Source of the DNA: Candidatus Vecturithrix granuli
Lineage (GTDB): Bacteria > Moduliflexota > Moduliflexia > Moduliflexales > Moduliflexaceae
Assembly (NCBI GenBank): GCA_000739535.1
Contig: DF820471.1
Span: 200,967 to 247,682 of the forward strand
DNA: 46,716 bases
Direction: 5' to 3'
Shown here: in pieces, positions 1 through 46,716 of the stretch
Numbering within the stretch: position 1 is the stretch's first letter
Layout of the letters: each line of letters opens with the position of its first letter
Made by a program: the position numbers and the translations under genes
The notes under the pieces: model-generated
Told to the model about the DNA's origin: nothing
The model's database searches: none
What the model saw: the letters and a program-made list of their open reading frames with translations, nothing else

Positions 1-459
1 GGGGGAGCAAAATTTTGCAAAGGGAGCGTCTCACTTGAGCAATCGCACTGGATATTGTTCGATAGACAGGTGTATTTCTCATCATCTTCCTCGCACGTCC
101 ATCCCCTTCACAGAAACGTTTTCATGCCGCAAACAGCATAGTTATATAAAAACGATGCGTTGAGATTTCTGTCAAGGAAAAATTGCACAGACTTGTGATT
201 CCCTGAATGTTTCCGCTATATGCCCTCATTTTTTGCGCGACATGATGAGTCAATTGAACCATAGGGCAAAAAACCTTGACAAAATGAGGAGATGATCATC
301 AATATATCTCTCAGAACTCGGGTGCATCAAGGAAGCCGTAACCCGTAACAATGTTCGAAAAGGTGAATCTGTCTTAACAGCCGTCAAAAGGTCTGCCTGG
401 CATGGAAAAGACGTAACAGACCATGCAAGAAAACATGACAAAGGAAAGAAATTGACGAC
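1..459. other. Leading gap without a supported gene
   Basis: No open frame here has a credible start, ribosome site and protein-like composition. A TTGACA hexamer lies at 276-281 with a poor -10 match (TCAATA at 299-304), so a weak promoter for the DUF4160 gene is possible but unproven. One plus-strand frame stays open from about 296 past 460 and reads like a basic helix-turn-helix fragment, but it has no start codon. Confidence 0.4.
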
Positions 460-693
460 ATGCCAACGATTTTGCGGATCGGACGGTATCAGTTCAAATT
501 TTTTAGCAACGAACGCGGCGAACCGCCGCATATTCATGTGAAAGCGGGTGATCAGGAAGCAAAATTCTGGTTATCCCCGCCTGGAGTAGCTTCGAATTAT
601 GGATTCAAAAGTCACGAATTAAAAGAGATTCGTCAAATTATTCAAGCATATCAAGCTGATTTTTTGGAGGCCTGGGATGAATACTTTGGTTGA
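460..693 (+). CDS. DUF4160 domain protein
   Basis: This 77-residue protein matches the small DUF4160 family. It shows the typical N-terminal 'MPTILRIGRYQFKFFSNE' strand pattern, then 'EPPHIHV' around residues 22-28 and a C-terminal helix ending in 'AWDEYFG'. The biochemical function of the family is not established. Members are very often encoded beside a DUF2442 protein, and that is so here: the next gene starts at 677, inside the end of this one, so the two are probably translationally coupled. The pairing and small size resemble toxin-antitoxin modules, but nothing in the sequence proves that role. The ATG at 460 has an AAGGA about 13 bases upstream, which is rather far. Family assignment is fairly sure; function is unknown. 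Confidence 0.85.
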   Translation: MPTILRIGRYQFKFFSNERGEPPHIHVKAGDQEAKFWLSPPGVASNYGFKSHELKEIRQIIQAYQADFLEAWDEYFG

Positions 694-1000
694 GCCAACC
701 ACGAAACGAGCTAGAAAGCACCAGACCATGGTCCGTCCCAACATCCGGCGAGCGTATGTTCCGACAACGGCCCTGGCGCAAAAAGTGACCTGTGATGAAG
801 AGATGATGCATGTGGCGTTAACTGATGGCCGGGTAATTAGTGTGCCGTTGGTCTGGTTTCCGACCTTAGCCGATGCGGCGGCTGCGCAGCGTGAACACTG
901 TGAAATCGGCGGCGGCGGCGTCAGTTTGCACTGGCCGGAGTTAGATGAAGATTTGTCCGTTGCTAATTTACTAGCCGGAGCAGACTGGGAATCAACATAA
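677..1000 (+). CDS. DUF2442 domain protein
   Basis: This 107-residue protein carries a DUF2442 domain in its second half (roughly residues 38-100). The pattern is a short strand 'MHVALTDGRVISVPL', then 'WFPTLADA', then the closing 'WPELDEDLSVANLL', which is characteristic of the family. The first 35 or so residues are basic and rich in Arg, Lys and Thr, which could contact nucleic acid. It overlaps the end of the DUF4160 gene by 17 bases, and the GGAGG at 666-670 inside that gene is a good ribosome site. DUF2442 proteins are sometimes proposed as antitoxin-like partners of DUF4160 proteins; that is inference from co-occurrence. Function is unknown. Confidence 0.85.
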   Translation: MNTLVEPTTKRARKHQTMVRPNIRRAYVPTTALAQKVTCDEEMMHVALTDGRVISVPLVWFPTLADAAAAQREHCEIGGGGVSLHWPELDEDLSVANLLAGADWEST

Positions 1001-1091
1001 GCGGAACGCGATGTCTCTGCCAAAACACCGTAGCATCAGACTGGTCTATGATTTCGGAAATAAGTAAGTAATTATGAATAGTTTTGTTTGA

Positions 1092-1160
1092 TTTCTCTCG
1101 CAAAGCCCGCCAGGAAGTCAGACCCTTGAAAATACATTCTTTGCGGACTTTGCGAGAAAC
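1092..1160. repeat. Inverted repeat, family E ('CTCGCAAAG')
   Basis: Left arm TTTCTCTCGCAAAGCCCGC at 1092-1110 pairs with right arm TTGCGGACTTTGCGAGAAAC at 1141-1160. A related imperfect copy lies at 20091-20169, just upstream of the DHH phosphoesterase gene. It is intergenic between convergent genes. It may end transcripts or be a short non-autonomous element. Confidence 0.6.
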
Positions 1161-1175
1161 CGAACGCATCATCGC

Positions 1176-1613
1176 TTAGGAGCGTTCCTGAAAGCCTTTT
1201 TCACGAAGAAGTTGAGCTAACATGCCGGCGACTTGCGCCGAGAGTTCTTTACATTTCATGGCATTCTCCTGGGGACCCAGCGTATCTAACACGGTTTGAC
1301 ATTTGGTTGCGCCGTAGCGGGCGATGAATTGCGTGCGCAGGGCGGCCGCCAGTTCTTTGGTGAGTTGAATATTCTCACCCGGTTTCATGCGGCCGGTCAG
1401 ATACCCAATCGCAATAATTCCGCCTGATAAAGCCCCGCAGAGTTCCTGTTTTGTGACCGCGACGCCTCCGCAAAACGCAGAAGCCACTCGGGGAAGATCC
1501 GAATGAGCAACATCTGCGAACGCTTCGGCAATTGCCAGGGCGACAGCCTCAGCGCAATGGAACCCGGAATGATAATAGTTGAATGCTTGCGCTTCTATAG
1601 TCTGGTGTTTCAT
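1176..1613 (-). CDS. C_GCAxxG_C_C family redox protein
   Basis: The 145-residue product has the spaced cysteine pattern that names the C_GCAxxG_C_C family: Cys20 in 'GFHCAEAV', Cys48 in 'FCGG', Cys59 in 'LCGALSGG', Cys105 in 'TKCQTV' and Cys121 in 'MKCKEL'. Members are thought to bind a redox centre or metal and often sit beside oxidoreductases, but no reaction is established. The start has a strong GGAGG four bases upstream. Its ATG overlaps the stop of the upstream carboxymuconolactone-decarboxylase gene in an ATGA arrangement, so the two are co-translated. That partner also has a CxxC pair, which supports a shared thiol-redox job. The divergent LysR gene is the obvious candidate regulator. 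Confidence 0.85.
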   Translation of the reverse strand: MKHQTIEAQAFNYYHSGFHCAEAVALAIAEAFADVAHSDLPRVASAFCGGVAVTKQELCGALSGGIIAIGYLTGRMKPGENIQLTKELAAALRTQFIARYGATKCQTVLDTLGPQENAMKCKELSAQVAGMLAQLLREKGFQERS

Positions 1614-1972
1614 AAGACCTCCAATGATTTCATTGCCTCAATCTCATCAAGGAACTGTAAAAGATCGTTTCGAGCAAACACATAGGAGGGGCCGCCGCCG
1701 TATTCGACTCCGATTGCCGCAGCCTCCAGCACTTCAGCGCGCGTGGCGCCTGCCGCAATTGCATTGTTCACGTGAAGCGCCAGACACGGCAGACAGCGGA
1801 CGGCAACTGCGCCGGTAACCGCCATCAATCCCTTATCCCTCCGGCTTAATACGCCTGGGGTATAGTAACTTTTCATCAGATCGTTAAATCCCTGCGCCAG
1901 AGCAGGCGCTTCATGTTCCAGGCGTTTTTGATTCGCTCTGCCGTTTGCCAGAATTTCTTTGACCGTACTCAT
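1610..1972 (-). CDS. Carboxymuconolactone decarboxylase / AhpD-like protein
   Basis: A 120-residue alpha-helical CMD-domain protein. The diagnostic part is 'RCLPCLALHVNNAIAAGAT', giving a CxxC (Cys60, Cys63) and a His four residues later, as in AhpD-type alkylhydroperoxidases. Such proteins use the thiol pair in peroxide or disulfide chemistry and normally form trimers or hexamers. I chose the ATG at 1972 because AGGAG lies seven bases upstream; the in-frame ATG at 1978 would be only one base from it. It is the first gene of a two-gene operon with the C_GCAxxG_C_C gene and is read divergently from the LysR regulator. Without adjacent ahpC or aromatic-degradation genes the substrate cannot be named. 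Confidence 0.85.
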   Translation of the reverse strand: MSTVKEILANGRANQKRLEHEAPALAQGFNDLMKSYYTPGVLSRRDKGLMAVTGAVAVRCLPCLALHVNNAIAAGATRAEVLEAAAIGVEYGGGPSYVFARNDLLQFLDEIEAMKSLEVL

Positions 1973-2205
1973 ACTCATTCTCCTTTTGTCTGATGGTGTT
2001 TCGTACGCTCGTACTGAAACAACCAACATGATTGGTCATGTTTCAAGTGGATGTGCCTTGCAGACAAACCTGTTCGCGCTTTCCAGTGTCCGCCTGAACT
2101 CAGCCTGTCAGCAGATAATCCCATGACAAACCGATTAATTTATTGACAAGTGTGAACAGGTTCTCAATATGCCATTTATAATAAATCGAAAATTACAAGT
2201 CAAGC

Positions 2206-2330
2206 GATATATTTTGATAGTAGTTATCGGAAAAATCGAACGATAGTATAAGTTGCGCATTGACAATAGGTTACACAATATTTATCGAAAATATTGGATA
2301 AGATCATATTTTTTGATAGGTATTATCGGA
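2206..2330. promoter_or_regulatory. Two copies of a GATA-N5-TATC dyad in the divergent LysR promoter region
   Basis: The 380-base gap between the redox pair and the LysR gene holds two matching dyads, GATA-N5-TATC, at 2216-2228 and 2315-2327. Each is preceded by a T-rich tract ending TTTT and followed by GG, and they lie 99 bases apart. Between them is a further TATC/GATA pair around 2283-2300. LysR proteins bind dyads of about this size as tetramers at two sites, so these are likely operators. A possible minus-strand promoter was not resolved. Confidence 0.5.
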
Positions 2331-2352
2331 TATTTTGAAGGCAGAAACAGGT

Positions 2353-3255
2353 ATGGAATTACGTCAATTGAAAACCTTTCGCACCGTAGCCACCCTGAAT
2401 AGTTTTCATCAAGCGGCGGCGGCGTTAAACTGCGCCCAATCTACGGTTTCAGAACAAATTAAGGCGTTGGAAACGGATCTCGATGTAGCCTTGTTCAGGC
2501 GGGCCGGGAAGCAGATCGCTCTGACCGAAGCCGGAGAACTTTTGCTCCGATACGCGCAGAAGATGCTGGATCTTGAAGCCGAAGTCAAAACCGAGGTTCC
2601 TAACCGGCAGGAGCATTATGGCACCTTCTCCATCCGAATTCCTGAAACTCTGAGTATGTACTATCTGCCGCCGATCTTCAAAACATTCCACCAGCGTTTT
2701 CCGCGCATTCGCTTTTATTTTAATAGCTGCGCCTATTACAGTTTACAGCAAGAATTGCAATCCGGGATCACCAATCTTGCTTTTTTAATTATGGACACCT
2801 TTCAGGCCGCGCAGGTGGAAACCGAGGTCTTGTTTGACGTTCCCCTGGTACTGGTGGCGCACCCTGACCATCCGTTGGCCTCGCAACCATCCGTCAGTCC
2901 TCAGGATTTGAAGGGTCAACTGATCTTGTTATCTAAAAGCGATTGCAGTTACCGGATGTTGTTTGAAAGAATGTTGACCGAAGAAAAAATCGAATCGGCG
3001 TTAATCGTAGATTTCAGTAGCACGGAAGCTATGAAACAGTGCCTCATGGCCGGGCTGGGCCTCACGATTATTCCGGAAATCGCCGTGAGAACCGAGCTTG
3101 CGGCGGGACGATTAGTGGTGTTGCCCTGGCAAGGCAAGCCTTTCGACGCCAGATTATTGATGATCTGGCATAAGCAGATCTGGATCTCGCCGATCTTACA
3201 AGCGTTTATGGATATGATTCGAGCGACGATAACCCTCGCCCGGACCGATTTTTAG
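2353..3255 (+). CDS. LysR-family transcriptional regulator
   Basis: A 300-residue LysR-type regulator. Residues 1-60 form the winged helix-turn-helix ('MELRQLKTFRTVA' followed by 'SFHQAAAALNCAQSTVSEQI'). Residues 90-295 form the periplasmic-binding-like effector domain, with typical patches such as 'VLVAHPDHPLA' and 'MAGLGLTIIPE'. I start it at the ATG at 2353 because the TTG at 2335 would add six residues not seen in the family and has no ribosome site. It is divergent from the CMD/C_GCAxxG_C_C pair and is separated from it by a gap with repeated dyads, the classic arrangement for a LysR activator and its target. The effector is unknown. Confidence 0.9.
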   Translation: MELRQLKTFRTVATLNSFHQAAAALNCAQSTVSEQIKALETDLDVALFRRAGKQIALTEAGELLLRYAQKMLDLEAEVKTEVPNRQEHYGTFSIRIPETLSMYYLPPIFKTFHQRFPRIRFYFNSCAYYSLQQELQSGITNLAFLIMDTFQAAQVETEVLFDVPLVLVAHPDHPLASQPSVSPQDLKGQLILLSKSDCSYRMLFERMLTEEKIESALIVDFSSTEAMKQCLMAGLGLTIIPEIAVRTELAAGRLVVLPWQGKPFDARLLMIWHKQIWISPILQAFMDMIRATITLARTDF

Positions 3256-3373
3256 CAGGTGCTCAACGCGATTCTGGTTGCCCGTCTAAATGACAATGTT
3301 GTCGCCAAAGTGCAGGAAATCGAATTTATCTGGCAGCGTATCGCGGCGCATACCCATCAAAATGTTCATAAGG

Positions 3374-5458
3374 TCAATAACGTTCAAACTCCTTATCTCG
3401 GATATCTCCGAGTCTCTCAGTAAAATTAGCACGATATTCAGGAGTTGGCTTTTCTTTAGGGATTCGAGGTTCTAGCGGTGATTCATGTTCTGTCACTGTT
3501 CTGGTTTCTGGGAGAAGAGGTACTTGACTTGTGCGCCCAGCAAAAGTAGTTTCGCCTGTTTTTTCTCTCTCCTGCTTCTCCTCAGCTTTTTTCAAGGCGA
3601 TGATCTTTTGAAGTTGCTCAGCCTGTAAGGTTAAGTCTCTCACCATCGCTTCCAGTTCTTCCGTGTGCGATTCGTTCTTCTCTGTTTTAAATGACGCCAT
3701 TGTTTTTTGAAGTTGCCTGGCCTGGGAGGAAAGATCTTCAGCCCTCCCTGCAATTTCTTCCGAGGTGACGGCATTTTGTTGGGTCACTTGATCCAATTGG
3801 AGAATTGCACGGTTAATTTGCTCGGCTCCGGCATTTTGTTCGCGGCTGGCGGCGCTGATTTCCTGGACAAGCTCGGCGGTTTTTTGAATATCCGGCACAA
3901 GTTGTTTCAACATCACCCCTGCGTTTTCGGCAATGGAGACAGAGGAACCGACCAATTTGGTGATCTCCGCAGTTGCTTGCTGACTCCGTTCGGCCAGCGC
4001 ACGCACCTCTCCGGCCACCACGGCAAACCCACGACCATACTCCTGAGCCTTTGTGGCTTCAATAGTGGCATTGAGCGATAACATCCGCGTCTGATTCGTA
4101 ATGGTTTCAATAATCGCAATTTTCTCCGCGATCTCCTGCATCGCATTCACGGCTTCTATCACCGCATGTCCGCTATCGCGGGCATCCTCAGCCGCTTTCA
4201 GGGCGATCTTTTCGGTTTGCACTGCATTATCGGCATTCTGTCGGATGGTGGCGAGCATTTGCTCAATCGAGGCGGAGGCTTCTTCGGTGGCTGCCGCCTG
4301 TTCGGTGGCACCTTGTGACATCTGCGCTGCACTTAAGCTCAATGCCTGGCTGCTCTCGGTCACATTGCCCGCCGCCTGTTTCACATTGAGCACCATGTCG
4401 CGCAAGTGTGAGATCATTTCCCGTAAGGCATCCATCAGCATCCCGATTTCATCGCGTTGGATAATCTCAATGTTCGCGGTCAAATCGCCTTCTGCGATGG
4501 AACGGGCAAATTGCACGCCTTTTGTGATCGGCTGCACAATGGAACGCACCAGTACCAGAATAATGATCGCTGTGAGAAGAATAACCACGCCGGCAACGGT
4601 AAAACTCACCATACGCATCGTCTGGATCGGAGCAAAGATTTCCTGGTGATCTGCAGCGACCACGACCGTCCAGCCGGTCAATTCAGAGCGCTGAAACGCC
4701 GCAAGTTTGGCGCTGCCTTCCCAGGTGTACATAATCACCCCGTTCGGGGTTTCCAGAAACTCTCGACCAAAATTCTGGTCGTTCAGATTGAGCTTCAACA
4801 CCTGGGTTTTATCAGGGAACGCAATCATCTGGCCATTCCGATCAAACATATACGCATAGCCGGTTTGCCCAACCTTGACCGGCTCAATATACATCTGGCC
4901 GAGATAGGCCAGATCAATGATTCCTAACAGTACGCCGATGGTGGTTTCCCTGTCTTTGAGTGGCGCGGCCGCCATACAGATCGGATTACCCCTCGCGCCA
5001 GGGATAACCTCTGAGAGGATGTTCTTGCCTTGTATTGCTTCCTGAAACGCTGAATATTCGGCCACATTGAGTGTCCCAACGATATCTGAAGCGGATGATG
5101 CAACGATCTCCCCCATGAGATTCACAACTGAAAGACTTTCATAAAACTGATACTTGTCACGCAATGTTGCCAATTCATTACTGGCCGCTTTTTGGGCCGC
5201 TTTCCCGGCAAAGGTATCCTGGAGTGCGGTTTGATAGACTTTCATGGTACTCCAAACTTCGAGGTCTAACTGGCTGCGGGTCATCCAGGCATTGAGGTTG
5301 TCGTTTATGGAGGTAACCATCTGGGTGATTTGCGACCTGATGGCAGTATCCAGGGTATTTCTGGCATTGATATATGCGATCAACATTGATGCGCCCATGC
5401 CGCCAATAAGTAAGGCCAGCGTCGGAAGCAAAAATTTATTTTTCAGGCTAAGTTTCAT
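3374..5458 (-). CDS. Methyl-accepting chemotaxis protein with a Cache-type sensor
   Basis: A 694-residue transmembrane chemoreceptor. In order: a membrane helix (about 8-30); a periplasmic double-Cache-like sensor (about 35-280), with paired motifs 'NLMGEIVASSA' and 'AYMFDRNGQMIAFPD'; a second helix (about 285-310); HAMP; and the methylation and signalling hairpin. The hairpin tip includes 'GRGFAVVAGEVRALAERS', which contacts CheA and CheW. After the signalling domain an unusual tail of about 100 residues runs through a charged coiled coil and a proline-rich stretch to the final residues EFERY. That end fits the aromatic-x-x-aromatic pattern of CheR/CheB tethering pentapeptides. The ATG at 5458 is preceded by AGGAG eight bases away; the upstream TTG is rejected. 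It lies 74 bases after the binding-protein gene, which may feed it ligand. Confidence 0.95.
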   Translation of the reverse strand: MKLSLKNKFLLPTLALLIGGMGASMLIAYINARNTLDTAIRSQITQMVTSINDNLNAWMTRSQLDLEVWSTMKVYQTALQDTFAGKAAQKAASNELATLRDKYQFYESLSVVNLMGEIVASSASDIVGTLNVAEYSAFQEAIQGKNILSEVIPGARGNPICMAAAPLKDRETTIGVLLGIIDLAYLGQMYIEPVKVGQTGYAYMFDRNGQMIAFPDKTQVLKLNLNDQNFGREFLETPNGVIMYTWEGSAKLAAFQRSELTGWTVVVAADHQEIFAPIQTMRMVSFTVAGVVILLTAIIILVLVRSIVQPITKGVQFARSIAEGDLTANIEIIQRDEIGMLMDALREMISHLRDMVLNVKQAAGNVTESSQALSLSAAQMSQGATEQAAATEEASASIEQMLATIRQNADNAVQTEKIALKAAEDARDSGHAVIEAVNAMQEIAEKIAIIETITNQTRMLSLNATIEATKAQEYGRGFAVVAGEVRALAERSQQATAEITKLVGSSVSIAENAGVMLKQLVPDIQKTAELVQEISAASREQNAGAEQINRAILQLDQVTQQNAVTSEEIAGRAEDLSSQARQLQKTMASFKTEKNESHTEELEAMVRDLTLQAEQLQKIIALKKAEEKQEREKTGETTFAGRTSQVPLLPETRTVTEHESPLEPRIPKEKPTPEYRANFTERLGDIRDKEFERY

Positions 5459-5503
5459 AGGGTTTTCTCCTTCCTTCAATGAATAACTATGACAGAGGGC
5501 GAA

Positions 5504-5522
5504 GGGCGGGGAAAGCCCGCCC
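5504..5522 (-). terminator. GC-rich hairpin between binding protein and chemoreceptor
   Basis: A perfect 7-bp stem, GGGCGGG / CCCGCCC with a 5-base loop, sits between the two genes. On the minus strand it is not followed by a T tract, so it is more likely an attenuator or an mRNA-stabilising structure than a full terminator. It would let the binding protein be made in excess of the receptor. Confidence 0.45.
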
Positions 5523-5532
5523 TGATAAAAAA

Positions 5533-6507
5533 CTATTCGATCACATTCGTGGCGCTTTCGATCCAGATGTACGGAATTTCAATCCCCAATTTCGCAGCGT
5601 TTTTAAGATTCAATTGAATCTCAAATTGATCCGAATATTCCAGCGGGATCGTATTGGCCGGCGTCCCTTTTAAAATTTGATCAGCTTTCCCGGCGCTGAT
5701 CCGCCCGGCGCGTTCCCAATTATATTGAATTCCGGCAATGACCCCATTTTCTCCCACGAGTCGCATAATCCCCACAATCAGCGGATAATTGTTGGCATCG
5801 GCAAACTCTATCACAGGTTTCTCAGCCCCTAGGGCCCCAAAATCGTTGGTAATAAATGCAATTTGTGTATTCGTAACTGCCTCTTTGATAGCGCTCAAAG
5901 CCTCGTCTTTTGTGGTAAATTCTCTCCCCACAATTTCAAAACCAGCCGGATTGGCCTCCTTTTCGATCTCAATCAGTGGTCTACTGACAGGGGAATGGGG
6001 ATTATAGAGATAGGCCATTTTCTTTGCATCTGGCAGGGTTTCACGCGCAAAAGCCACAATATCTTTAAACGAGTAGCCAAACAGGACACCTGTGGCATTG
6101 CCGATACAATACATTTTTCCATCGTCTTTTACAGTCGCTAGTTTGAGCAGATCCGGAGAAAACATCATCCCATCCACCACAGGAATTTTTAGATTAGCCT
6201 GTGCTACACCATGATACGTGGCAATACAATAAATCAATTGAACTCCTGCTGCCTCCATCCGTTGAGCCTCTTCTGCTGCCCGTTGCGGATATGTATCAGA
6301 GTACATTGCCGAGTCGGCGTTAAACGTGGTGACTTCAACCATATAGCCCTTTTTGTTTAATTCATCCAGGAAACTCTCGCGCAGTAGCGTAAAATCAGGA
6401 CGTTCCAGCAGATGGATCACTCCGATTTTGATAGGTTGCGCCTGAACTCCTGACATAGTAATCAATAGACAGAACATCAGACTGATTGTGAATCCACATC
6501 TTCTCAT
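5533..6507 (-). CDS. ABC-type substrate-binding protein (ABC_sub_bind family)
   Basis: A 324-residue secreted binding protein. The N-terminus is a Sec signal peptide ('MRRCGFTISLMFCLLI', likely cleaved after 'VQA'), followed by 'PIKIGVIHLLERPDF'. The body has the two-lobed periplasmic-binding fold of the TrpX-like ABC_sub_bind family, with 'ADSAMYSDTYPQRAAEEAQRM' style helices and 'IAFITNDFGALGAEKPVIEFA' near the hinge. The start at 6507 has a strong AGGAGG seven bases upstream. No permease or ATPase gene follows. Instead the next gene is a chemoreceptor, which suggests that this protein presents a ligand to the receptor, as maltose-binding protein does to Tar. It could still serve a transporter encoded elsewhere. 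The ligand is unknown. Confidence 0.9.
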   Translation of the reverse strand: MRRCGFTISLMFCLLITMSGVQAQPIKIGVIHLLERPDFTLLRESFLDELNKKGYMVEVTTFNADSAMYSDTYPQRAAEEAQRMEAAGVQLIYCIATYHGVAQANLKIPVVDGMMFSPDLLKLATVKDDGKMYCIGNATGVLFGYSFKDIVAFARETLPDAKKMAYLYNPHSPVSRPLIEIEKEANPAGFEIVGREFTTKDEALSAIKEAVTNTQIAFITNDFGALGAEKPVIEFADANNYPLIVGIMRLVGENGVIAGIQYNWERAGRISAGKADQILKGTPANTIPLEYSDQFEIQLNLKNAAKLGIEIPYIWIESATNVIE

Positions 6508-6696
6508 AATTCTTCCTCCTCTTTCAATGTTGTTCATGGCTCGTTGCTCCTCCGCATCCCATTCAATAGATTATGGACAGAATCACCTCCCCACTAAACT
6601 GGAAATTGTCTCATCAAATCTACGCTCAAGTGTTTGTAAATGCAGTATCCTTCATGTTTATCGTAAGTAATTGGGCAGAATTTTGTTATAGAGCCA

Positions 6697-6745
6697 GGAG
6701 TGCGAAAGCTCTGCTTTCGCTGTCAAAGCAGAGCTTTGACACTCC
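6697..6745. repeat. Double-hairpin palindrome
   Basis: Two short hairpins sit in tandem: GCGAAAGC-tct-GCTTTCGC, then GTCAAAGC-aga-GCTTTGAC. The whole unit, from GGAGTG to CACTCC, is itself nearly palindromic. The design is the same as the core of the family D repeats at 14102 and 28107, with different arm bases. It would fold as a cruciform or as RNA hairpins at the 5' side of the binding-protein gene. Confidence 0.7.
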
Positions 6746-7184
6746 AAATCATGACATTAATTTTGTTCAAGTACTTATATCGATGGATAGCGTATTTTGA
6801 CATGAATCAAGTGTGACGTTTTTTATCTATTCTGTCAATATTTTCTGTAATGAAATTTATACTGCACTTTGTGATTGAGGAAGACTAATGGGCGCGATTT
6901 GAGCGGAATTCCTGCTGTGGGCGCGACGACACTTCAGCGCGATCACGCTCGCAAATAGGGCGGCAGTCTGAGCGGAGCAAGGATGCCAGTTTTATCCTGT
7001 TGGTGGGGTAGGCGACCTGCGGTCACGTGTCCTACCTGCGGAGAAACCGACTCTATTCCGCGCCCGTTAAGCTGCGACGCGACGGTACGAAACGACGGCG
7101 GGCCGCCGCTTAATAATGCGCATTTAGCCGTGGTCGAAGTCCGTCGGCTGCATGCATTGGTTGGGCATACCAGCAAGCATACTT

Positions 7185-7352
7185 TTACGTTCTGATGTAT
7201 AAGCCCACCAAGGCCGTTTTAGCTCGCCTTGCATGAACCTGGCTGCTGAGATAAAAACTCGGATGGGAAATGCCAGTAAGGCGTAAATCATTGGCTGTAG
7301 AAGAGCCGATGTTGAGGATTTGTTCCAAGTTGGTGTATTGATCGCGATTCAT
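7185..7352 (-). pseudogene. Fragment of a helix-hairpin-helix (Cdd1-like) protein
   Basis: Reading from an ATG at 7352, the first 28 or so residues ('MNRDQYTNLEQILNIG', then 'SSTANDLRLTGI') look like the helix-hairpin-helix start of the small Cdd1/pathogenicity-locus family. After that point the frame no longer resembles the family and stops after 55 codons. The expected C-terminal half, with its conserved 'HDPC'-type motif, is missing. I read this as a truncated remnant. Confidence 0.4.
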
Positions 7353-7427
7353 AGAATTCATTCATTAATCAGGCAAAACTAATTTCCCTTGCTGAAATTG
7401 AAACTGTGGATCCCATGCCACCTCCCC

Positions 7428-7518
7428 CAGGGCTGTTCAATTCTCCGTGGAGTGTACCTTCTGAGGTGGCCTCCACATAAAAACTGCTGAGAAACTATCA
7501 GAGAATTGAACGGCCGTC
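7428..7518. repeat. Short inverted-repeat element with family-A-like ends
   Basis: The left end CAGGGCTGTTCAATTCTC (7428-7445) is matched in inverted orientation by GAGAATTGAACGGCCGTC (7501-7518). The end sequence differs by a few bases from the CAGGGCTGTTAAGTTCT ends of the elements at 17576, 42606 and 46438. It is probably an old or divergent member of the same non-autonomous family. Confidence 0.55.
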
Positions 7519-7752
7519 ATTCTGCTCACAGCAAGTGATTTCTTTGTTGCGCACCACCTGATTCCTGTCATCATCAAGAATAGCCAGGGATATGCTCATT
7601 GGGTACAATGGTGTGAAAGTCGATTTCGGCTTATTCAAAAACTTCGATACTTTCAAGACCTCCGCGCTCGATTTGCTCCGGAACAACTTCACTTACCAGA
7701 GTTTTTGCCAGATTCAATTTGAAACACAGAAGGTCACTTTTCTGATGGAATA

Positions 7753-7894
7753 TTTTGATATTTTAAAGTAAAGAAAAAGTCATCAAAATCGAACAAATTT
7801 TATTTTTCATAACTTTTGTTCTTGACAAAAAATATTGTACTTGTATTTTATCTTAAAACATGGCGATAGGAAATCTCGTCATTTTCATTGAAAA
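7753..7894 (+). promoter_or_regulatory. Promoter and candidate operators of the lsr cluster
   Basis: A sigma-70-like promoter reads TTGACA at 7822-7827, a 16-base spacer and TATTTT at 7844-7849. Just downstream, where a repressor would block RNA polymerase, lies a perfect 13-base palindrome, TTTTCATTGAAAA (7882-7894). Upstream, TTTTGAT (7753-7759) and ATCAAAA (7782-7788) form another inverted pair. TTTTCA/TGAAAA half-sites recur before lsrB at 12913-12931. These are plausible sites for the adjacent LsrR-like protein. Confidence 0.55.
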
Positions 7895-7957
7895 TACGCG
7901 GATATAGTGTGAGTGAGACAATCATGAAATCTTTTGTACGTATTGGTGAAAAAAAAT

Positions 7958-8911
7958 ATGGATATTGAACAATTGACCATACGAGCGGCGTGGTATTATT
8001 ATAAAACCGATATGACGCAAGAGGCTATCGCCAAAAAGCTCAATCTCTCGCGCATGAAGGTCGTGCGTTTACTTGAAAAAGCCAAACAGGACGGCATTGT
8101 GAGCGTACACGTCAAAAGTCCTATTAATAACTGCCTCGAAATCGAACAAAAGCTCATTACCACCTTTCAATTAGATGACGCCATGGTTGTGCCTTACGAC
8201 CGCTCCCAGCATGTGAATCAAACGGTGGCGCAGGCGGCGGCGCAATACCTGGAATTACGTTTACGTTCAAATGATCTGCTCGGCATCGGCTGGGGTGATA
8301 CGATCAGCCGCATGGCCGTCTGTTTTAATCTGAATGATGAACGCCGCATTAATGTTGTGACCCTTTCAGGGGGTATTCTCTCGTATGATATTGGCGGGCG
8401 CTTGTCAACGGTGTTTAAAGGTAAGCTCTATGTGATTAACGCGCCGATTATGGCGTCAAGCGTTGAGTTGTGTGAAGCCTTAAAACAAGAGCCGACGATT
8501 AAAGACGCGCTTGAAATGGCGCGGCTGGCGAATTATAGCGTGGTCGGAATTGGCATTCCCGATCGTAACGCCTCTATCGTGAAAGCAGGTTATCTCAGTG
8601 AAGTTGATCTGCAAATGATCAGTTCGCAGGGTGCGGTGGGAGATTTACTCGGGCAATTTTTTGATGAGCAAGGCCGCAAGTTAGACCTTCCCATTCACCG
8701 CCGGCTGATTAATCTCGATATTGAAAAGCTGCGCGGGATGAGCAATGTGATTGTGGCGGCGGGTGGGACGCATAAAGTCAAAGCGATCGTAGCCGCCTTG
8801 CAGCAACGCTATTTTCATACCTTAGTGACCGATGAAGTCACGGCAAGCGAGTTACTTGCGCATATCCACAATAATCCACATTATAAAATTCGTGAAATGA
8901 ACAGGGGATAA
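7958..8911 (+). CDS. lsrR: LsrR-like transcriptional regulator (SorC/DeoR family)
   Basis: A 317-residue regulator with an N-terminal helix-turn-helix ('MTQEAIAKKLNLSRMKVVRLLEKA', broken here as TQEAIAKKL and SRMKVVRLL; about residues 20-45). A C-terminal SorC-type sugar-phosphate-binding domain follows (about 55-315), with 'LGIGWGDTISRMA', 'VVGIGIPDR' and the closing 'VAAGGTHKVKAI'. In enteric bacteria LsrR represses the lsr genes until phospho-AI-2 binds. Here it is the first gene of the same transcript, ending six bases before lsrA, rather than divergent with lsrK. The ATG at 7958 has GGTGA about nine bases upstream; the earlier TTG is rejected. The lsrR name rests on context as well as family, since SorC paralogues are common. 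Confidence 0.85.
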   Translation: MDIEQLTIRAAWYYYKTDMTQEAIAKKLNLSRMKVVRLLEKAKQDGIVSVHVKSPINNCLEIEQKLITTFQLDDAMVVPYDRSQHVNQTVAQAAAQYLELRLRSNDLLGIGWGDTISRMAVCFNLNDERRINVVTLSGGILSYDIGGRLSTVFKGKLYVINAPIMASSVELCEALKQEPTIKDALEMARLANYSVVGIGIPDRNASIVKAGYLSEVDLQMISSQGAVGDLLGQFFDEQGRKLDLPIHRRLINLDIEKLRGMSNVIVAAGGTHKVKAIVAALQQRYFHTLVTDEVTASELLAHIHNNPHYKIREMNRG

Positions 8912-8917
8912 CAGGCT

Positions 8918-10432
8918 ATGCAAAACGGCAGCATTATTGAATTACACAACATGAGCAAAGCGTTTGGCGGGGTTCCGGTTTTGGAAGATGTCAATTTCAC
9001 GTTGCGGCGAGGGATTGTGCATGGATTAATCGGCGGAAATGGAGCCGGAAAATCCACGCTCATGAAAATCCTGTCCGGAATTTTTCAGCCTGATCAGGGT
9101 GAAATTTGGATCAACGGGAAAAAGACCCACTTAAAAAATCCGGCCGATGCCCATAGCAAAGGCATTTACCTTGTGCCCCAGGAACCGACCATTTTCCCTT
9201 TTCTGACCGTTGAAGAAAATATTCTGATCGGTATGAACGTGAATAAAAGAATCTACCGTGAAAAACTGCAAATCCTGATGGATACCTTGAAATGTGATTT
9301 CACTCTGGGACAAATCGGCGCGGATTTAACCATTGCCAAGCAGCAGCTTGTAGGACTCTTAAAAGGCTTAATTCGTGAAAGCGATGTGATCATCCTGGAT
9401 GAACCGACTTCCGCCCTGACTTCCAGAGAAGTAACCGCCCTGTTTCAGGCTGTGAAAAAACTCGTGCGCGAAAAAAATATCGCCATTGTCTATATTACCC
9501 ATCGCCTACAGGAGTTGTTTGACATCACGGATGAGGTGACTGTGCTGAAAAATGGAAGAATCGTTTCTCAGGGAACAACCGCTGAATACACGTTGGAACA
9601 GATTATTCAGATGATGGTGCCGAAGGTCAGTAAGCAGGAGGTTGAAACCGCAGAAATCGAGCTTCCGCAGCAAGCGCGACAGGTGAATACTCACCGAGAG
9701 AACGGCTATATTTTAGAAGTGGAACATCTGTGGGGCAAAGGTTTTCGCGATGTCTCTCTGCAATTGAAAAAAGGAGAAATTCTGGGACTGACCGGTGTGG
9801 TAGGCGCGGGACGCACAGAATTCGCTGAAGCCCTGTTTGGCATTACGAAAAAAGAATCCGGCGCGATCACGCTGAACGGGCAAAAAGTAGAGATTCACAG
9901 CCCGCGTGCCGCCATTGATTTGGGATTGGTGTATGTTCCTGAAGATCGGCACTTGCACGGAGGATTTTTAGAAGCCACGATTCAGGAAAATATCAGCGCT
10001 TCGATTCTCTATCGCTTGTTTCGCATCTTTCTGCGGGGAAAAAAGGAAAAACAGATCTCGCAGGAATTTATTCGTATGTTGAATATCAAGACTACGGGAG
10101 ATGACCAGAAATTTACCTATCTTTCCGGCGGGAATCAGCAAAAAGTGGTGTTGGGGAAATGGCTGGCTTCTACTCCGAAAGTAATTATCCTGGATGAACC
10201 GACGCGCGGAATTGACGCCAATGCACGCAAAGAGATTTACGCCAATATCAAAAAACTGGCTCAGGAAGGAATTGGCGTCATCTTAATCTCTTCCGATTTT
10301 GAAGAGATCGTGACGTTGAGCGACAGAGTAGTCATTATGTATAGCGAACGCATGGTGGCTGAATTAGATGCTTCCGATATTACCCTGGAAAACATTACGT
10401 ATGCATCATTTGGATATGCAAAGGCGGCGTAG
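8918..10432 (+). CDS. lsrA: AI-2 import ATP-binding protein LsrA
   Basis: A 504-residue double ATPase of the sugar-importer type. The first half has Walker A 'GGNGAGKST' (about residues 39-47) and 'IILDEPTSAL'. The second half has the degenerate 'GVVGAGRTE' loop, the ABC signature 'LSGGNQQK' and 'IILDEPTRGID'. The stretch 'GIYLVPQEP' is also present in E. coli LsrA and distinguishes it from ribose and xylose ATPases. LsrA powers the LsrC/LsrD channel that imports AI-2. The gene follows the regulator by six bases and precedes lsrC by two, so it is tightly operonic. Substrate assignment is strengthened by lsrB, lsrK and lsrF downstream. Confidence 0.93.
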   Translation: MQNGSIIELHNMSKAFGGVPVLEDVNFTLRRGIVHGLIGGNGAGKSTLMKILSGIFQPDQGEIWINGKKTHLKNPADAHSKGIYLVPQEPTIFPFLTVEENILIGMNVNKRIYREKLQILMDTLKCDFTLGQIGADLTIAKQQLVGLLKGLIRESDVIILDEPTSALTSREVTALFQAVKKLVREKNIAIVYITHRLQELFDITDEVTVLKNGRIVSQGTTAEYTLEQIIQMMVPKVSKQEVETAEIELPQQARQVNTHRENGYILEVEHLWGKGFRDVSLQLKKGEILGLTGVVGAGRTEFAEALFGITKKESGAITLNGQKVEIHSPRAAIDLGLVYVPEDRHLHGGFLEATIQENISASILYRLFRIFLRGKKEKQISQEFIRMLNIKTTGDDQKFTYLSGGNQQKVVLGKWLASTPKVIILDEPTRGIDANARKEIYANIKKLAQEGIGVILISSDFEEIVTLSDRVVIMYSERMVAELDASDITLENITYASFGYAKAA

Positions 10433-10434
10433 GT

Positions 10435-11475
10435 ATGAAAAAGATGCTCACAAATTTCATTCTCAAGAAACCTGAAGTACTGACCATTACCTTTATTGTG
10501 TTGTATTTTCTAGGGATGGGCGTCATTAATCCTGCGTTTCTTGCGCTGGATACGCTGATCAGAATCCTGTTTAACGGCGCGATGTTATTTGTGATCACAA
10601 TGGGCATTGCCGGCGTCCTGATTACCCGCAATATTGATGTCTCGGTCGGCAGCCTGCTCGGCCTTTCCGCAACTTTTGGCGCAACTTATCTGTTGACGCC
10701 CAATCCATCTATCGCTTTGTTTTTGTTGATCACGCTCGGTACAGGAGTGCTTGGCGGCCTGTTTAACGGAATCGGGGTGGCTTATGCCGGCGTACCTTCA
10801 ATTATCATGACATTAGGTACTATGGCGATGTTTCGAGGCATTCTGACGCTTTACACCGGCGGAAGTTGGATTGATACGGTTCCGGAGTGGTATCTCAATT
10901 TTTCACGCGGGGAAATTTTCGGCCTTTTTTACCCGATCTGGCTGATTGTGCTCTTTCTGGTGATTTTATGGATATTTTACAACAAAATTACCTGGGGACG
11001 CTATCTGTATGCCACCGGCAACAGCGAGGAGGGCGCGAGATTGCAAGGGATTCCTGTGAAAGTGGTAAAGCTTTCTGCCTTTGCCATCTCCGGGTTATTT
11101 GCCGGGATCGGCGCGTTGATTTTTATTTCGCAAATCGGCACGATTCCCACGCAAGCCGGATTTGGTATGGAAACGCAAGCCATTGCGGCGGCGGTGATCG
11201 GCGGAATCAGTTTAATGGGCGGGAGCGGCAATATCCAGGGTGCGGCGTTAGGAGCGCTGCTGTTGGAAACGATCAAATATTCGCTGGTCTATTTCAGAGT
11301 GCCAGGTTATTGGAATGATGTGTTTTCAGGGTTCTTGCTGCTGCTGATTGTGGTGCTGACCTCGCGCATCCAGATTTTTCTGAAAAAAGAAAAGGAACGC
11401 GAAAAAGAAGAACGCGCCGATGTCGCGGCGATCAAGCCTGAACTCAATGTCATGCAAGAACGCGTCAACGAATAG
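10435..11475 (+). CDS. lsrC: AI-2 import permease LsrC
   Basis: A 346-residue polytopic inner-membrane protein with 8-10 hydrophobic helices, of the branched-chain/ribose permease family. 'ITRNIDVSVGSLLGL' and 'AIAAAVIGGISLMGGSGNIQGA' are the conserved EAA-like and pore-forming stretches. They closely parallel E. coli LsrC ('LTRNIDVSVGSI', 'GGISLLGGSG'). The C-terminal 30 residues are highly charged. It follows lsrA after two bases, with only a weak GG-rich ribosome site, which suggests translational coupling. It pairs with LsrD to form the channel. LsrC versus LsrD was assigned by gene order and similarity. Confidence 0.92.
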   Translation: MKKMLTNFILKKPEVLTITFIVLYFLGMGVINPAFLALDTLIRILFNGAMLFVITMGIAGVLITRNIDVSVGSLLGLSATFGATYLLTPNPSIALFLLITLGTGVLGGLFNGIGVAYAGVPSIIMTLGTMAMFRGILTLYTGGSWIDTVPEWYLNFSRGEIFGLFYPIWLIVLFLVILWIFYNKITWGRYLYATGNSEEGARLQGIPVKVVKLSAFAISGLFAGIGALIFISQIGTIPTQAGFGMETQAIAAAVIGGISLMGGSGNIQGAALGALLLETIKYSLVYFRVPGYWNDVFSGFLLLLIVVLTSRIQIFLKKEKEREKEERADVAAIKPELNVMQERVNE

Positions 11476-11495
11476 ATGTAAAAGGAAAGAGATGT

Positions 11496-12512
11496 ATGAA
11501 CCAACTCAAAAAACTCTACAACTGGCAAATGGCTCTGGTCTGTTTAATCGGACTGGAACTGGTGATATTCGGCGTGATTAACCCGCGTTTTGTCAATGTA
11601 TATAACTTGTTATACAGCATCGGCGATTTTCTGTATATTGCGATTGCCGCGCTTCCCATGACAATGATTATTGTATCGGGCGGGATTGATATTTCGATTG
11701 GCTCGATCATGGGGCTGTCAGCGGTCATCACCGGTCTGGTTTGGCTTGGAACGACGAATATCTGGCTGGCGGTACTGGCCGGATTGTTCGGCGGCGTCAT
11801 AGCCGGGGGCATCAACGGCGTATTAATAGTGATTACCCAGGTTAACCCGTTAGTCATTACCCTCGGAAGCTCGTTTCTCTACGCCGGGGCAGCGTTAACG
11901 CTGTCAGGACTTGCCGGAACATCCGGATTTGAAGGGATCGGCGGATTTCCCGATGGCTTTGTCAATATTGCGAATGGCACGCTGTTCAGCATCCCCAATC
12001 CGGTCTGGATTCTGCTCTTCCTCGTTATCATTTTCTACCTCGTATTACATCATTCGAAATTCGGACGCTATTTATTTCTGATCGGAATGAATTCGGCGGC
12101 GGCCAGATATACCGGCGTCAAAGTCGAAAAATTGCTGGTGGTGAATTACATGATTTCAGGGTTGGGCGGGGCGTTAGCCGGGATCTTGCTCACCTCATAT
12201 TTCACGTCTGCTCGTTCTGATCTTGGCGCTGATGCACCTCTGACCGTGATTACCTGCGCGGTATTGGGAGGGGCGAATATCTACGGCGGCGATGGCCGGA
12301 TTGTGGGCGCGGTGCTGGCAAGCCTGCTCATCGGCTATCTGAAATACGGCCTGCAAATGGTCAATATCACCGCCCATCAAACCAGTGTGTTTCTGGGGCT
12401 TTTATTAATCATGTCAATTTCCGGGGTCTTCTTCTGGCGCAAATATAACGATCTGTATAAAAACAGGAAAGCCTTTACACGGTTACGAACTCAACCGGCT
12501 GAAGACGTTTGA
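11496..12512 (+). CDS. lsrD: AI-2 import permease LsrD
   Basis: A 338-residue multi-spanning permease of the same family as LsrC, forming the second half of the channel. It shows 'IIVSGGIDISIGSIMGLSAV' (residue window about 55-75) and 'AVLGGANIYGGDGRIVGAVLA', the matching conserved loops of this subfamily. The ATG has AGGA upstream and lies 20 bases after lsrC. After this gene the operon is interrupted by a 192-base inverted-repeat element before lsrB. If that element ends transcription, lsrB would need its own promoter; a palindrome sits just before lsrB. Confidence 0.92.
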   Translation: MNQLKKLYNWQMALVCLIGLELVIFGVINPRFVNVYNLLYSIGDFLYIAIAALPMTMIIVSGGIDISIGSIMGLSAVITGLVWLGTTNIWLAVLAGLFGGVIAGGINGVLIVITQVNPLVITLGSSFLYAGAALTLSGLAGTSGFEGIGGFPDGFVNIANGTLFSIPNPVWILLFLVIIFYLVLHHSKFGRYLFLIGMNSAAARYTGVKVEKLLVVNYMISGLGGALAGILLTSYFTSARSDLGADAPLTVITCAVLGGANIYGGDGRIVGAVLASLLIGYLKYGLQMVNITAHQTSVFLGLLLIMSISGVFFWRKYNDLYKNRKAFTRLRTQPAEDV

Positions 12513-12539
12513 TGATGAAATTCACTATCTCATGTCTCA

Positions 12540-12731
12540 TGTTACGCAGCCCTGTTTTTTACCGCGTAGCGGTTGAAGTATTGTAGAAAAATCGTTCCGG
12601 TTTTCGGGGTCACTTATTCCGTAGGAGTTGAACTCTGCTGTTTCTGCAACCGCTCTGCGGTAAGAGATCCAGGGGACGACATGCCTGCTACAATACTCTA
12701 ACCGCTACGCGGTAAAAACCTCCGCGTAACA
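12540..12731. repeat. 192-bp inverted-repeat element inside the lsr cluster
   Basis: The ends are long imperfect inverted repeats. The left arm (12540-12586) contains ACCGCGTAGCGGTT and AGTATTGTAG. The right arm (12688-12731) contains CTACAATACT and AACCGCTACGCGGT and ends GCGTAACA, matching the left TGTTACGC. There is no coding capacity. It is best read as a MITE-like non-autonomous element inserted between lsrD and lsrB. Confidence 0.75.
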
Positions 12732-12903
12732 GGAGTTCTTTAAAATGCAGGGCCAGGAAAACATGGGGGTTTTCGGAACCGAAGAACATCTCATGCGTTC
12801 TAAAAGTCCAAAAGGGGGGATGTTGAGGGAAGCGCAAAAAGGAGGAAAGATGAAATACTGTATTACAATCGAGCAAGCCAATCAGGAGATAATCTACGTC
12901 TTT

Positions 12904-12942
12904 GGATTAACGATGAAAATAAAATTTTCATTATGTAATCCG
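12904..12942 (+). promoter_or_regulatory. Palindrome upstream of lsrB
   Basis: ATGAAAAT (12913-12920), three bases, then ATTTTCAT (12924-12931), with outer arms GGATTA and TAATCC extending the symmetry. It ends 29 bases before the lsrB start. The half-site TGAAAA/TTTTCA also forms the palindrome downstream of the lsr promoter at 7882, so it may be a second regulator site giving lsrB separate control. A leader hairpin is the alternative. Confidence 0.5.
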
Positions 12943-12971
12943 TAAGAGGATATCAGCAAGGAGTAATTATC

Positions 12972-14024
12972 ATGAAAAAATTGATGATTCTGATGTTAAC
13001 AGGTTTGTTAGTTCTGTCGTTGGTTGCCGGGGCCTCGGCTGAAAAGAAGTTTAAAATTGCCTTTGTGCCCAAAATTATCGGCAACACCTTCTTTGAAGTT
13101 GCCGGCGCCAATGCGGTAGCTATGGGCGAGCAGTTAGGCGTTGAAGTGAAGTATGATGGGCCGACCGAAGCTTCAGTCGCCGGACAGGTAAAATTCATCA
13201 ATACCTTTGTGAATATGGGCTATGACGCTATCGTCGTTTCCGCTCTGGATCCGCAGGGATTGAATCAGGCGTTGAAACGGGCAATCGATCGCGGCGTGGT
13301 TGTGGTTACGTGGGATTCTGACGTTGACCCGGATTATCGCACATTTTATGTCAACCAGGGAACACCAGACCTTCTCGGAAGACAATTGGTTGATATGGTA
13401 GTCAACCAGCTCGGCACCTGGCACGGCCCGTTAAAAGTGGCGTTCCATTATTCCTCTCCTACCGTCACCGACCAGAATTCCTGGGTAAATTTTGCCAAGA
13501 AGATTATTGCGGAAGAATATCCTGACTGGGAAATCGTGACGACCCAATATTCAGATATGGATTTCCCCAAAGCCGTATCGGTGGGCGAACAGATTCTCAA
13601 AACCTATCCTGATGTGAACGCGATTATCTGCCCAGATTCCACTGCTTTTCCAGGACAGGCCAAAGCGGTTGAAAACCTCAATATGATTGGTAAAGTCGCG
13701 GTTGTCGGTTTCACCACCCCGAGCACGATCAAACAGTATATTGAACGCGGCACAGTGTTGCAAGGCGGTCTGTGGGATTGCGGCGTACAGGGCGCGGCCG
13801 GCGTATATGTCGCCTATAAGCTGTTAAACGGTGAAAAAATTGAGGTCGGTACTCCTTTTGAAATTCCTAACATTCCCGGACAATTCAATGTGGTGCCGAA
13901 CAAATTGCAGGGCGGCGAGATGTATGAACGCGAAAAATATGAAGGCGTGACAGACAATGGCATCGTTCTGCTGCCGGAAAGATTGGTATTTACCCGTTAT
14001 AACATTGACAAATACAATTTCTAA
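12972..14024 (+). CDS. lsrB: AI-2-binding periplasmic protein LsrB
   Basis: A 350-residue periplasmic binding protein with a signal peptide (cleavage likely after 'ASA', residue 23). It aligns along its whole length with enteric LsrB: 'YDGPTEASVAGQV', 'VSALDPQGL', 'TWDSDVDPD', 'SSPTVTDQN' and the final 'LLPERLVFTRYNIDKYNF'. Known AI-2 contacts are recognisable as Lys34, Asp115, Asp167, Gln168 and Pro221. The position that is Ala in confirmed LsrB proteins appears to be Ser223 here, in 'CPDSTAF'. LsrB captures AI-2 in the periplasm for LsrACD and can also serve as a chemotaxis ligand carrier. AAGGAG lies eight bases before the ATG. A strong terminator-like hairpin follows. Confidence 0.95.
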   Translation: MKKLMILMLTGLLVLSLVAGASAEKKFKIAFVPKIIGNTFFEVAGANAVAMGEQLGVEVKYDGPTEASVAGQVKFINTFVNMGYDAIVVSALDPQGLNQALKRAIDRGVVVVTWDSDVDPDYRTFYVNQGTPDLLGRQLVDMVVNQLGTWHGPLKVAFHYSSPTVTDQNSWVNFAKKIIAEEYPDWEIVTTQYSDMDFPKAVSVGEQILKTYPDVNAIICPDSTAFPGQAKAVENLNMIGKVAVVGFTTPSTIKQYIERGTVLQGGLWDCGVQGAAGVYVAYKLLNGEKIEVGTPFEIPNIPGQFNVVPNKLQGGEMYEREKYEGVTDNGIVLLPERLVFTRYNIDKYNF

Positions 14025-14051
14025 ACACGCAGCCAGAAATTTTCCAGCAGG

Positions 14052-14084
14052 AAAAACCGGGTTTCTTCAAGAAACCCGGTTTTT
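14052..14084 (+). terminator. Terminator-like hairpin after lsrB
   Basis: A perfect 14-bp stem, AAAAACCGGGTTTC / GAAACCCGGTTTTT, with a TTCAA loop. The T-rich right arm fits a Rho-independent terminator on either strand. It belongs to a recurrent hairpin type in this window (see also 16381, 17431, 26840, 39559, 44540). Confidence 0.75.
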
Positions 14085-14089
14085 AACTA

Positions 14090-14219
14090 TTTCACAGGAG
14101 ATGTCATGAGCTAAGGCTCACCCGGCGCAATGAAAATGAGAGATGTACTGCGAAACTCCAGTTTCGCGCATCATTGACAGCCGCGAAACTGGAGTTTCGC
14201 GGTACATTTTCACAGGAGA
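14090..14219. repeat. Family D repeat flanked by a 12-bp direct repeat (copy 1)
   Basis: The exact sequence TTTCACAGGAGA occurs at 14090-14101 and again at 14208-14219. Between them is a unit containing ATG-AGC-TAA, then CTCACCCGGCGCAATGAAAAT, then two hairpins GCGAAAC-tcca-GTTTCGC and GCGAAAC-tgga-GTTTCGC with complementary loops. A very similar copy in the opposite orientation lies at 28097-28222. The duplicated AGGAG is a Shine-Dalgarno sequence. The direct repeats look like a target-site duplication. Confidence 0.7.
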
Positions 14220-14308
14220 ATCTCCATCACGGTCACCGCAGAGGAAAGAATGTGAATTGACAATCCATTCTTTTTTGTGCGCTGAGCGTGAGGGCAGAAA
14301 CACACGCT

Positions 14309-15871
14309 ATGAAATATGTGATGGCCCTCGATGCAGGCACCGGGAGCGGCCGGTGCGTCATTTTTGATGAACAGGGAAATCAGGCGGCGGTTTCTCAACA
14401 AGAATGGACGCATAATACGGATCCGCGCTTTCCCGGTTCAATGGAATTTGATGTTGAAAAAAACTGGAATATTCTTGCAGCGTGCATTCAAAGTGCGTTG
14501 CGCCAGGCCGGAATTTCGGCGCGGGATATTGCCGGAATCAGCGCGACCAGTATGCGCGAAGGCATTGTGCTGTACGATGGGGCCGGCAAAGAACTGTGGG
14601 CCTGCGCCAACGTTGATTCGCGGGCAGCGCAGGAAGTGATCGAATTGACCCAACTGGAAGAGGGATTAGAAGAAAAGATTTATCGCATTTCCGGCCAGAC
14701 CTTCTCCTTAGGCGCAATCCCGCGCATCCTGTGGGTCAAAAAACATTTTCCGGCCCTGTATGACGCCGCCCGTACTGTCAATATGCTCAGTGATTGGGTG
14801 TTGTATAAATTGACCGGCGAATTGGTTGTGGATCCGTCAAATGGCTGTACTACAGGACTCTTTGATTTGCACACGCGTCAATGGAAACCTGAAATTGCCG
14901 CCTGGTGCGGTTTACGTGACGACATTTTTCCGCCAGTGCACGAAGCCGGAACAGTGATCGGCAAAGTGCATCGCCAGGCAGCCGAGTTCACGGGTTTACA
15001 AGAAGGAACGCCGGTCATTATCAGCGGGGGCGATGCCCAATTAGGGGCGGTAGGAGTCAACGCCGTGTTTCCCGGTCAGACCTCCGTCTTTGGCGGAAGT
15101 TTCTGGCAGCAAGAAGTAAATATGGGAGCGGTGCAGGTAGATTCCGAATGCCGCATCCGCGTGAATTGCCATAGCGTCCCCAATCTCTGGCAAATGGAAG
15201 GCATTGCATTTTTCCCGGGCTTAGTTGCGCGTTGGTTTCGCGATACCTTTTGCCAGGAAGAACTACGCATGGCGCGAGCTACTGGCTTAGATGCATATTA
15301 TCTTCTGGAGCAGCAGGCCGCTCGGGTGCCGGCCGGGGCCTATGGCATTGTCTGTACTTTTTCGGATGTAATGAATTATCTCAAATGGAAACATGCAGCC
15401 CCATCGTTTATCAATCTTGATATTTCTGCCTCGGAAAAATCCGGAAAAGCCGCTTTGTTCAGAGCGATTCAGGAAAATGCGGCCTATGTGGCCTATGGCA
15501 ACCTCAAGGCGATTGCATCCAATACGGGAACATTTCCTCAAGAAGTCATCTTTGCCGGCGGCGCCTCAAAAGGAAATCTCTGGTGCCAGATTGTGACGGA
15601 TGTTTTCGGCGTCCCCGTGAAAGTTCCGGTCGTGAAAGAAGCCAGCGCCTTAGGATCGGCCCTGTGTGCCGCTGTCGGCGTCGGCATCTTTGCATCAATT
15701 GCAGAGGCGGCGCAGGCAACCGTGCAATGGGAAACCTCATACACTCCTGATGCGGCGGCCCATCAACTCTATCAGGAACATTTTGAACGCTGGCGCGCAG
15801 TCTATGCCAAACAGATGGAGCTTGTTGCTGCCAACCTGACCTCTCCAATGTGGAGCGCTCCAGGGGTATAA
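14309..15871 (+). CDS. lsrK: Autoinducer-2 kinase LsrK
   Basis: A 520-residue FGGY-family carbohydrate kinase that matches LsrK throughout. It opens with 'MALDAGTGSGRCVIFD' (phosphate-binding), then 'PGSMEFDVEKNW', 'SMREGIVLY' and 'WACANVDSRAAQEV'. 'GGDAQLGAVG' holds the catalytic Asp region, and 'FAGGASKGNLW' is the ATP-site GGxSK motif. It ends 'MWSAPGV', like the enteric enzyme. LsrK phosphorylates imported AI-2 in the cytoplasm, trapping it and making the inducer for LsrR. I start it at the ATG at 14309; a GTG at 14288 would add seven residues and neither has a strong ribosome site. It is separated from lsrB by a terminator and a family D repeat, so a separate promoter or read-through is needed. 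Confidence 0.94.
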   Translation: MKYVMALDAGTGSGRCVIFDEQGNQAAVSQQEWTHNTDPRFPGSMEFDVEKNWNILAACIQSALRQAGISARDIAGISATSMREGIVLYDGAGKELWACANVDSRAAQEVIELTQLEEGLEEKIYRISGQTFSLGAIPRILWVKKHFPALYDAARTVNMLSDWVLYKLTGELVVDPSNGCTTGLFDLHTRQWKPEIAAWCGLRDDIFPPVHEAGTVIGKVHRQAAEFTGLQEGTPVIISGGDAQLGAVGVNAVFPGQTSVFGGSFWQQEVNMGAVQVDSECRIRVNCHSVPNLWQMEGIAFFPGLVARWFRDTFCQEELRMARATGLDAYYLLEQQAARVPAGAYGIVCTFSDVMNYLKWKHAAPSFINLDISASEKSGKAALFRAIQENAAYVAYGNLKAIASNTGTFPQEVIFAGGASKGNLWCQIVTDVFGVPVKVPVVKEASALGSALCAAVGVGIFASIAEAAQATVQWETSYTPDAAAHQLYQEHFERWRAVYAKQMELVAANLTSPMWSAPGV

Positions 15872-15936
15872 ACAGGTTCATAGTCTCCGCTTTAGCGGCG
15901 GCGAACATAGAAGCTATATATAGACATCCTCAGTCA

Positions 15937-16002
15937 TTCGTGTCTCGACTTCGCTCGACAACCGCCCAGTCACTTAGCGGAGTCGAAGTGACATGACATA
16001 AA
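15937..16002. repeat. Degenerate 'CGACTTCGCTC' repeat between lsrK and the cupin gene
   Basis: CTCGACTTCGCTCGA is followed, about 20 bases on, by an inverted partial copy (AGCGGAGTCGAAG), flanked by GTCATTCGTG and GTGACATGAC. It shares the core found in the elements at 17576, 42606, 46298 and 46640. The whole 161-base gap is non-coding apart from the AGGAGG serving the cupin gene. Confidence 0.5.
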
Positions 16003-16033
16003 TGATTTAGGATCACTATAGGAGGAAACATAC

Positions 16034-16375
16034 ATGATCAAAGTCAATGAAAGTGAATTCGAATATCGTTTTGGAAATTCCGGCCCGAAATATTTGCTGC
16101 GAGGCCCGCGGGTTGATATGGGGCTGGTGGTGCTCCAGCCAGGAGAAGATTTCCAACGTCACTATCATAACATTGTTGAAGAAAACTTCTTTGTGTTAGA
16201 AGGGGAAGTGGATATTGATGTGGCTGGAACCAAGATTCATGCTGTCCCCGGGGATTTAATTCATGCCGAACCACCGGAACCGCACTATCTAATCAATAAC
16301 GGCTCAGTGGCATGTAAAATGGTGTTTGTGAAAGCTCCCTACGAACCAAAAGATAAAGTTGATGTGACAGAATAA
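16034..16375 (+). CDS. Cupin-domain protein in the lsr cluster
   Basis: A 113-residue single-domain cupin. Motif 1 reads 'PGEDFQRHYHNIVEENFFVLEG', seen in parts as 'RHYH' (two His), 'VEEN' (Glu) and 'FVLEG'. Motif 2 is 'VPGDLIHAEPPEPHYLIN', giving the third His. Together these form a classic divalent-metal site. No LsrG-type gene (phospho-DPD isomerase) is present, and this gene lies exactly between lsrK and lsrF, where the isomerisation step is needed. I infer, without proof, that it performs or assists that step; an accessory or regulatory role is possible. AGGAGG lies eight bases before the ATG. A hairpin of the recurrent AACC-GAG type follows it. Confidence 0.85.
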   Translation: MIKVNESEFEYRFGNSGPKYLLRGPRVDMGLVVLQPGEDFQRHYHNIVEENFFVLEGEVDIDVAGTKIHAVPGDLIHAEPPEPHYLINNGSVACKMVFVKAPYEPKDKVDVTE

Positions 16376-16380
16376 CGATA

Positions 16381-16412
16381 AAAACCGAGTTTTTTCAAAA
16401 AACTCGGTTTTT
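16381..16412 (+). terminator. Terminator-like hairpin after the cupin gene
   Basis: Stem AAAACCGAGTTTTTT / AAAACTCGGTTTTT with a short CAA loop and T-rich exit. It lies between the cupin gene and lsrF, so it should reduce lsrF expression unless read through. Confidence 0.65.
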
Positions 16413-16463
16413 GCCCATGTAGATGGAAATTTTATTTCCAGAGAAGCATAAGGAGAATATATT

Positions 16464-17354
16464 ATGGCTGATTTAGATGGCATCAAAGAAGGCAAAGATT
16501 TTGGAATCGGCATTCCTGTGAAAGCCGAGAAATTTTTTCTGAAAGGCTCGCATTCCCTGGATTGGGGTATGCAGAATCGTCTGGCCCGTATTTTTAATCC
16601 CAAATCGGGGCGAACCGTCATGTTAGCCTTTGATCACGGCTATTTTCAAGGGCCTGCAACGGGATTAGAACGGATTGATTTAACCATTATGCCGCTCGTT
16701 CCCTATACCGACGTGCTCATGTGTACCCGCGGCGCATTGCGCAGCAGTATTCCGGCGGAAACCAATAAACCCGTGGTGCTTAGATGCAGCGGAGGTCAGA
16801 GTATTTTGAAAGAACTGTCAAATGAGTTAGTGGCGGTTGACATTGAAGATGCGGTGCGGATTAACGCAGCAGCGATGGCAACCCAGGTGTACATCGGCGC
16901 TGAATATGAGCACAATTCGATCCGGAACCTGGTACAGCTTATTGATACGGGCTATAAATACGGCATGCCTGTGATGGGTGTGACCGGCGTGGGCAAAGAC
17001 ATGGCGCGGGATGCTCGGTATTTTGGATTGGCAACGCGAATTGCCGCTGAACTGGGCGCACATTTTGTGAAAACCTATTTTATCGAAGAAGGTTTTGAAA
17101 ATGTCGTCAACGGCTGCCCGGTGCCGATCGTGATTGCCGGAGGCAAGAAAATCTCGGAACTCGAGGCGCTTACAATGGCCTATAATGCGGTTTTCCAGGG
17201 CGCGGCCGGCGTTGACATGGGACGCAATATCTTCCAATCCGATGACCCGGTCGCCATGATTCAAGCGGTGCGCGCCGTCGTCCATGACAATGAAACCCCA
17301 CAAAAAGCCTACGATCTCTACGAAACCTTGAAAAATGAAGGTTCGAAAAAATAA
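16464..17354 (+). CDS. lsrF: LsrF, 3-hydroxy-2,4-pentadione 5-phosphate thiolase
   Basis: A 296-residue class I aldolase-fold enzyme, nearly collinear with E. coli LsrF: '[13 protein letters not shown]', '[16 protein letters not shown]', '[12 protein letters not shown]', '[11 protein letters not shown]', '[12 protein letters not shown]' and '[12 protein letters not shown]'. The Schiff-base lysine is Lys203 in '[10 protein letters not shown]', at the same position as in the enteric enzyme. LsrF transfers an acetyl group from the isomerised AI-2 phosphate to CoA, ending the signal. AGGAG lies about eight bases before the ATG. It is the last gene of the lsr cluster and is followed by nested repeats. 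Confidence 0.95.
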
Positions 17355-17382
17355 TTCCTTCATGAAGATTCTGTAGTGGTCT

Positions 17383-17500
17383 GTCAAGTTATACTTGAGA
17401 TCGCATAAATTTGTGAATTTGAGCAAGGCGAGAAGCCGGGTTTTTTGCGAAAAACCCGGCTTCTTTGGTTTCACAAATATACCCGGCCTCAAGTATATAA
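17383..17500. repeat. Inverted repeat with a terminator hairpin nested inside
   Basis: Outer arms ATACTTGAG (17391-17399) and CTCAAGTAT (17488-17496), plus AAATTTGTGAA and TTTCACAAATAT, enclose a perfect hairpin AGAAGCCGGGTTTTT / AAAAACCCGGCTTCT (17431-17464). The outer unit is a MITE-like element and the inner one matches the recurrent AACCGGG-type hairpin. It probably ends both the lsr transcript and the convergent MFS transcript. Confidence 0.6.
17431..17464. terminator. Bidirectional terminator-like hairpin after lsrF
   Basis: A 15-bp stem AGAAGCCGGGTTTTT / AAAAACCCGGCTTCT with a TGCG loop, lying between lsrF and the convergent MFS gene. The symmetrical T and A tracts suit termination from either side. 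Confidence 0.65.
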
Positions 17501-17575
17501 GCGATGGGTTTGTAGTTCTCTCTTTAGCAAGTTCTTTCGGATGATGGCGGACTACGGACCCATCACTCATGCAGG

Positions 17576-17687
17576 CAGGGCTGTTAAGTTATGTAGATGT
17601 TTGTCGTCTCGACTTCGCTCGATGACCGGAACACCGCACGTTGAGCGAAGTCGAGACGCTATATTTTGCGCGAACTTAACAGCCTTG
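17576..17687. repeat. Family A inverted-repeat element (copy at 17.6 kb)
   Basis: The ends CAGGGCTGTTAAGTT and AACTTAACAGCCTTG are inverted copies. Inside is a stem built from TCTCGACTTCGCTCGA and GAGCGAAGTCGAGACG around GACCGGAACACCGCACG. The element at 42606-42718 has the same length and near-identical interior, so this is a dispersed non-autonomous element. Confidence 0.75.
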
Positions 17688-17778
17688 ATACACTCATGGA
17701 GTTCGGATTTCTCCCTCTCACCCAGATTGACAGGGTTAAATCCATGAATCTTTGTAAGGTTGACAATCTGTTTAAAAT

Positions 17779-19062
17779 TTACGGCAGGGTGCGTAATTTA
17801 GGGGCAAAGAACCAGAGGACACCCGCAAAGCCCAACAAGATCAGGGCGCACAATCCCAGAGTGAGAGGAGCGCCAATGTGTTCAGCAAGATTTCCGCTGA
17901 ATAAACCGCCAATCGGCATAGCGCCAAAAAACATAAACATGTAGAACCCCATGACCCTGCCGCGTAACTGATCCGGGATAACGGTCTGAACCAGGGCATT
18001 CGCTAGATTGTTCACTAGCACTAAGGCCGCGCCAACGCCTAAAAGCGTGAATAAAGAAAGCGGAAGCCAACGTGTAGCCGCAAAGAGCCATAAAACGACT
18101 GGAAACGTAAATGTGCCTATCGTTAACAGTTTTCCTTTGATATTGAATCTCCCTAAGGAGGCCACTCCTAATGCCCCAATTAATGCGCCAACGCCGCGCG
18201 CTGATTGCAATAAACCGTTGGTCGTTTCATTGCCGCCAAGCACCTTCACGGCCCAGGCCGGAAATAATGTGGTAAAAGAAAATCCAAAGATGCCCATAAC
18301 TGCTATCAAAACAATTAAGATTTGGACGATCGGTTGAGTCCTGACATACTGAAACCCTTCTTTCAAATCAACGAACACTGAATTTCGTTGTAGAGGAGCA
18401 GGGTGGGGAGCGATCTCCATGAGCCACAAGGCCCAGATAACCGCCAGAAAGGACACAGCATTGATCATAAAACACCAGCCTGGCCCAAACAACGCATACG
18501 CCAAGCCAGAAGCGGCGGGACCAACGGCAAGCGCTGAATTGAACATGGCGGAATTTAAAGCAATGGCGTTCGTTAAATCCTTGCGATCAACCAGTTCAAG
18601 GAGAAAAGAATGACGGGTTGGCACATCAAATGCATTGGCAGTGCCTAAAAGAAAGGCGAGTATCAGAATATGCCAGGGTTGCACCAGGTCGGTAAAGGTG
18701 AGGATAGACAGCATAAAGGCCAGCACCATCATACAAGTTTGTGTGATGATTAATAAGGTTCGGCGTGGCATACGGTCTGCCACGACGCCAGCATAGACCA
18801 TGAACAGCCATGAAGGAATCCCTGTTGCAAAACTCAGGTACCCTAAATAGGTCGACGACTGGGTTAATTGATAGATTAAATAGCCCTGCGCAGTGGACTG
18901 CATCCAGGTGCCGAACAGCGATACCATTTGCCCCCAAAACCACAAGCGGTAATTACGGTAATTGAGAGCGGTGAACGATTCACGCCAATGAAAGTTTGTG
19001 ATATGGCCCCGGATGTTTTGAGGCGACAGATGTTCAAGCCACAATGACATTTTTTGCGCCAT
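17779..19062 (-). CDS. MFS transporter (EntS/MFS_3-like exporter)
   Basis: A 427-residue major-facilitator protein with about twelve membrane helices. The hallmark loop after helix 2 reads 'GVVADRMPRRTLL' (G-x-x-x-D-R-x-x-R-R). The opening 'FTALNYRNYRLWFWGQMVSLFGTWMQ' is typical of the enterobactin-exporter-like MFS_3 subfamily, which exports small molecules with proton antiport. The ATG at 19062 has AGGAG upstream and overlaps the end of the DHH phosphoesterase gene by 29 bases, so it is the last gene of that operon. The substrate is unknown. Confidence 0.9.
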   Translation of the reverse strand: MAQKMSLWLEHLSPQNIRGHITNFHWRESFTALNYRNYRLWFWGQMVSLFGTWMQSTAQGYLIYQLTQSSTYLGYLSFATGIPSWLFMVYAGVVADRMPRRTLLIITQTCMMVLAFMLSILTFTDLVQPWHILILAFLLGTANAFDVPTRHSFLLELVDRKDLTNAIALNSAMFNSALAVGPAASGLAYALFGPGWCFMINAVSFLAVIWALWLMEIAPHPAPLQRNSVFVDLKEGFQYVRTQPIVQILIVLIAVMGIFGFSFTTLFPAWAVKVLGGNETTNGLLQSARGVGALIGALGVASLGRFNIKGKLLTIGTFTFPVVLWLFAATRWLPLSLFTLLGVGAALVLVNNLANALVQTVIPDQLRGRVMGFYMFMFFGAMPIGGLFSGNLAEHIGAPLTLGLCALILLGFAGVLWFFAPKLRTLP

Positions 19063-20083
19063 AGACTCCTTTCCTCGTTACAACCTGTTGCAATGCCTGT
19101 AACACAAGCTCCTGCACCTGTTCAAGAGATCCGTGAAGCGTACATCCGGCCGCGCGGTGATGACCGCCGCCTTTAGGAGTCAAAGCTTTCGCAAACTTGC
19201 CGACATCAATCGCTCCGCGCGCCCGGAAGGAAATTTTGATCTCATGCTCTGAGGTTTCTTTAAACAGAATCGCCACCTTAACGCCCTGTGTGAACGCATA
19301 GTGGGTGATAATGCCATCGGTTTCTTCGATGTCGGCCTGGGCCTGCTTGAGCATGTCCTGAGTGACAACGCCCCAGATAATCTGCCCCGTCTCATCCCGT
19401 TGCAGCGTGTGCAGCACCGCGCTAAGCAATTGAAGCGAAGAATATGGCTTTTCCAGAAACAGGCGTTCCGCCACAGCCGAAAAGTCAAAACCGGTTTCTA
19501 ACAGTTTAGCGGCGATACGCAGAGTTTTTGCAGTGGTATTGGGATAACGAAATGAACCGGTGTCATAGATCATACCGCCGTACAAACAGGCGGCGATGTC
19601 CGGCGTAAGTGTAAGATTCCAGCCCGGGTGCTCAAAAAAATCGTACAACATTTCAGCCACGGAACAGATAGCAGGATCGATCCAGGAAATCTGCTCAATA
19701 CCCTGAGCGCGGCTCTGATGATGATCGATCGTGATAATCGCCCGACACTTTTTCAGCACCGGCAAGACCGCGCCGATCCGATCGGTTCCGGTGTCAAGCA
19801 CAAATCCTACCTGAAATTGACGAGCTTGAATCGTCTCGCAGGGCGTGATAATGTCAACATGCGGGAAAAATCCATAGTGCGCCGGCGGCATGGCGTCATT
19901 GGCAATCACGATTTCTACGCCTTGCGCCGTCTTGTCATGCCGTTTTTGCTGCCAGAGCATGTCGTACAGCGCAAGTTCTGAACCTAACGAATCGCCGTCA
20001 GGCACATCCTGACCGGTAATTAAAATACTGCTCGCGGCATGAATTGCATGTTTGATGTCATATAAAATCTGATCTGAATTCAT
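19034..20083 (-). CDS. nrnA: DHH/DHHA1 phosphoesterase (NrnA-like)
   Basis: A 349-residue DHH-family phosphoesterase. The Mn-binding motifs are visible in order: 'DVPDGDSLGSELALY' (motif I), 'VLDTGTDRIG' (motif II), 'TIDHHQS' (the DHH motif) and 'GMIYDTGSF'. The C-terminal DHHA1 motif follows in 'PKGGGHHRAAG'. NrnA proteins degrade short oligoribonucleotides and dephosphorylate pAp in the cytoplasm. The start has AGGA close upstream. It is preceded by an inverted-repeat spacer and hemW, and is followed by an overlapping MFS gene. Distinguishing NrnA from other DHH hydrolases needs a family comparison. Confidence 0.88.
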   Translation of the reverse strand: MNSDQILYDIKHAIHAASSILITGQDVPDGDSLGSELALYDMLWQQKRHDKTAQGVEIVIANDAMPPAHYGFFPHVDIITPCETIQARQFQVGFVLDTGTDRIGAVLPVLKKCRAIITIDHHQSRAQGIEQISWIDPAICSVAEMLYDFFEHPGWNLTLTPDIAACLYGGMIYDTGSFRYPNTTAKTLRIAAKLLETGFDFSAVAERLFLEKPYSSLQLLSAVLHTLQRDETGQIIWGVVTQDMLKQAQADIEETDGIITHYAFTQGVKVAILFKETSEHEIKISFRARGAIDVGKFAKALTPKGGGHHRAAGCTLHGSLEQVQELVLQALQQVVTRKGVYGAKNVIVA

Positions 20084-20090
20084 GATTCCT

Positions 20091-20169
20091 TTTCTCGCAA
20101 AGTCCGCGAAGCTCGCAAAGCCGGTTAATCCGAATTCTTTGCAAGTATAGCAGGTTTTGCGTGAAACTG
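20091..20169. repeat. Inverted repeat, family E, between hemW and the DHH gene
   Basis: TTTCTCGCAAAGTCCGCG and the repeated CTCGCAAAGCC on the left face a degraded inverted copy ending TTTTGCGTGAAACTG. It shares the CTCGCAAAG-CCGC core of the element at 1092-1160. Confidence 0.45.
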
Positions 20170-20185
20170 ACTGGAATATTCCGGG

Positions 20186-21334
20186 TTACAACAGAAATTC
20201 TTGAAAGACCTCGTTTGACAAAAGAACGCCTCTGAATGTGAGTCGTATATGATTCTTATATCTTTCAATCAAGTTCAGATCGTAAAGTTTGTCAAGTGTA
20301 TTTACATGAAACTCTTCCAGAGCAATCCCGAACCGTCGGGAAAATGCCGTCAGATCTATCCCCTCGATCAGGCGCAAATTCATCATGATGGTTTCTCCAA
20401 TCGTTGCGGCAAAATCTAACTTTTCAATTGTAACGACCGTGGCAGGATATGGAGCATGGTCGGCGGTAGCACAAACGATATAATCTTCGACAGCAGGCGT
20501 ATTGGTATAGCGGCATCCGCGTATATACGATGTAGCTCCGGCCCCCAATCCCAGGTATTCTTCATTGCGCCAGTAGATTTGATTATGCTGGCTGCGGCAG
20601 CCGGGCCGGGCAAAATTGGAAATTTCATAGTGTTCATAGCCAGCCTGAGTTAAGAGGGTAATGCCGGTTTGATACATCGCTAACTGAGTTTCTTCATCCG
20701 GTAATACTAATTTTCCCTGTTGCTGTAACACCCAGAAGGGCGTCTCTTTTTCAATGGTTAAATTGTAGAGGGAAAGATGTTCAGGGTTTAAACATATCAC
20801 CTGTTCCAGCGTAGCTTGCCAGCTTGCTAGATCAGATGTTGGGATTCCGAAGATCAGATCAAGGTTGATATTCTCAAATCCGGCTTCTCTGGCGGCTTGA
20901 AAGCACGAGACAGCCTCTTGAGAGGTATGAATTCGTCCCAGGATTTCAAGTTCGCGATTGTGTAATGACTGTACTCCAATACTAATGCGATTGAATCCGG
21001 CCTGGCGCAGTTGCGGCAATTGGGAATCCGTGATCGTTCCTGGATTCACTTCGATGGTGCGCTCTTGAAGGGTGTCGAACGCCCAAACTTTCTCAGTGTT
21101 TTGGATAAAACGAACTAAGGCTGGCGTGGTTAGAGAAGGTGTACCCCCGCCAACATACAAGGTCAGCGGCCGATAGTCATCAAAAAGATGGCGTTGTACA
21201 TACCAGGCCAATTCCTGACTGAGTGCATCAAAATAGGGCGTAATTATCTCCTCCTTCCCGGCATACGAAACAAAATCGCAATAGGCGCACTTTTTGACGC
21301 AAAAAGGGATGTGAAGATAGATTCCTATGGGCAT
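20186..21334 (-). CDS. hemW: HemW, radical SAM heme chaperone
   Basis: A 382-residue radical SAM protein. The N-terminus 'MPIGIYLHIPFCVKKCAYCDF' holds the CxxxCxxC iron-sulfur motif, seen as 'FCVKKCAYC'. 'LYVGGGTPSL' and 'ISIGVQSLHNRELEILGR' are typical of HemW, and the C-terminal part has the HemN C-domain features ('TIGETIMMNLRLIEG'). HemW inserts heme into membrane proteins rather than acting as coproporphyrinogen dehydrogenase; it lacks the extra N-terminal part of HemN. Two tandem ATGs (21337, 21334) overlap the stop of the upstream hypothetical gene, indicating coupling; either may be used. Confidence 0.92.
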   Translation of the reverse strand: MPIGIYLHIPFCVKKCAYCDFVSYAGKEEIITPYFDALSQELAWYVQRHLFDDYRPLTLYVGGGTPSLTTPALVRFIQNTEKVWAFDTLQERTIEVNPGTITDSQLPQLRQAGFNRISIGVQSLHNRELEILGRIHTSQEAVSCFQAAREAGFENINLDLIFGIPTSDLASWQATLEQVICLNPEHLSLYNLTIEKETPFWVLQQQGKLVLPDEETQLAMYQTGITLLTQAGYEHYEISNFARPGCRSQHNQIYWRNEEYLGLGAGATSYIRGCRYTNTPAVEDYIVCATADHAPYPATVVTIEKLDFAATIGETIMMNLRLIEGIDLTAFSRRFGIALEEFHVNTLDKLYDLNLIERYKNHIRLTFRGVLLSNEVFQEFLL

Positions 21335-21693
21335 CATGGGAGAAGGTAGCCCGCCAGATTGTGAGCACTGTAACGACAGTCCGGGTGCTGGGATTTGAGT
21401 TTGTGGCCAATCAGGGCGATTAACCGTTTTACACCGGCGGTTTTCTCTGGAGACGTTAACGGATCTAAACGTACCGTGACACGCTCCATTTCCTGCTGTG
21501 TAAGAACCATGTAAAACACGTGTAAAATGCGATCTTCTACTACAATGCTTTCCAATAGAACTCTGTCTTTCTCCTGATTGATGAACACATCTTTCACCTT
21601 GAAAATCGTGTCGTCTTGCCTTCGCGAGATAACTTCAAAGTGTTGATAAAATTTTTCGACAGAAACCGGACCTTCGATAACAATATGGGGCAT
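21334..21693 (-). CDS. Hypothetical protein upstream of hemW
   Basis: A 119-residue protein that I do not recognise. It begins 'MPHIVIEGPVSVEKFYQHF' and appears to be alpha/beta, with alternating short strands ('VLLESIVVEDRILHVFYMVL') in the middle and a Cys-containing C-terminus 'HPDCRYSAHNLAGYLLP'. No signal peptide or membrane segment is evident. The ATG at 21693 is preferred over an upstream TTG because the family-like start 'MPHI' is compact, though no good ribosome site is visible. Its stop overlaps the hemW start, so it is co-translated with hemW, which hints at a housekeeping role near heme or radical-SAM metabolism. Confidence 0.7.
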   Translation of the reverse strand: MPHIVIEGPVSVEKFYQHFEVISRRQDDTIFKVKDVFINQEKDRVLLESIVVEDRILHVFYMVLTQQEMERVTVRLDPLTSPEKTAGVKRLIALIGHKLKSQHPDCRYSAHNLAGYLLP

Positions 21694-21708
21694 ACTGCAT
21701 TTCAAATC

Positions 21709-21770
21709 TACGTTTGTAGTAAACGCTTTAGCATTTTTTCACGCTGCTGAAGCGGCTACTACGAACATGA
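21709..21770. repeat. Inverted repeat in the divergent gap before the isomerase gene
   Basis: GTTTGTAGTAAACGCTTTAGC (left) faces GCTGAAGCGGCTACTACGAAC (right) around a T-rich loop. It is an imperfect 21-base inverted repeat in the 306-base divergent gap between the hypothetical gene and the parvulin gene. The rest of that gap shows no gene and no clear promoter. Confidence 0.55.
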
Positions 21771-21999
21771 TTTTCATCTCTTACGTTTATCAAAACATCA
21801 TTCCATGCCTGAAAGATTCGTTGTCGTGATGTGCTGAACTTGTCAAGCAATTGTTCTCCTGGAGTAAAGAAAACATTAATTCTACAAGAAACTGTTTGAC
21901 AAAATTCTCTATCACCACAACAGCTTGCTTTATGTTATTTAATGAGAAGAATGGTCTTCTCAGAAACTTTCGTAACCCGAAATATTGTGGAGGAAATTT

Positions 22000-22935
22000 A
22001 TGAAACGAAGTGTAGTATGTGGTCTTGTCTCTGTCTTCTGTATTATCAGCATGTTCGCTCTGGCTGCTTCAGCTCAGGTCGTTGCCAAAGTCAATAACGA
22101 AGAGGTTCTGCAAAGTGATGTTGACTTTGTGTTTGATACATTTGTGCTGCCTCAATTCCAGGCCCAGAACCCGAACCAGGAATTTCCGGAAGAACAAAAA
22201 ACGCAAGTGAAAAAAAATATCCTCGATCAACTCGTGTTGCAACATTTATTGCTTCAAGAAGCGGCAAAAGTCGGAATTACCGTGACTGATGAGGTTGTGA
22301 ATCAGCGGTATGAAGCCTTCAAAGCGCAACGCCCGGATGTGCCGGAAGAGCAAGTAAAGCCATTCATTAAAAATGAATTGATGATTCAACAGACGGTTGA
22401 CCAGGAAGTTGTATCGAAAATTACGGTATCAGACGAAGAGATGCAGCAGTATTACGAAGAAAAGAAAGAGCAATTTAAAGAACCGGAACAGGTTCAGGCC
22501 AGCCATATTCTGGTTCAGGTTGCCCCGGACGCCTCTCAGGAAGATAAAGATGCTGCGAAAGCTAAAATTGACGCGGTGCTTGCGCAAGTGAAAGAGGGGA
22601 AAGATTTTGCTGAATTGGCCAAAGAAAACTCAGATTGCCCGTCGAAAGAGCAGGGGGGCGACCTGGGATTTTTTTCTCGCGGCATGATGGTGAAGCCTTT
22701 TGAAGATGCCGCATTTGGTCTAAATGAAGGCGACATCAGTGATGTTGTTGAAACCCAATTCGGCTATCATGTTATCAAACTGACCGGGAAAAAAGCAGAA
22801 CGAAATGTGCCTTTTGACGAAGTCAAAGAACAGTTGCAAAAAGGGCTTCTTCAACAGAAACGCAATACCGAGGTCATGTCCTGGATTAATGCCCTGAAAG
22901 CCCAGGCTCAGATTGAGATGATACCGCAGCAATAA
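22000..22935 (+). CDS. Parvulin-type peptidyl-prolyl isomerase (SurA/PrsA-like)
   Basis: A 311-residue exported folding factor. It has a signal peptide (cleaved after 'ASA', about residue 25), an N-terminal SurA-like helical chaperone region (about 27-160) and one parvulin domain (about 165-265). The parvulin domain carries 'VQASHILVQV', 'FAELAKENSDCPSKEQGGDLGFF' (in parts) and 'VETQFGYHVIKL'. It should assist folding of periplasmic or outer-membrane proteins, consistent with the TolC-type gene nearby. The ATG at 22000 has GGAGG six bases upstream; an earlier TTG at 21985 is rejected. It precedes cysS by about 70 bases. Confidence 0.93.
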   Translation: MKRSVVCGLVSVFCIISMFALAASAQVVAKVNNEEVLQSDVDFVFDTFVLPQFQAQNPNQEFPEEQKTQVKKNILDQLVLQHLLLQEAAKVGITVTDEVVNQRYEAFKAQRPDVPEEQVKPFIKNELMIQQTVDQEVVSKITVSDEEMQQYYEEKKEQFKEPEQVQASHILVQVAPDASQEDKDAAKAKIDAVLAQVKEGKDFAELAKENSDCPSKEQGGDLGFFSRGMMVKPFEDAAFGLNEGDISDVVETQFGYHVIKLTGKKAERNVPFDEVKEQLQKGLLQQKRNTEVMSWINALKAQAQIEMIPQQ

Positions 22936-23003
22936 GATGATTGATTGGCGATGTGTCTCGTTCCATGTTGCTGACGCGACACATCGCAGAGCACAACAAG
23001 GAT

Positions 23004-24485
23004 ATGGGGTTGCAGGTTTATAATACGCTAAGTGGTCGCAAAGAACCATTTGTCCCTTTGATGCCGGGAAAAGTCGCTATGTATGTGTGCGGCGTGACGG
23101 CCTATGACTATTGTCACATCGGTCATGCACGTAGCGCAATGGTCTTTGATGTGATCCGCAATTATTTAGAATACAAAGGCTACAAGGTGGTGTTTGTCAA
23201 AAATTTTACTGATGTGGACGATAAGATCATCAAGCGGGCGCAGCAGGAAGGGATTTCGACCCAGGAAGTTGCTGAAAAGTACATCCAGGCACATGATGAT
23301 GATATGAAGAGTTTAGGCATTCATCCGCCGGACATTACGCCGAAAGCTACTGAACATATCGAAGAAATGCTGCACATCGTCGAAACATTAGTGGAAAAAG
23401 GCCTGGCATATCCTGTGGATGGCGATGTGTATTTTTCAGTGAAAAAATTTCCCGACTATGGGAAGCTTTCTGGTAGAAATGTTGATGATATGCGCTCCGG
23501 AGCACGGATTGAGATTGATGAGCGCAAGCAGGATCCGTTGGATTTTGCACTGTGGAAAGCCTCGAAACCGGGAGAACCTTCCTGGGAAAGTCCCTGGGGG
23601 CCGGGGCGACCGGGCTGGCATATCGAGTGTTCCGCCATGTCATCCAAATATCTGGACGTCACCTTTGATATTCACGGTGGGGGGAAAGATTTGATTTTCC
23701 CGCACCATGAAAACGAAATTGCCCAATCTGAAGCGTTTAGCGGTAAACCGTTTGCCAAATATTGGCTGCACAACGGATTACTGAGCATTAATCAGGAAAA
23801 AATGTCAAAATCCCTGGGTAATTTTTTTACCATCCGCGAAGTGCTTGAAAAATTCAGTCCAGAGACGATTCGCTTGCTCATGCTCTCGACCCATTACCGC
23901 AGCCCATTGGATTATTCGGATAAACGCCTGGAAGAAGCCGCCTCTGCCCTGAAACGATTTCATAATACCTTCAATGATGTCCGGGAATTACAGACCTTTA
24001 CCCAACGAGGAGTTGTCTCTACGCAGATAGGATCTGAGAAGCTTGCGCAAGTAGCGGAACTTCCGACACAATTGGAGCAGTTGAGCCGCAAATTTGAAGA
24101 GGCGATGGATGATGATTTTAATACCGCTGCCGCTATCGGGACGCTGTTCGACATGCTCAAAGCGATCAATGCCACAGTGCATCTGCTTGCTGTTGAGCAG
24201 GTTCTGTCGGCTGAAATCTTGACTCTGGTAAAGCAAGGTGTTGAAACCGTAAAAACCCTGGCCGGAATTCTGGGATTCACGTTTGCTGAACAGGATCAAA
24301 TGAGTTCTGAAACTGAGCAGACTATAGTGAATCAACTGATGGAATTGATTCTGGAACTTCGCAAAGAAGCCAGAACGCAGAAAAACTGGGCAATGGCCGA
24401 CCGTATTCGCGATGGGTTAACGCAACTTGGGATCCAGATCAAAGATCATCCCGGCGGTGAAAGCACCTGGACAGTGAAATCGTGA
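23004..24485 (+). CDS. cysS: Cysteinyl-tRNA synthetase
   Basis: A 493-residue class I synthetase that charges tRNA-Cys. The core begins '[16 protein letters not shown]', with zinc-binding Cys in '[18 protein letters not shown]', which also contains the HIGH motif. '[12 protein letters not shown]' is the conserved zinc-site stretch, '[11 protein letters not shown]' follows it, and '[10 protein letters not shown]' is the KMSKS loop. The C-terminal anticodon-binding region is intact. I start it at 23004 because upstream in-frame starts add residues unlike the family, although AAGGA is too close for an ideal ribosome site. It overlaps rlmB by a GTGA junction. Confidence 0.95.
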
Positions 24486-25231
24486 GTGACATCATTTTTG
24501 GGATTCATGCTGTACAAGAAGCGTTACGCAGTGGGAAACAGCTTGATCGCCTGTACGTCAGTCAGGGACGGAAAGGGAAGGCGATTCATGACATTCTGGA
24601 ACTCGCCAAAGCGCGCCGTCTTGATGTGCGCTTCGAACCCTGGGAACGCTTAACAACTCGAAGTGGAGGCAGCGCGTCGCATCAAGGGATCGTGGGCATG
24701 ATGGCGTCGTTTACTTATGTCGCGTTTGAAGATATTCTGGCGTCTTTTCCCGATTTGAACGAGCCTGCGTTTCTCCTCATTCTCGACCAGATTCAAGACC
24801 CCCACAATCTGGGCGCGATCTTGCGGTCAGCAGAGTGCGCCGGGGTACATGGCGTGATCCTTCCAACGCGAAAATCTGCCGAAATTACCCCAACTGTGAT
24901 CAAAGTGTCTGCCGGAGCAACATCATATATTCCTGTATGTCGTGTAACCAATCTGGCCTCAACTATCGACATCCTAAAAGAACATGGTGTGTGGGTGATT
25001 GGAGCAGCGGATAACGCGCAACTATCGTATTTACAAACCGATTTGACGCCGCCGCTTGCTTTGGTGATTGGCAATGAGGAAAAAGGTATGCGTCGTCTGG
25101 TGACAGAAAAATGTGACCTGGTAGTTTCAATCCCAGTCTATGGGAAAATTTCGTCGTTGAATGCGTCAATCGCCAGCGCCATTTTAGCGTATGAAGTTCG
25201 ACGACAGCGTCAAGGCCGCAGTGAACAGTGA
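24482..25231 (+). CDS. rlmB: 23S rRNA 2'-O-methyltransferase RlmB / TrmH family
   Basis: A 249-residue SPOUT methyltransferase. The N-terminal substrate-binding domain starts 'IIFGIHAVQEALRSG'. The knotted catalytic domain has 'LDQIQDPHNLGAILRSAECAG' (motif 1, with the key Asn and Arg), 'LVIGNEEKGMRRL' (motif 2) and 'GKISSLNASIASAILAYE' (motif 3). RlmB methylates a 23S rRNA guanosine; a close TrmH-family paralogue is the alternative. The GTG start overlaps the cysS stop. Its last four codons (Ser-Glu-Gln-stop) are made of the 25.2-kb tandem repeat, so the repeat reaches into the gene. Confidence 0.92.
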   Translation: MSDIIFGIHAVQEALRSGKQLDRLYVSQGRKGKAIHDILELAKARRLDVRFEPWERLTTRSGGSASHQGIVGMMASFTYVAFEDILASFPDLNEPAFLLILDQIQDPHNLGAILRSAECAGVHGVILPTRKSAEITPTVIKVSAGATSYIPVCRVTNLASTIDILKEHGVWVIGAADNAQLSYLQTDLTPPLALVIGNEEKGMRRLVTEKCDLVVSIPVYGKISSLNASIASAILAYEVRRQRQGRSEQ

Positions 25232-25318
25232 ACAGTATTCAGTATTCGGTGAACAGTATTCAGTATTCAGTATTCACTGATCCGTATTCAGTGATCAGTA
25301 TGCTGACTGAATACTGAG
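25221..25318. repeat. Tandem 7-bp repeat (AGTATTC) with inverted end
   Basis: Units of AGTATTC and GTGAACAGT recur at least six times, and the block closes with an inverted stretch, GACTGAATACTGAG. It begins inside the last codons of rlmB and fills almost the whole gap before the TolC-family gene. The repeated unit and the closing inverted copy could form a long hairpin in RNA. Confidence 0.7.
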
Positions 25319-25333
25319 TTAAGGAGGATTGTT

Positions 25334-26830
25334 ATGAAATTCTGCATGAAAGTCTTTTTGCCAGTCCAGTGCGTTCTATTCTGCCTTTTGATCCTGGGGC
25401 AGGTGGTGTTTGCTCAGAATACGATATCCTCACAGACGCAGGAGACGCGCAGACAAATGTTTCTTTCACTCAACGAAGCCATCAATCTTGTGCTGCAAAA
25501 TAATTTAGAGATCAGCATTGAACAGTATAACCCGGAAATAAAAAAGGAGGAGATTAAAAACGCTGAGTCGGCTTTTGATTCGACCATCAGTTCAGGCGGA
25601 ACACAAATCCTGAAAGAAACTGAGAGTGAAAGCGCAGCCACAGGAACGACAGGGATTGAAGCGGGAATCGGAAAAAAATTCCGAAGCGGCGGTTCTTATG
25701 AATTAGCGTTAAAATCCAGTCGTTCAACATTTGACAGTATTGATGATATCTATTCAACCGGGGTAGAGTTAACCTTGAGCCATGCGTTATTAAAAAACCG
25801 GGGAACTGATGTGAATACTTCAGCAATTCGTATTGCCCAAAAGAATCGAGAATCCTCTGTGAGTGGGTTACGCTCGAAAGTGATCGAAATTGTCTCTGAT
25901 CTAAAAAATACCTATTGGAATTTAGTCTATGCCCTCGGCGACCTGGAAGCTAAACGTCTTTCACTGCAATTAGCCTATGATCTGGTGAAAATTAATGAAG
26001 CGCAAGTCAATGTCGGTACCCTGGCGCCCATTGAGGTGTTGCAGGCCAAAGCCTCGGCCGCTTCGCGGGAAGTTGAGATTATCAATGCGGAAAAAACCGT
26101 GCGCGATGTGGAAGATAGTTTAAAACGTTTATTAAATATTCCGGAAACCGACCCGATTTGGAGCTCTGCTATTATTCCGACTGACTCGCCAGTTTCGACT
26201 CGGCAATCCATATCATTGCAGCAAAGTATTCAGGCCGCTATCGAAAATCGCGAAGAACTCTTTCAATTAAAAAAGGCTCTGGAAATTCAGGAAATTTCGC
26301 TCAACGCTGCGGATAATCAACTGAAACCAGCCTTGAATGCGTTCAGCACCTTTAATTTGAGCGGACAGGACGACGCCCTGGGTGGGTCATTCAGTGAATT
26401 TTCCGAATTCAATGAGGCTTCTGTGACGATCGGCTTGCAGTTTGAATATCCCTTAGGCAATCGCGCCGCCAAAAGCAGTTATAATAAAGCCAAATTGGGG
26501 ATAGATCAGACCCGGCTCTCCATTCAAAATTTGGAGCAAGCGATCTCCGTTCAAGTCCGGCAGGCCGTGCGAGGTGTTGAAACCTCCTACAAACTGGTTG
26601 AAGCGACCCGGGTAGCGCAGCAGCTTGCGGAAGAACAGCTCGATGCGGAACAAAAAAAATTTAATGAAGGGCTGTCAACCAACTTTCAAGTCCTCAACTA
26701 TCAGGAACAACTGGCAAGTGCTCAAAGCAGTTATACGAAAGCCATTACCGGGTATAATCAGGCCCTGGTCGCATTGGAACAACTCACTGGAATAACGTTG
26801 CAGCGACACAATATTGTGATTAAAGAATAA
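25334..26830 (+). CDS. TolC-family outer-membrane protein
   Basis: A 498-residue outer-membrane channel protein. The signal peptide is 'MKFCMKVFLPVQCVLF', continuing to 'VFAQ' (about residue 28). Two outer-membrane-efflux repeats follow, each with long heptad-rich helices ('AIRIAQKNRESSV' and 'QAISVQVRQAVRGVETSYKL'). A periodic pattern of Ala, Leu and Gln fits the TolC barrel-and-tunnel fold. It would connect an inner-membrane exporter or type I system to the exterior. No adaptor or pump is adjacent, so the partner is unknown. The start has AAGGAGG seven bases upstream. A bidirectional terminator-like hairpin separates it from the convergent aminotransferase. Confidence 0.9.
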   Translation: MKFCMKVFLPVQCVLFCLLILGQVVFAQNTISSQTQETRRQMFLSLNEAINLVLQNNLEISIEQYNPEIKKEEIKNAESAFDSTISSGGTQILKETESESAATGTTGIEAGIGKKFRSGGSYELALKSSRSTFDSIDDIYSTGVELTLSHALLKNRGTDVNTSAIRIAQKNRESSVSGLRSKVIEIVSDLKNTYWNLVYALGDLEAKRLSLQLAYDLVKINEAQVNVGTLAPIEVLQAKASAASREVEIINAEKTVRDVEDSLKRLLNIPETDPIWSSAIIPTDSPVSTRQSISLQQSIQAAIENREELFQLKKALEIQEISLNAADNQLKPALNAFSTFNLSGQDDALGGSFSEFSEFNEASVTIGLQFEYPLGNRAAKSSYNKAKLGIDQTRLSIQNLEQAISVQVRQAVRGVETSYKLVEATRVAQQLAEEQLDAEQKKFNEGLSTNFQVLNYQEQLASAQSSYTKAITGYNQALVALEQLTGITLQRHNIVIKE

Positions 26831-26839
26831 CATAACAAC

Positions 26840-26873
26840 AAAAAACCGGGTTTCTTGAAGAAACCCGGTTTTT
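26840..26873. terminator. Bidirectional terminator between TolC-family and aminotransferase genes
   Basis: AAAAAACCGGGTTTCTT / AAGAAACCCGGTTTTT with a one-base loop, followed by a degenerate second copy (AAAAAACCTGGTTTTT). Genes on both sides converge on it. Confidence 0.8.
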
Positions 26874-26903
26874 CGCCTTCAGAAAAAACCTGGTTTTTAC
26901 TGT

Positions 26904-28088
26904 TCAAGCCATATATTTCGTTAACACCTTCTTAAACCCCGGCATGGAATTGATGATGGTCTGATCGTCCACGCAGTAAGCAATCCGAATATGGCCTGGC
27001 CCGCCAAACGAGCTTCCGGGCACGGTCAAAATCAATTCATCTTGTAAAGCCTTCACGAATTCCGTATCGTCAGCAATAGGAGTTTTGAGAAAGAGATAAA
27101 AGGCCCCAACGGGTTTTGTCACTTCATAGCCGCATTGCGCTAATCCCTCGCATAACAAATCTCGTTTCGCCTTGTAGATCGAAACATCCACCTTTTTCCC
27201 CTGAACTTTAGCCACCACGCGTTGCATCATGGCCGGAGCATTGACAAAACCGAGGGTGCGGTTACACATAATTGCCCCGGCAAGAATGTTGTCTCGATGA
27301 GCGGCTTTCGGATTGACCGCTAAAAATCCCAGGCGTTCCCCCGGAATTGAGAGGACTTTTGAATAGGAAGTCGCTAAAATGCTCTCATCATAATATTTCA
27401 ACACGCTTGGTACTTCAATGCCATCATATACAATATCACGGTACGGTTCGTCGGTGAGCAGGTAAATCGTTTTGCCATGCTGCTGGCTTTTTTCGCGCAG
27501 CAATGTTCCCAACGCGGCAATGCTTTCCTGCGAATACACCTGTCCGGTCGGGTTATTGGGGGAATTAATCAACATCACTTTTGTTCTGGGGGTGATGGCG
27601 TTGGCAATTGCATCCAGATTCAGCGTAAAATCAGGGTTTGTCGGAACAGTTTTCAATACTCCGCCATGATTATCAGCATAGGCCCCGTATTCTACAAAAA
27701 ACGGTTTAGGACAGAGCACTTCATCCCCCGGATCTAAAAGCGTCTTCAAAATCACATTCAACGCTCCGGCAGCGCCGCAGGTAATAATCAACTCGTCGGC
27801 CGTGATGTTGATGTCATGTTCCTGACAGAGATACGCGGCGATTTCTTCCCGTACAAACGGGTACCCCGCATTGGTCATATAGCCGTGCAAGCCGGGGCGA
27901 GGATCTTGCGCCACCTCAATCAGAGCTTGCTTGAACTCTGTCGGAGGTTCAGGATAGGGATTGCCCAGGGTGAAATCAAATACCTTATCGTTTCCGTATT
28001 GGGCTTTTAATTGCTGTCCCTGATCGAACATCTTCCGTATCCATGAGGCGCTGACGATTTTTTCTTCAATTTTTTTAGCAACTGACAT
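26904..28088 (-). CDS. PLP-dependent class I/II aminotransferase (aspartate-aminotransferase-like)
   Basis: A 394-residue cytoplasmic fold-type I PLP enzyme. Visible motifs are 'GAAGALNVILKTLL' (cofactor phosphate), 'INSPNNPTGQVYS' (Asn that contacts PLP), 'LTDEPYRDIVYD' (Asp and Tyr at the ring) and 'SYSKVLSIPGERLG', holding the Schiff-base lysine and phosphate-binding Arg. The N-terminal 'FDFTLGNPYPEPP' is typical of this subgroup, which acts on amino acids such as aspartate or alanine. The exact substrate cannot be told from sequence. Its ribosome site, AGGAG, is part of the family D repeat copy lying just upstream. It is convergent with the TolC-family gene. Confidence 0.9.
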   Translation of the reverse strand: MSVAKKIEEKIVSASWIRKMFDQGQQLKAQYGNDKVFDFTLGNPYPEPPTEFKQALIEVAQDPRPGLHGYMTNAGYPFVREEIAAYLCQEHDINITADELIITCGAAGALNVILKTLLDPGDEVLCPKPFFVEYGAYADNHGGVLKTVPTNPDFTLNLDAIANAITPRTKVMLINSPNNPTGQVYSQESIAALGTLLREKSQQHGKTIYLLTDEPYRDIVYDGIEVPSVLKYYDESILATSYSKVLSIPGERLGFLAVNPKAAHRDNILAGAIMCNRTLGFVNAPAMMQRVVAKVQGKKVDVSIYKAKRDLLCEGLAQCGYEVTKPVGAFYLFLKTPIADDTEFVKALQDELILTVPGSSFGGPGHIRIAYCVDDQTIINSMPGFKKVLTKYMA

Positions 28089-28096
28089 GTACTCTT

Positions 28097-28222
28097 CTCC
28101 TATGAAAATGTAGCGCGAAACTCCAGTTTCGCGGCTGTCAAAGATGCGCGAAACTGGAGTTTCGCGCTACATCTGATTTTCATTGCGTCGGGTGAGCGTC
28201 AGCTCATGTAAACTCCTACGAA
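28097..28222. repeat. Family D repeat flanked by direct repeats (copy 2, inverted)
   Basis: Read on the minus strand, it carries TTCGTAGGAG at one side and TTCATAGGAG at the other (9 of 10 match), 116 bases apart. Between them are ATG-AGC-TGA, CTCACCCGACGCAATGAAAAT and the hairpins GCGAAAC-tcca-GTTTCGC and GCGAAAC-tgga-GTTTCGC. It is about nine-tenths identical to the copy at 14090-14219. The near flank provides the AGGAG ribosome site of the aminotransferase gene that starts at 28088. Confidence 0.7.
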
Positions 28223-28595
28223 CATTCATCACAGATGACTCAGATTGCTCAGATAATTTGGGTTTTCAGAGCGATATGATTGGACTGAATAATCTTGCAA
28301 TGATGTTGAAATTCGACAAATGAAATTTCTTATGTTATCGTTTCATCGTGTAATCCTGAATTACCCAAACCGATCTGAAACCACCTGTTCTGTCAAGTTT
28401 TTTCCAGGACAATTCCCTGCAAATTTCTCTTGACAGAAGAGACCTCAGAAAAACAGTAAGAGAAAATTGAGCAGTGGTAAAATGCAGAAAAATCTGACCA
28501 CCATGTGAAGAAAACCATTTTCCACGGGAAGTGCACATACAAGGGTGCGTGGAGATTCTCGCCGAAATCTCCAGGTCGCCTCAGTTGAGTATTTT
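28223..28595. other. Gap upstream of the histidinol-phosphate aminotransferase gene
   Basis: No gene is supported in these 370 bases. I see no clear promoter, hairpin family or operator. Confidence 0.4.
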
Positions 28596-29702
28596 ATGGA
28601 TATACAACAACTTGTACCGCCGCATATTCTTGAGATCGCGTCCTATCAAACCGGAAAACCGCTTGAAGAACTCCAAAAAGAATTTGGAATTTCGGAATTT
28701 CTCCATTTTGAATCGAATGAAAATCCGCTTGGTCCCTCGCCCATAGCTGTTGCCGCGATGCAGCAGGCGATTTTGCAAGCCAATCGTTATCCTGACGGGG
28801 TCAGTTTTGCGCTGCGCAAGGCTCTGGCGCAGAAGCATGATGTGACAATGGCTCAGGTGTTGGTTGGCAGCGGTTTAGATGAAGTCATCAGCCTGTTGAT
28901 GCGGGCGTTTTTAACATCTGCTGATGAAATTGTGCTGTCGCAATATTCCTTTATTATGTATGCCTTGAATGCGCAGGCGATCGGCGTGAAACGGGTTATT
29001 GTTCCGGCTCAAGCCAATTATGTTCACGATCTCGACGCTATCGCAGAAGCCGTGACCGAAAAGACGAAAATGATCTTTCTGGATAATCCCAATAATCCGA
29101 CCGGAACCATGGTTAACCGTGCAGCCTTTGACGCATTTTTACAGCGCGTCCCGGAACATGTGATTGTCGTGACGGATGAAGCTTACGACGACTATGTGGA
29201 GGCCGAAGATTTTCCGCAGACGCTCTCTTATTTAAAACAAGGACGCTGGCTGGCACTTTTGAAAACCTTTTCCAAAATTTATGGTCTGGCCGGGCTGCGG
29301 ATAGGATATTGTCTGGCGCCTGAAGCTCTGATTGAAGTTGTCAATCGCATCCGCCCGCCCTATAATGTCAATCTTATTGCGCAAGCGGCGGCGCTGGCGG
29401 CGCTGACGGATACGGAACACGTGCAGAGAAGCCGTGAAGTCAATCTCCAGGGAAAACGCTATTTGTATCGCGCCTTTGAAGAAATCGGTCTTCCTTATAT
29501 CCCGACCCAGGGGAATTTTATTTTGATTGATTGCCAGCGCGACGCGGCCACAATTGCCCAGAAATTGCTGCGTTCCGGCGTGATTGTGCGCCCGGTCAAA
29601 GGCTACGGCCTGCCGCAACATCTACGCATCACCATCGGTACGCAAGCCCAGAATGAACGCCTGGTCGCTACCCTGCGCCAGGCTCTGCAAAAAAGCGTAT
29701 AA
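28596..29702 (+). CDS. hisC: Histidinol-phosphate aminotransferase-like enzyme
   Basis: A 368-residue PLP enzyme of the HisC subgroup. 'FESNENPLGPSP' near the N-terminus is the classic HisC signature. Further motifs are 'VGSGLDEVISLLMRAF', 'LDNPNNPTGTMV', 'TDEAYDDYVE' and 'FSKIYGLAGLRIGY' with the catalytic lysine. It should make L-histidinol phosphate from imidazole-acetol phosphate in histidine synthesis, though HisC-like enzymes also act on aromatic amino acids or cobalamin precursors. No other his genes are adjacent. I start it at the ATG at 28596; the first-ATG alternative at 28545 adds residues unlike the family. The ribosome site is weak. Confidence 0.85.
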   Translation: MDIQQLVPPHILEIASYQTGKPLEELQKEFGISEFLHFESNENPLGPSPIAVAAMQQAILQANRYPDGVSFALRKALAQKHDVTMAQVLVGSGLDEVISLLMRAFLTSADEIVLSQYSFIMYALNAQAIGVKRVIVPAQANYVHDLDAIAEAVTEKTKMIFLDNPNNPTGTMVNRAAFDAFLQRVPEHVIVVTDEAYDDYVEAEDFPQTLSYLKQGRWLALLKTFSKIYGLAGLRIGYCLAPEALIEVVNRIRPPYNVNLIAQAAALAALTDTEHVQRSREVNLQGKRYLYRAFEEIGLPYIPTQGNFILIDCQRDAATIAQKLLRSGVIVRPVKGYGLPQHLRITIGTQAQNERLVATLRQALQKSV

Positions 29703-29739
29703 ATTCGTACTCTGAAAACTAAATTTTGTAGATTGAACC

Positions 29740-29773
29740 GGAGTATTGAAGTCGAGCTTTGGTACTCCTATTT
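29740..29773 (+). terminator. Possible terminator after the hisC-like gene
   Basis: Stem GGAGTA / TACTCC (29740-29745, 29763-29768) with inner AAG/CTT pairing, followed by TATTTTT. It lies 38 bases after the stop and before a convergent kinase gene. The stem is short. Confidence 0.45.
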
Positions 29774-29797
29774 TTCAGGTGAAGATTTTCGTGGTTG

Positions 29798-30919
29798 CTA
29801 TCGTTCATCTTTCACAAAGACTCGCGGAAGCGTGAAAAAGAAGGTGGAACCCTGATCAGGTTGACTGGTGACGCCAATGGTTCCGCCATTTTTTTCAATG
29901 AATTCTTTGCAGAGAATCAGCCCTAATCCCGTGCCTTTCTCTTTGGCAGTGCCGAGTTGTTTATAGCGATCATCAAGGCGAAACAATTTAGCGATGTTCT
30001 CCTGACTCAGGCCAATGCCCGTATCTGTAACTGAAATGGTGATGTTGCGTTTGTCCTGAGCGGCTGCCACATCAATGCGGCCACCAGGGTATGTAAATTT
30101 AATCGCGTTAGAGAGCAAATTACGGAGCACCGCATCAAGCATATTGGCATCGGCATACACCTCAAGCGGTTCGGTTATGTGATTTATGAGAGTAATGTGT
30201 TTTTGGCCGGCAATCGAGTTAAATAACTCAACCTCTTGCGCAACTATCTTTTGCAAGTGGAGATATTGAGGTTGAAAGTCAAAGGCATCACGATGAATAC
30301 GCGACCAGGTGAGTAAATTTTCAATGAGCGCGTACAGATTATCTGTGGCATGCTCTAATATATTGATGACTTCTTCAATTTTCGTTTTGCTCCATCCCTG
30401 CATATTTTGCGACGTAAATTGGATTAACCCACGTAAAGAACTGAAGGGGCTGCGTAAATCGTGCGCAATCATCGAGAAAAATTTGTCTTTGCTTTCATTA
30501 AGCTGTTTAAGTTGATTATTCTGCTCTTCAAGCTGTTGCTGCAGCCTGTAAATCATCAGGTGTGTATGAATACGTGCAATGGCCTCTTCGTACTGGAAAG
30601 GCTTGGTAATATAATCAACCCCGCCAACTTCAAATCCTTTCACTTTGTCTAATGGGTCTGACAACGCCGTCATGAAAATGACAGGAATATTTTTCGTGGA
30701 TTCATTAGCTTTCAGGCGAGCGCAGGTTTCAAATCCATCAAGGTCGGGCATTAAGACATCCAGGAGGATTAAATCCGGTTTTATCTGTTCTAGTTGCTGG
30801 AGCGCATCTTGTCCGCCTGGAGCAATCAGAATTTTAAATCCCACCTGGGTTAATTGATCCAGAAAGATTCGCAAATTTTTTGGACTATCGTCAATAACTA
30901 AAATCGTACCTTTTTGCAT
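29798..30919 (-). CDS. Response regulator-histidine kinase hybrid
   Basis: A 373-residue soluble signalling protein with the reverse order of most hybrids. A receiver domain (1-120; acceptor Asp54 in 'LILLDVLMPD', Lys106 in 'ITKPF') comes first, followed by a short coiled coil. HisKA is next (His153 in 'SMIAHDLRSPFSS'), then the HATPase domain with an N-box ('NLLSNAIKFTY'), 'DTGIGLSQ' and 'GTGLGLILCKEF'. No membrane helix or input domain is present. It would take phosphate from another kinase and pass it on, or be regulated by its receiver. The ATG at 30919 fits the domain start; an ATG at 30973 with GGAAG upstream is possible. No response-regulator partner is adjacent. Confidence 0.92.
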   Translation of the reverse strand: MQKGTILVIDDSPKNLRIFLDQLTQVGFKILIAPGGQDALQQLEQIKPDLILLDVLMPDLDGFETCARLKANESTKNIPVIFMTALSDPLDKVKGFEVGGVDYITKPFQYEEAIARIHTHLMIYRLQQQLEEQNNQLKQLNESKDKFFSMIAHDLRSPFSSLRGLIQFTSQNMQGWSKTKIEEVINILEHATDNLYALIENLLTWSRIHRDAFDFQPQYLHLQKIVAQEVELFNSIAGQKHITLINHITEPLEVYADANMLDAVLRNLLSNAIKFTYPGGRIDVAAAQDKRNITISVTDTGIGLSQENIAKLFRLDDRYKQLGTAKEKGTGLGLILCKEFIEKNGGTIGVTSQPDQGSTFFFTLPRVFVKDER

Positions 30920-31122
30920 AATGTATTCATGTTTTTCAGGGTACCAGTCTCGATCTCTACCTTCAAACTGCATCACTTCCAATTGAAATGAATGACAGTA
31001 CCTATCATGCCAGCCTTGAGGAAATGATGCAAGTATTCTTTTTCAAAAATATGACTTTGAGGCGATGATGGGGTGCGCTCAAAAGAGCCTTCCGAAATCT
31101 GTCAGACTTCAGAAAGCTCAGG

Positions 31123-32064
31123 CTATGAACGAGAGGAGTCGCTTTCATAGATTTTTCTGATGATGTAGGTCGGGCGGCGTTTGACTTCATCATAGATACG
31201 CCCGATATACTCGCCAATGACACCGAGCGAGATAAGTTGAATGCCTCCCAGAAAGAGGACAAGGATGACGAGTGTCGGAAATCCTTGCGGTTCGCCGCCA
31301 ATCACTAATTTTTTATACAAATAGACTAAAATCCCCAAAAAACTGATGATCGAGACAAAAAAACCGGTATAACCTGCTATCTGAAGTGGGAAATAGGAAA
31401 ATGAAAAGATCCCGTTCAGGGCGAGTTTCATCAGTTTTGGAAACGTATATTTGGCTTCTCCGCTATGGCGTTTATCCCGATCATACTCCAATCCGATTTG
31501 TTTGAATCCCGCCCAACTTCGTAAGCCTCTAACAAAGCGATTCCGCTCGTGCATTGATTTAATGACCTCAATGACACGCCGATCCATCAAACAAAAATCA
31601 CCGGAATCCAATGGAATCGGAATATCGGAAATTTTGTGTAAAATGCGATAAAAGGCGCGATACGCCATGCGCTTAAAGAGATGCTCCTGGCGCGTCTTTC
31701 GAATGGCATAGACGACCTGATACCCTTCTTCCCATTTTGCTAAAAATTGCGGGAGGATTTCCGGAGGATCCTGCAAATCGGCGTCTAACAGCATGATCGC
31801 ATCGCCTGTTGCAAAATCCATTCCGGCGGTAATCGCCACCTGATGCCCGAAATTTCTCGAAAAATCAAGAATTGTACAATGCGGATAACGCGCTTGAAAG
31901 TGCTGCATTAGTTGCAAGGATCCGTCATGACTGCCGTCATTAACAAAGATGATTTCGAGTTCATACCCGGCTAACAGGCGACTCAAACTTTCTACACGCT
32001 CAAAGAGCGCAGGTAACACTTGCTCTTCATTATAGACCGGGAACACTAAAGAAATACGTTTCAT
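31123..32064 (-). CDS. GT2 glycosyltransferase (dolichol-phosphate-mannose-synthase-like)
   Basis: A 313-residue inner-membrane glycosyltransferase. The GT-A catalytic domain (1-220) starts 'RISLVFPVYNEEQVLPALF' and has 'FVNDGSHDGS' and 'LLDADLQDPPE' (metal-binding acidic motif). Two membrane helices follow ('FFVSIISFLGILVYLY' and 'LVILVLFLGGIQLISLGVIGEYIG'), as in bactoprenol glucosyltransferases (GtrB/ArnC-type). It should add a sugar to a polyprenyl phosphate carrier at the cytoplasmic face. The acceptor and sugar are unknown. It follows dnaA, separated by an 18-base inverted repeat. No strong ribosome site is visible. Confidence 0.9.
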   Translation of the reverse strand: MKRISLVFPVYNEEQVLPALFERVESLSRLLAGYELEIIFVNDGSHDGSLQLMQHFQARYPHCTILDFSRNFGHQVAITAGMDFATGDAIMLLDADLQDPPEILPQFLAKWEEGYQVVYAIRKTRQEHLFKRMAYRAFYRILHKISDIPIPLDSGDFCLMDRRVIEVIKSMHERNRFVRGLRSWAGFKQIGLEYDRDKRHSGEAKYTFPKLMKLALNGIFSFSYFPLQIAGYTGFFVSIISFLGILVYLYKKLVIGGEPQGFPTLVILVLFLGGIQLISLGVIGEYIGRIYDEVKRRPTYIIRKIYESDSSRS

Positions 32065-32074
32065 GAAAGTTGAT

Positions 32075-32158
32075 AAGTGACTAAAGTTTCAAGTGACTAA
32101 AGTGACTAAAAGTGAAGATCCCTCTTCACACTATAGCCATTTGAAACTTTAGTCACTT
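32075..32158. repeat. Inverted repeat with AGTGACTAA tandem units
   Basis: An exact 18-base inverted pair, AAGTGACTAAAGTTTCAA (32075-32092) and its complement (32141-32158), encloses extra tandem AGTGACTAA units. It fills the gap between dnaA and the GT2 gene and could act as a terminator or a processing hairpin in that transcript. Confidence 0.7.
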
Positions 32159-32169
32159 TAGTCATTTCA

Positions 32170-33783
32170 TCAGGCTATAATCAATGCACGGATATGAATA
32201 ATTTTCTCCCTGAGTGTTTTATCATTGGCTTGAGCTTGCTCAACTTTCCGACACGCATACATGACTGTCGTATGATCGCGTCCGCCAAAATATCTTACAA
32301 TGTCTGACAGCGACAGATTCGTTAATTCACGCGCCAGATACATGGCGATTTGACGAGGTAAAGCAAGTTTCCGGCTGCGCGTTGAGGATTTCATCGAAGA
32401 GAGGTCAACCTGATAATGATTTGCCACCACTTGTTGAACTAACTCAACCGTAATTTTGCGCGGCGTGGTATCAAACAGGTCATACAAGACTTTCTGAGCT
32501 AATTCTAAAGTGATCTGTTGCTGAGCGAAGGTTGAATAGGCCCGTATTTTCGCTAAACAGCCTTCGAGTTCCCGAATAGTCGAATGAATTTTTTTGGCGA
32601 TATACGCGGCGACATCATCCGGCAAGACGATCTGTTGAGAAGCCGCTTTCTTTTTGAGAATTTCAATGCGCATTTCCAAATCCGGCGCTTGAATATCGGC
32701 AATCAGACCCCATTCAAAACGCGAACGTAATTGTTCAGCAATTGTCGGAATTTTTTTGGGCGGGCAATCACTGGTCAGAATAATCTGCTTGCGAGCCTGA
32801 TACAAAGTATTAAACGTATGAAAAAATTCCTCTTGCGTTCGCTCTTTTCTGGCGATAAATTGGATATCATCCACTAATAATAAGTCAATATTGCGATACT
32901 TCTCTCGAAATCGCGCCATTCGATCTTCACGAATCGAAAGAACCATCTCATTCATAAATTGTTCGGCAGATAAATACAGGATTTTCGTCTTAGGCGCCAG
33001 GTTCGAAAGGTGGTTGCCGATCGCGTGGAGTAAATGGGTCTTGCCTAATCCCACGCCGCCATAAATGAATAAAGGATTATAATTCGCCGCCATCTGAGCC
33101 GCCACAGACAGGGCAGCATCGTGTGCAAGGCGATTACTATCCCCGACAACATAGGAATCAAAGGTGTATGCCGGATTTAATTCCCGTAAAACCTGATGTT
33201 GCTGAGACAAGGGAGGGTCAGGATTCGTATTTTTGGTCGTATCAGAACGCGGAAAAGACCTGTCGCTGCTTAGAGATGCAAGAATGTCGTGTCCTTGCAC
33301 GCGGGAGATAAAATCTCGCCTGGGAGCAATCCGTTCAGCCCAGGGTTGGGCGGGCGCTTCCATCGAATTCGTTGTTTTCGTCAATCGGTCAGGTTGAGCA
33401 GCTACCCGCACCTTCGACAAAGAGCCTGCGTCTTCAATCTCAAGCGCGCCAACCTCTCGATGCGTCTGCGATGGTGTCACCATAGTGGTTCGTTTTCTGG
33501 GGATATTTTCCGTTTCAGGGACAGCAGCAGCATGAACAGCGTTCTCCATCACCACAAAAAAGATTTCCGGTTGAAAACCGAGCGTTTCCGTAAGTGTATC
33601 AACAATCACATTGACATAGTGTTCGCCCAGCCAATACACAAATACATCGTCAGGCACGCCGATATTGACTTTTTTCTGGTTCATTGAAAGCATCTGCGTT
33701 GGCCTGATCCAGGTATTAAAGCTGGGGCGATTAATCCGTTTTTCCAGTTTCGCTAAAACTTCTCCCCACATGGTTGTTTGCAT
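32170..33783 (-). CDS. dnaA: Chromosomal replication initiator DnaA
   Basis: A 537-residue DnaA. Domain I (1-80) begins 'MQTTMWGEVLAKLEKRI'. A long, unstructured, charged linker (about 82-202) is about twice the usual length. The AAA+ domain has 'FVVGD'-type sequences, here 'YTFDSYVVGDSNRLAHDA', Walker A 'GGVGLGKT' (242-249), Walker B 'LLVDDIQFI' and sensor motifs. The C-terminal domain IV ends with the DnaA-box-binding signature 'GRDHTTVMYACRKVE'. It binds the nearby boxes and melts the origin. The ATG at 33783 was chosen because the GTG at 33828 lies inside a DnaA box. dnaN, recF or gyrB are not adjacent. Confidence 0.97.
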   Translation of the reverse strand: MQTTMWGEVLAKLEKRINRPSFNTWIRPTQMLSMNQKKVNIGVPDDVFVYWLGEHYVNVIVDTLTETLGFQPEIFFVVMENAVHAAAVPETENIPRKRTTMVTPSQTHREVGALEIEDAGSLSKVRVAAQPDRLTKTTNSMEAPAQPWAERIAPRRDFISRVQGHDILASLSSDRSFPRSDTTKNTNPDPPLSQQHQVLRELNPAYTFDSYVVGDSNRLAHDAALSVAAQMAANYNPLFIYGGVGLGKTHLLHAIGNHLSNLAPKTKILYLSAEQFMNEMVLSIREDRMARFREKYRNIDLLLVDDIQFIARKERTQEEFFHTFNTLYQARKQIILTSDCPPKKIPTIAEQLRSRFEWGLIADIQAPDLEMRIEILKKKAASQQIVLPDDVAAYIAKKIHSTIRELEGCLAKIRAYSTFAQQQITLELAQKVLYDLFDTTPRKITVELVQQVVANHYQVDLSSMKSSTRSRKLALPRQIAMYLARELTNLSLSDIVRYFGGRDHTTVMYACRKVEQAQANDKTLREKIIHIRALIIA

Positions 33784-34344
33784 GATTCTTTCTGTAAAAC
33801 TAAGGTTGATTTTGAAAAAGTTATCCACATTTGTGGATAAGTGATTAACTAATGTATTTTCAGGGACTTTTGACCTTTTCTCACAAAGTTATCCACATCT
33901 TGCTGTGAAAAACTTTTTATTTTCAATTACTTAACAGAAAAACTGTAAATTGGAAAAAACAAGAATGCAAGTTTTTTTCATAAAAATTTTCTATCTCTTG
34001 TGATTATGAATAGTTGAGAAATTGAGAATTTCTGTGCAAAAGTTTTACGTTTGTTAATTGATTTTTGTGTTTGACTCTCTCTGGCTAAAATTCCGGCGTA
34101 AAGTGATTGACAAATTCTCCTGAGCAATTTATTGTCAAAAGCAGAATTTACAAAAAATACTTTTTTTCAATGTAGAATATTTCAGAAAAATATTTGCAGG
34201 AATATCTGAGTTTTCGAAAAATATGTATGAGTAACCCAAAAGGGTTGAGTATTCTTGTCAAGAATATAGTTCAGAAGACTTCTGAAGAACGACTGTTACG
34301 GGTTCTCCGGCTAACCGGCAATCTATAATTGGGGGGAATGCACG
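33784..34344. other. AT-rich gap with DnaA boxes: candidate replication origin
   Basis: Three perfect DnaA boxes are present: TTATCCACA at 33821-33829, its inverted copy TGTGGATAA at 33832-33840 (together a 20-base palindrome with a two-base centre) and TTATCCACA at 33889-33897. AT-rich DNA of about 350 bases follows (33900-34250), with several poly-A/T tracts suited to unwinding. The boxes overlap the dnaA leader, so they may also autoregulate dnaA. This is the typical origin pattern, although no other replication gene is nearby. Confidence 0.65.
34233..34318 (+). promoter_or_regulatory. Four successive small palindromes in the leader of the DUF697/SHOCT gene
   Basis: In order: AACCCaaaaGGGTT (34233-34246), TATTCTTGtCAAGAATA (34250-34266), TTCAGAAGaCTTCTGAA (34270-34286) and CCGGctaaCCGG (34307-34318). 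The gene starts 26 bases later at 34345, with a GGGGGG ribosome site. The row could be protein binding sites or a structured RNA leader. I could not match it to a known riboswitch. Confidence 0.5.
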
Positions 34345-34923
34345 ATGAATTATTACGATGAGTATAAAGAGTTGATCCAGAAGCTTGTTTCAGGAGATTT
34401 TTCCCAGACGACTCAACAGGAACGTGACGCCACCGTCACAAAAATTATCCATGCTTCAGCGTTGACGTCTGCGGCGATTTCGATCATTCCGGTACCGATG
34501 ATCGAAACGCCAATTCAAATCACGATGGTGCGCGGCATTGGTAAAGTGTATGAGCAGGAATTAGATGAAAAAGTTGTGTTGGAAATTATGTCAGTCATCG
34601 GAGGCAATGTTCTGCTGCGTCAATTGATGCGCCTCATTCCCTATGTCGGTTTCGTGATGAATGTCTCCAGAGTGTATGGCACCACCTGGGCCATTGGATC
34701 GACGGCTGAATATTATTTTAAACATAATCGAGAAGTGGAAAAAGAAGAACTCATGCGGATTTTCAAAACAGTGCTCAAACAAAAAACCCAGGAAAAAGAA
34801 CAGGATCTGTATGAACGTCATACGGAGGAGCGGCTTGCGGAATTAAAAAAGTTATTTGATAAGCATCTGATCACGCAGGAAGAATACGAGCAAAAACGCG
34901 AAACCATTATTTCCGAGTTATGA
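34345..34923 (+). CDS. DUF697-like / SHOCT-domain protein
   Basis: A 192-residue protein. Residues 28-125 resemble the DUF697 (YcjF-like) domain, with two hydrophobic stretches: 'IIHASALTSAAISIIPVPMIETPI' (in parts) and 'LLRQLMRLIPYVGFVMNVS'. A charged helix follows (about 130-155). The C-terminus is a clear SHOCT motif, 'LAELKKLFDKHLITQEEYEQKR', seen in parts. DUF697 domains sit in bacterial GTPase-associated membrane proteins, and SHOCT is thought to promote oligomerisation. No GTPase is fused or adjacent. The ribosome site is a run of Gs. It is followed by a Ser/Thr kinase gene. Function is unknown. Confidence 0.75.
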   Translation: MNYYDEYKELIQKLVSGDFSQTTQQERDATVTKIIHASALTSAAISIIPVPMIETPIQITMVRGIGKVYEQELDEKVVLEIMSVIGGNVLLRQLMRLIPYVGFVMNVSRVYGTTWAIGSTAEYYFKHNREVEKEELMRIFKTVLKQKTQEKEQDLYERHTEERLAELKKLFDKHLITQEEYEQKRETIISEL

Positions 34924-35005
34924 GGATATAGCACCAGTAGTGTGATAATCTCGCCCTGCCGGAATACCAGGGGCGCGAGGTATTATCCACCGTGCAGTTC
35001 AAGCC

Positions 35006-36301
35006 ATGAAAAAACCGCCATATTCCCTGGAAGATGCCCGGATGTATGAAAAAAGCAGGGATTATCTCAAAGCGGCTGACATCTATTGTGAATTGGGTGA
35101 GTATGCCAAAGCTGAAGCGTTGTTTCGCGCGCTTGAACAACAATTCCCTTTCCACAAAGAGATTAAATTCAAATTCGGAAAATTGCTTGCTGGTGCGAAG
35201 CAATGGAATGAAGCGATTATCAAGCTGCAAGAAGCCGAGGGAGCAGGAACCTTTCAGGAAGAACGTTTATATTTGCTGGCCGAATGTTTCACACAAAAGG
35301 GGTTTCTTCACGCGGCCAAAGAAATGTATGTGGAATTGCTTGATCGCAATTATCACTACAAAGATGCGCGCAAGAAACTACAAATGCTTGATGCTCCTAG
35401 TTTTGCCGCATTCGCGACAAATCAACAGCAGACCATGATTACTTCGGGAGAGTTCACTGCTTCAGCAACAGAAGATCTTTACCAGACTATGCAGGGTATT
35501 GCTGTGGAAGACCGCTATACGCTTCTTGAAGAACTCGGACGCGGCGGGATGGGCATTGTCTATAAAGCTCAGGATACTGCCTCTGACCGCATCGTGGCAA
35601 TTAAGGTCTTACCTCCCTACCTGGCGACAGAAGAGCAGAATCGCCTCCGGTTTTTTCGGGAAGCTGAGGTGATTGCTCGTCTCAATCATCCGCATATTGT
35701 GCGGTTATTCGAAGTCAATCAGCAAGAACACTTTCTGGTCATGGAATATATCCCAGGCGGAACATTACACTCCTGGAAACAGCAGCAAGGCATGTCAACT
35801 GAGAAGCTTTTGCTCTTTTTGATCCAAATTCTGGATGCGCTTCACGTCGTTCACCAACAAGGCATCATCCATCGCGATCTGAAACCGGAAAATATCTTGA
35901 TTGCCGACCCATCAACCGCCAAACTCACGGATTTTGGCATTGCGCACATTTGCGGCGCGACCATTACGCACACCGGAACCCACTTAGGAACAATTCCGTA
36001 CATGGCTCCGGAACAGATTATCGGGCATCGAATTGATTGGCGCGCTGATATTTACGCGATCGGCGTTATTCTGTATGAATTTTTGGCAGGGGAACTGCCC
36101 TTTAGCGGCCAGGATACCAGTTATCATCATGTACATACGACTCCGCGCGCGCCTCGTGAGCTTGTGCCGACTCTTGCGCCAGAGCTTGAACACATCATTC
36201 TCAAATGTCTTGCAAAATCTCCTGATGATCGCTTTCACAACGCCAAAACTCTGCAATCCGCCATTGAGAAGTTTTCTAATGATTCTGGCTTTTCTCCTTG
36301 A
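35006..36301 (+). CDS. TPR-containing Ser/Thr protein kinase
   Basis: A 431-residue Hanks-type kinase with an unusual layout. The N-terminal half (about 1-130) is a run of tetratricopeptide-like helices ('[18 protein letters not shown]', '[21 protein letters not shown]'). The kinase domain (171-428) is at the C-terminus. Its motifs are the Gly loop '[13 protein letters not shown]', Lys200 in 'VAIKVL', the catalytic loop '[11 protein letters not shown]' (Asp291), 'TDFGIAH' (Asp309) and '[10 protein letters not shown]'. There is no membrane helix, so it is cytoplasmic. Most bacterial kinases place TPRs at the C-terminus. The ribosome site is weak. Likely partners or substrates include the neighbouring LysM protein and DUF697-like protein, by context only. 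Confidence 0.93.
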
Positions 36302-36414
36302 CATCTGATCGATGTGATGCTATTCATAAAATTGCTCATTCAGTCGAGGATGGAGAAACTGCCCGAATTTCCTGATAAACATCTTTTGGTTTTTCAAAAA
36401 GGGGAGGGAAGACG

Positions 36415-38010
36415 ATGAAAACCTATGTGATCCAACGAGGAGATTCTCTGTTTAAAGTTGCTCAGAAATTTTATGGGGATGGGTATAAATATGAATTACT
36501 CGCGGCCTATAATGGTATGAGCAATCCCAATGCTATTGAAGTCGGGCAAGTTTTACAGATTCCTGATGTACAGGAACTCGATCTTGCTTTATCTGACTGG
36601 CATAATTATCAATCAGGAAAGATCTATTGGAGGTTGACGGTCAAAGGGGTTGAGGTCAAAGGACAAGGGATTCTCCTGAATTCGAAATTTACCACACAGG
36701 CCAAAAAAATTTGGGAAACCTTTCGCGCTCCGATTCTTGCGGCCTCAAAAAAACATCGCGTGCCTGTTCCTGCGATTATTGCTACAATTTCTACAGAATC
36801 GAGTGGGAATCCGCAGGCCTATCGTTATGAACCTGCGTTTTACACTCGCTATATACAAAACAAAGCCGAGTGGAAAAACAATCCGTATTCCGCCTCTCCC
36901 AAACGTATTTCTGCCTCTTACGGTTTAATGCAGATTATGTACACAACCGCATATAACGTGGGATTCCGCGGAAAACCCGAAGATCTCTACGATCCGCAGC
37001 AGAATCTTGACGTTGGCTGCGCGTATATTGCCAGCGCCTACCAGGTGAAACAGCACGGATGGGATCCTCCGAAAATTGCATGCGCCTATAACGCCGGGAG
37101 CGTGCGTCCGACCACCGAGAATGCCTGGGGCATGTATTGTCATGCTGGACATTTAGATCGCTGGATTCCTTCGTATAATGGGGCAATTGAAGCTATTGGC
37201 GCGCAAGCCATCCCGCAGGTTATCACTCCTCCTGCAACAGAAATTCAACCGCCGATTTCGAAACCGCAACCCGCAGAACAACCGCCGATCTCTGGAGCAA
37301 ATGTTGTAACTCTTCAATTGCTCTTGCCGAAAACAGTGGGCAAAACCTGGCAACCGCTGATTGTCGATCTGTTTCAACTGAACGAAACCGGCATTGGCGA
37401 ACCATTTTCCTTTACAATTAACCAGGTGAAAACCCGTGAAGATGGCTATTCCTATGAACGTCCAAACATCGCAAAAGGCGTGTATGATCTGGTGTTTACC
37501 GATGCAGCGACAGGCGCCGTGCTGTATGATATTGCAGAAGTTGAACTGACAACCCAACCAACGCAGTTAGATCTCCGGCAGGCCTTGGCCATTCCATCTC
37601 CCACCCCCACTGTTCAACAAAAGGCGACGCTCCGTATCGGTTTTCCCAAAATTCAAGGACAGGTCTGGAAACCTGTGATCATCGATCTATTCAAACATCA
37701 GACCGGAGGGACCGGAACCCCCCTGTCATACACGGTAAAAATACCTTCTTATGGCCCGGCAGGAGAATATATCTACGACATCCCCAATATAGACTATGGC
37801 GTCTATGATCTTGTGTTCACAGATGCAGCCAGTCAATCGGTCATGGATGACATTGCAGATTGTGCGGTACAACAGCCGCTTGTGATCGTAGAATTCAGAG
37901 CAGGTACTCGCAGAGATGTCACTCCGCCATCCGAGACTCCTTCTGTTGTCAGCATAGCGAGAGGGTTGGGAGACATATTTAAGGCATTCTGGAACAAGTT
38001 CTGGAGTTAA
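36415..38010 (+). CDS. LysM and lytic-transglycosylase domain protein with two C-terminal repeats
   Basis: A 531-residue protein. LysM (about 2-50) comes first ('YVIQRGDSLFKVAQKFYGDG', split here). A transglycosylase-like domain (about 105-240) has the catalytic Glu128 in 'IATISTESSGNPQ', 'SASYGLMQIMY' and 'CAYNAGS'. After a proline-rich linker, two similar beta-rich units of about 80 residues each follow (about 298-380 and 405-490), both containing 'GVYDLVFTDAA'. No signal peptide precedes the LysM, which is odd for a wall enzyme; it may leave by another route or belong to a cytoplasmic assembly. The start has GGGGAGGG upstream. Confidence 0.9.
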   Translation: MKTYVIQRGDSLFKVAQKFYGDGYKYELLAAYNGMSNPNAIEVGQVLQIPDVQELDLALSDWHNYQSGKIYWRLTVKGVEVKGQGILLNSKFTTQAKKIWETFRAPILAASKKHRVPVPAIIATISTESSGNPQAYRYEPAFYTRYIQNKAEWKNNPYSASPKRISASYGLMQIMYTTAYNVGFRGKPEDLYDPQQNLDVGCAYIASAYQVKQHGWDPPKIACAYNAGSVRPTTENAWGMYCHAGHLDRWIPSYNGAIEAIGAQAIPQVITPPATEIQPPISKPQPAEQPPISGANVVTLQLLLPKTVGKTWQPLIVDLFQLNETGIGEPFSFTINQVKTREDGYSYERPNIAKGVYDLVFTDAATGAVLYDIAEVELTTQPTQLDLRQALAIPSPTPTVQQKATLRIGFPKIQGQVWKPVIIDLFKHQTGGTGTPLSYTVKIPSYGPAGEYIYDIPNIDYGVYDLVFTDAASQSVMDDIADCAVQQPLVIVEFRAGTRRDVTPPSETPSVVSIARGLGDIFKAFWNKFWS

Positions 38011-38120
38011 AAGGAAAAACATTTACAGGAGAAATTTATTTGACTTTTTGAGAAACCTGTGTTGAACTTACTCATATCGTTCGAGACAATGGATTTTCAC
38101 CGTTTGAAATGGGAGCAGGC

Positions 38121-39545
38121 ATGATTCGAGAGCGTGTGAGTTTCATTCTTAAACTCTATGGACTGATTGATGTAAGCGTGGTCGCGTGTTCTTTTGGGGC
38201 GGCCTATCTGATCCGAAGCTGGTTTGCTGAGGTTGCTTACGTGCCTCGATTAATGCACTTTTCCGAGTATTTCCCTCTTCTGGGCGCGATTCTTCCGATC
38301 TGGCTGAGTTTGCTCTATTTCAATAAAATGTATGCCTCACACCGGGGAAAGAGCTATTGGCCTTTCCTCTGGACGGTCGTGAAGACTAATGTGGAAGGGA
38401 TCTGTGTCCTGAGTGTCCTCTTTTTTATCTTGAAACTTCATGTATTCAACCGCTCTCTAATCATGTTGTTTGTACTGTTGTGCATTGTATGTCTGACAGG
38501 AGAAAAAATTCTGCTGTTCAAGTGTTTGCAATATGTTCGCAAACAGGGCCGCAATATTAAACGAGTGCTGCTGATTGGCACTGATCCCAAAGTTCAGGTG
38601 CTCATCAAGCACATCAATCAGCACCCGGAAACCGGGTTTGTGATCGCCGGTCTCCTGTCGGAAGCTCCTGAAGACATCGGGCGGAATGTGTATGGCTATA
38701 AAGTGCTCGGAACCGCTGACATGCTCTATCAGGTGTTACATACAGAAATTATTGATGAGGTCGTTTTTACCACTCCTATTTTTGCGTTACACCGCATTAA
38801 ACGTTCTTTGGAAGTGTGTGAATTGATGGGGATTAACGGTCGAATTTTTCTTGATACCTGTGATGATGCTTCGCATTTTAAAATGTTTATCGACAGCATG
38901 ATTGATATTCCCCTGCTTTCATTTTCTTATCGGGAGAAACAATTTTTCAGTTTGGGCATAAAACGCCTCATGGACATTGCAATTGCGGGCACGTTGCTTC
39001 TGATTCTGTCGCCTCTTTTGGCCATCCTGGCAGGACTGATTAAACGTGAATCCTCCGGGCTGGCCATTTTTAAACAGATACGCAGCGGCTTAAACGGTCG
39101 AAAATTTGTAATGTATAAGTTTCGTACGATGGTGGACGGCGCCGAAGCCCTGAGAAATCAGTTACTCACTCAGAATCAAAGTTCAGGTCCGATTTTCAAA
39201 ATGGAAGACGATCCCCGCATTACGCCGTTAGGCAAGTATCTTCGCAGAACCAGCCTGGATGAGCTACCCCAATTATGGAATGTGCTCAAAGGTGATATGA
39301 GTCTGGTTGGCCCGCGTCCGTTGCCCCTGGTAGAATCGGCGCAGATAACGGGGCGCGAACGCCGGCGTCTCGCCATGAAACCAGGAATTACCGGAATGTG
39401 GCAATGTAACGGACGCAGCCACTCCAGTTATCATCATCTGATCACGATGGATTTAGAGTACGTTGATAACTGGTCGCTCTTACTTGATATGAAACTACTC
39501 ATCAAAACTATTCCGGTCGTGATTCAATGTATCGGAGCAATGTAA
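38121..39545 (+). CDS. Polyprenyl-phosphate sugar-1-phosphate transferase (exopolysaccharide initiation)
   Basis: A 474-residue inner-membrane enzyme of the WbaP/WcaJ type. The N-terminal part holds about four helices (1-125), followed by a Rossmann-like CoA-binding-type middle region ('[18 protein letters not shown]'). The C-terminal bacterial sugar transferase domain (about 275-474) has '[10 protein letters not shown]', '[14 protein letters not shown]', '[25 protein letters not shown]' (in parts) and 'KPGITGMWQ'. It attaches the first sugar phosphate to undecaprenyl phosphate to start repeat-unit synthesis. The ATG at 38121 has GGAG five bases upstream. It is convergent with the pgs genes across a terminator hairpin. 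No Wzx/Wzy genes are in the window. Confidence 0.92.
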
Positions 39546-39558
39546 GGAACTGAGTATA

Positions 39559-39589
39559 GCAACCGGGTTTTTGAGAAAAACCCGGTTGC
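39559..39589. terminator. Terminator-like hairpin between sugar transferase and pgsW
   Basis: Stem GCAACCGGGTTTTT / AAAAACCCGGTTGC with a GAG loop, between two convergent genes. It belongs to the recurrent AACCGGG family. Confidence 0.75.
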
Positions 39590-39607
39590 TTGCATGTCAG
39601 GTTTCTC

Positions 39608-40720
39608 TCAAAGACCAGGTTTCTGAGCCAATGAGAGCGCGTACATCTTCCCTGCGCCGATAAGCAGAAAGATCACAAAGAGGACACCCAGAATACTTCC
39701 GCGACGATAGGCGGTATGATAATATACCCCACCTTCACCGATTGCAGGCAGTGGAACCGGATCAATCGGTAATCCGTGCGATGCTGCCAATTCGCGGATG
39801 TTCAAGAGATGAATCACTGGAATTCCCTGGGCCGCATAGTCAAAAATCAATCCTCGCACGGGACTTTCAGGCAAATCGCTCGGGAAACTCAGCACGAGAC
39901 CATTCGGAAATTTCAACGAAGCCGTCGTTATGCCATATCCTGCCGAAGTTCCTCCGATATTCACAAAACAGGCAAGCGGGTTTCCGCCAGCGGCTCGTTG
40001 ATAAAGCTGCTGCCGTTCGCGGATGCTTTCAGCAAGCTCTTCCTCTTGAATCAATGGCGCGCCGGCTGATTGAGCCAGTTGAAGAAAAACGGCTTTGGAA
40101 TTCGGGTCAAACAAGCCGTCCGCGCGATCATCCTCTCCACCGAGCGACACGGCGAGCGGCTGATAGGGCAATAATCCCTTTGAGCGTAAATGGACGAGCA
40201 TATCTAAAAACGTAAATCCAGGGATATTTGCTCCATACATGGACGCTCCGAAGGAATAGATCAACAGCGGGGATAGATTCATGACTTTGACGGCTGAAAG
40301 TGTTGCCAGAATGAGCATCGGAAAGGATCCGCTGGCGTTAATGGCGACCACATCTCCGGTCTGTAAATCAGCTTCAGTAAAGAATTTGACAAGTAACGCG
40401 GCAAACGCCGGATTTGTCGCTGTTCGTTTCGCTTCAAGATTGCCGAGCGTAGTCGTCAAATCCGTGTATTCCTCTCCGATAATTCCGGTTTCATTCGGAT
40501 CAAGGGTCGTATCAAGCGAGATGCCAAGCGACAGCCGGTATTGCCGGGTTTCTTGCAGGCAGGTGTGCATCAGTTGGGCGGCGGCGATTTGGGTCTCATA
40601 AGCCCGATATTTATGCTCTACTTTCGTTGTTTCGAGCAGATACAGACCCGCAAGGCCAATAATCACAATAATGGCAAGATACCATGCTGGCATACGGCTT
40701 TTTATCCATGAATGAAACAT
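39608..40720 (-). CDS. pgsW: Poly-gamma-glutamate system protein PgsW
   Basis: A 370-residue membrane-anchored protein. It has an N-terminal helix ('AWYLAIIVIIGLAGLYLL', about 12-30), a large extracytoplasmic domain (30-335) and a C-terminal helix ('SILGVLFVIFLLIGAGKM'). The domain has 'VVAINASGSFPMLILATLSAV', 'SFGASMYGANIPGFTFLDM' and 'VNIGGTSAGYG' regions that match the PgsW family. PgsW is found with PgsB and PgsC in poly-gamma-glutamate systems lacking the standard PgsA; its exact role is not established. It follows pgsC after a 117-base gap holding a family C repeat. The ribosome site is weak. Confidence 0.85.
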   Translation of the reverse strand: MFHSWIKSRMPAWYLAIIVIIGLAGLYLLETTKVEHKYRAYETQIAAAQLMHTCLQETRQYRLSLGISLDTTLDPNETGIIGEEYTDLTTTLGNLEAKRTATNPAFAALLVKFFTEADLQTGDVVAINASGSFPMLILATLSAVKVMNLSPLLIYSFGASMYGANIPGFTFLDMLVHLRSKGLLPYQPLAVSLGGEDDRADGLFDPNSKAVFLQLAQSAGAPLIQEEELAESIRERQQLYQRAAGGNPLACFVNIGGTSAGYGITTASLKFPNGLVLSFPSDLPESPVRGLIFDYAAQGIPVIHLLNIRELAASHGLPIDPVPLPAIGEGGVYYHTAYRRGSILGVLFVIFLLIGAGKMYALSLAQKPGL

Positions 40721-40761
40721 ATTTCTACTAAACGCATTGTAATTTTTTTATGACTGTTTTT

Positions 40762-40834
40762 AACCTCACCCCGGCCCCTCTCCAAAGGAGAGGGGAAAGT
40801 TCCCTCTCCTTCGGGGATGGTCAGGAAGGGGTTC
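40762..40834. repeat. Family C repeat inside the pgs operon
   Basis: CCTCACCCCGGCCCCTCTCC is followed by AAAGGAGAGGGG and a further CCCTCTCCTT...AGGAAGGGGTT inverted set. It resembles the CACCCCTAACCCCTCC repeat at 42535 and 46.4 kb, and lies between pgsC and pgsW. Confidence 0.6.
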
Positions 40835-40837
40835 TTA

Positions 40838-41269
40838 TCACTGCGTTATGAGTAATAAGATCAATCTCACAAGAATTGAGGCAAGCAAGACAGCAAACAC
40901 AGTTTTCCAGACGCCTTGTTTGACCATGTCATTGGCAATAAGCCCGGGAATAATATAGCCGATAACCCGCAGATCATAGGTCAACAGCCAGAAGTCTGTA
41001 ACAAGCAGCCGACAGACTCCGCCTAAAAGATAGCCGATAAGCACGGCCGCCATGAAACGACGCCGGCCGTAAAGGATCGTCACGTAGGAAATCCCCCTGA
41101 GAACCCAGTAAGTTAACAGGGCAACCGCCAGGGAAACCGCAATACGATCGGGGTGATCGGCAAACAGTGCGAAATACCCGGGAACGATCAGCCCACCGGC
41201 AGACAGACCAATCCACTCCATCAACAGAAAACTGATGACCATCCCGATCCCTATCGCTTCAACAATCAC
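40838..41269 (-). CDS. pgsC: Poly-gamma-glutamate biosynthesis protein PgsC
   Basis: A 143-residue polytopic inner-membrane protein with about four or five helices. It is typical of CapC/PgsC, with 'WIGLSAGGLIVPGYFALFADHP' (split) near the N-terminus, 'LYGRRRFMAAVLIGYLLG' and 'GYIIPGLIANDMVKQG'. PgsC is the membrane partner of the PgsB ligase, and together they polymerise glutamate. Its ATG overlaps the pgsB stop in an ATGA junction, so PgsB and PgsC are made together. Length and hydropathy match the family. Confidence 0.92.
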   Translation of the reverse strand: MIVEAIGIGMVISFLLMEWIGLSAGGLIVPGYFALFADHPDRIAVSLAVALLTYWVLRGISYVTILYGRRRFMAAVLIGYLLGGVCRLLVTDFWLLTYDLRVIGYIIPGLIANDMVKQGVWKTVFAVLLASILVRLILLLITQ

Positions 41270-42456
41270 AGCACTGTTTCTCCATGTGTTTCGAAATATT
41301 CAACAAGTTGTTCTCCCGCGCCTTTCATATTTCCAAAACCAAAAAGCAGCAGATTTTCCTGACAAATCTGGTGTATCCAATCACAAAATTGGGCGATGGG
41401 CTGAAATTTCCGCCTGACATGAATTGGTGGGTGTGTTCTCTCCTGACGTTGAAGATACTGTTTTGCCCACAAGTTCGTATCTCCTGTTAAAATCAGGTGT
41501 TCCATTGGAATTTCCGCCTGGGTGACCCATTCAGCTAATTGTCTGACTCGAAAGCCGCGATCGCTCCGATTATTCAAGACCCCGATTACAGGCAAATGTT
41601 GTATACGAGTAAATACAGGGGACTGTTGCAGGCGTTGCCATGCCATTGAAGTGGATTCAGGATCATTAGCCGCAAAAGCGTTCACCAAATAGATATTGCT
41701 CGCCCTGTATTTCAAGGAATATACGTGCATCGCTCCGAGATCTGGCGCGGCTTTCTGCATTCCGCGTAAGGCAATCTCAGGCGAAACGCCTAATAATGAA
41801 CACACTTTCAGCGTGCAGGCCACATTTTCCTGAAAAGTCGGATAAGGAAACTGATTGAGCGTCTCAAGCGAAATATCAGCAGGCTGCACAACATGCACGG
41901 AGGTTTGCTGCCGGGCGGCGATGTGGCAGAACAATTCTGTAAATGGGGTGTCGGTCAGCACAAGCAATCCCTTCGCAGGGATCGTCAGGGAGAGCACGTT
42001 GGCGACAGTCTCAGCAGTAGCGCCCATCAGATCGGAATGATCCTGACGCACGTTCGTGATGACGCCGATTGTCGAACGAACCAGGCGATGTTCGGAAATC
42101 CATTGCGTTTCAGGATGAATCGCCATGCACTCAAGCACTAATGCCTTAGCTTTTCGTTTCGCAGCTAACCTTACGATCCTCTTTTGTTCAATGATATTAG
42201 GCGAACCTCGCCGTTTGACCGGCTGTTCGTGATCATCTTCAAAAATTATGCGTGGGGCTGAACCTGTAGTTTTTGCCAACACCCGCCAGCCTGCTTCTCG
42301 TAACGCGCCCGCAATCAGGCGGGTTGTGGTTGATTTCCCGCGTGTGCCATTGACATGAATGCGAATGGGGATCGCTGAAAGCTGGCGGAGATGTCTCGCA
42401 TATTCCAGAATTCCCAGGAAAAGAAGAATTGTGGCAAGTATCAGTAGTATGATCAT
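41266..42456 (-). CDS. pgsB: Poly-gamma-glutamate synthase PgsB
   Basis: A 396-residue Mur-ligase-fold enzyme with one N-terminal helix ('MIILLILATILLFLGILEY', about 1-20). The ATP loop is 'HVNGTRGKSTTTR' (about 34-46), which is the CapB signature. Further motifs are 'ECMAIHPETQ', 'TNVRQDHSDLMG' and 'LNNRSDRGFR'. PgsB activates and joins glutamate through the gamma-carboxyl using ATP. I start it at the ATG at 42456, as the TTG at 42468 lacks a ribosome site. It heads the pgsB-pgsC-pgsW operon. PgsA (CapA) and PgsE are absent from the window. Confidence 0.93.
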   Translation of the reverse strand: MIILLILATILLFLGILEYARHLRQLSAIPIRIHVNGTRGKSTTTRLIAGALREAGWRVLAKTTGSAPRIIFEDDHEQPVKRRGSPNIIEQKRIVRLAAKRKAKALVLECMAIHPETQWISEHRLVRSTIGVITNVRQDHSDLMGATAETVANVLSLTIPAKGLLVLTDTPFTELFCHIAARQQTSVHVVQPADISLETLNQFPYPTFQENVACTLKVCSLLGVSPEIALRGMQKAAPDLGAMHVYSLKYRASNIYLVNAFAANDPESTSMAWQRLQQSPVFTRIQHLPVIGVLNNRSDRGFRVRQLAEWVTQAEIPMEHLILTGDTNLWAKQYLQRQERTHPPIHVRRKFQPIAQFCDWIHQICQENLLLFGFGNMKGAGEQLVEYFETHGETVL

Positions 42457-42534
42457 ACGTTGACACAAGCAAGCCAGAAGATAGGAACAGGACTTGGAAG
42501 ATTATTTTGAATATTCCCCCTTAAAAGCGTCATT

Positions 42535-42746
42535 TTACCCACCCCTAACCCCTCCGAGGAGGGGAATCTGAGATCGGTACGGACACAAATTCCCCTCCTC
42601 GGAGGTAGGGTTGTTAAGTTCTACGGATGTTTGTCATCTCGACTTCGCTCGATGACCGGAATACCGCACGTCGAGCGAAGTCGAGACGGGCATGTTTTAC
42701 AAGAAATTAACAACCCTGCTCTTCGGAGGGGTAGGGGTGAGTAAAG
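42535..42746. repeat. Family C inverted repeat with a nested family A element
   Basis: The outer ends ACCCACCCCTAACCCCTCC (left) and GGAGGGGTAGGGGTGAG (right) are inverted copies. Between them the family A element (42606-42718) interrupts the repeat at GGAGGTAGGG. It lies in the gap before the dipeptidase gene and upstream of pgsB. Confidence 0.65.
42606..42718. repeat. Family A inverted-repeat element (copy at 42.6 kb)
   Basis: The ends AGGGTTGTTAAGTT and AAATTAACAACCCTG are inverted, with the same interior as the 17576 copy: TCTCGACTTCGCTCGA, GACCGGAATACCGCACG and GAGCGAAGTCGAGACG. It is inserted inside a family C repeat. Confidence 0.75.
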
Positions 42747-42796
42747 TTATAAGAATATCCTCATACCCCCCAGGCCGTAATAAGAACATATAGACA

Positions 42797-42841
42797 GACG
42801 CCGCCCGGGTTTCCCCTCACAAGGTTCGAAACGGCGGCGTC
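42797..42841 (-). terminator. GC-rich hairpin after the first C69 dipeptidase gene
   Basis: GACGCCGCC and GGCGGCGTC form a strong stem with a large loop, 23 bases beyond the stop of the dipeptidase gene on the minus strand. It lacks a good T tract. Confidence 0.45.
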
Positions 42842-42863
42842 CATCCGAGATCAATAATGGCTC

Positions 42864-44501
42864 TTATTTCGCAGGAACGACATTGGTTTTCCCATAGTCC
42901 ACGGTTTCTAACCATTCTGTCGGATAGCCGACTTGCTTTCCATTCACATACCCATCATTGTATTTGTAAATCAATTCATCCGCCAACGCTCTCCAACGCG
43001 CCAGAGTCAACATGGCCATATTTTTGGTATAATTGGTCAGAAAAACTTTGGCTTTCTGTGGGTCTTCCTCATACAATTTGAGCGCGCCAGCCTCAATGCC
43101 CGGCTGCATGGCAAAGAATTGGCCTTCGAGTTCTTGCTGTACAGTCTTGATATCCTGAATCATATACGAGAACTTCAGATCGGCAAAGTTGGATACAAAG
43201 TCAAACGCCCACCAGGCCGATTCTTTATCGTAGTAGCTCCGGCTGCCGCTGCTAAAGGGTCTAGGCATTTCCAGCACCCCGCTATACACTGGAATGTAGC
43301 AGGTAGAATGCGGCGCATCTTCCCCAAACCAGAGCACGCCTCCAATCGCCGGGGGCAGCCAATTTCTGGCCTGGGCGACAAAGCTATAGGAACAGCGGAA
43401 GATCGAAATCGCCCGTTCCCAATCCGTATCCTTCGCATATTCGGGCTTGACATCTTTCGGGGTCGGATAGCGGTTCGGACAGGCAAATGGTCCGGCGGCC
43501 AACCCTTTGGTCAGATCAAATTCTGTGCCTTCATAGTAATCGCGATTGATCGTCATCAGATCCTGAACAGATACCTTTTTATCCGGTTTGACTGAGAATG
43601 GATACTGTTCCTTCTCTGGATCAAGATACGGATCCAGATTCAAGGATGGCGCTAATAGACTCAGCACGCGCCATTCACGGCGTCTCTGATAATAGGGCGC
43701 GCCATAGGGATCGGGATTATAGGCTTTCCAGAAAAGGAATTCCCCATCTTTTTCTTTGTTATACCACTCCATTTCCTCAGCAAAAGAAACCACATTCGCA
43801 GAGGCCATATAATAATCAGGGTTATTTAAATCCAGAGTCCCGATTCGGCTGCGGTTGGAAGCCATAGAGACATGATCATCAGGGATTCTCACAGCGGCCC
43901 ACACTGCCCCCGATTTGCCGCTATCCGGCGTCCAGAATGGTCCTGGGCCGATAATATCGAACATCCAGGCTTCATTCCCATCAACAATGGTCAAGGTTTC
44001 GCCGCCGTCGCCATAGCCATATTTTTCAGCCAATTCACCCATAACTTGTATAGCTTCACGGGCGGTTTTGGCGCGTTGCAGGGCAAAGACTTGCAACATT
44101 TCGATCATCATCAGTCCCTGATCGTTAAAACATTCATCGCGGCCGCTAAACGTATCTTCGCCTATAATGACCTGATGTTCATTCATGAAGGGATACCCCA
44201 CATTGAAGTACGTAGAGGTGTGTTTCACCTGGGGAATCTCTCCGGCCTGTTTCATTTCTTTTCCCGGAATACTATCATGACAAAGATCTTTATATACCGG
44301 CGCCATTGCGCCCTCTTCAAAATCCTGCCCCGGGATCACCCGTACACGGGCGTCATAGTTTCCATCACACGTATGGGTCACCATAGTTGATCCATCAACC
44401 GAAGCATCCTTTCCAACTAACATTGTTGTGCATGCTTCAACGGAGAATCCGCTCATAGTCACAATGCACAAGCATATTCCAATGACAGCTATAACTTTCA
44501 T
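42864..44501 (-). CDS. Exported C69-family dipeptidase (first of two)
   Basis: A 545-residue peptidase of family C69 (PepD-like, N-terminal-nucleophile fold). The signal peptide runs to Ala23 and Cys24 follows, in 'VEACTTMLVGKDASVDGS'. The V-E-A signal-peptidase site would expose Cys24 as the catalytic N-terminal residue. Conserved stretches include 'YFNVGYPFMNEHQ', 'ALQRAKTAREAIQVMGELAEKYGY' and 'GGVLWFGEDAPHSTCYIPVY'. Such enzymes hydrolyse dipeptides, here outside the cytoplasm. It is next to a close paralogue and upstream of pgsB. Cleavage of surface or glutamate peptides is possible but unproven. A GGAGG lies nine bases upstream. Confidence 0.93.
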   Translation of the reverse strand: MKVIAVIGICLCIVTMSGFSVEACTTMLVGKDASVDGSTMVTHTCDGNYDARVRVIPGQDFEEGAMAPVYKDLCHDSIPGKEMKQAGEIPQVKHTSTYFNVGYPFMNEHQVIIGEDTFSGRDECFNDQGLMMIEMLQVFALQRAKTAREAIQVMGELAEKYGYGDGGETLTIVDGNEAWMFDIIGPGPFWTPDSGKSGAVWAAVRIPDDHVSMASNRSRIGTLDLNNPDYYMASANVVSFAEEMEWYNKEKDGEFLFWKAYNPDPYGAPYYQRRREWRVLSLLAPSLNLDPYLDPEKEQYPFSVKPDKKVSVQDLMTINRDYYEGTEFDLTKGLAAGPFACPNRYPTPKDVKPEYAKDTDWERAISIFRCSYSFVAQARNWLPPAIGGVLWFGEDAPHSTCYIPVYSGVLEMPRPFSSGSRSYYDKESAWWAFDFVSNFADLKFSYMIQDIKTVQQELEGQFFAMQPGIEAGALKLYEEDPQKAKVFLTNYTKNMAMLTLARWRALADELIYKYNDGYVNGKQVGYPTEWLETVDYGKTNVVPAK

Positions 44502-44539
44502 AAAATTTTTCCTCCGATTACAGGTTAATGTTGAGATTC

Positions 44540-44577
44540 TGAAAAACCAGGTTTCTCGAAGAAACCTGGTTTTTCAG
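44540..44577. terminator. Terminator-like hairpin between the two dipeptidase genes
   Basis: CTGAAAAACCAGGTTTC / GAAACCTGGTTTTTCAG with a five-base loop. It is a 17-bp perfect stem and a member of the recurrent hairpin family. It should partly separate the two paralogues. Confidence 0.75.
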
Positions 44578-44581
44578 AAGT

Positions 44582-46192
44582 TTATGGCGTTAATCCTTTG
44601 TTGTTATTATACTTCTGGATAAGGTCGTCATTTAATTGCCAATAGGCTTCTTCCGCCCTCAGCATACAGGCGTTGGTGTAATCAGTCAAAAATCGCTTGG
44701 CTAATTCCGGATCTTGTTCATACGCTTTAGCGGCTGCGATTTCTATGGCAGATTGCATCATAAAAAAATCCGCCTCAATTGGTTCACGCACAGCGCGAAG
44801 ATCCTTGATTGCATCCTGATAACGGCGATTGACTAAATCATCCGCAAAGGCAAAGGCCCAACGCGCAGAATCGCGGCTGAAATGGTCACGGTCAAAGGTC
44901 TGCCAGGATTTCGGGAACTTCTGAACACTGCAATACACCGGAACATAGAGACTGACATGGGGATTATCATGATAAAACCACAACACGCCTCCAATGGGAT
45001 CTGGCAGCCAACTTCTGGATTGCGACACAAAACCATAAGAGCAATTATATTTTGCCGCAGGCCGGTGATAAGGAATCGTCAGGAGATTGTGCATATCATC
45101 GACAGGAAATGGAGTCGTAAAGGGGCTTTTTTCCATTTTATTGTCTTCTCCCGGTACCAACCAGCCTGGATCTTCCTCCATATCAAACACCGTTCCCGTC
45201 AATGTGGAACGCATGAGCGCCATGACATCCTGAACGCTGAATTTTTTCTCTGGCTTGATCGAGAATGGATACAACTCTGTTGACATATAGGGATCCCATT
45301 CCAATGAAGGGGCGGCGGCGCTGTAAACAAGATAGAGCCGAATACGGCACCACATAGAAGAAAGCGCCCAATCTCCGGTTTTGGGGACATAGGCCTCCTG
45401 CCAGATGAAAGGCTTGCCGCTCTTCGGATCGTACCATCCTTGATCAATCGCGACTTGCATATAGTTTTGGGAGGCCATAAAGTAGTCGGGATTATTCAGA
45501 TCAATTTCACGAATACGGCTGACGTTCGGCATAACAAAGACATGATCATCAGGGATACGCTGGGCTGCCCACACCGCACCTGGTTCTCCGCTTTCCGGAT
45601 TCCATAACACCCCAACGCTGAAAATTTCAAACAGCCAGGCCTCGTTCGGGTCAGCAATGGTCAATGATTCGCCCATGTTCGCACAAGAAGGCAGGAACCC
45701 ATATTTTTCAGCCAGTTCCCCCATCACGTTGATCGCTTCACGGGCGGTTTTGGCGCGTTGCAAGGCGAACACCTCAAGCTGTTCAATTGTCATGATGGCT
45801 TTTTCCCCCCGGAAGGTTGCCAATTCTTCTTTTTGGGCAATCGTACTTTCGCCAATCATGAGTTGGTGTTCATTCATGAAAGGATAGCCGACATTATAGT
45901 ACGAGTAGGTTTGCTTTACTTGCGGAATTTCCCCAATTTTTACCGGGGGGCCAGGCTCTTCGCCAATGATATTCCAATGTACATCTGCGATTGCCCCCTC
46001 TTCAAACGTCTGACCGGGAACCAGAGTAATGCTCGAATCATACCAGCCATCGGCGGTATGAGAGGTCATTACCGAACCATCTACGGATGCGTCTTTTCCG
46101 ACCACCACATCCATGCAGGCATTCACCGGAGCGACTATGATAGCCGCCAGAAGTATGGCGCACCATACAACGATATATTTTTGACTTCTCAT
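44582..46192 (-). CDS. Exported C69-family dipeptidase (second paralogue)
   Basis: A 536-residue paralogue of the neighbouring dipeptidase. The signal peptide ends at Ala25, with Cys26 in 'VNACMDVVVGKDASVDGS', so V-N-A again places the Cys at the mature N-terminus. Shared motifs are 'YYNVGYPFMNEHQ', 'ALQRAKTAREAINVMGELAEKYGF' and 'DPIGGVLWFYHDNPHVSLYVPVY'. It differs in insertions such as the 'FRGEKAIMTIEQ' region. The pair probably arose by tandem duplication and diverged in specificity. AAGGAG lies upstream of the ATG at 46192. Confidence 0.92.
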   Translation of the reverse strand: MRSQKYIVVWCAILLAAIIVAPVNACMDVVVGKDASVDGSVMTSHTADGWYDSSITLVPGQTFEEGAIADVHWNIIGEEPGPPVKIGEIPQVKQTYSYYNVGYPFMNEHQLMIGESTIAQKEELATFRGEKAIMTIEQLEVFALQRAKTAREAINVMGELAEKYGFLPSCANMGESLTIADPNEAWLFEIFSVGVLWNPESGEPGAVWAAQRIPDDHVFVMPNVSRIREIDLNNPDYFMASQNYMQVAIDQGWYDPKSGKPFIWQEAYVPKTGDWALSSMWCRIRLYLVYSAAAPSLEWDPYMSTELYPFSIKPEKKFSVQDVMALMRSTLTGTVFDMEEDPGWLVPGEDNKMEKSPFTTPFPVDDMHNLLTIPYHRPAAKYNCSYGFVSQSRSWLPDPIGGVLWFYHDNPHVSLYVPVYCSVQKFPKSWQTFDRDHFSRDSARWAFAFADDLVNRRYQDAIKDLRAVREPIEADFFMMQSAIEIAAAKAYEQDPELAKRFLTDYTNACMLRAEEAYWQLNDDLIQKYNNNKGLTP

Positions 46193-46297
46193 CGTCTTTT
46201 TCTCCTTATTAGAAAGTTAGACATTATGTGTTTACCTCTGGAGACACTCTATGAAGCAAGACATCCCTCCCTTCCTAACTTTGGATGATTACTGGGC

Positions 46298-46407
46298 AGT
46301 GGTTAAATAGTAAGTGATGCCCGCTCGTTGAGCGAAGTCGAAACGAGCCGCTCACAGTTCCCTTCGACTTCGCTCAGGGAACGCATCACTTACCATTTAA
46401 CCACTAC
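46298..46407. repeat. Family B inverted-repeat element (complete copy)
   Basis: Ends AGTGGTTAAATAGTAAGTGATGC (about 46299-46320) and GCATCACTTACCATTTAACCACT are inverted. The interior is two stems, TCGTTGAGCGAAGTCGAAACGA and TTCCCTTCGACTTCGCTCAGGGAA. It lies upstream of the second dipeptidase gene. Confidence 0.7.
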
Positions 46408-46437
46408 CGCAATATCTTCTTATTCCCTTCCTGGGAG

Positions 46438-46602
46438 CAGGGCTGTTAAGTTCTACCCCCTCCGTCCCCTGCAAGCGCAGGGCTGTCAAGTTCTACCCCC
46501 TCAATCCCCCGCAAGCGGGGGAGGTCGATCCGTTTCCCCCCGCTTGCGCGGGGAACAAAAGGGGGGGTCACAACTTCTCCCCGCGAGAACTTAACAACCC
46601 TG
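46438..46602. repeat. Family A element with duplicated left end, nested in a family C repeat
   Basis: CAGGGCTGTTAAGTTCTACC (46438-46457) and a second CAGGGCTGTCAAGTTCTACC (46478-46497) face one right end, GAACTTAACAACCCTG. The outside sequence (CTTCCTGGGAG, and CTCCTGGGAGGGGTAAGGGTGGG at the right) is family C, so this is another insertion into a repeat. Confidence 0.65.
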
Positions 46603-46637
46603 CCTCCTGGGAGGGGTAAGGGTGGGTAAATGAAAAG

Positions 46638-46716
46638 GTAGTGGTTAATATGGTAAGTGATACCGTTCCCTGAGCGGAGTCGAAGGGAACAAGTCCAGGC
46701 TCGTTTCGACTTCGCT
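46638..46716. repeat. Family B element in inverted orientation, cut by the window end
   Basis: GTAGTGGTTAATATGGTAAGTGAT is followed by GTTCCCTGAGCGGAGTCGAAGGGAAC and CTCGTTTCGACTTCGCT. It is the reverse complement of the copy at 46298 with few differences. The window ends inside it. Confidence 0.65.

What the first reader, a model, noticed from the sequence alone, without database searches (positions are those of the whole stretch)
14090..14219. Repeat that duplicates a Shine-Dalgarno sequence at its ends
An exact 12-base direct repeat, TTTCACAGGAGA, flanks a 106-base unit with two mirror hairpins. A second copy at 28097-28222 is flanked by different direct repeats, TTCRTAGGAG. The flanks differ between copies but both contain AGGAG, which looks like insertion into ribosome binding sites with target duplication. 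This would let the element insert upstream of a gene without destroying its translation; at 28088 the flank is the ribosome site of an aminotransferase gene.
Basis: partly seen in the sequence, partly recalled or inferred. Interest (0 to 1): 0.72.

Follow-up and report, generated by a model that had tools for sequence, protein, structure and literature searches.

The report
Hairpin repeats carrying a ribosome-binding site
The two marked stretches belong to a family of about 200 dispersed hairpin repeats, found in this bacterium and not in its sequenced relatives, which usually end in a ribosome-binding site placed just before an unrelated gene, so the repeat can sit in front of a gene and still leave it translatable.

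Summary
The repeat is real and far from unique. Its core, two inverted palindromes GTA(G/C)C-GCGAAACTCCAGTTTCGC ... GCGAAACTGGAGTTTCGC-GCTAC, matches a test pattern 455 times in this 8.4-Mb Modulibacteria (KSB3) genome, roughly 200 elements; none was found in 29 other genomes. It has the architecture of a REPIN (head-to-head dimer of GTAG-type REPs). A RAYT transposase gene about 190 kb from copy A is flanked by closely related, not identical, REPs.

The "12-base target duplication" is not one. Across 65 copies the freely variable base of the flanks agrees between left and right ends no more often than chance (19 seen, 19.6 expected). Both flanks follow one consensus, TTTTCANAGGAG, and the gene-side AGGAG behaves as part of the element.

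The interesting part is position. 62 of 88 array-terminal copies have this AGGAG 3-14 nt before the start codon of an open frame of at least 80 codons (20.6% for other AGGAGs), with normal Shine-Dalgarno spacing, before unrelated genes. Other hairpin families sit in the same SD-to-SD frame, sometimes in tandem.

Best reading: a REPIN-like family whose module ends in a ribosome-binding site, a new variant of a known kind. Insertion chemistry and any regulatory role are unproven.

The parts
14090..14219 (+). Copy A of the L1-P1 module, from left TTTCACAGGAGA to right TTTCACAGGAGA
   Evidence: Sequence; whole-genome matches
14096..14100 (+). Left AGGAG (Shine-Dalgarno-like) of copy A
   Evidence: Sequence; family alignment
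14102..14139 (+). 5' half L1 of copy A: ATG at 14106, short hairpin TGAGC-TAAG-GCTCA at 14107-14120, then ...AATGAAAATGA
   Evidence: Sequence; 104 exact L1 pattern matches in this genome, 0 in three relatives
14145..14168 (+). First REP of copy A (GTACT-GCGAAACTCCAGTTTCGCG)
   Evidence: Inverted repeat I10; 455 pattern matches in the genome
14182..14207 (-). Second, inverted REP of copy A (CGCGAAACTGGAGTTTCGCGGTACAT)
   Evidence: Inverted repeat I10
14207..14218 (+). 3' tail TTTTCACAGGAG of copy A; its AGGAG (14214-14218) is 90 nt before the lsrK start, not at SD distance
28095..28222 (-). Copy B of the L1-P1 module
   Evidence: Sequence; inverted repeats I1 and I2
28213..28217 (-). Left AGGAG of copy B
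   Evidence: Sequence
28108..28172 (-). REP dimer of copy B, a perfect 26-bp inverted repeat
   Evidence: Inverted repeat I8; RNA fold z -6.65
28097..28108 (-). 3' tail TTTTCATAGGAG of copy B; AGGAG at 28097-28101, 8 nt before the start codon
   Evidence: Sequence; family alignment
26904..28088 (-). Aminotransferase gene whose Shine-Dalgarno is the 3' end of copy B
   Evidence: NF005305 / PRK06836, 574 bits
14309..15871 (+). Autoinducer-2 kinase LsrK gene downstream of copy A
   Evidence: NF008187 / PRK10939, 796 bits

Best explanation
The unit is a non-autonomous REPIN-like element: a head-to-head dimer of GTAG/GTAC-type REPs, usually with a 5' half (L1) and nearly always with a fixed 3' tail, TTTTCANAGGAG. 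The tail is part of the repeating module and supplies a Shine-Dalgarno sequence 7 nt from the hairpin foot. It probably spreads through single-stranded hairpins cut and joined by a RAYT (Y1-type tyrosine transposase), without target-site duplication. Copies that join upstream of genes so that their terminal AGGAG falls at normal SD distance are tolerated because translation is kept. A further module can then join at the SD junction, so arrays build up as AGGAG-module-AGGAG-module-AGGAG-gene, and the direct repeats seen at the two ends are the shared module ends. Shown here: the family, its consensus, the lack of left/right correlation, the gene-side SD bias, tandem arrays and unrelated downstream genes. 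Inferred: RAYT as mover, the SD as part of the transferred unit, and tolerance rather than regulation as the reason for the position.
For: 455 palindrome matches against 3 for the reversed control, none in seven relatives. GTAG-type feet outside an inverted pair, mostly GTAGC or GTACC with GCTAC. No left/right match of the variable base, 19 of 65 against 19.6 expected. Right NAGGAG co-inherited in close pairs while the following bases are not. L2 subfamily with its own right end, 5/7 against 6/71, p 0.0004, noticed before it was tested. Gene-side AGGAG at SD distance in 62/88 against 20.6%. Base before AGGAG unlike that of native SDs (p 5e-6) at equal spacing (p 0.95); AGGAG enriched among SD types, 39/56 against 242/625. 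A RAYT gene at C13:26145-26768 flanked by related REPs.
Against: No REP identical to P1 flanks any transposase gene found. Co-inheritance of the right SD is only moderately significant, and a same-loop test is weak (p 0.05-0.14). In P1 copies without L1 or L2 the left border has no consistent AGGAG, so one simple insertion rule does not cover all copies. Three orthologues in a relative have an SD at about the same spacing without the element, which a native-SD model also predicts. The copies read were mostly chosen by similarity hits.
Confidence: 0.62

Rival explanations
1. Target-selective insertion: the REPIN ends at TTTTCA and inserts exactly 5' of existing Shine-Dalgarno sequences. AGGAG is the host gene's own SD and there is no duplication; the left AGGAG is an SD left from an earlier insertion.
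For: SD-to-ATG spacing equals that of native genes. Three orthologues without the element have an SD at about the same spacing. Published TnpA-REP enzymes can cut at CA (PMC8266576), and TTTTCA ends in CA.
Against: The base before AGGAG is not native-like (p 5e-6). AGGAG is over-represented against other SD types (p 1e-5). Right NAGGAG is partly co-inherited with the unit.
Confidence: 0.25
2. A regulatory 5' leader: the hairpin next to the SD controls translation or mRNA stability of a set of genes and is kept for that.
For: Strong hairpin 7 nt from the SD at a fixed distance (z -6.65 and -7.63); SD-proximal position.
Against: 68 downstream proteins match 126 different Pfam families, the commonest in only 4 proteins. 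A mismatched hairpin foot (GTACC with GCTAC) is as common as the paired form, 34 against 33. Tandem arrays, copies away from genes, absence from relatives, no Rfam match.
Confidence: 0.1
3. Insertion into ribosome sites with target-site duplication.
For: Exact 12-base repeat at copy A; six of 65 copies have identical 12-mers at both ends; one SD position correlates left-to-right (p 0.0004).
Against: The variable base matches 19 of 65 against 19.6 expected; young copies mismatch; the correlating position is partly due to neighbours in arrays.
Confidence: 0.03

Closest known systems
REPINs (REP doublets forming hairpins; Bertels and Rainey 2011, PMC3116915)
   Same: Two inverted short palindromes with a spacer, forming one long hairpin; hundreds of copies in extragenic DNA; singles, pairs and tandem clusters that include flanking sequence.
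   Different: Here the element runs on into a fixed SD-bearing tail and often a structured 5' half, and its position is tied to the start of the downstream gene; the cognate RAYT is not identified.
GTAG-tagged REP head-to-head dimers (PMC3733652)
   Same: GTAG termini outside the pair; short palindromic stems. A. variabilis GTAG-15 dimers are reported inside a palindrome ...TGAAA--TTTCA..., much like the frame here.
   Different: In the species analysed there, same-strand REPs lie near the 3' end of the upstream gene at varying distance from the downstream gene; here the element abuts the downstream start.
REPtrons / RAYT (TnpA-REP) transposases (PMC8266576)
   Same: A gene for a REP-associated tyrosine transposase with related REPs on both sides.
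   Different: Its REPs are GTACCGCGAACCTCCCGGTTCGCGG, not P1; activity on P1 is unknown.
Mobile promoters (discussed in PMC8049555)
   Same: A short repeat that would carry an expression signal to unrelated genes.
   Different: The signal here is a ribosome-binding site, not a promoter.

Membership tests
REPIN | Two REP sequences in inverse orientation that can pair into one hairpin | tested here: met
REPIN | High copy number in one genome, mostly extragenic | tested here: met
   455 pattern matches; mostly just upstream of open frames in the sample
REPIN | REP sequence shared with the flanks of a RAYT gene of the same genome | tested here: inconclusive
   RAYT at C13:26145 is flanked by related but not identical REPs; no Y1 gene found with exact P1 flanks
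GTAG REP | GTAG tetranucleotide at the foot of the palindrome, outside in head-to-head dimers | tested here: met
   3' REP: mostly GCTAC, which is GTAGC on the other strand; 5' REP: GTAG and GTAC about equal
RAYT (for the C13:26145 protein) | Match to the REP-associated tyrosine transposase model | tested here: inconclusive
   NF047646 E 1.5e-20, 73.6 bits against a cut-off of 80; Pfam Y1_Tnp above its cut-off
MITE or IS-derived element with target-site duplication | Flanking direct repeats that vary between loci but match within a locus | tested here: not met
   19 of 65 matches against 19.6 expected
Known RNA family (Rfam) | Match to a curated covariance model | tested here: not met
   No match in the window at gathering thresholds
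RAYT-mobilised element | Cleavage and transfer of the REP single strand by the transposase | not testable with these tools
   Needs biochemistry

The most novel reading that the evidence does not exclude
A modular system in which several unrelated hairpin (REP) families have adopted one chassis, SD-ATGAGC-hairpin-TGAAA-[payload]-TTTCA-N-SD, that concatenates SD to SD. In effect this would be a transposable ribosome-binding site that rewrites the 5' leaders of many genes in a genome.
Probability: 0.3. Interest if true: 0.72.

Novelty: new variant of a known kind. Interest (0 to 1): 0.52.

Why it matters
REP/REPIN elements are usually discussed as extragenic and often 3' of genes. A family that carries its own translation-initiation signal would explain how such elements can settle in a sensitive part of a transcript without harm, and would give a natural way for 5' leaders to be replaced in bulk. 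It links the cut-site preference of RAYT enzymes to the Shine-Dalgarno motif in a testable way.

Tried and rejected
Target duplication: tested by left/right correlation and rejected as the general rule. A conserved leader peptide after ATGAGC: rejected, because the frame stops after 2 codons in 25 of about 70 copies and varies in the rest. A regulon: no shared function among 68 downstream proteins. Known RNA family: none. Phage origin: no match in phage records. Coupling between the REP foot (GTAG/GTAC) and neighbouring bases as a guide/cleavage-site rule: no association. Empty sites in the KSB3 relative G001: at copy A the intergenic DNA does not align, copy B has no close orthologue (best about 30% identity), and three further orthologues are not clean empty sites.

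Full report
Observation. The direct repeat TTTCACAGGAGA is at 14090-14101 and 14208-14219 with 106 bases between. Inside are two palindromes that are also inverse copies of each other. The second copy, on the - strand, spans about 28095-28222. Its gene-side AGGAG (28097-28101) is 8 nt from the ATG of a PRK06836-type aminotransferase. In copy A the corresponding AGGAG is 90 nt from the ATG of lsrK.

Host. The nearest relative found by protein search is a candidate division KSB3 (Modulibacteria) MAG, PDSJ01000026, with 79% DNA identity in lsrB. The held genome has 21 contigs and 8.38 Mb. 'Candidatus Vecturithrix granuli' was deposited under 21 accessions, DF820463-DF820483 (PMC4312070), so it may be that genome; this is an inference from the count, not a test.

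Family. The palindrome GCGAAACT(SS)AGTTTCGC with up to 2 mismatches matches 455 times, about two per element, against 3 for the reversed pattern. It is absent from seven relatives, and the unit is absent by BLAST from the 29 other genomes of a 30-genome search. I read about 1.5 Mb of the genome in stretches around copies and along contig C13 and extracted 133 sites. Most stretches were chosen because BLAST or pattern hits lay there, so the sample leans towards well-preserved copies.

Anatomy. The core, P1, is GTA(G/C)C-GCGAAACTCCAGTTTCGC-(about 15 nt)-GCGAAACTGGAGTTTCGC-GCTAC, followed at once by ATTTTCANAGGAG. Most copies also have a 5' half, L1: NAGGAG-TTGTC-ATGAGC-nnnn-GCTCACCCGRCRCAATGAAAAT. 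L1 has 104 exact-pattern matches in the genome, none in three relatives and none for the reversed control. A second 5' half, L2 (TTTTGGCAAACGCACCACGGCGAAT), occurs in 7 sampled copies, and 22 complete dimers have neither. Tandem arrays with a period near 117 bp share one AGGAG between neighbours.

No target duplication. In 65 copies with both ends readable, the freely variable base before AGGAG agrees left-to-right in 19, with 19.6 expected by permutation. One other position (-4) correlates (p 0.0004), partly through neighbours in arrays. In pairs of copies nearly identical inside, the left spacer next to ATGAGC is shared (0 of 5000 permutations), the left TTTTCA is not, the right NAGGAG is (p 0.003-0.012), and the bases after the right AGGAG are not. 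So the module appears to run from about the left AGGAG to the right AGGAG. The L2 subfamily has an unusual right end, CAGG(G/A), in 5/7 copies against 6/71 (p 0.0004); this was noticed before it was tested. A same-loop test was weak (p 0.05-0.14).

Position. Of 88 copies not followed by another module, 62 have a start codon of an open frame of at least 80 codons 3-14 nt after AGGAG; 507 of 2465 other AGGAGs do. Spacing equals that of native genes (p 0.95), but the base before AGGAG does not (A 34%, T 34% against A 60%, T 7%; p 5e-6), nor do the two bases after it (p 0.002-0.004). AGGAG is enriched among SD types: 39/56 against 242/625 (p 1e-5). These points favour an SD carried by the element over a native SD, but not decisively. 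TTTCANAGGAG occurs 292 times in this genome against 14 for the reversed pattern, and 17, 39 and 32 times in three relatives.

Other hairpins in the same frame. Hairpins with quite different sequences (for example GAAATTCC...GGAATTTC, ACAAGGATT, CCGGACAAGGCTGTCCGG, GCGTTTACTACGAAC) also follow L1 and also end in TTTCANAGGAG. This resembles the report that A. variabilis GTAG-15 dimers sit inside a palindrome ...TGAAA--TTTCA... (PMC3733652).

Mover. Twelve Y1-transposase stretches were found. One, at C13:26145-26768, matches NF047646 REP-associated tyrosine transposase (E 1.5e-20, under the curated cut-off). It is flanked on both sides by REPs GTACCGCGAACCTCCCGGTTCGCGG, close to P1 but not the same. 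Published TnpA-REP enzymes cut single-stranded REPs at CT or CA, chosen through the GTAG guide (PMC8266576), which would suit the CA of TTTTCA; I found no foot/cut-site coupling in the copies.

Function. The RNA would form a hairpin of about 26 pairs, z -6.65 and -7.63, but the foot pair is as often mismatched as paired. The downstream proteins fall in 126 Pfam families. I therefore favour tolerance of an SD-bearing mobile element over a regulon. In the relative, three orthologous genes without the element have an SD at about the same spacing, which insertion just before native SDs would also give; that rival stays open. The lsrB-lsrK gap of the relative lacks the element.

Verdict. A genuine REPIN-like family with an unusual, SD-bearing end; new variant of a known kind. 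I found no paper describing REP dimers with a built-in Shine-Dalgarno sequence in the held open-access library, which is incomplete. How it inserts, which enzyme moves it and whether it affects expression remain open.

Noticed in passing
window 32170-33897: DnaA gene on the - strand (TIGR00362, 543 bits) with three exact DnaA boxes (TTATCCACA) at 33821-33897 next to its start: a likely replication origin.
   Followed up: partly
window 7934-15871: An lsr-type autoinducer-2 uptake operon: LsrR-, LsrA-, LsrC-, LsrD-, LsrB- and LsrK-like genes; copy A sits between lsrB and lsrK.
   Followed up: partly
window 14052-14084, 16380-16412, 17432-17464, 26841-26873, 39558-39590, 44542-44574: Another hairpin family (AAAAACCGGGTTTCTTCAAGAAACCCGGTTTTT and variants), six copies in the window, terminator-like, often just after genes.
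   Followed up: no
window 15942-15970, 17573-17658, 42603-42688, 46321-46389: A palindromic repeat family with TCTCGACTTCGCTCGA...TCGAGCGAAGTCGAGA; two copies are 90% identical over 86 bases.
   Followed up: no
window 46437-46516: A 40-base unit in direct tandem, second copy 90% identical.
   Followed up: no
window 6697-6745 and L103 (G000:C18:825743-825979): A hairpin GTGCGAAAGCTCTGCTTT in the window resembles the REP-like hairpins (GCGAAAGCTCTGCTTTCGC) flanking a second Y1-transposase gene: possibly another REP/RAYT pair in this genome.
   Followed up: no
L105/L106 (G000:C13:26145-26768): RAYT gene flanked on both sides by pairs of REPs GTACCGCGAACCTCCCGGTTCGCGG.
   Followed up: partly
L034, L045, L054, L061, L066, L071: Other hairpin families unrelated in sequence to P1 sit in the same L1...TTTCANAGGAG frame, sometimes alternating with P1 in arrays.
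   Followed up: partly
window 12556-12718: A 31-base inverted repeat (94% complementary) with 101 bases between the arms, between the lsrD- and lsrB-like genes.
   Followed up: no
L024, L026, L074, L076, L080, L088: Several P1 copies end in runs of N, so assembly gaps fall inside these repeats and the true copy number may be higher.
   Followed up: no
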